Source: Acetofilamentum sp.
GTDB taxonomy: Bacteria; Bacteroidota; Bacteroidia; Bacteroidales; JAADGE01
Assembly: GCA_020720665.1 (NCBI GenBank)
Contig: DYOF01000018.1
Location: forward strand, 1 to 32,105
Length of the DNA: 32,105 nucleotides
Reading direction: 5' to 3'
Part shown: positions 1 to 32,105 of the stretch, one piece after another
How the letters are laid out: every line of letters starts with the position of its first letter
Position numbering within the stretch: the first letter of the stretch is position 1
Notes under the pieces: model-generated
The model's database searches: none
Seen by the model: only the letters and a program-made list of their open reading frames with translations
What the model was told of the DNA's origin: nothing
Translations under genes and position numbers: made by a program

Positions 1-18
1 TTTCATCTGTCTAAAAAT

Positions 19-375
19 TTATTTGATAGTTTTATTGCTTGTTTTTGAATGTTGAATCCAATTTCTGTTTTTGTTTTTTTCATCTTTTTTCCTGAATGCT
101 TCTTCAAGATTGATGTTGAAACAGTTGGCTAAGTCAAAAATATAATTTAATACGTCAGCAAATTCTTCTTCTAATTCAACGCTTGAATTTGATTTTTCTT
201 TTTCGGTAAATAAACCGGCATAATTTCTAATGGCTTTTGCAAGTTCTCCAAATTCTTCTGAAAGCAGCAAAAATATTTCTAAATAATTATTTTTATCCCA
301 TCCCCTTTCTTCTCCGATTGTTTTTATATGGTATTGGAGATCTTTTAATGTGGGATTTTCAGGAATTTGTATCAT
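19..375 (-). CDS. MazG-like nucleotide pyrophosphohydrolase
   Basis: A 118-residue protein of the all-alpha MazG/dUTPase-like superfamily, whose members hydrolyse nucleoside triphosphates to monophosphate and pyrophosphate with Mg2+. The two acidic helical motifs expected for metal binding are visible: LSEEFGELAKAI near residues 38-49 and ELEEEFADVLNYIFDLA near residues 67-83. The length matches the single-domain MazG-like group rather than full two-domain MazG. The protein has no signal peptide and should be cytosolic. It starts only 3 bases after the stop of the TlpA-like gene, so the two are probably co-transcribed. A house-cleaning role toward non-canonical nucleotides is known for the family; the substrate here cannot be read from sequence. 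Confidence 0.85.
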   Translation of the reverse strand: MIQIPENPTLKDLQYHIKTIGEERGWDKNNYLEIFLLLSEEFGELAKAIRNYAGLFTEKEKSNSSVELEEEFADVLNYIFDLANCFNINLEEAFRKKDEKNKNRNWIQHSKTSNKTIK

Positions 376-378
376 TGT

Positions 379-1374
379 TTATTCTCCGAATAGTTCTTCT
401 AATTTTGCTTTTAATGCTTGACCTCTCAATCCGACATCCAATATTTTGCCTTCTTTATCTAATAAAACGGTGTGCGGAATTCCACTGACGTTATAAATTT
501 TGGCTCCTTTTGATTGCCAGAACTGCAAATCACTGACATGTATCCATGTTAAGCTGTCGCTTTCTATTGCTTTTAACCAAGAATCTCTGTCTTTATCTAA
601 TGATACTGCGTATATTTCAAATCCTTTGTCGTGATATTTTTTATATAATTTAACGTTATTCGGATTTTCCGTACGACACGGACGACACCATGAAGCCCAA
701 AAGTCGATTAATACATAATTTCCTTTTGTTGAAGACAATTTTATGGTGGTTCCGTCAGGATTTTCCAGTTCAATTTCCGGGGCTTGCTCACCTATTTTTA
801 ATTTCTTCATATTTTCTGTTTGTGTAATGAAGTCTTTTACAATTTCATTGCTTTCATATTTTTTTAAACCTGAGCTTAGTTTTTCATGATAATCGCCAAA
901 TTTATTCGGTTCTAAAAGTCCGAGGAAAAAGATGCAGGTTGGTGAACTCGGGTATTTATCAACCATTGATTTAACAATGTCCGTTTTTTGTGAAATATCT
1001 TTAACGGTTTCTATTTTTTTGCTGTACTCGTAATACAATTGCGAGTGAACAGAGTTTAAGATAACAGGATTTGCAAGATTATTAATGTCAATAGTCATTT
1101 CGGTATTTTCTCCGGGTTCCGGAAAAAAAACAACAAATATACCTTTCTCAAAAACTAATAGGTAAAAGTTGAATTCGTTAAACTTTTCATTAAAAACAAA
1201 CGACCCGTCTTTGCCTATGTTTTGGCTTTCAATAACATTGTATTGCAGGTCTTGAAGTTCGATTTTTGTATATTTGGTGTTATTAATAACTTTCCCTTTT
1301 AAACTTGCCGGTTTTGCAAATATTATACTTAAGGAAAGGGACAAAGCAATTGTAAAAATAAGTTTTTTGTTCAT
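379..1374 (-). CDS. TlpA-like thioredoxin-fold oxidoreductase with DUF4369 N-terminal domain
   Basis: A 331-residue exported thiol-disulfide oxidoreductase. Residues 1-20 form a signal peptide (basic MNKK, hydrophobic core, FAKP cut region). A beta-rich DUF4369-type domain follows at about residues 23-110 (opening GKVINNTKY), then a helical linker. The C-terminal AhpC/TlpA thioredoxin domain covers about 192-331. Its redox motif is Cys230-Arg-Pro-Cys233 within ASWCRPC, and the cis-proline loop reads GIPHTVLLD. This architecture is common and often multicopy in Bacteroidota, where such proteins act in the periplasm to reduce or rearrange cysteines. The substrate is unknown. The 114-base gap upstream carries a hairpin and a palindrome, so the gene may have its own control. 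It is followed after 3 bases by the MazG-like gene. Confidence 0.9.
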   Translation of the reverse strand: MNKKLIFTIALSLSLSIIFAKPASLKGKVINNTKYTKIELQDLQYNVIESQNIGKDGSFVFNEKFNEFNFYLLVFEKGIFVVFFPEPGENTEMTIDINNLANPVILNSVHSQLYYEYSKKIETVKDISQKTDIVKSMVDKYPSSPTCIFFLGLLEPNKFGDYHEKLSSGLKKYESNEIVKDFITQTENMKKLKIGEQAPEIELENPDGTTIKLSSTKGNYVLIDFWASWCRPCRTENPNNVKLYKKYHDKGFEIYAVSLDKDRDSWLKAIESDSLTWIHVSDLQFWQSKGAKIYNVSGIPHTVLLDKEGKILDVGLRGQALKAKLEELFGE

Positions 1375-1400
1375 TTGATTTTTATTTATTTAGTTTATGT

Positions 1401-1429
1401 AATGAGCCAACTCAAAAAGCCGGCTCATT
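1401..1429 (-). promoter_or_regulatory. Leader hairpin upstream of the TlpA-like gene
   Basis: AATGAGCC at 1401-1408 and GGCTCATT at 1422-1429 form a perfect 8-bp inverted repeat around a 13-base loop. On the transcribed (minus) strand it begins 27 bases before the start codon at 1374. No T tract follows on either strand, so it is not a standard intrinsic terminator. It could be an mRNA leader structure or a processing site, or it could attenuate read-through from the lipoprotein gene. Confidence 0.5.
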
Positions 1430-1438
1430 CGGTTATTT

Positions 1439-1453
1439 TCTGTTATAAACAGA
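1439..1453. promoter_or_regulatory. 15-bp palindrome, possible operator
   Basis: TCTGTT-ATA-AACAGA is a perfect 6-bp inverted repeat with a 3-base centre, placed 9 bases from the leader hairpin in the gap before the TlpA-like gene. The size and symmetry would suit a dimeric regulator, but no regulator can be named and chance occurrence in AT-rich DNA is possible. Confidence 0.25.
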
Positions 1454-1488
1454 TTTGTTTTAAAATTATTGCCGTTTTAATGCAATTA

Positions 1489-2541
1489 TTATTCATTCAT
1501 TTGTTTTTTCAGAGCTTCTTGATCCCTAATTCTTTTTTCAATAATGTAAATATAATCTCTTGCAGCTTTCAGGTGGTATTCAGAGTAAGCTCTTTGTGCC
1601 CAATCTAATGCCAAATCAAATTCACCTAAGACTTCTGATGCCAGTGCCATATTGTAGCAGGCATATCCTGCAATTTTGGTGTCTGTGTCATTGACATATC
1701 GTTTCCATATTTCGGCGGCGTCTTCCCATTGCTTTGCTTGTACTTTATATCGAGCTTCTTTAAAATCATCATTTGCCTTAGTAAAATATTTTCTTGAAAC
1801 CCAAATCCACATCGGTGAAATTCTGAATGCATATTGTTTTCCGGCAAAATAGCCGGTTTCTTCAATTGTAAATGAAGTTGTGGGTAGATTTCTTTCGGCT
1901 TCCCCGATTGAACGTCCTTTACCGTCCCAAGCCTTTCGGTCGGTAAAAACGCTTTGGTCAACAATTTTATGTTCTGCCGGATAATAAATACGCCAACCTG
2001 AATTTACGTCAATATCAAGCGATGCAATATGTTCGTTATACGAAACTTCTTTTCCGTTAACCGTTTCTTTTCTTTGTTGAACTCCAAAATGTTTTGATGT
2101 GTTTGAATCAAATGTTTCTAATAAAATTAATGCGTCGGCATTATAATTTTTACAAATTTGTTCTACTTTTTCCCATTCTAAGGGTTCTGCAAATTGGGCT
2201 GTTCCGGTGCCTCTGATATCATCTGTTCCGGAAGGTAATGTTACTTTGAATCTGGGTGAGTTTAACAGTCCGTCTGCAACTCCCGCAATACATTTTTGAG
2301 ATGCGTTTCGGTCTGCGAATAGTTCTTCACCTGTTACTAAGCCTTCTAATACGTTAACAATTCGGCTGCCGTCTCCTTTTTTAGGTAAACTTCTGTTAAC
2401 AACAGCCAGAGTATTAATTTTACTCGGTAAAAATATTTCTGCGGGTTTTAAAACACTAACCGAAATGGATTTTGTTTTACATGAACTTATTCCGATTACC
2501 AAAATAATTATAAATAAAGCTTGAAATTTAAGTTTTTTCAT
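1489..2541 (-). CDS. DUF6340-family lipoprotein with C-terminal TPR-like helices
   Basis: A 350-residue predicted lipoprotein. The N-terminus has a lysine-rich start, a hydrophobic core and a lipobox GISSC with the lipidated Cys at residue 21, so it should be membrane-anchored in the envelope. The opening of the mature part (PSKINTLAVVNRS, then a long beta/alpha region containing NADALILLETFDS) resembles the Bacteroidota family DUF6340, whose function is not known. The last ~100 residues (KANDDFKEARYKVQAKQWEDA and following) look like two to three TPR-type helical hairpins. The gene starts 10 bases after the stop of the propeller/PP2C gene, which suggests co-expression and possibly shared function with that envelope operon. 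Confidence 0.8.
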   Translation of the reverse strand: MKKLKFQALFIIILVIGISSCKTKSISVSVLKPAEIFLPSKINTLAVVNRSLPKKGDGSRIVNVLEGLVTGEELFADRNASQKCIAGVADGLLNSPRFKVTLPSGTDDIRGTGTAQFAEPLEWEKVEQICKNYNADALILLETFDSNTSKHFGVQQRKETVNGKEVSYNEHIASLDIDVNSGWRIYYPAEHKIVDQSVFTDRKAWDGKGRSIGEAERNLPTTSFTIEETGYFAGKQYAFRISPMWIWVSRKYFTKANDDFKEARYKVQAKQWEDAAEIWKRYVNDTDTKIAGYACYNMALASEVLGEFDLALDWAQRAYSEYHLKAARDYIYIIEKRIRDQEALKKQMNE

Positions 2542-2551
2542 CAGTTTGCTT

Positions 2552-5500
2552 TTAAAGTTTAAAACCGGTTACAATAATATCATCTGTTTGCCATGTGTCT
2601 TTCATCCAATCATTTATTGTTTTTTCAAGAATGTCGTGTTGTTCTTGCATGGGTTTATAATGAATATCCATAAGTAAGTCTTTCATTTGTTTAATCATAA
2701 ACTTACGGTTATGCGGTCCGCCGAATTGATCTTGATACCCGTCAGAGAACATATAAAACCATGCGGGTGATTCGTATTTAATTACATGGCTTTCAAATTC
2801 CTTTTTCTCTTGTTGGTAGCCTCCGATACCATGCCTGCTTGCTTTTATGTGTGTTAATTTTCCGTCGGTTATATAAATCAGAGGATTTTTTGCTCCGGCA
2901 TATTCAACGGTTTTATTTTCGATGTCAATTACGCATAGAGCCATATCCATTCCGTCTTGTGACAGACCTTCGGTTTCTTGTTTTAATGCCTGAACAACAT
3001 AATCGTTCATTTTTTCAAGAATAACATCTGCTTTTAAAATGTTATTATTTACAATGGTTGTTAATATTTCGCTGCCTATCATACTCATTAAAGCTCCGGG
3101 AACTCCGTGTCCGGTACAATCAACCGCAGTATAAACTATTTTATTTTCTTTTTTAGCATACCAGTAAAAATCGCCGCTGACAATATCTCGTGGTTTGAAC
3201 AGTAAGAAATTTTCGGTTAAATGTTTTGTAATGTTTTCTTTAACCGGCAACATTGCTTCTTGTATTCGCTTAGCATAGTTAATACTTGCAGTAATTGAGG
3301 TGTTTTTTTGAATAATTTCTTCATTTTGTGCCGACAAAGTGTCATTTTTTGCTTCAATTTCTTCTTTTTGTATTTGGATTTCTTTTGTTCGTTCCTCAAC
3401 AATACGTTTTAAATATTCTCTTTGTTTTTTTAGTCTGGCGATACTGAGTTGTATGATTCCGTATATAAAGATTAAAAACAGAATAAAATAACCGATGAAA
3501 GCACCTATTGTTCTGTACCATGGCGGTAAAATTTCAAATGTATATTCGGCAACTTTTGATTCTACATCATATAAGTTTTTTGCTTTTACAATCATTGTAT
3601 ATGTTCCGGGAGACAAGTTTGAGTATTCTTTATCGGTATTATATTTCCAATCTGACCACTCGGTATCATTTCCTTTTAAAATAAATTTATATTGAGTTTT
3701 CTCGGGTTCTTCATAAAAAACAGAAGAGAAGAAGAATCTTAAATCATTGAATTCAAATGGAATTCCGGGTATGTTTTCGGGATTTTGCACTAAGGAAATG
3801 TTTCCGTTATTATCTCGATATGCACCGCCGAATAAAACCGAATCATTTTTAACAAACTCTACTTTTCTGATCAGTGCTTGGAAAGGTTCTTCAAAACGTT
3901 TTTTTGATTGTATGTTATAGAGTACGAAACCTGTTTCTGTTCCGACAATCAGCTCGTTATCAGATATTTGATTTATTGTATTAATTCTGTTTTTAACTTT
4001 GTAAAATGGGGTTTTAATTACTTCATACTTACCGTTATTGAGTTTAAGCATACCTAATTCCCAATGTTTTTTGTTTTTAATTTTTGGGTCTTCTAATTCT
4101 TCCTTGAACCAAATATTTCCGTTTTTTGCTTGATGCAAACCGGTTATGCTGATTTTTCTTCCGAAAATTTTGTCAAATACGGGATCCTTCATAAACTTTT
4201 TGGAGGCTTTGTCGAAATAGTATATTCCGTCATCAGTTGTAAATTTTATTTCTTTATTTATTTCATAAACGTAATTGTTATATAAATTCGGCAAACCGTT
4301 TTTATCATTATATAAAATTTCTTCTGTAACAGAATCCAACTTATTATTTAATTTAATTCTGACTACTCCTTTACTTTTGTCTGATACCCAAAACGTATTT
4401 TGCTCATCTTCAACAATGTGCCTATAATCACCTTTAAAATTTTTAACGGCGTGTTTAAATTTCCATTTTCCTTCTGAAAATTCATAAACCATTAACCCGT
4501 GTCCGCCTGTTGTTAATATAAAGTTTTTATTTTGTTTTAAAACAATATAATTTTTAATACTTGTTTTGGGTCCGAGTAAGTTTGCTTTTTTCTCATTAAT
4601 TTCATATAATCCCAGTGATGTGGCACATAAAAGAGTATTGTTGGCTGTATCTAATTTCCAATTGAAAGCGCTTCCGTTTTCATTAGTAATTAATTCGAAT
4701 TTTTCCCCTTCTATTGAATTTTTACTTGAAAAATCTTTACAAAATGTTCCGGTAGAACTTCCTACAAATAACTTATTGTTAAACAAAACGGAGGTATATA
4801 CAGCTTCTGTTAAATTTGAGTTTTCTGAAAAAACGGTATATGGTATGTTTGGAAAAATCACCGATATTCCGTCATTTGTTCCGACCCAAATATTTTTATC
4901 TATATCAGAATATACATTATAAACCGTGTTGTTTTGTAATCCGTTTTCGGTTGAAAAGTGCTTTATTAAATCGAGGTTTTTATCGGTAATAACAAGCCCT
5001 TGACTATATAAACCACCTAAAAAATAATCATCTGTGTAATAATTTGATGTGTACATATTTTTTAGAAGCAGGTCTTTTTCAAATGACAAAATACCGTTGT
5101 CGGTATATAAGAAAACACTGTCTTGGTAAACATTAAAAAAAATATTTTTTTGTTGGGGAAACATTGCAACGACCCATTTGTCTGCAAATTTTTCTGTTCC
5201 GCTTAAAAAATGTAATTTTTGATTTTTATATTCAGAAATTCCTTTCCATTTTTCTTGGAAAAATAATCGGTTATTTACGGTATATGGTTTTACAAAAACA
5301 TTCTTTTCCGGATTTGCAACATCTATTGTTACAATCTTATCATCCTTATAGATATATAAAACTAAGGGAGATACGAATATCACTTCACCATCAGGACCGT
5401 TAACAACGAAACTGACTTGGGTAAATTCTTTTTTTGTATCCGGAATTTTGTCTTTTAAGGATTTGAACTTTAGGTTTCCTTCGGGTGTCGGTTCTAAATA

Positions 5501-5809
5501 TCCGAATTCACCTTGTGCTCCGACATATATTTTTCCGGTTTTATCTGTAGTAATAGAATAAATATTGGGTTCTCCGGGTAAAAATATTTTTTTCCAGGTT
5601 CGCCCGTCAAATTCTAAAATGTATGATTGGTTTGCAAAATACATAATGCCTCTTTTGTCTTGTATAATGGAAAATACTTGACTATTTCCGTCGTATTCTG
5701 CTCGGTTATAATTTTTTATATAAGGAATTCCTTTGCTTTCGACTTGGGAAAAAATAATTCCTGTATAAAACATTATAAATATTATACTTAGTAATTTTTT
5801 AATATCCAT
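2552..5809 (-). CDS. Propeller/Y_Y_Y membrane sensor with SpoIIE-type PP2C phosphatase output
   Basis: A predicted transmembrane receptor phosphatase of 1085 residues. The ATG at 5807-5809 is chosen because it opens directly on a signal peptide (KKLLSIIFIMFYTGIIFSQ); the longer frame adds 26 residues that would bury it and overlap the upstream gene. Residues ~25-660 hold two-component-regulator-type propeller repeats (for example NIWVGTNDGISVI, NTFWVSDKSKGVVRI). A Y_Y_Y domain follows (~670-760), then one transmembrane helix (~766-790), a coiled coil (~791-855) and a PP2C/SpoIIE phosphatase domain (~860-1085). The metal-binding acidic residues all appear intact: D880 (SGDFYW), D897 (AVDCTGHG), D1023 (SDGYQDQFGG) and D1076/D1077. 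Known relatives dephosphorylate serine/threonine partners such as anti-anti-sigma factors. No such partner lies in this window. Confidence 0.92.
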   Translation of the reverse strand: MDIKKLLSIIFIMFYTGIIFSQVESKGIPYIKNYNRAEYDGNSQVFSIIQDKRGIMYFANQSYILEFDGRTWKKIFLPGEPNIYSITTDKTGKIYVGAQGEFGYLEPTPEGNLKFKSLKDKIPDTKKEFTQVSFVVNGPDGEVIFVSPLVLYIYKDDKIVTIDVANPEKNVFVKPYTVNNRLFFQEKWKGISEYKNQKLHFLSGTEKFADKWVVAMFPQQKNIFFNVYQDSVFLYTDNGILSFEKDLLLKNMYTSNYYTDDYFLGGLYSQGLVITDKNLDLIKHFSTENGLQNNTVYNVYSDIDKNIWVGTNDGISVIFPNIPYTVFSENSNLTEAVYTSVLFNNKLFVGSSTGTFCKDFSSKNSIEGEKFELITNENGSAFNWKLDTANNTLLCATSLGLYEINEKKANLLGPKTSIKNYIVLKQNKNFILTTGGHGLMVYEFSEGKWKFKHAVKNFKGDYRHIVEDEQNTFWVSDKSKGVVRIKLNNKLDSVTEEILYNDKNGLPNLYNNYVYEINKEIKFTTDDGIYYFDKASKKFMKDPVFDKIFGRKISITGLHQAKNGNIWFKEELEDPKIKNKKHWELGMLKLNNGKYEVIKTPFYKVKNRINTINQISDNELIVGTETGFVLYNIQSKKRFEEPFQALIRKVEFVKNDSVLFGGAYRDNNGNISLVQNPENIPGIPFEFNDLRFFFSSVFYEEPEKTQYKFILKGNDTEWSDWKYNTDKEYSNLSPGTYTMIVKAKNLYDVESKVAEYTFEILPPWYRTIGAFIGYFILFLIFIYGIIQLSIARLKKQREYLKRIVEERTKEIQIQKEEIEAKNDTLSAQNEEIIQKNTSITASINYAKRIQEAMLPVKENITKHLTENFLLFKPRDIVSGDFYWYAKKENKIVYTAVDCTGHGVPGALMSMIGSEILTTIVNNNILKADVILEKMNDYVVQALKQETEGLSQDGMDMALCVIDIENKTVEYAGAKNPLIYITDGKLTHIKASRHGIGGYQQEKKEFESHVIKYESPAWFYMFSDGYQDQFGGPHNRKFMIKQMKDLLMDIHYKPMQEQHDILEKTINDWMKDTWQTDDIIVTGFKL

Positions 5810-5874
5810 TTTAAATCGTTTTAGTTTCGCTGACTTACTATTTTTAAATAAATTTATGTAAAGTTTCAAAAGCA

Positions 5875-8079
5875 TTAATCGTGCCAACCGTCAAATAAAA
5901 CATCTGTGTTTGCATTTATCAGAGCGTAAAATAATTCTTTATTTTTTAATTCCTCTTTGTTATAATTTTTAAATTCGGATTTAAAACCGGAAATATTAAT
6001 AAGATTGCTGTTAATTTTTACGGCTTTTGTTCCCCAAAATGAATTTCGATTTAACATCGGTTTAAATTTTTTTATTTCTCTGTTTGAAATAACAGTTACT
6101 AATACATTGGTTTCATTCTTTAATTTTCCTGCACCCGAATAAATTGTTTGGTTATCAACGTTTGTAAAGTGTGAAAAGTTGCTGAATATCAACAAATTAT
6201 CATTGTTTTTTATAATATCAAACGGTATTGCAGCCGCTTTATATTCTAACTCAAATGATTGTGTATCATCATCAATATTTAATTGGTAAAATATCTGACT
6301 ATCATCGCTTGAAATCAGAACATCCGGTTGTTCTCCGTTAAAAATAATGTTTGCTGTATTATTGATTTCATCAAAAAATAATTTGCGAGGTATTTTATGA
6401 ACCGGAATTTCTTTTTCAAAGAGCAACATACCAAGTTTATCATATTTTTTTAAACTGTTCGTGATTTTGTTGGCTTTAGTGGTTTCAATAAAAACAGCTC
6501 CTTCGGAAAATAAATCCGCAACCGTGTAATAGGTTTCGGTTGTATCAGAATTGATTGAATGTTTGATAAACTTAATTTGTGATGAATCTTTTAAAAATGC
6601 AATAAACCCCTTGCTTTTCGATTTTTCATCAGTTATATACCCCGAAACCCATTGCTGTTGATTTTCAAATTTACAAAAATCTAAGATATTATACACCAGA
6701 ACGGCTTGGTTTATTTTTGACGGTTTAAAAACTGCTTTTTGGGCTTTTTTGTTCAGATACAAGCTGTTAAATTCAAACAAAATTTGTTCAACTAATCTGT
6801 TTTTAAGTATTTCAAAGGCTTGTTTTTGGATTTCTTTATATGATAAGTCTTGACGCAAAACATAGTCTTTTATGCCCCCCATGCCATTATATGAATTCAA
6901 ATAAAACTCTTTATATTTAAAAATTTCTTCGGCTTTTAGGGCATTTAAAAATTCTTTTCGAAGACTGTCAGCATATATTTTCTTTTCAATTAACTGATTT
7001 ACATATGCTATGCTTTTTTCAATATTAACCCGTTCGGACAACTCAGGATTATTAATTGATTTTTTAGACCATTGCAAGAAATTTATTTGAGCTTCATTAA
7101 TCTTAAACAATAAAATTAATAAAGAATTATTATCATATTTTTCAATTTTATATACAAATTTTTTGTCTAAGTCAAATGTTTTTAAAGAGTCGGTATAGTT
7201 TTCTTCTGATATCGCTTCAATTAATTTTTTTAATTTTTTGTCTTCTTCCGATATTTCATTTCTGTTACTGTTAATTATTTGATTTTTTACATCCTTTACT
7301 TGTTGTACCCATTTTTTGTAATCCCATAAAGTGATATTATTATTCAGAAAATTTGAATTGGTTAAACCGTCTAAACGGTATGTTATAATAGGTTTAAGCT
7401 TGTAATTTTGATTATAGTTTTTTATAGGAAATATTTCGATTGCCTTTTTATATTCACTCAGGTTATAAATAACTGAGTCAAATTTAGTTTCCAGTGTATT
7501 GAGAGACTCTATAAACTCTTCGTCATCAGAAAGATAAATGTTTTTTATTTTAACATAATCGGTATTAACAGACATAAACAGATTAACACATTCGTTATAA
7601 AAATCGGAACTTTTATTAAAATAGTTAATTATACGTAAAATATTTGTTTCGTAGATTTCAATTGAATCTAATTGATTTTTAATATATAAATTGATATCTT
7701 CATTTGTTATTTTTTTTTCTTCGGTTGGTTTTATCACATTTTCATAATACATACGGTTTTTTTTCTTATCGTCTTCAAGTTTTAACATTGCTAAATTGAA
7801 GTATAGTTTAGTATTATAAATAAACTGTTTTGTGTATGAAAACTCTGTAAAAGGATTAAATTCATACGTCCACTCTTTGGCAATAATTGCCAACTGAAAA
7901 TATGTGTTTGAAAAATCGGGGTCTTGTTTTTGATATGCCATCAACAAGGTATATGCACGATCTTTGTCGCCCGATAAGACAATTGAGTAAACATCATCAT
8001 AATTAATCAGCGATGCCCCTGCTCTAAAAACAGAAAAAATATAAACGACAAGTATCAGTATAGCCCTTTTTGTAAACAT
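5875..8079 (-). CDS. Exported protein of unknown family, helical N-half and beta-rich C-half
   Basis: I do not recognise this 734-residue protein. Residues 1-22 are a signal peptide (KRAILILVVYIFSVF followed by a small-residue cut region), with no lipobox. Residues ~25-440 are mostly alpha-helical and charged, rich in Lys, Asn and Glu. The start (DRAYTLLMAYQKQDPDFSNTY) looks like a TPR-type hairpin. Residues ~450-734 are rich in short beta-strand segments, possibly a degenerate propeller. I see no catalytic motif. Its start lies 2 bases after the stop of the OmpA-family gene and it ends 65 bases before the propeller/PP2C start, so it sits in the middle of the operon. It is probably periplasmic or outer-membrane associated and may physically connect its two neighbours; that is inference from position only. 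Confidence 0.75.
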   Translation of the reverse strand: MFTKRAILILVVYIFSVFRAGASLINYDDVYSIVLSGDKDRAYTLLMAYQKQDPDFSNTYFQLAIIAKEWTYEFNPFTEFSYTKQFIYNTKLYFNLAMLKLEDDKKKNRMYYENVIKPTEEKKITNEDINLYIKNQLDSIEIYETNILRIINYFNKSSDFYNECVNLFMSVNTDYVKIKNIYLSDDEEFIESLNTLETKFDSVIYNLSEYKKAIEIFPIKNYNQNYKLKPIITYRLDGLTNSNFLNNNITLWDYKKWVQQVKDVKNQIINSNRNEISEEDKKLKKLIEAISEENYTDSLKTFDLDKKFVYKIEKYDNNSLLILLFKINEAQINFLQWSKKSINNPELSERVNIEKSIAYVNQLIEKKIYADSLRKEFLNALKAEEIFKYKEFYLNSYNGMGGIKDYVLRQDLSYKEIQKQAFEILKNRLVEQILFEFNSLYLNKKAQKAVFKPSKINQAVLVYNILDFCKFENQQQWVSGYITDEKSKSKGFIAFLKDSSQIKFIKHSINSDTTETYYTVADLFSEGAVFIETTKANKITNSLKKYDKLGMLLFEKEIPVHKIPRKLFFDEINNTANIIFNGEQPDVLISSDDSQIFYQLNIDDDTQSFELEYKAAAIPFDIIKNNDNLLIFSNFSHFTNVDNQTIYSGAGKLKNETNVLVTVISNREIKKFKPMLNRNSFWGTKAVKINSNLINISGFKSEFKNYNKEELKNKELFYALINANTDVLFDGWHD

Positions 8080-8081
8080 AA

Positions 8082-10121
8082 TTAATTTTTAATTTCAATA
8101 ACTTCTAATTCTACTCTTCTGTTTTTAGCTCTATTTTCATCAGTATCAATCGGAAAATATGCCGGTTTTGATTTCCCATAACCTTTTGAAATGATTTGTT
8201 CTTTTTTTATGTTGTTCTCTGTTAAATATTTGAATACAGTTGTTGCTCTTTTTTCAGAAAGTTTTAAATTATATATACTTGAACCGATATCATCAGTATG
8301 TGCAGAAACCTCAATTTTAATGTTCGGATTTGCTTCTAACAGTTTTACTACTCTGTTTAATTCTTCAAACGAATTCTTATTTAAATCGGCTGAATTGGTT
8401 TCAAAATTAATGTCATTTAATTCAATTTTGGTTGCTTTTTTCAAGGGTTCCAAATCGACTTTCAGGTTATGCTCTGCTTGGTCATCCATTAAGTCAACCG
8501 TAACATTATAAAATGCGTAACCTTTTGGACTTACATTAACTTCGTAGCGTGTACCGTCTCTTAATTTTATTTTTAATTTGCCGTCATTATCGGTTTTTAC
8601 TTTTTTAATGATTTTCTCATTTGTTGATAAGTTAGTTATTTCAATATACGTTTCAACGCCTTCACCTGTTTCACTGTCAGAAAGTTGTATTTCATAATCA
8701 ATTTTATTGATTTGTAATTCTATATCCCTTTCAAATTCAGAAAATTGAACGACCCCTCTTAAATCTAAATTAAAACTGTTTGGTTCAAAATGTTTTTTTT
8801 CAGCTTCAATTTTAAATTCGTTTCCAATCGGCAGAGTAATGAAATACCTCCCTGTTGCATTTTTTTTCACAGGCACATTTAACCTTTGGTTATTTTGTGT
8901 ATTCAGAATCTTTATTTCAGACTCTAAGGGCTCATATATTTCTGAATCATAAACATTTAACACTAAATCGACTTCTGAATAAAGGTTAATGTTTTTTTGT
9001 TCTTCCTTAAAATTAATAATGTTGCCGGTATTATAGAAGAAAAAATAATGAGAGTAATTTTCATGATAAACATCAATTATAAATTTATTTCCTCGCGGTA
9101 AAAAGAAATTGTATTCGCCGGTTACCGAATTTGTATTCACCGAAAATTGAACAATTGAGGTATTCGGATCAACAATATCAATTGTTGCCGAAAGCGGTTT
9201 TTCTGTTTTTAAATCACTCACAATACCATGAAAATGAACTGTAGCTTCCGGTCGAGTTTCAAATTTCATTTCTGATGAAACCAACATTACAGATTGGTTT
9301 TTTATTTTATTGTTTCCTGATAAATAATAAATTCGATGTCCGTTTTGAGGTATGCTCGGATACGATTCCTCAAACTCTGAATTAATTGTATCAACCGGAA
9401 TCGGCGACATCCATGCGTTTTTAGTTATCTTCTTTGCAAAATAAATATCCGATCCGTTTTCGCCCTCATTTCTTACAGAAACAAAATATAAAGTTTTTCC
9501 GTCCGGAGCTAATCTCGGGCATTTATCACAACCGGCATTAACCGGTTCCGGCAGAATTTTCGGTTTTGACCACTCGCCATTTACAAGTTCTGAAACAAGT
9601 ATCGCAAAACATTCTATTTTTTTAAAATTATCGTTTTCAATTCTTCGGGCAAAATACAACTGTTTTCCGTTTGGTGCTATGAAAGGATCCGTTTCATCTT
9701 CACCGGTATTTATTTGCTCGTTTAGTTTTACGGGTGCCGACCAATTGTTGCCTTCTTTTTCAATAAAATAAATATCTGAATTTGTGTTCTTCCCTCCCGG
9801 CTTTAAAGAAAGGTAAATTTTATCGGCATTTTGATTGTAAGCAGGTGCATCTGCCGTAAAAATCAGAGAAGTATCTGTTTTAATATGGATTTTTTGGGGT
9901 CGAGACCATGTGTTATCTATATTTAATTCACATTCTGCCAAATATCTTTCGGTTGTAGTTTCTCCTATAAAAACAATTTTTTTGCCGTCGTAACTGATGT
10001 ATGGGGCAATAATTTTTGTTTCAATATCATTAACCGGTAACAACAGCTCCATTTTATTTTGAGAGTAAGCAAACAAAATAAAAAACTGTAAAAATAATTG
10101 TATAAAACCTATCTTTTTCAC
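8082..10121 (-). CDS. OmpA-family cell-wall-binding protein with PD40 propeller and three CRD-like repeats
   Basis: A 679-residue exported protein, starting at GTG (10119-10121), with a signal peptide ending near FAYSQN. Residues ~22-290 contain WD40-like PD40 repeats (ISYDGKKIVF, PFIAPNGKQLYFARR, PRLAPDGKTLYFVS, PSIPQNGHRIYYLSG). Residues ~296-565 hold three tandem carboxypeptidase-regulatory-like repeats of about 90 residues, each with a G-x-[YL]-x-[FI]-x-L-x-x-G pattern (TGEYNFFLPRG, TGRYFITLPIG, DGKLKIKLRDG). Residues 571-679 are an OmpA C-terminal domain with INFETNSADL, the HTDDIG loop, LSEKRA and NRRVE, which bind peptidoglycan in known relatives. The order resembles the T9SS-associated protein PorE but lacks its TPR region and lipobox. 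It is the first gene of the minus-strand run and has a good promoter. Confidence 0.9.
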   Translation of the reverse strand: MKKIGFIQLFLQFFILFAYSQNKMELLLPVNDIETKIIAPYISYDGKKIVFIGETTTERYLAECELNIDNTWSRPQKIHIKTDTSLIFTADAPAYNQNADKIYLSLKPGGKNTNSDIYFIEKEGNNWSAPVKLNEQINTGEDETDPFIAPNGKQLYFARRIENDNFKKIECFAILVSELVNGEWSKPKILPEPVNAGCDKCPRLAPDGKTLYFVSVRNEGENGSDIYFAKKITKNAWMSPIPVDTINSEFEESYPSIPQNGHRIYYLSGNNKIKNQSVMLVSSEMKFETRPEATVHFHGIVSDLKTEKPLSATIDIVDPNTSIVQFSVNTNSVTGEYNFFLPRGNKFIIDVYHENYSHYFFFYNTGNIINFKEEQKNINLYSEVDLVLNVYDSEIYEPLESEIKILNTQNNQRLNVPVKKNATGRYFITLPIGNEFKIEAEKKHFEPNSFNLDLRGVVQFSEFERDIELQINKIDYEIQLSDSETGEGVETYIEITNLSTNEKIIKKVKTDNDGKLKIKLRDGTRYEVNVSPKGYAFYNVTVDLMDDQAEHNLKVDLEPLKKATKIELNDINFETNSADLNKNSFEELNRVVKLLEANPNIKIEVSAHTDDIGSSIYNLKLSEKRATTVFKYLTENNIKKEQIISKGYGKSKPAYFPIDTDENRAKNRRVELEVIEIKN

Positions 10122-10151
10122 GGAAAAATTAATTTGTTACTGTCGAAGATA

Positions 10152-10183
10152 CAAATATATTAAAGTTCTCATTATTTTTCACA
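10152..10183 (-). promoter_or_regulatory. Bacteroidota-type promoter for the OmpA/PP2C operon
   Basis: On the minus strand TATATTTG (10152-10159) matches the -7 consensus TAnnTTTG exactly. TGTG (10180-10183), one base off the -33 TTTG, lies upstream with a 20-base spacer. Transcription would start near 10145, giving a leader of about 25 bases before the GTG start at 10121. No direct evidence of activity is available. Confidence 0.6.
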
Positions 10184-10212
10184 TATTTTTTGTCTTTTTG
10201 ACAGATATAAAT

Positions 10213-10244
10213 TTGTCTTATTTGAAACCTGCATTTATCTTTGT
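10213..10244 (+). promoter_or_regulatory. Bacteroidota-type promoter for the aconitase-family gene
   Basis: TTTG at 10213-10216, a 20-base spacer and TATCTTTG at 10237-10244 match the Bacteroidota -33/-7 consensus in every fixed position. The predicted start of transcription near 10251 rules out the in-frame TTG at 10241 as a start codon and supports the ATG at 10268. It lies back to back with the promoter of the OmpA operon. Confidence 0.72.
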
Positions 10245-10267
10245 TAAATACTTTAATTAATAATTTT

Positions 10268-12046
10268 ATGGGAAAAACGTTTGCCGAAAAAATATTAAAT
10301 GCAGAAACAGGTGCTATTGTTTTTAAAAAACCTGATATTGTTCTGACACACGATAATACATCAAGTATTTTTAAAACATTTGAAAAAATGGGAGGCGAAC
10401 AGGTTGCAGACCCAAATCAGCTTTTAATTGTCCTGGATCATAATGCACCACCTACAACTGCGGCATTAGCTACTCAATATCAATCTATAAGAACAATTGT
10501 TGCAGAACAAAAAATTAAAAAGTTTTATGATGCCGGAAAGGGAATTTGTCATCAAATTATGTCATACCACGCCGAACCGAAAATGATTATTGTAGGAAGC
10601 GACAGCCATACATGTACTGCCGGAGCATTCAATACATTGGCTGCCGGAATAGACCGAACAGAGGCAGCAGGTTTATGGAAAAGAGGCGAAACTTGGTTTA
10701 GAGTTCCCGACAGCATGAAAATTACTCTTAGCGGCAAACTGCAAAAAGGCGTTTACGCTAAAGATATTTCATTGTGGATTATTGGCTTAATCGGTTCAGA
10801 CGGGGCAAATTATATGTCAATTGAATATCACGGAGACGGGGTGCAAACTTTAGGAATCTCTGAACGGATGACATTAGCCAATTTAGCCTCCGAAATGGGA
10901 GCCAAAAATGCCGTTTTCCCTCCGGATAATGTTCTTGCCGAATTCTACGGAAAGGAAAAAATTGACGGAATTTGGGCTGATAATGACGCTGTTTATGCAA
11001 AAGAAATTCTTATAAATTTACGTGATATTTTTCCTGTTGTTGCGGCACCTCACCATGTTGATAATGTCAAAGCCCTGTCAGAAGTAGTCGGAACGCCTGT
11101 TCATCAAGGATTTATAGGAACTTGCACCAACGGACGAATTGAAGATTTACGACAAGCAGCCGAAGTATTAAAAGGGAAAAAAGTTGCCGAAGGGTTTCAA
11201 TTGTTAGTTACTCCGGCATCTCAAAAAATATATATCCAAGCAATGAAAGAAGGATTGATTGAAACCTTTATTGAATCCGGAGCAAATGTTTTATCGTCGT
11301 CATGCGGACCATGTTTGGGAACCGGACAAGGTATTCCTGCCGACGGTTTTAACGTTATTTCAACAGCCAACAGAAATTTTTTGGGCAGAATGGGCAATAA
11401 GAACTCTTCAATTTTCTTAGCATCTCCTGCAAATGTTGCTTTATCGGCAATTAACGGCTATATTTCCGATATCAGAAATGTAAAAACAAATGAAAAATTT
11501 CCCTATTCAATACAACAAAGTTCAACCCTAACCATCAGCCCTGACGATAACAGGCGTAATGAAAAAGGCATTTGGAATTATGCCGATACCGACAATTTGA
11601 ATACCGACCAAATGTTTGCCGGAAATTTAACCTATAATATTTTAAGTTCGGATGCCCCGAGTATTCTACCCCATTTATTTGAAGGTTTTGATGTAAATTT
11701 TAATAAAAATCTAAAATCTGACGATATTATTATTGCCGGAGATAATTTCGGGTGCGGAAGTTCCCGTGAACATCCGGCAGTAGGTTTAGCCTATGCCGGC
11801 GTAAAGGCTGTTATTGTAAAATCTGTAAATCGGATATTTTATCGTTCGGCAATTAATCAAGGATTGCTTTTAATTGTTCATTCTGAAGCCGTAAATGCTT
11901 ACAAACCGGGTGATGATGTTGAAATCAACTTTGAGCAATCGTTTGTCACAGTCGGCGGTAAAGCATTTCGCTTTGCTCCCCTTCCGGAAAAATTAATGCA
12001 AATTATAACTAAAAAGGGACTGATAAATTGGATTAAAGAACAATAA
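10268..12046 (+). CDS. Fused aconitase/3-isopropylmalate dehydratase family hydro-lyase
   Basis: A 592-residue [4Fe-4S] hydro-lyase with both halves of the LeuC/LeuD (homoaconitase) type in one chain. Residues 1-~420 are the large-subunit domain; the opening MGKTFAEKIL is typical and fixes the start. The cluster ligands are Cys286 (IGTCTNGR) and Cys346 and Cys349 (SSCGPCLG). SDSHTCTAGAF and the RGETWFRVP loop are conserved. Residues ~450-592 are the swivel domain with GCGSSREHP (Arg500 in the substrate site). At ~590 residues it is shorter than AcnA or AcnB. It could act on citrate, isopropylmalate, homocitrate or dimethylmalate-type substrates. No leucine or TCA gene adjoins it, so the substrate is left open. 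It is probably monocistronic, as both neighbours are on the other strand. Confidence 0.88.
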   Translation: MGKTFAEKILNAETGAIVFKKPDIVLTHDNTSSIFKTFEKMGGEQVADPNQLLIVLDHNAPPTTAALATQYQSIRTIVAEQKIKKFYDAGKGICHQIMSYHAEPKMIIVGSDSHTCTAGAFNTLAAGIDRTEAAGLWKRGETWFRVPDSMKITLSGKLQKGVYAKDISLWIIGLIGSDGANYMSIEYHGDGVQTLGISERMTLANLASEMGAKNAVFPPDNVLAEFYGKEKIDGIWADNDAVYAKEILINLRDIFPVVAAPHHVDNVKALSEVVGTPVHQGFIGTCTNGRIEDLRQAAEVLKGKKVAEGFQLLVTPASQKIYIQAMKEGLIETFIESGANVLSSSCGPCLGTGQGIPADGFNVISTANRNFLGRMGNKNSSIFLASPANVALSAINGYISDIRNVKTNEKFPYSIQQSSTLTISPDDNRRNEKGIWNYADTDNLNTDQMFAGNLTYNILSSDAPSILPHLFEGFDVNFNKNLKSDDIIIAGDNFGCGSSREHPAVGLAYAGVKAVIVKSVNRIFYRSAINQGLLLIVHSEAVNAYKPGDDVEINFEQSFVTVGGKAFRFAPLPEKLMQIITKKGLINWIKEQ

Positions 12047-12161
12047 TTGCCGATAACTTATTGTACAACACCTTCAATGATACTTTTAGGAACTCATTCC
12101 CCGACAGCAAATTAGACGGTAATGAATTGCTCTGTATTATTAATGAGCTTCATTTTAAATT

Positions 12162-12194
12162 AAAAAAAGAGGCTAAACTTTTTAAGTCAGCCTC
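12162..12194 (-). terminator. Intrinsic terminator after tRNA-Cys
   Basis: Read on the minus strand, GAGGCT and AGCCTC (12189-12194 and 12169-12174) form a perfect 6-bp stem with a 14-base loop. Seven T residues follow (the A run at 12162-12168). The hairpin begins 5 bases past the end of the tRNA. It has no T tract on the plus strand, so it acts for the tRNA transcript only. Confidence 0.8.
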
Positions 12195-12199
12195 ATCGG

Positions 12200-12270
12200 A
12201 GGTCACGAGCGGATTCGAACCGCTGTGGACGGTTTTGCAGACCGCTGCCTGACCACTTGGCTACGTGACC
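12200..12270 (-). tRNA. tRNA-Cys (GCA)
   Basis: The 71-base cloverleaf folds cleanly on the minus strand. The acceptor stem is GGTCACG/CGTGACC and the D-arm GCC/GGC. The anticodon stem is GCGGT/ACCGT with loop CTGCAAA, giving anticodon GCA (plus strand 12236-12238). The T-arm AGCGG/CCGCT carries the TTCGAAT loop, and the discriminator base is U. The 3' CCA is not encoded (CCG follows). It lies 52 bases downstream of the YhbP-like gene on the same strand and is closely followed by an intrinsic terminator, so it may be transcribed with that gene. Confidence 0.95.
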
Positions 12271-12322
12271 TTGTTTTGAGTTTGCAAAGATATAGTATAT
12301 TATTTTTATAAAAAATACTTTT

Positions 12323-12751
12323 TTAATCTTTTCTCCAAATCAGTTTTTTTCCAAAACCTAATCGATTATCTGTAAATTTTATAAAATTAAGCTCAAGTGT
12401 CCATAATTTAGTTTTCATCAATTGAGCAAAAGGATACTTTTTTATGTAGTTTTTGTGGGCTTTTGTTTTTAATTCTCCCCCGGGTAAAAATAGTGTTCCG
12501 TTAAACTGTATGCCTTGAATTTTACCGACAACCGACGTTTCCAAAACAACCGAACCGGCAACTTTATCGTTTTGCAAAACGTCCTGTATATGTTTCGTTT
12601 CCTCATCTGAACTAAAAACAAGCAGGTTTTCTTCTTCTAAAAAAACATAAAAGCAATTGGCACAATAAGGAATATCATTTACGGATGTTGCCAAAGTTAA
12701 AACATGATGCTCTTTTATAAACTCTATTATCTTTTTATCCGGAATTTTCAT
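12323..12751 (-). CDS. YhbP/UPF0306-like FMN-binding split-barrel protein
   Basis: A 142-residue cytosolic protein of the pyridoxamine-phosphate-oxidase-like split-barrel group, closest in pattern to E. coli YhbP. Shared features are the N-terminal LTLATSVNDIPYCANCFYVF strand, the TKHIQD segment, the central GIQFNGT strand, and the C-terminal LNFIKFTDNRLGFGKKLIWR, which is nearly diagnostic. The family is thought to bind flavin; its physiological substrate is not established. It is divergent from the M1 peptidase gene, and tRNA-Cys lies 52 bases downstream on the same strand. Confidence 0.85.
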   Translation of the reverse strand: MKIPDKKIIEFIKEHHVLTLATSVNDIPYCANCFYVFLEEENLLVFSSDEETKHIQDVLQNDKVAGSVVLETSVVGKIQGIQFNGTLFLPGGELKTKAHKNYIKKYPFAQLMKTKLWTLELNFIKFTDNRLGFGKKLIWRKD

Positions 12752-12758
12752 ACCTTTG
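12751..12758 (+). promoter_or_regulatory. Possible -7 element for the M1 aminopeptidase gene
   Basis: TACCTTTG matches TAnnTTTG, and its downstream flank (TTAAAATAAT) resembles that of the strong promoter at 10237-10244. No clear TTTG is found 19-21 bases upstream. The predicted leader before the ATG at 12859 would be about 95 bases. Confidence 0.4.
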
Positions 12759-12858
12759 TTAAAATAATTTATAAAAACAACAATAATAATAATTTTTATT
12801 TTTTTAAAATATGAGAACTCAAACCATTTATGATAACAGGCTAAAAATATTCCGAGCG

Positions 12859-14808
12859 ATGAAAATCAATTGTTTTATTTTATTTATGATATTCTCGACA
12901 ACACTAACAAATGCTCAACTAAAAGAGCAACACAATTGTTCGGAAAGTAAAATTGCACAATATAAAACAATCTTAAATGCAGATGAAACTAAATATAAAA
13001 CAACGTCAGGTTTTAATTACGATGTTAAATACTACAAATTAGAGTTTTTATTTACTGATATTAATTCGGCTTATATTCAAGGCAAAATTACAACACATTT
13101 TCAAGCAAAATCGAACAATTTTACACAAATACGTTTTGATTTAGCAAATAATTTGCTTGTTGATTCTGTTATTTTTCATCAAAATAAAATGATGAATTAT
13201 TCTTTATTAAATGATGAATTAACCGTTGATTTATCCGAAACGATTCCTTTTGAATCTTTTGATTCTATTTCCGTTTTTTATCAAGGAGTTCCTGATGCCG
13301 GGGGGTTTGGCTCTTTTGAACAAACAACACATAACGGAACACCTATTATTTGGACACTTTCTGAACCCTATGGTGCAAGAGATTGGTGGCCCTGTAAACA
13401 AAGTTTAAACGACAAAGCTGATTCTATTGACATATACATAACAAATCCTGAAAATTATAAAGCTGCAAGCAACGGTTTGTTAATCTCTGAAAGCATCAAT
13501 AACGGCTTTAAAACAGCTCACTGGAAGCACCGACACCCGATAACGGCTTATTTAATTGCCGTTGCTGTTACAAACTATGTTGAATATTCTGATTTTGTAA
13601 ACTTAACAACCGGAGAAAATGTAGAAGTTCTAAACTACGTATTTCCTGAGAACTTATCTTCTGCCATGACAAGCACGCCTAACGTATTAGATGTCATTCA
13701 ATTGTACAGCAATTTGTTTATCCCCTACCCTTATCATAATGAGAAATACGGTCATGCTCAATTTGGTTGGGGAGGCGGAATGGAACATCAAACGATGAGC
13801 TTTATGGGCGGTTTTTCCCACGGGCTAATGGCTCATGAATTAGCCCATCAATGGTTCGGAGATTATGTTACTTGCGGCTCTTGGGAAGACATTTGGTTAA
13901 ACGAAGGCTTTGCAACATATTTAGACGGGCTGACCCATGAACACAATCTTCATGACGACGGGGTCAGTTTTAACCAATGGAAGGCAGACAGAATTAACCA
14001 CATCACATCCTATTCGTACGGGTCTGTTTTTGTTGATGATACTACAAGCGTTTCTCGTATTTTCAGTAGCCGATTATCTTATTCCAAAGGGGCAATGGTA
14101 TTGCACATGATTAGAAAAAAAATAGGCGATGATAACTTTTTCCAAGCACTCAGAAATTATTTAAGCGACCCTGAAATTGCCGAAGGATACGCTCACACAT
14201 CTGATTTGCAAGCCCATTTTGAAGCTGCTTACGGCTATTCTTTGCAAGAATTTATCAATGATTGGTTTTACGGTCAAGGGTATCCGATATACAATATTTA
14301 TTATGGACAGTCAGCATCCAAAGATGTTTCGGTAACTATAAATCAAACACAATCCCACGCTTCTGTTGATTTTTTTGAAATGAATGTGCCAATTAAATTT
14401 TACGGTATGGATAAAGATACAACTATTATACTAAACAATACCACAAATCAGCAAGTGTTTTCGTTTCCGCTTAATTTTGATATAATTTCGGCTACTTTCG
14501 ACCCTGACAAAGATATTGTTACAAAAGGTACAAGCATTTTAAATATTGATACGTTTGATTTTAAACATAAGTTTTTTATCAGCCCAAACCCCTCTCATAA
14601 TAGTATTACAGTCAGCTTTTTAGAGAAAATTATTCCGGAAGAAGTGATCATCCGAGATATTTCAGGAAAACAATTAAAGTATTTCGGTGCCGAAAAGCAA
14701 TCAGCCCATCGGTTTGAATATGATATTTCTGACCTTGAAAACGGCATGTATTTTATTTCTTTTGAGCAAGAAGGAAAAACAGTTTCAAAAAAGTTCGTTA
14801 AAAATTAA
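12859..14808 (+). CDS. M1-family zinc aminopeptidase with type IX secretion C-terminal sorting domain
   Basis: A 649-residue secreted metallopeptidase. The ATG at 12859 is preferred over an upstream one at 12811 because it begins the signal peptide (MKINCFILFMIFSTTLTNAQ). Residues ~50-240 form the N-terminal beta domain of M1 enzymes. The exopeptidase motif reads GGGMEH, and the zinc site is His326-Glu327-x-x-His330 with Glu349 (NEGFATY), the usual HExxH-x18-E. Helical segments follow to ~490. The last ~80 residues are a Por/type A T9SS sorting domain, opening with FFISPNP, containing GMYFISF and ending in a lysine-rich tail. The protein should be exported by Sec, then passed through the type IX system to the surface or medium, where it would trim N-terminal residues from peptides. 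The neighbouring plus-strand gene, ribE, starts 47 bases downstream. Confidence 0.93.
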   Translation: MKINCFILFMIFSTTLTNAQLKEQHNCSESKIAQYKTILNADETKYKTTSGFNYDVKYYKLEFLFTDINSAYIQGKITTHFQAKSNNFTQIRFDLANNLLVDSVIFHQNKMMNYSLLNDELTVDLSETIPFESFDSISVFYQGVPDAGGFGSFEQTTHNGTPIIWTLSEPYGARDWWPCKQSLNDKADSIDIYITNPENYKAASNGLLISESINNGFKTAHWKHRHPITAYLIAVAVTNYVEYSDFVNLTTGENVEVLNYVFPENLSSAMTSTPNVLDVIQLYSNLFIPYPYHNEKYGHAQFGWGGGMEHQTMSFMGGFSHGLMAHELAHQWFGDYVTCGSWEDIWLNEGFATYLDGLTHEHNLHDDGVSFNQWKADRINHITSYSYGSVFVDDTTSVSRIFSSRLSYSKGAMVLHMIRKKIGDDNFFQALRNYLSDPEIAEGYAHTSDLQAHFEAAYGYSLQEFINDWFYGQGYPIYNIYYGQSASKDVSVTINQTQSHASVDFFEMNVPIKFYGMDKDTTIILNNTTNQQVFSFPLNFDIISATFDPDKDIVTKGTSILNIDTFDFKHKFFISPNPSHNSITVSFLEKIIPEEVIIRDISGKQLKYFGAEKQSAHRFEYDISDLENGMYFISFEQEGKTVSKKFVKN

Positions 14809-14855
14809 GCATTTGCTTCAAACTTATTATTTTTACAAAAATTTAACACAAAAAT

Positions 14856-15452
14856 ATGTTTTCGGGAATTGTAGAAGAAACAGGAATTGTGAAAACGATT
14901 AGAAAGGATGGTGAAAATGTTCACTATACTTTAACATGCAAATTTGTTAAAGAATTAAAAATCGATCAAAGTTTATCTCATAACGGAGTTTGTTTAACGG
15001 TTGTTAATGTTACCGATGAAGATTATACCGTTACGGCAGTCCAAGAAACATTAATCAAGTCAAATCTCGGGAAAATTAAAATCGGTGATAAAGTTAATTT
15101 AGAACGAAGTATGAAACCGGACAGTCTTCTCGACGGTCATATCGTTCAAGGACACGTTGACCAAACAGCGGTTTGTTCAAAAATTGATGAAGCCGACGGA
15201 AGTTGGTATTATACATTTGAATACGAACCTGTTAATGACAATGTAACTGTTGAAAAAGGATCGGTTTCTGTTAACGGTGTCAGTTTAACTGTTGTAAATT
15301 CAAAAGATAGCTCTTTTCAAGTTGCAATTATTCCGTTCACTCATGAAATAACAAATTTTCACACGATTAAAGTCGGTACTGTTGTAAATATAGAATTTGA
15401 CATCATCGGGAAATACATCACTAAAATTGTTAAGCAATATCTGGGGAAATAA
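14856..15452 (+). CDS. ribE: Riboflavin synthase
   Basis: A 198-residue enzyme, the normal length for riboflavin synthase. It converts two 6,7-dimethyl-8-ribityllumazine molecules into riboflavin and a pyrimidine product in the cytosol. Two tandem lumazine-binding barrels are visible. The first runs from MFSGIVEETG with SHNGVCLTVVNV at about 42-53. The second starts near residue 98 (DGHIVQGHVDQ) with the matching SVNGVSLTVVNS at about 138-149. The start MFSGIVE is the universal N-terminus. No other riboflavin gene lies nearby. Only 47 bases separate it from the peptidase gene, leaving no room for an FMN riboswitch. A strong terminator follows it. Confidence 0.96.
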   Translation: MFSGIVEETGIVKTIRKDGENVHYTLTCKFVKELKIDQSLSHNGVCLTVVNVTDEDYTVTAVQETLIKSNLGKIKIGDKVNLERSMKPDSLLDGHIVQGHVDQTAVCSKIDEADGSWYYTFEYEPVNDNVTVEKGSVSVNGVSLTVVNSKDSSFQVAIIPFTHEITNFHTIKVGTVVNIEFDIIGKYITKIVKQYLGK

Positions 15453-15470
15453 TAAAAAACCAATAAAACT

Positions 15471-15504
15471 GCCCCTTGCTTTTTAAACAAGGGGCTTTTT
15501 TTTT
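15471..15504 (+). terminator. Intrinsic terminator after ribE
   Basis: GCCCCTTG (15471-15478) and CAAGGGGC (15488-15495) form a perfect 8-bp, GC-rich stem with a 9-base loop, followed by nine T residues. It ends the peptidase/ribE transcript and separates it from ileS. The longer possible ileS frame would start inside this hairpin, which argues against that start. Confidence 0.95.
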
Positions 15505-15533
15505 ATATTCGAACTCGTTTTTAAAAAAAAAAT

Positions 15534-15541
15534 TATCTTTG
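15534..15541 (+). promoter_or_regulatory. -7 promoter element for the ileS operon
   Basis: TATCTTTG matches TAnnTTTG exactly and lies 24 bases before the ileS ATG. The -33 box is poor (TTCG at 15508-15511, spacer 22). Its position just after the ribE terminator supports a separate promoter here. Confidence 0.55.
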
Positions 15542-15565
15542 CAAATTCAAAAAAACAGAATTATT

Positions 15566-18500
15566 ATGAGTAAGAAATTTCCGGAATATAAAAATTTAGA
15601 CCTTTCTCAAGTCAATAAAGATATTCTGAAAAAGTGGAAAGAAGAAAATACATTTGAAAAAAGTATATACTCAGAAAGAAATAAAAAGGAATTCATCTTC
15701 TATGAAGGACCGCCTTCTGCTAACGGAATGCCCGGAATACATCATGTAATTTCAAGGACATTGAAAGATGCTTTTTGTCGGTACAAAACCCAACAGGGGT
15801 ATATTGTAAAACGAAAAGCCGGATGGGATACACACGGCTTACCGGTTGAGCTGGCTGTTGAAAAAAAACTTGGAATAACTAAAGACGATATCGGCTCTAA
15901 AATTTCCGTTGAAGAATACAATGACACATGTAGAAATGAGGTCATGAAATATACGAAACAATGGGAAGATATTACAGAAAAAATGGGATATTGGGTTGAT
16001 ATGAAAAACCCATACATCACTTATGATAATAAATATATTGAATCATTATGGTGGCTGTTAAAAGAACTCTATAATAAAGGGCTTTTATATAAAGGGTTTA
16101 CAATTCAACCATATTCCCCGGCTGCCGGAACCGGTTTAAGTTCTCACGAACTTAATATGCCCGGATGTTATAAAGATGTTAAAGATAGTACCGGAATAGC
16201 TCAGTTTAAAGCAATTAAAGATAATAAGTCAGAATTTTTATTTAAAAACCTTGATACCGACTTATTCTTTTTAGCATGGACAACAACACCATGGACTTTA
16301 TTGTCAAACACGGCTTTAGCAGTCGGCGAAAAAATTAAATACCTGAAAGTCAGAACCTTTAATCCCTATACAGCAGCCCCGATAACCGTTATTTTAGCAA
16401 AAGAATTATTCAGAACATTATTCTCTGAGGCTTGTGATAATTTAAAATTAAACGATTATAAAGAAGGTGACAAAAACATACCCTATGTTATATTAAATGA
16501 ATATACCGGAGCAGAACTTGCCGGCGTTTTATATGAACAACTCTTGCCCTATCAACAACCTGATGACGGTGACGCATTTAAAGTCGTAACAGGTAATTTC
16601 GTTACTACCGAAGACGGAACCGGAATTGTACACATTGCTCCGAGTTTTGGTTCTGACGATTATATGGTTGCAAAACAAAACAATATAGGGTCATTAACTT
16701 TAGTAAATAAAAAAGGCGAATTTGTTGAAGGTGTCGGAGAATTCAGCGGTCGTCCCGTTAAGAACGCTTACAATCCGTCTATACCGGAAGATGCCCCGAG
16801 CGTTGATGTTGATATCTTGGTTAAACTTAAACAAGAAAACAAACTTTTTAAAAGTGCAAAATACGAACATTCCTACCCGCATTGTTGGAGAACAGATAAA
16901 CCGGTTTTATATTATCCCTTAGATTCTTGGTTTATTAAGTCCACTGCTTTTAAGGACAGAATGATTGAGTTAAATAAAACAATAAATTGGCAACCGCCTG
17001 CAACCGGTGAAGGAAGATTCGGGCAATGGCTTGAAAACCTTATAGACTGGAATTTATCTCGATCCAGATATTGGGGAACACCTCTTCCTATTTGGCGAAC
17101 TGAAAACGGCGAGGAAGAACTATGTATCGGTTCATTGGAAGAGCTTAAATTCGAAGCGGAAAAATCGGTAAAAGCCGGTTTCATGAAAGAAAATCCCCTT
17201 AAAGATTTTATTCCCGGTGATTTTTCAAAAGAAAATTATTTAACATTTGATATGCACCGTCCGTTTGTTGACGAAGTATATTTAGTTTCGACATCCGGAA
17301 AAAAAATGATTAGGGAAATCGACTTAATTGACGTTTGGTTCGATTCCGGTGCAATGCCTTATGCTCAATTGCATTACCCGTTTGAAAACGCAGAACCTTT
17401 TAAAAAGTCTTTTCCTGCTGACTATATTGCAGAAGGAGTTGACCAAACCAGAGGGTGGTTTTTTACATTGCACGCAATTTCAACAATGTTATTTGACTCG
17501 GTTTCTTTTAAAAATATCATTGCAACCGGATTGTTACAAGATAAAAACGGTCAAAAAATGTCTAAACGCCTCGGTAACGTTATAGACCCGTTTGAAACAA
17601 TTGACACATTCGGAGCCGATGCTGTTCGCTGGTATATGCTTACAAACGCACGCCCTTGGGATAACTTAAAATTTGATTTAACCGGTGTTGATGAGGTTAA
17701 AAGAAAATTCTTCGGAACTCTTTATAACACCTATTCCTTTTTTTCACTGTATGCAAATTTGGACGGATTTAACTATAAAGAACCAAATATTCCTATTAAT
17801 GAACGCCCTGAAATTGATAAGTGGATAATATCCTTGTTAAATACACTAATCAAAGATGTTGAAACATCTATGGATGCGTATGAACCGACAACTGCGGGTC
17901 GCCTGATTCAAACATTTGTTATTGATAATTTAAGCAATTGGTATGTTCGATTAAATCGTAAACGTTTTTGGGGACAAGAATATGATTCGGATAAAATATC
18001 TGCATATCAAACATTATATTTGTGTTTAGAAAGCATTTCAAAATTAATAGCCCCTATTGCTCCGTTCTTTGCTGAACGTCTTTTTGCTGATTTAAACTAT
18101 GCAACTCAACGCGATTTAAATTCTGTTCACATTTCCGATTTTCCAAAATTTAATTCAAAATTGATAGACAAAGAATTGGAAGAACGAATGGATCTTGCTC
18201 AAGAAATTTCTTCAATGACACTGAGTTTGCGTCGAAAAAGCAAAATAAAAGTTCGCCAACCCCTGAAAAAAATTATGATTCCTGTTTTAGACGGAGGTTT
18301 TCAGGCAAAAATTGAGGCTGTAAAAAATATTATTCTGACAGAAATAAACGTTAAAGATATTGAATATCTGAATGACAGCAGCGGAATAATTGTGAAAAAC
18401 ATAAAGCCCGATTTTAAAATTATGGGTAAAAAGTACAGCAAATCGCTTAAAACAATTGCCTCAGAATTATCTTCTTTGTCGCAAGATAAAATTGCAGAAT

Positions 18501-18922
18501 TTGAAAAAAACGGTTTTACTGTTTTATTTATAAACGGCGTTGAATATAACATTTTAATAGAAGAAGTTCAAATTACAACAGAGGATATACCGGGTTTATT
18601 AGCGGTTAATAAAGGTGCGTTAACCGTTGCATTAGATACAGACATTACGAAAGAGTTAAAAGACGAAGGGGTTGCAAGAGAAATTGTAAATAAAATACAA
18701 AATATCCGAAAAGATAAGGGGTTTGAAGTTACTGATTTTATAAATATTTCAATAAAAAGAAACAATATAACAAATAACGCCGTATTAAATTATGAGGAAT
18801 ATATAAAATCTCAAGTTTTAGCCCACTCTATAAAAATTGTAGAGTCTTTAAACGGAAACGATACAAATAATATTGAAATTGACGAAAACTTATTTGTTGC
18901 CGTCAGTATAACCAAAGTATAA
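15566..18922 (+). CDS. ileS: Isoleucyl-tRNA synthetase, long (IleRS2-like) form
   Basis: A 1118-residue class I synthetase that charges tRNA-Ile in the cytosol. The ATG at 15566 (MSKKFPEYKNLDLS) is chosen; the longer frame starts inside the preceding terminator. The N-terminal signature reads Gly57-Ile-His-His60 (NGMPGIHHV), where most class I enzymes have HIGH. The KMSKS loop is K664-M-S-K-R. The CP1 editing domain lies between (WTTTPWTLLSNTALAV, then the GIVHIAPSFGSDD region). The anticodon-binding domain follows 668, with a long C-terminal extension and no zinc cysteine cluster visible. Length and tail fit the eukaryote-like IleRS2 class rather than the ~930-residue IleRS1. It heads an operon with dksA and lspA. 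Confidence 0.96.
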   Translation: MSKKFPEYKNLDLSQVNKDILKKWKEENTFEKSIYSERNKKEFIFYEGPPSANGMPGIHHVISRTLKDAFCRYKTQQGYIVKRKAGWDTHGLPVELAVEKKLGITKDDIGSKISVEEYNDTCRNEVMKYTKQWEDITEKMGYWVDMKNPYITYDNKYIESLWWLLKELYNKGLLYKGFTIQPYSPAAGTGLSSHELNMPGCYKDVKDSTGIAQFKAIKDNKSEFLFKNLDTDLFFLAWTTTPWTLLSNTALAVGEKIKYLKVRTFNPYTAAPITVILAKELFRTLFSEACDNLKLNDYKEGDKNIPYVILNEYTGAELAGVLYEQLLPYQQPDDGDAFKVVTGNFVTTEDGTGIVHIAPSFGSDDYMVAKQNNIGSLTLVNKKGEFVEGVGEFSGRPVKNAYNPSIPEDAPSVDVDILVKLKQENKLFKSAKYEHSYPHCWRTDKPVLYYPLDSWFIKSTAFKDRMIELNKTINWQPPATGEGRFGQWLENLIDWNLSRSRYWGTPLPIWRTENGEEELCIGSLEELKFEAEKSVKAGFMKENPLKDFIPGDFSKENYLTFDMHRPFVDEVYLVSTSGKKMIREIDLIDVWFDSGAMPYAQLHYPFENAEPFKKSFPADYIAEGVDQTRGWFFTLHAISTMLFDSVSFKNIIATGLLQDKNGQKMSKRLGNVIDPFETIDTFGADAVRWYMLTNARPWDNLKFDLTGVDEVKRKFFGTLYNTYSFFSLYANLDGFNYKEPNIPINERPEIDKWIISLLNTLIKDVETSMDAYEPTTAGRLIQTFVIDNLSNWYVRLNRKRFWGQEYDSDKISAYQTLYLCLESISKLIAPIAPFFAERLFADLNYATQRDLNSVHISDFPKFNSKLIDKELEERMDLAQEISSMTLSLRRKSKIKVRQPLKKIMIPVLDGGFQAKIEAVKNIILTEINVKDIEYLNDSSGIIVKNIKPDFKIMGKKYSKSLKTIASELSSLSQDKIAEFEKNGFTVLFINGVEYNILIEEVQITTEDIPGLLAVNKGALTVALDTDITKELKDEGVAREIVNKIQNIRKDKGFEVTDFINISIKRNNITNNAVLNYEEYIKSQVLAHSIKIVESLNGNDTNNIEIDENLFVAVSITKV

Positions 18923-18939
18923 CTTTAAAACCAACTGAA

Positions 18940-19329
18940 ATGACCGAAGTAAACAAACCGGAAAAAACCAGATATTCTGATGAAGAATTACAAGAGTTTA
19001 AACAAATTATCTTAGATAAATTAGAACGCGCAAAGAAAGATTATCAACTTTTGAAAAGTACGCTTTCACATGAAGATTCTAATGATATTGAAGACACATC
19101 ACCGACATTTAAAGTTTTAGAAGAAGGTGCAACAACCCTATCAAGAGAACAAACCGGACGTTTAGCACAACGACAGCTAAAATTCATCTCTCATTTAGAA
19201 GCCGCATTGGTTCGAATAGAAAACAAAACATACGGTATTTGCAGAGAAACAGGAAAACTGATTGCAAAAGAACGATTAAAAGCCGTGCCGCATGCAACCT
19301 TGAGTATTGAAGCAAAGATTAATCAATAA
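18940..19329 (+). CDS. TraR/DksA-family transcription factor lacking the four-Cys zinc finger
   Basis: A 129-residue DksA/TraR-type protein. Residues ~15-95 form the coiled coil (IILDKLERAKKDYQLLKSTL, then LAQRQLKFISHLEAALVRIE). The globular end carries YGICRETGKLIAKERLKAVPHA, the normal DksA C-terminal signature, but only one of the four zinc cysteines (Cys101) remains. Loss of the zinc site is seen in many Bacteroidota relatives. Known DksA proteins enter the RNA polymerase secondary channel and act with ppGpp on stable RNA promoters; a similar role is inferred here. It starts 17 bases after ileS and ends 10 bases before lspA, so the three genes are co-transcribed. Confidence 0.88.
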   Translation: MTEVNKPEKTRYSDEELQEFKQIILDKLERAKKDYQLLKSTLSHEDSNDIEDTSPTFKVLEEGATTLSREQTGRLAQRQLKFISHLEAALVRIENKTYGICRETGKLIAKERLKAVPHATLSIEAKINQ

Positions 19330-19339
19330 GCAAATTAAA

Positions 19340-19975
19340 ATGTCATTATTAAAAAAATCAATTTTTCTCATTTTAATATTGCTTATAATTGATCAGGTCG
19401 TTAAAATTTGGGTAAAACTTAATTTTGAAATCGGAGAAAGTGTTCCTATTTTGGGTTTGAATTGGGCACAAATTCATTTTACCGAAAATAAAGGTGCCGC
19501 ATTCGGAATGCTCATCGGAGGAGATGCCGGTAAATTAGCTCTAAGCATTTTCCGACTGATAGCAATAACAGGACTTTCGTGGTATTTAGTAAAAATATCA
19601 AAACAAAATGCCCCTAAAATTGCAATTTTCACTATTGCCCTAATTTTGACAGGAGCAATCGGAAATATGATTGACAGTGCTTTTTACGGAATAATTTTTA
19701 ACAGTCCGAGTGTCGGTATTGCCGAAATCTTCCCGGAAGGAGGCGGATATGCTTCATTTCTTCACGGATCGGTTGTTGATATGTTTTATTTTCCTTTATT
19801 TGATGTAACTGCTCCCGGTTGGTTCCCCTCAAATAGTTGGTGGCCATGGCATCCGGGCAGCAATATTACTTTTTTCCCGTACATTTTTAACATTGCCGAT
19901 TCCGCAATTACCGTAGGTGTAATATTATTTATTTTGTTTAGAAAATCATTCATTTTTAATAAACAAGATAATTAA
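19340..19975 (+). CDS. lspA: Lipoprotein signal peptidase
   Basis: A 211-residue inner-membrane aspartic protease (signal peptidase II) that removes the signal peptide from prolipoproteins after lipidation of the Cys. The ATG at 19340 is chosen over an upstream one overlapping dksA, because MSLLKKSIFLILILLIIDQ is the usual first transmembrane start. Four hydrophobic helices are visible. The catalytic dyad is Asp112 (GNMIDS) and Asp187 (FNIADS). The ENKGAAFGM segment is also conserved. A loop of about 45 residues between the dyad halves (FPEGGGYAS through SNSWWPWHPGS) makes it longer than the E. coli enzyme, as is usual in Bacteroidota. It closes the ileS-dksA-lspA operon and is followed by an intrinsic terminator. 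Confidence 0.95.
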   Translation: MSLLKKSIFLILILLIIDQVVKIWVKLNFEIGESVPILGLNWAQIHFTENKGAAFGMLIGGDAGKLALSIFRLIAITGLSWYLVKISKQNAPKIAIFTIALILTGAIGNMIDSAFYGIIFNSPSVGIAEIFPEGGGYASFLHGSVVDMFYFPLFDVTAPGWFPSNSWWPWHPGSNITFFPYIFNIADSAITVGVILFILFRKSFIFNKQDN

Positions 19976-20028
19976 TACCGGTAAAAGCATATAATTTCTT
20001 TGCAATATTTTACCGAAAACAAATTTTT

Positions 20029-20061
20029 AACCTTAGTTTTGTAAATACTAAGGTTTTTTTT
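20029..20061 (+). terminator. Intrinsic terminator after lspA
   Basis: AACCTTAG (20029-20036) and CTAAGGTT (20048-20055) form a perfect 8-bp stem with an 11-base loop, followed by a run of T residues. It ends the ileS-dksA-lspA transcript 54 bases after the lspA stop. Confidence 0.92.
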
Positions 20062-20103
20062 ATACATTAGTTTCCGAAATATGAAATTAACATCCGTGAA
20101 AAA

Positions 20104-21723
20104 ATGAAAAAATTTAATGTAAACAACATTCTCTTGTTAATCTTTTTGCTTATAGCCTTAGGGGTTTTTATTTTCGGTATCAGAGAATTAGTTGTTCTTA
20201 ATTCTTCTCATAAAGAACATAAAACAGCATTAAAAATTTCAGAAACATCCTCTTTATTAAACGAAATATATTTTCGTTTTTATGCCGATAATAAAATAAC
20301 AGAACGAATTATTTTAAACGATTCTAAATCTGATTTAGCAAATTTAATTGCCGAGCACAATGAAAATACTGCCGTTATAAATAGCCTTTTTAATGAAATT
20401 TCACTCCTTTTAAATGATTCTTTGTATGATAAAATTTCAGCAATTAAACGTTTAAATAACTATTCTAAAACTTTATATACACAAAATTATTTGCCAATTA
20501 TTCAAAAACTGTCAGCACAAAAAACAAATTTATTAAATCAGGAAATCAGCTTTTCCGAAAACAATCAATCATCTCTGAAACAAAATTTACAAACCGAGTT
20601 ATTTGAAACAGATAAAGCATATAAGAAAACTCGCGATTTAATAATAAACAACTTTATAAATTCCCGACAAAAAATTAAAGAATCATTAACAGAAAAAGAG
20701 CTCTCAGTTCAAGAACGTTATACCAAAACCGAGAATATTTCTTTTTTGTTTTTTCTGTCACTAATTTTATTTTCCGGAATAGGCTTAGCATTCCTCATCA
20801 AAACTTTATCTCGACCCTTATTACAAATAAATGAACATTTAGACATTATTACAAAAGGCGAGCTTCCTGAGGATATTAATGTGAAAAGCAGTATTGAAAT
20901 TGTTAATATCGGTGATAAAATTAATGAAACCGTTAAGGGCTTAAAACGAGTCGTAGAATTTTCAACAGAAATCGGTAACGGTAATTTTGATGCAGAATAT
21001 GAAATTTTAGGAGACAATGACATCCTCGGAATTTCTTTGTTGTCTTTAAGAGATAACCTCCTGTCCGCTCAAAAAGAAGAAGAAAAAAGGAAAAAAGAAG
21101 ATTCTCAAAGAAACAGAACAAACGAAGCCTTAACAAAATTTAGTGAAATTCTCAGACAACAAACGGAAAGTATTTCTGAATTAGCATCTAAAATTATTTC
21201 TGAATTAGTGAAATTTTTGGATGCAAATCAAGGCGGTTTATTCTTCTTGAATGAAGATGATAAAACAAATATTCATTATGAACTGTTGGGTTCTTATGCA
21301 TACAGCAGAAAGCGATATATTACAAAACAAATTAAACCGGGCGAAGGCTTGGTCGGTGCTGTTGCAATTGAAAAATATACTGTTTATATGACTAATGTTC
21401 CTGATGAATACATTGAAATTGAATCCGGTTTCGGAAGTGCCAATCCTCGTTACATTTTGATTGTTCCTTTAAAAATTGAAGAAGACGTTTTGGGTGTTAT
21501 TGAATTAGCCTCTTTCAACACAATTGAAAAATACGAAATAGAAATGGTTGAAAAAATTGCTGAAACGATTGCATCTTCTCTGGCTAACGCTCGTATCAAT
21601 ATACAAACATCATCTTTGCTTAAAAAATCTAAAGAACAAGAACTAATTATTCAGGAACAAGAAGCTCTTATAAATGAATACATTAAAGAAATACGTGATT
21701 TGAATAAGAAGTTAAATGCTTAA
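20104..21723 (+). CDS. Membrane HAMP-like/GAF receptor without an output domain
   Basis: A 539-residue inner-membrane sensor. TM1 covers ~8-29 and TM2 ~213-234. Between them lies a helical periplasmic domain (~30-205) like the four-helix bundles of chemoreceptors. A HAMP-like segment follows TM2 (RPLLQINEHLDIITKGELPED, ~237-290), then a charged coil (~320-350). A GAF domain spans ~355-500 (KIISELVKFLDANQGGLFFL; GEGLVGAVAIEK; PLKIEEDVLGVIELAS). The protein ends in a ~37-residue coiled coil (SKEQELIIQEQEALINEYIK). No kinase, methyl-accepting, cyclase or phosphatase domain follows, although related Bacteroidota proteins usually continue into one. It may act through a partner protein. Its 3' end overlaps the convergent hydrolase gene by 12 bases. 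Confidence 0.82.
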   Translation: MKKFNVNNILLLIFLLIALGVFIFGIRELVVLNSSHKEHKTALKISETSSLLNEIYFRFYADNKITERIILNDSKSDLANLIAEHNENTAVINSLFNEISLLLNDSLYDKISAIKRLNNYSKTLYTQNYLPIIQKLSAQKTNLLNQEISFSENNQSSLKQNLQTELFETDKAYKKTRDLIINNFINSRQKIKESLTEKELSVQERYTKTENISFLFFLSLILFSGIGLAFLIKTLSRPLLQINEHLDIITKGELPEDINVKSSIEIVNIGDKINETVKGLKRVVEFSTEIGNGNFDAEYEILGDNDILGISLLSLRDNLLSAQKEEEKRKKEDSQRNRTNEALTKFSEILRQQTESISELASKIISELVKFLDANQGGLFFLNEDDKTNIHYELLGSYAYSRKRYITKQIKPGEGLVGAVAIEKYTVYMTNVPDEYIEIESGFGSANPRYILIVPLKIEEDVLGVIELASFNTIEKYEIEMVEKIAETIASSLANARINIQTSSLLKKSKEQELIIQEQEALINEYIKEIRDLNKKLNA

Positions 21724-22641
21724 TTTTAAATTCAGCCAAGTAAGCACGTCATTATATACTTCTGCCCTATTTACTTCATTTAACATTTCATGTCTTCCCT
21801 CCGGATATAATTTAATTGTTAAATCGGTTAAGCCTGCATTTTTATACAAATTAAAAACTTCTTGTACTTGTTTTCCTCCTTTGCTTACAGGGTCTTTATC
21901 TCCTGAAAAAAGATAAACCGGAAGTTTTGAAGGGATTTTTAATACGTTTTCTTTTTTATTAACATATTCTAAACCCTTCATCATGTCATTAAAAAATCCG
22001 ACAGAAAATATTGTTCCGCAAAACGGGTCGTTTACATATTTATCAACCTGTTCGTTATCCCTGCTTAACCAATCAAACGATGTCCTGTTCGGTTTAAATG
22101 CTTTGTTGAATTCTCCGAATGACAATTTATCCATCAACGGGCTTAAACTGTTTTTTGGTTTAAATAACATGATTACATTCGTTAAAAACACACCGACTTT
22201 ACCTAACAATCCTGCTGAGCCGGTTGTTCCCGAAAGAATTACTCCGGATAGGTTTTCATTACTTTGGGCTATAAATGTTCTTGTAATAAAAGACCCCATA
22301 CTATGCCCGAGTATAAATAAAGGCTGTCCGGGGTTTTCAGTTTTTGAGAGCTGTATTAACACATTCAAATCATTTACAACTTTGTTCCACCCGTTTTTTT
22401 CAGCAAAAAACCCTAAGTTTTCAACGGTTCCGGCTGTTTTTCCGTGTCCTCTCTGGTCATATGTATAAACCGTAAACCCGTTTTCGTTCAAAAATCCTGC
22501 AAAATCATCATATCTCTGTCCGTGTTCTGCCATTCCGTGTACTATGATGACAATACCCTTTAGGTTTTTTTCGGCATTATGTTTATAAAAAGCAATTTGC
22601 TTTTTATCTTCTGTTAGAAATGAGTGTTCTGTTTTTGCCAT
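21712..22641 (-). CDS. Alpha/beta hydrolase, monoacylglycerol lipase/lysophospholipase-like
   Basis: A 309-residue cytosolic hydrolase of the Hydrolase_4 (monoglyceride lipase) group. The oxyanion region is VIIVHGMAEHGQRYDDFA and the nucleophile elbow GHSMGS carries Ser114. The acid is Asp250 in SGDKDPVS and the base His284 in EGRHEML, so the triad is complete. Relatives release fatty acids from monoacylglycerols or lysophospholipids; the true substrate here is not shown. It starts 5 bases after the SDR stop and is the last gene of the minus-strand run behind metH-metF. Its 3' end overlaps the GAF receptor gene by 12 bases on the opposite strand. Confidence 0.9.
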   Translation of the reverse strand: MAKTEHSFLTEDKKQIAFYKHNAEKNLKGIVIIVHGMAEHGQRYDDFAGFLNENGFTVYTYDQRGHGKTAGTVENLGFFAEKNGWNKVVNDLNVLIQLSKTENPGQPLFILGHSMGSFITRTFIAQSNENLSGVILSGTTGSAGLLGKVGVFLTNVIMLFKPKNSLSPLMDKLSFGEFNKAFKPNRTSFDWLSRDNEQVDKYVNDPFCGTIFSVGFFNDMMKGLEYVNKKENVLKIPSKLPVYLFSGDKDPVSKGGKQVQEVFNLYKNAGLTDLTIKLYPEGRHEMLNEVNRAEVYNDVLTWLNLKLSI

Positions 22642-22646
22642 TGTGC

Positions 22647-23375
22647 TTAATTTTCTATGTTTCTGATGTCTAATAATACATTTGAATATTTTGTTTGATT
22701 GTCAATAATACGTAACAATAATAATGCGGTTTTGTCTGTTCCTGCTAATTCTTTGTTTTGTTTCATCTGAATAAACTTTTCAACATCTGAAAACTCGGTT
22801 ACGGAAACAGCTCTGATTTGCTCTTGCATTTTTGTATCTACGACTCCGGGAGCTACCGAAAAAACTTTTATTCGTTTAATTTCCGGATAAAAGTTTTGTT
22901 CAATTTCTATGTTTTTGCTGAGCATATCCATTGCTGATTTTGATGCACAATATACACCCCATGCATCAATGTTGTGTCTTCCGGCTCCTGAACTGATATT
23001 TAAAATAACTCTTTTGTTTTCGTATTGTTGATATTTTTTTATAAAATTATTCATTAAAATACTCGGTGATACAATATTCACATGATAATCGTTAATAATG
23101 CTTTGATTTTTTAGTTTTCCTACTCGTAGGATTTCAGAAATTACTCCTGAATTATTTATCAAAACAATTTCGTCTGCATTTTCCAATGTCGGAAAAAAAA
23201 TACTTTCGGTGTCATTTAAATCTGACAGGTTTGTAATAATATGGCTGTAATTTTTATGCTTTATAGTTGCCGTTCTGGAAATTCCGGTTACTTTAACGTC
23301 TTCGTTTTTCAATAAGTTTTCAGCCAAAGCCTTTCCTATTCCGCGACCGGTTCCGGTTATAAAATAGTATTTCAT
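22647..23375 (-). CDS. Short-chain dehydrogenase/reductase, sepiapterin/benzil-reductase-like
   Basis: A 242-residue NAD(P)-dependent classical SDR. The nucleotide-binding motif TGTGRGIG lies at residues 7-14, followed by a GISRT strand that favours NADP. Other landmarks are the NNSG motif after the fourth strand, a Ser in NISSGAG, and the catalytic Tyr142-x-x-x-Lys146 in YCASK. The family reduces carbonyl groups on diverse small molecules. The pattern is nearest to sepiapterin or benzil reductase types, but the substrate cannot be assigned. It is 58 bases downstream of the flippase-like gene and 5 bases upstream of the hydrolase gene. Confidence 0.88.
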   Translation of the reverse strand: MKYYFITGTGRGIGKALAENLLKNEDVKVTGISRTATIKHKNYSHIITNLSDLNDTESIFFPTLENADEIVLINNSGVISEILRVGKLKNQSIINDYHVNIVSPSILMNNFIKKYQQYENKRVILNISSGAGRHNIDAWGVYCASKSAMDMLSKNIEIEQNFYPEIKRIKVFSVAPGVVDTKMQEQIRAVSVTEFSDVEKFIQMKQNKELAGTDKTALLLLRIIDNQTKYSNVLLDIRNIEN

Positions 23376-23433
23376 AACAAATTTTAGGTTATTGTTTTAG
23401 TTCGGAAAGATAAGAATTTATTTTTTAATGATT

Positions 23434-24519
23434 TTATTTTGACCGCTTTTTTATTACAAATTTATCTCTTATCCATTTTGGTCCGATAATCACACCGGCA
23501 ATTAAATACGGATAATAGGTAAACAATCGCCAAACAAATGCTGTAATTATTGCAATCCCGGCAACTTGGGGCATAAATCCGCTTAAATATTCTGAAAATA
23601 CATATTCTGAAAATCCGCTGCCGCCGGGTGTCGGGCTGACGAGCATCATTATCCACATTACCAATTGTTTGGCAAATAAGAGAAAGTGATCGCTTTTCAT
23701 AGCAAAAAAGGCAATAAAAATTGCATTAACCACCCAATATCTTGCGGTCCAAGATAAAGCTGTTGCACCAAACGCTTTTAACCAAAAAACAAAAGGTTTG
23801 CGTTTGAGTTCCTTTGAATTATTTATAATATCCAATCCGGCTCTTCGTGCGTCATTTCTCCAACGCCGCAATGGTTTGAATCGAAAAATACCTAAGATTG
23901 TTTTTTTAATAATAACCGGATTTAAAAACAAGCCGTAACTTAAAAAAAGAATATATGCCAATTTAATTGCATATCCGATTACGGCAAAATAGAAAAACTG
24001 ATTAGCAAAATTTAAACCTGCAGATTCCCCGATATTAAATATTCTGTCAGGTCCTACTGAAAAAATAATTAAAGGAAACATTATAAGAAAATACAATTCA
24101 TCTAACAAAGCTGTTGCCATAACTATTGCTGTGCTTTTTCCTATGCTGATTCCTTCTTTGTGAACAAACACAACAGCTACACCGGTTCCGCCGATTACCG
24201 AAGGCGATATTGCCGAAGCAAATTCCCACAACATTATTACACGAAACGCCTGAAGCCAAGTTACTTTATTTTCACTTAAAATTTTAAACCGAATCATATA
24301 TCCGATATCTCTAAACATCATGAATAAAGCGGCCACGAAAAGAAAAAAAATTGTTCTGTAAGAAAAATCGACGACATCAAAAGAAACCTCTTTATCTTTA
24401 ATTTGAAAGAATAACAATAAAAATACCGCTAAAACACCAATAATAGCCGGAATAATTATCTTTTTCGGACTAATCTTTTTTGTGAGATTGTCCTTTTCTT
24501 TTAAATTAATTTTTGCCAT
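23434..24519 (-). CDS. Lysylphosphatidylglycerol synthase TM/UPF0104 flippase-like membrane protein
   Basis: A 361-residue inner-membrane protein with about eight hydrophobic helices and a lysine-rich cytosolic N-terminus. The family hallmarks are present: SPSVIGGTGVAVVFVHKEG near residue 98, ALLDELYF near 137, and VSPTPGGSGFSEYVF near 292. It belongs to the UPF0104/AglD group, which includes the membrane half of MprF. It lacks the soluble aminoacyl-transferase half, so it is not an aminoacyl-phosphatidylglycerol synthase itself. Relatives are proposed to flip lipids or lipid-linked sugars; the substrate is unknown. It starts 26 bases after metF and continues that operon. Confidence 0.87.
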   Translation of the reverse strand: MAKINLKEKDNLTKKISPKKIIIPAIIGVLAVFLLLFFQIKDKEVSFDVVDFSYRTIFFLFVAALFMMFRDIGYMIRFKILSENKVTWLQAFRVIMLWEFASAISPSVIGGTGVAVVFVHKEGISIGKSTAIVMATALLDELYFLIMFPLIIFSVGPDRIFNIGESAGLNFANQFFYFAVIGYAIKLAYILFLSYGLFLNPVIIKKTILGIFRFKPLRRWRNDARRAGLDIINNSKELKRKPFVFWLKAFGATALSWTARYWVVNAIFIAFFAMKSDHFLLFAKQLVMWIMMLVSPTPGGSGFSEYVFSEYLSGFMPQVAGIAIITAFVWRLFTYYPYLIAGVIIGPKWIRDKFVIKKRSK

Positions 24520-24545
24520 TCTAATGCAATAATATAAATTTTTGA

Positions 24546-25502
24546 TTAAAAAACGGCTTTTGCGATTTCTTTTATGTTCTCAGACTTTCCTATAGTATAA
24601 TAATGAACTGCGGGAACACCTGCTCTTATTAATTCTTTTGATTGATTAATTGCCCACTCAATTCCTATTTGATTTACAAAATTATTATCTTTTGCTTGTT
24701 CTATTTCCTTTGCTAATTCTACGGGGATATCAATATTAAAAACTTGCGGCAATAACTCTAAATCTCTTTTAACTCTTATGGGCTTGACCCCGGGAACAAT
24801 AGGTACATTAATACCGTTTTTACGACAAAGACTGACAAAGTCAAAATATTTTTGATTGTCAAAAAACATTTGGGTTACTATGTAATCTGCTCCTGCCTCT
24901 ACCTTCATTTTCAGATATTTTAAATCGCTTTCTAAATTTGGTGCTTCTATGTGCTTTTCCGGGTATGCCGCAACACCGACAGAAAAGTTTGTTTTTGCAG
25001 TATTTTGAAGTTCTTCTTCACAATAAATACCTTCGTTCATTTTTTTTATTTGCTTAACAAGCCCTAATGTATGCTCATGTCCGTTTTTTTCTGCTTGAAA
25101 ATATTTTTGATTTGCCGGCGGATCTCCTCTGAGAACCAAAATATTTTGCATCCCGAGAAAGTGTAAATCAATTAACGCGTCCTCTGTTTCTTCTTTTGTA
25201 AACCCTCCGCAAATTAAATGAGGTACAACTATCGGTTTCTGATATCTATACTTTATTGCCGCTGAAATTGCAACAGTACCCGGTCGTTTTCTTATTGTTT
25301 TTTTTTCAATAAGTCCGCTTTTATGTTCTTTATAAACAACCTCTTGCTGATGATATGTAACGTTAATGTTCATGGGGTCAAATTCCATTAACGGATCGAT
25401 TACGCGATAAATATCTTCCATGCTTCCGCCTTTCATCGGGGGTAATATTTCAAATGAAAAATATGCTTTTGTGGTTTGTTTTAACTTTTCTGCCAGTTTC
25501 AT
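24546..25502 (-). CDS. metF: 5,10-methylenetetrahydrofolate reductase
   Basis: A 318-residue FAD-dependent TIM-barrel enzyme that reduces 5,10-methylene-THF to 5-methyl-THF, the methyl donor used by MetH. Family landmarks are FSFEILPPMKGGS near the N-terminus (containing the catalytic Glu), the VTYHQQE segment, VLRGDPPANQ near residue 122, QMFFDNQKYFDF in the substrate region and PGVKPIRVKRDL. Length is normal for bacterial MetF. It begins 12 bases after the metH stop. The two successive steps of methionine methyl supply are therefore co-transcribed, presumably behind the SAM riboswitch. Confidence 0.96.
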   Translation of the reverse strand: MKLAEKLKQTTKAYFSFEILPPMKGGSMEDIYRVIDPLMEFDPMNINVTYHQQEVVYKEHKSGLIEKKTIRKRPGTVAISAAIKYRYQKPIVVPHLICGGFTKEETEDALIDLHFLGMQNILVLRGDPPANQKYFQAEKNGHEHTLGLVKQIKKMNEGIYCEEELQNTAKTNFSVGVAAYPEKHIEAPNLESDLKYLKMKVEAGADYIVTQMFFDNQKYFDFVSLCRKNGINVPIVPGVKPIRVKRDLELLPQVFNIDIPVELAKEIEQAKDNNFVNQIGIEWAINQSKELIRAGVPAVHYYTIGKSENIKEIAKAVF

Positions 25503-25514
25503 TCTGTTTTTAAT

Positions 25515-28500
25515 TTAATTTTGTAGTCTGTCAGCTAAATATTTTCGAGCTGTTTCGTTGTTTATATCTTTCCTTTCGGCATAATCCTTTAATTGCTCTT
25601 CTGTAATTTTTCCCAAATTAAAATATTTTGCATCCGGATTGGCAAAATACATTCCGCTTACTGATGCCGCCGGATACATTGAAAAATTTTCTGTCAGCTG
25701 CATTCCTATTGAATTTTCAATATCTAATAATTCCCACAATGTTTCTTTTTCGGAATGTTCGGGGCAAGCCGGATAACCAAATGCCGGACGAATTCCTTGA
25801 TATTTTCCTTTAAATAACTCTTCTAAACTCAAAGTTTCTGTTTGAGCAAAAGCCCAAAATTCGGTTCGTACTCGTTTGTGCATTAATTCAGCAAAGGCTT
25901 CAGCAAATCGGTCAGCAAGTGTTTTTAGCAAAATTGCAGAATAATCATCTCCGTTTTTTTCAAATTCGATAACTTTTTGCTCTATTCCGAAACCGGCAGA
26001 AAGTGCAAAAAAACCGATATAATCTTTTATTTCGGTATGCTTCGGAGCAATATAATCAGCCAAACAGAGGTATTCAGTTTTGTCCGGTTTTTCTTCTTGT
26101 TGCCGTAAAAACCGAAATATTGTTTCTTTATTATTTTGGTCATTAACCACAATATCATTGCCTATCGAATTTGCAGGAAAAATACCTATTACGGCATTTG
26201 CTTTCAAGCAATTTTCTTTCACTATTTTTTTTAACATTTCTTGGGCATCATTAAAAAGTTTTTTTGCTTCTGTTCCTTTTTGAGGATGTTCAAAAATTTT
26301 CGGATAGCTTCCCGTCATGTCCCATGCATGAAAAAAGAATGTCCAATCAAAATACGGAATGATTTCTTCAAGCGGATAGTTTTTAAAAACTTTCTTTCCT
26401 ATAAATTTCGGTTTAAAGATTTGATATGTATTCCTATCTGTTTTATAGGAATTTTCTTCGGCTTTTTGAAGAGAAATATATGTTTTAGGCTTTTTTTTCT
26501 GATAATTTATACGAATCTGTTCGTATTCTTTTTTAACTGATTTATGAAAATCTGCATGATTTTGTATTAGTTTTTTTGTAATATTTACACTTTGTGAAGC
26601 ATCTGTAACATAAACAACCGCTCCGTCGTAAAAAGGGTCTATTTTTACAGCGGTATGAATTTTTGAAGTTGTTGCACCGCCTATGAGTAACGGAATATTC
26701 ATTTTTCGCTTTTGCATTTCTTTTGCAATACTTGCCATTTCTTCCAAAGATGGCGTAATCAATCCGCTTAATCCGATGATGTTTACATTTTCCGTAATTG
26801 CCCGCTCTAAAATGTTTTCGGCAGAAACCATAACTCCCATATCAATAATTTCAAAGTTATTACACGCTAAAACAACTCCTACTATATTTTTTCCTATATC
26901 ATGAACATCGCCTTTAACTGTGGCAAGAAGAATTTTTCCTGCGGATGATGTTCCTGTTTCGGCAATTTCGTTTTCAATGTAGGGTAATAAGACCGAAACT
27001 GCTTTTTTCATAACCCTCGCACTTTTTACCACCTGTGGAAGAAACATTTTACCTTCACCGAATAAATCCCCCACTCTGTTCATCCCATCCATTAGAGGAT
27101 TTTCAATGACTTCAAGTGCATAGGTATAATTTTTGCGGGCTTCTTCTACATCCTCATCAATAAATTCGGTTATTCCTTTTATTAAAGCATAAGAAAGTCG
27201 TTCGTTAACAGTTTTCGTTCTCCATTCTTTTGTGTTTATTTCTTTTTTTTCGGTATTTCTGTTGGTTTCAGCATATAAAATAAGTTTTTCTACGGCATCG
27301 GTTGTTTTGTTAAAGATAACATCTTCGGTTAATTTCAATAAATCTTTAGGTATATCGTCATAAATTTGCAACATTTCAGCATTCACAATCCCCATATCTA
27401 AGCCGGCATTTACGGCATGATAAAGAAATACCGAATGCATTGCTTCTCGAACCGAATCATTTCCTCTGAAAGAAAACGATAAATTGCTTACTCCTCCGCT
27501 AACTTTGGCATAAGGTAAATTTTTCTTTATCCATTTAACCGTTTCGATAAAATCGACAGCGTAATTATTGTGTTCTTCTATTCCGGTAGCAATTGTAAGA
27601 ATGTTCGGGTCAAAAATAATGTCTTCGGGAGGATAGTTAAGTTTTTGAGTAAGAATATCGTAGGCACGTTTACAAATACTTATTTTCCTTTCAAAATTTG
27701 TTGCCTGACCTTGTTCGTCAAATGCCATAACAACAACTGCTGCACCATATTTTTTTATTTCTTTTGCTTTTTCTATAAAACTTTTCTCTCCTTCTTTCAG
27801 GCTTATTGAATTTACGATTGCTTTACCCTGCAAACATTTTAGTCCGGCAATAATCACATCATGTTTTGAACTGTCAATCATTACCGGAACTTTTGCTATA
27901 TCCGGTTCTGAAACCATCAAGTTTAAGAATTTTACCATCTCGGTTTTTGCATCCAACATCGCATCATCCATACAAACATCAAGAATTTGTGCCCCGTTTT
28001 CTACTTGTTTTGCCGCAATAGTGATTGCTTCTTCGTATTTTTTTTCAGCAATAAGTCGAGCAAATTTCCGAGATCCGGATACATTTGTCCGTTCCCCTAT
28101 ATTAATAAAATTGTTTTGATGCGAGATTTTTAAAGATTCCAATCCGCTGAGTTTTGTTTCTCTTTTTAACTCCGGCGTTTCATGCCTATCCGCTTTATTT
28201 GCTATTTTTGCTATTTCTTGAATGTGTTTTGGTGTTGTTCCGCAGCAACCGCCGATAATATTAACAAGTTTATTATCAAGAAAGTTTTTAATTTGGAGAG
28301 CCATTTTCTCAGGCGTTTCGTCATATTCTCCGAATTGATTTGGCATTCCGGCGTTTGGGTATGCAGAAATATTAAATTTTGACTTTTGCCCGATTTCAAC
28401 AATATGAGGCAGCATATCGTGAGCTCCGGTTGAACAATTTAAGCCGATTGAAATTAAATCAACATGTGAAAGTGAATTTATAAAAGCCTCAACGGTTTGC

Positions 28501-29177
28501 CCTGATAAGGTTCTTCCGCTTTTATCAGTAACTGTACCGGAAATCATTACCGGAATTTCAATTTTTCGGGCTTCGGCTTCATTTTGTACTGCATACAATG
28601 CCGCTTTCGCATTTAATGTATCAAAAATTGTTTCAATAAGAATTATATCGACACCTCCGTCAAGCAAGCCTTTTATTTGCGGAATATAGCAATTAACAAC
28701 ATCGTCAAAACTCACTGAACGCATACTTGGGTCTTCAACGTCCGGCGACATTGATGCCGTTTTATTTGTGGGTCCTATTGAGCCGGCGACAAAGCGATGT
28801 TTTTCCGGTGTTTTTTCGGAATATGCATCGGCTGATTTTTTTGCTATTTGAGCTGATTTTAAGTTTAATTCATACACCAAATCATATTGATGCATTTTAT
28901 AATCCTCCATTGAAACCAAATTTGCATTAAATGTGTTTGTTTCAATGATATCCGCCCCGGCTTCTAAATATTGACGGTGGATTGTTTCAATAATTTCAGG
29001 CTGCGTTATAGACAACAAATCATTATTGCCTTTTAAGTCAACATGCCAATTTGCAAAACGCGTTCCTCGAAATCCGTTTTCGTCTAATTTATAGGTTTGT
29101 ATAAGGCTTCCCATAGCTCCGTCAAGAACAAGAACCCTTTCTTTTAATGCTTTGTGTAACTTTTTTGAATGTTGCAT
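25515..29177 (-). CDS. metH: Cobalamin-dependent methionine synthase
   Basis: A 1220-residue four-module enzyme, almost the length of E. coli MetH. It transfers a methyl group from 5-methyl-THF through cobalamin to homocysteine. Module 1 (homocysteine, ~1-330) carries zinc ligands Cys248 (GLNCSTG) and Cys311/Cys312 (GGCCGTTP). Module 2 (pterin, ~350-640) contains [11 protein letters not shown]. Module 3 (~650-890) binds B12 with His759 in GDVHDIGKN, followed by the [13 protein letters not shown] and LLIGGATTS strands. Module 4 (~900-1220) is the SAM-dependent reactivation domain, with [14 protein letters not shown] and the [10 protein letters not shown] end. All modules are intact. A SAM-I riboswitch lies immediately upstream and metF is 12 bases downstream. 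Confidence 0.98.
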
Positions 29178-29193
29178 TTGTTAGTTAATTAAA

Positions 29194-29291
29194 TTATTAT
29201 TCCCAAAATCGGGCAGGTTTTGGCACCTTCCTAAAGAAAGGGGTTGCCGGAGCTTCACAGAGCCTGTTCTCTTCGCTCCTCTTAATAATCC
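29194..29291 (-). ncRNA. SAM-I (S-box) riboswitch controlling metH-metF
   Basis: Read on the minus strand, every core element is present. P1 is ATTATT (29284-29289) with AATAAT (29196-29201). P2 is GGAGC/GCTCC, with the GA and TGAA kink-turn bases between, and inner stem AGAG/CTCT. The invariant CGGCAACC follows. P3 is CCTTTC-TTTA-GGAAGG closed by GGCA/TGCC, and GGTGCCAAAACC is the conserved 3' core. P4 is CCC-GATTTT-GGG. The P2 loop CAGG can pair with CCTG before P4, giving the required pseudoknot. Known S-box RNAs shut off methionine genes when SAM binds. Only 18 bases separate P1 from the ATG, and no terminator hairpin is seen, which points to translational control. Confidence 0.93.
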
Positions 29292-29322
29292 ATTCTTTCA
29301 ACCGGAAAGATGAATGATACGG

Positions 29323-29353
29323 CAAATAAAGATAAATTAATATTGCCGGCAAA
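29323..29353 (-). promoter_or_regulatory. Bacteroidota-type promoter for the metH-metF operon
   Basis: On the minus strand TTTG (29350-29353), a 19-base spacer and TTTATTTG (29323-29330, one mismatch to TAnnTTTG) precede the riboswitch. Transcription would begin near 29317, about 26 bases before the aptamer, giving a leader of about 140 bases. Confidence 0.5.
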
Positions 29354-29410
29354 ATTTATTTTATTCTGAAAAATATCTTGTCTGAAATCAAAAATTCATT
29401 GGTTTTAATT

Positions 29411-29418
29411 TACTTTTG
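29411..29418 (+). promoter_or_regulatory. -7 element immediately upstream of the YgjP-like gene
   Basis: TACTTTTG matches TAnnTTTG and lies only 8 bases before the ATG at 29427, so the transcript would have almost no leader. No convincing -33 TTTG is present at 19-21 bases. Confidence 0.4.
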
Positions 29419-29426
29419 CCTCTGTA

Positions 29427-30134
29427 ATGGTTAAAGAAGTTCAAATAAAGAATCTCGGAATTGTGAAAATCACAAAAAAAAGAGGAGCGAAACACCTTCG
29501 ATTGAGTGTCCGTCCACATCAACAAATTAACTTGACGATTCCCTATTCTGTATCTTATGACTATGCGATTTCTTTCATAAAAGAAAAATATGATTGGATT
29601 ATTCGCATTCAGAAAAAAATAGCTGCTTCTTTACCTGAGAAAAAGGTGTTTTCTCCCAAAACATCGTTTCAAACAAAAAGTCATCAAATGATTTTTATTA
29701 AATCAGACCGATTTCAAATAAAAATTACAAAACATCTGATAAAGGTTGAATATTCAGATGAAAATGAAGTTTTAAGTGAAGAAGGACAAAGCTATATCCG
29801 CATAGGCATAACAGAAGCTTTACGAATAGAAGCCAAATCATACCTGCCTCAACGTACAGATTTTTTGGCACAGAAATACGGTTTTAAATTTGAATCGTTA
29901 TCCGTAAGAAATGCCTCATCTCGATGGGGAAGTTGTTCCGGAAAAAACACAATTTCCCTGAATATACAATTAATGCGTTTACCTGATTATTTAATTGATT
30001 ATGTTATTTTGCACGAACTTTGTCATACCGTTGAAAAAAATCATGGTTCCGGTTTTTGGGCTTTACTTGATAAGGTTACGGGAAAAGCAAAACTTTTAGA
30101 CAAAGAATTAAAACAATATCGGACAGAATTTTAA
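29427..30134 (+). CDS. YgjP/DUF45-family zinc metallopeptidase
   Basis: A 235-residue protein of the YgjP-like (WLM/DUF45) metal-dependent hydrolase family. The N-terminal half is a beta-rich region (GAKHLRLSVRPHQQINLTIP). The family signature SVRNASSRWGSCS comes next, at about residues 161-173. The zinc motif His196-Glu197-Leu-Cys-His200 and the following NHGSGFW give a complete metal site. There is no signal peptide. YgjP relatives are often found beside restriction systems or as orphans, and their peptide substrates are poorly defined. It is divergent from metH and ends 113 bases before mutL on the same strand. Confidence 0.9.
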   Translation: MVKEVQIKNLGIVKITKKRGAKHLRLSVRPHQQINLTIPYSVSYDYAISFIKEKYDWIIRIQKKIAASLPEKKVFSPKTSFQTKSHQMIFIKSDRFQIKITKHLIKVEYSDENEVLSEEGQSYIRIGITEALRIEAKSYLPQRTDFLAQKYGFKFESLSVRNASSRWGSCSGKNTISLNIQLMRLPDYLIDYVILHELCHTVEKNHGSGFWALLDKVTGKAKLLDKELKQYRTEF

Positions 30135-30197
30135 AATATTTATTCCGACAATTTTTGTTTCTTTTAAGGATTCCTTCTGCATAAAAATTATTTGATT

Positions 30198-30227
30198 TTT
30201 GTTCATTCTTAAATTTTTATTATTTTG
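30198..30227 (+). promoter_or_regulatory. Possible promoter for mutL
   Basis: TTTG (30198-30201), an 18-base spacer and TTATTTTG (30220-30227, one mismatch to TAnnTTTG) lie 20 bases upstream of the mutL start. The spacer is one base short of the usual 19-21, so this is tentative. Confidence 0.35.
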
Positions 30228-30247
30228 CATTTCATTTTTTATTAAAT

Positions 30248-32071
30248 ATGAGTGATATAATTCGATTATTGCCTGATTCAGTAGCCAACCAAATTGCTGC
30301 CGGCGAAGTAATTCAACGTCCGGCTTCGGTTATAAAGGAATTAATCGAAAATGCAGTTGATGCAAACGCAACAGAAATAACCGTTAATTTGAAAGATGCC
30401 GGCAGAACATTAATTCAAGTAATTGACAACGGTTTCGGGATGTCGGAAACGGATGCTCGTATGGCTTTTGAGCGACATGCCACCTCAAAAATTAAAGAAG
30501 CCGGAGATTTGTTTTTAATACGGTCAATGGGTTTCAGAGGTGAGGCTTTGGCTTCAATTGCCGCTGTTGCCGATGTTGAGTTAAAAACAAAAAAACCGGA
30601 ACATCATTTAGGTAGCTATATCCATATTAAAGGTTCTGAAATTGTTACTCAAGAAACTATTTCCTGTCCGGACGGCAGTAATTTTTCGGTAAAAAATTTG
30701 TTTTTTAATATTCCGGCTCGAAGAAAATTTTTAAAAGCAGATACGACCGAAATCAAATACATACTGTCAGAATTTAAAAAAACAGCTTTGGCTCGACCTG
30801 ATATTCGATTTAAATTGCTTCATAATGAAAATTTGCTTTATAATTTAGATTCTGCAACCTTAAAACTAAGAATTTCTGATTTATTCGGTAAAAATACGTA
30901 TAAACAATTAATCCCCGTTGAAGGAAACACTGAATTAATTCAAATAAGCGGTTTTATAGGAAAGCCCGAAATTGCAAAAAAACGTAACGAAGAACAATAT
31001 TTTTTTGTTAATGAGCGGTTTATGAAACATCCTTATTTTTATAAAGCGATACTTTCTGCTTATGAACAAATTATTCGTTCAGATATGCATCCTACATTTT
31101 TTATTTATTTTGATATCAATCCCAATCATATCGATATTAATATTCACCCGGCGAAAATTCAAATTAATTTTGATGATTCTGCCGGGATATACCAACTTTT
31201 AAGGGCTGTTGTCAGAAAATCTTTGGGCACTTTTAACATTGTGCCTTCAATTGACTTTGACAGAGAAGGTTATGTTGAAATGCCGTTTAATTCAGATGAT
31301 TCAGATATTGTTGAGCCGATTATAAGCGATAGAGATAATTATAATCCGTTTGAAGAAAAAGGCCGAACGGCAAAATTCCCGTTTACGGGTGCATCTTTTG
31401 AAAAAGACACGGTTCCGGATAATTGGGAAACTATATTTCAAAATTTTGAATCGTCAATTAATACTGAAAAAACAATCTCCGAACAAAATAAATTACCGAT
31501 AGATACCTATTCATACAACAAGTTATTTCAGCTTAAAAACAAATATGTCGTAACTCCGGTAAAATCGGGCTTAATGTTAATTCACATTACGCGTGCACAT
31601 GAACGTATTTTATTTGAACTCTTATTAAATTCATCTGAAACAAGAAAAGCGGATACACAAAAAATTTTGTATCCTGCTGAAATTTTACTAACTCCGGAAG
31701 ATACCGAGTTTTTGATTTCCGCAGAACCAAGCTTGAGGTCTCTCGGTTTTGACATTGAAATAACAGAAAACGCTTCACTGATTATCAAAGGCATACCCTC
31801 TCATTTAAGCGATGTAAATGCAAAGGAATTAATTGAAACGATTTTGATTCAAATAAAAGATGACAGTTCCTTTTTAAGCGAATCGGTAAATGAAAATTTA
31901 TGTGATGTATTGGCAAAAAAAGCTTCTTTAAATTTTGCAAAACCTTTAGCTTATGAAGAACTTCAATATATTGTTAATCAGCTGTTTGCATGCAGAATGC
32001 CAAATTTTACACATGACGGCAGAAAAATTGTTGAAATTATACATTTTGATGCAATAGAAAAATTGTTTTAA
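30248..32071 (+). CDS. mutL: DNA mismatch repair protein MutL
   Basis: A 607-residue GHKL ATPase that couples mismatch recognition by MutS to strand removal. The N-terminal ATPase (~1-330) is intact: IAAGEVIQRPASVIKELIENAVDA, DNGFGM, ATSKI and GFRGEALASI. A linker of about 100 residues follows, then the C-terminal dimerisation domain (~415-607). The place of the endonuclease motif DQHA(x)2E(x)4E reads His446-Ile-Thr-Arg with Glu452 and Glu457 kept, so the metal-binding Asp and His are replaced. The late Cys of the CPHGRP motif is also replaced (THDGRK). The protein may have lost nicking activity or bind metal differently. The gene is complete and ends 34 bases before the window edge. Confidence 0.95.
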   Translation: MSDIIRLLPDSVANQIAAGEVIQRPASVIKELIENAVDANATEITVNLKDAGRTLIQVIDNGFGMSETDARMAFERHATSKIKEAGDLFLIRSMGFRGEALASIAAVADVELKTKKPEHHLGSYIHIKGSEIVTQETISCPDGSNFSVKNLFFNIPARRKFLKADTTEIKYILSEFKKTALARPDIRFKLLHNENLLYNLDSATLKLRISDLFGKNTYKQLIPVEGNTELIQISGFIGKPEIAKKRNEEQYFFVNERFMKHPYFYKAILSAYEQIIRSDMHPTFFIYFDINPNHIDINIHPAKIQINFDDSAGIYQLLRAVVRKSLGTFNIVPSIDFDREGYVEMPFNSDDSDIVEPIISDRDNYNPFEEKGRTAKFPFTGASFEKDTVPDNWETIFQNFESSINTEKTISEQNKLPIDTYSYNKLFQLKNKYVVTPVKSGLMLIHITRAHERILFELLLNSSETRKADTQKILYPAEILLTPEDTEFLISAEPSLRSLGFDIEITENASLIIKGIPSHLSDVNAKELIETILIQIKDDSSFLSESVNENLCDVLAKKASLNFAKPLAYEELQYIVNQLFACRMPNFTHDGRKIVEIIHFDAIEKLF

Positions 32072-32105
32072 ATTATCTGAACATTTGCACCCAATAAACT
32101 CCTGA

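Follow-up and report, generated by a model that had tools for sequence, protein, structure and literature searches.

Three genes on the minus strand of the window (the whole 32,105-nucleotide stretch of DNA analysed here) raise the question of whether a putative peptidoglycan-binding protein, an exported protein of an undescribed family and a receptor phosphatase act as one unit, and whether the first two control the third. The first gene of the trio encodes an OmpA/PD40 protein (8082-10121; GTG start, 679 aa). It is followed after 2 nt by the gene for the undescribed exported protein, termed UNK (5875-8079; 734 aa), and after a further 65 nt by the gene for the transmembrane receptor phosphatase (2552-5809; 1,085 aa from the ATG). 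This ATG was chosen as the receptor start and fits the signal peptide; a start at the in-frame TTG (5887) would make the gene overlap UNK. The head-to-tail packing and the gaps are as the earlier note had described them, and its span of 2552-10121 comprises the three genes without the lipoprotein gene that follows. The same note had placed the trio behind one promoter, a claim that fared less well: the candidate Bacteroidetes -7 element (TATATTTG, minus strand, 10152-10159), about 30 nt upstream of the GTG, is weak evidence because the motif occurs in the window at chance frequency (59 found, 56 expected), and promoter and terminator scans gave chance-level or weak signals only. The lipoprotein gene (Pfam DUF6340; 1489-2541, minus strand) does lie 10 nt downstream of the receptor gene, as claimed, and is probably cotranscribed with the trio at this locus; genes for a TlpA-like thioredoxin and then a MazG-like protein lie beyond it. 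Its membership of the unit did not survive comparison, as within the genus it is present in some members only, and outside the genus it never adjoins the trio. DUF6340 is outside the unit and belongs to the local neighbourhood of the genus.

Gene order in relatives speaks most directly to the question of a unit. The flanks of UNK loci were searched with tblastn and profile HMMs, and in 46 of the 48 loci whose flanks were long enough, from about 20 families, an OmpA/PD40 gene immediately precedes UNK, mostly with gaps of less than 70 nt or overlaps. The exceptions are L061 (genome G019), in which a DUF3843 gene occupies the OmpA position, and L119 (G077), in which the OmpA gene is on another contig than UNK. 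Downstream of UNK, 28 loci in seven families (f1, f17, f37, f45, f56, f63 and f67) have a PP2C receptor gene in the same orientation, mostly within 160 nt or overlapping; every f1 locus with downstream flank has it. Few other neighbours of the trio are kept outside the genus: the TlpA-like and MazG-like genes are retained in a second f1 genus, and genes for a guanylate kinase and a DUF6702 protein are common to f45 and f67. The earlier note had made its reading depend on conserved linkage among Bacteroidota relatives, and the trio is indeed kept across large divergence. Because the genes stay together across several Bacteroidales families, the OmpA/PD40 protein, UNK and the receptor very probably form one functional unit of the Bacteroidales envelope. 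The OmpA-UNK pair is also common without an adjacent PP2C (in f11, f25, f30, f36, f42, f57 and most of f56) and so can do without a neighbouring receptor gene. Hence, the pair is the conserved, older core, and only some families have gained or retained the PP2C alongside it. Another neighbour of the pair was observed in two families: a TPR-CHAT gene is directly upstream of it in f19 (L066:3417-7700, and a 1,419-aa gene in L124) and divergent from it in f25 (L122:13618-17403 and L123:13081-16857), with domains checked in L066, L122 and L123 and L124 assigned by size and position only.

Two further comparisons bear on how closely the three genes are associated. At a threshold of E<=1e-60, an OmpA orthologue was present in all 11 UNK-positive genomes and in 0 of 31 UNK-negative genomes (three of these in the same family) among the 42 genomes compared (Fisher p 2e-10, phylogeny ignored). 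Given this perfect co-occurrence, the OmpA/PD40 and UNK genes seem to be gained or lost as a pair. In a tree of 52 full-length receptors (quick search, no bootstrap), the linked PP2Cs are found within one clade of 34 members, 27 linked and 7 unlinked, with an SH-aLRT of 99. Five of the unlinked receptors belong to genomes of families f56 and f58 that retain UNK at another site. The other two are from genomes without UNK and the OmpA orthologue (G001, in which the contig ends at the PP2C, and G016, in which other genes are upstream of the PP2C). PP2Cs convergent to the pair in f19 (L066 and L124) or about 4 kb from it in f39 (L065) belong to other lineages in the tree; they were not counted as linkage and hence provide no evidence for the same association.

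It is also possible that the three proteins are co-expressed from an envelope operon but do not touch one another, the pair having a structural or trafficking role and the PP2C sensing a related condition. The existence of the pair in families without an adjacent PP2C would suit such an arrangement, as would its presence in G061, a genome without SiaC (the predicted substrate discussed below), and an HTCS-like sensor could bind a small ligand alone. However, a specific receptor clade stays with the pair across seven families while other neighbours are lost, and we regard an operon without contact as unlikely.

The undescribed part of the unit is UNK. No family in Pfam or NCBIfam matched it above cut-off, and no PDB chain matched it by sequence. 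An AlphaFold2 model (mean pLDDT 82.5, pTM 0.64) indicates a signal peptide, an all-helical domain at about 27-433 and a C-terminal beta-propeller-like domain at about 449-734; a Foldseek search of PDB folds gave weak propeller matches only (best E 2e-7, TM-score about 0.3). UNK is thus predicted to be soluble and periplasmic and to combine a helical domain with a propeller. Conservation is highest in the N-terminal helices (23-120) and a motif near 221-260 and lowest in the propeller. The gene is single copy in its own genome. Of 60 relatives, 24 carry it, as do about 37 of the 393 Bacteroidales genomes sampled, the latter count being taken from 43 matches listed with the weakest, short ones left out. 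A scan of named genomes with alignment A2 gave 15 loci; alignment A1 was too diverse for such a scan. A common origin of the UNK and OmpA/PD40 propellers was unsupported (hhalign probability 0.6%), as was one of UNK and the receptor (0.4%), and an apparent OmpA-UNK fusion in L068 (a 1,319-aa frame) proved to be an artefact, with the OmpA stop codon in place and UNK in another frame. Relatives of the helical part only, of about 593-645 aa, were detected outside the order and within the same class, in family f128 (L186:8874-10811, L187:9188-10972 and L188:7989-9770). No OmpA or PP2C gene was found near these three, and their neighbours (Sir2, topoisomerase and pantothenate kinase genes) give no functional clue.

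The OmpA/PD40 protein is assembled from recognisable parts. Pfam matches to OmpA, PD40 and CarboxypepD_reg were obtained, and the order is a signal peptide, a PD40 propeller, a CarboxypepD_reg-type beta-sandwich region and a C-terminal OmpA domain. OmpA domains contact peptidoglycan through an Asp and an Arg. The HTD motif (D610) and R625, which we take to be the corresponding peptidoglycan-binding positions, are invariant in the 11 and 16 sequences compared, and binding of peptidoglycan by this protein can be predicted from these residues. In two loci, the gene was observed in two frames (L055:10521-12558, 416 and 251 aa; L065:11149-15423, 796 and 616 aa), indicating either a gene split or a sequencing error.

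A similar domain order, with a PD40 propeller, a carboxypeptidase-regulatory-like domain and a C-terminal OmpA domain, occurs in PorE, whose OmpA domain binds peptidoglycan (PMC7192894), and in CHU_0125. This likeness raises the possibility that OmpA/PD40 and UNK are PorE-like accessory parts of type IX secretion or a related machine, which the PP2C would tune. The organism does have cargo of this kind: positions 12811-14808 of the window encode a peptidase of the M1 family that carries a C-terminal sorting domain for type IX secretion, so that the source organism probably has such a system. However, unlike PorE and CHU_0125, the OmpA/PD40 protein has no Pfam TPR match and is obligately paired with UNK; it is below the cut-offs of both family models (169.5 bits against 600 for PorE and 179.6 against 620 for CHU_0125), and no type IX secretion genes were recognised among the neighbours checked. 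We therefore consider a role in type IX secretion to be quite improbable.

The third protein is a transmembrane PP2C with its own propellers, as the earlier note had proposed. Pfam identifies Reg_prop, Y_Y_Y and SpoIIE (PP2C) domains, and the layout comprises a signal peptide, an HTCS-type double Reg_prop propeller, Y_Y_Y at about 699-760, a transmembrane helix at about 768-797, a coiled coil and SpoIIE/PP2C at about 835-1085. The arrangement of two Reg_prop propellers, Y_Y_Y and one transmembrane helix is that of the Bacteroides HTCS receptors BT4663, BT3049 and BT4673, whereas the output is SpoIIE/PP2C, without histidine kinase, receiver/response regulator or HTH domains. The predicted sensor (in a receptor model of mean pLDDT 71.8, parts of which are of low confidence) matches BT4663 over 801 columns (E 8e-32, TM-score 0.72 by target length). 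As BT4663 is a heparin sensor, the match would be consistent with the receptor being an autonomous glycan or muropeptide sensor, with the role of OmpA/PD40 and UNK confined to capturing or processing its ligand close to peptidoglycan. The identity to BT4663 is about 15%, however, and says nothing about the ligand, and the neighbours checked include no recognisable genes for carbohydrate enzymes or SusC/SusD. It is improbable that the receptor is an autonomous sensor of this kind.

The phosphatase domain gives some indication of the cytosolic output. Its metal-binding motifs are intact (D880, D897, D955, D1023, D1027 and D1077 are conserved among orthologues), and it is closest to Pseudomonas SiaA (PDB 6k4e; phmmer E 3.4e-34). 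Against the SiaA family model NF038263 of NCBIfam, the receptor scored 186.7 bits with a cut-off of 700, over residues 798-1084 only. Studies of P. aeruginosa have shown that SiaC is phosphorylated by SiaB and dephosphorylated by SiaA, and that it switches on the diguanylate cyclase SiaD (PMC7647112, PMC8457831). As in that system, the receptor is transmembrane, its cytosolic PP2C is of the SiaA subfamily with conserved metal-binding residues, and the SiaB and SiaC families are abundant in the source genome, which has 14 SiaC domains and 11 SiaB-type DUF6272 domains. There are also differences. The sensor is an HTCS-type double propeller while SiaA has a HAMP-containing membrane part; the F612 loop of SiaA, a modelled contact to SiaC, is not conserved in the receptor; and no SiaB, SiaC or SiaD gene is adjacent, the neighbours being OmpA/PD40, UNK, DUF6340, TlpA-like and MazG-like genes. 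No GGDEF domain was found in the source genome, so the last step must differ from that of the P. aeruginosa pathway. The earlier note had suggested STAS or anti-sigma partners. Only two STAS matches were found in the genome, both on other contigs; one of them lies in a frame of 549 aa, possibly a transporter. Based on these counts of SiaC, SiaB, STAS and GGDEF domains, the output is likely to be a Sia-type partner switch rather than one based on STAS/anti-sigma or c-di-GMP, and we predict that SiaC is the substrate of the receptor PP2C. An association of SiaC with UNK is suggestive at the family level (16 of 17 UNK-positive families have SiaC as compared with 7 of 27 UNK-negative families), although this comparison is confounded by phylogeny. 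Together with about 20 PP2Cs, the SiaC and SiaB domains of the source genome (G000) make up a large Sia-type network, with examples at C183:8704-10887 (L177), C214:13307-14662 (L173) and C199:13652-15407 (L172), and this network contains a SiaB-SiaB-SiaC-SiaC-SiaC array. Elsewhere in this genome, a TPR-PD40 gene lies end to end with another propeller-PP2C gene (L173:13726-19055), a possible analogous pairing.

How might the three proteins work together? In the scheme that we favour, OmpA/PD40 would be held to peptidoglycan through its C-terminal OmpA domain and would pair with UNK in the periplasm. This pair, directly or via a presented ligand, may set the state of the double-propeller sensor of the receptor, and the Y_Y_Y domain, transmembrane helix and coiled coil would relay the change to the cytosolic PP2C. 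The PP2C would then dephosphorylate a SiaC-type partner-switch protein that is phosphorylated by a SiaB-type kinase. We infer from domain content and gene order the contact among the three periplasmic parts, the direction of signalling and the final output. For physical control of the receptor by OmpA/PD40 and UNK, the evidence seems to us evenly balanced, and we give about the same even chance to the scheme as a whole, from the setting of the sensor by the pair to the action of the PP2C on a SiaC-type partner. Counted against the scheme are the pairs without an adjacent PP2C, the PP2Cs of G001 and G016 without the pair, the DUF3843 gene of L061, the non-conserved F612 loop, the lack of adjacent SiaB and SiaC genes and the presence of about 20 other PP2Cs in the genome. 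A more specific proposal, that OmpA/PD40 and UNK are a co-sensor that physically gates the receptor and couples cell-wall state to a c-di-GMP-independent Sia-type switch, is possible but somewhat doubtful.

In summary, the trio is a new variant of known parts combined with one undescribed protein family. The literature searched contained nothing on DUF6340, on operons with PD40 or on propeller PP2Cs, and for many receptor PP2Cs of the Bacteroidota it gave no description of signals, partners or outputs. In the trio, gene order links a single receptor clade to a protein of peptidoglycan-binding type and to a family that no library covers. The trio hence suggests a concrete connection, open to test, from the cell wall to serine/threonine phosphatase signalling, and it points to a possible role for UNK. 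Gating of the receptor by a co-sensor, if true, would represent a novel way in which Bacteroidales sense their envelope.
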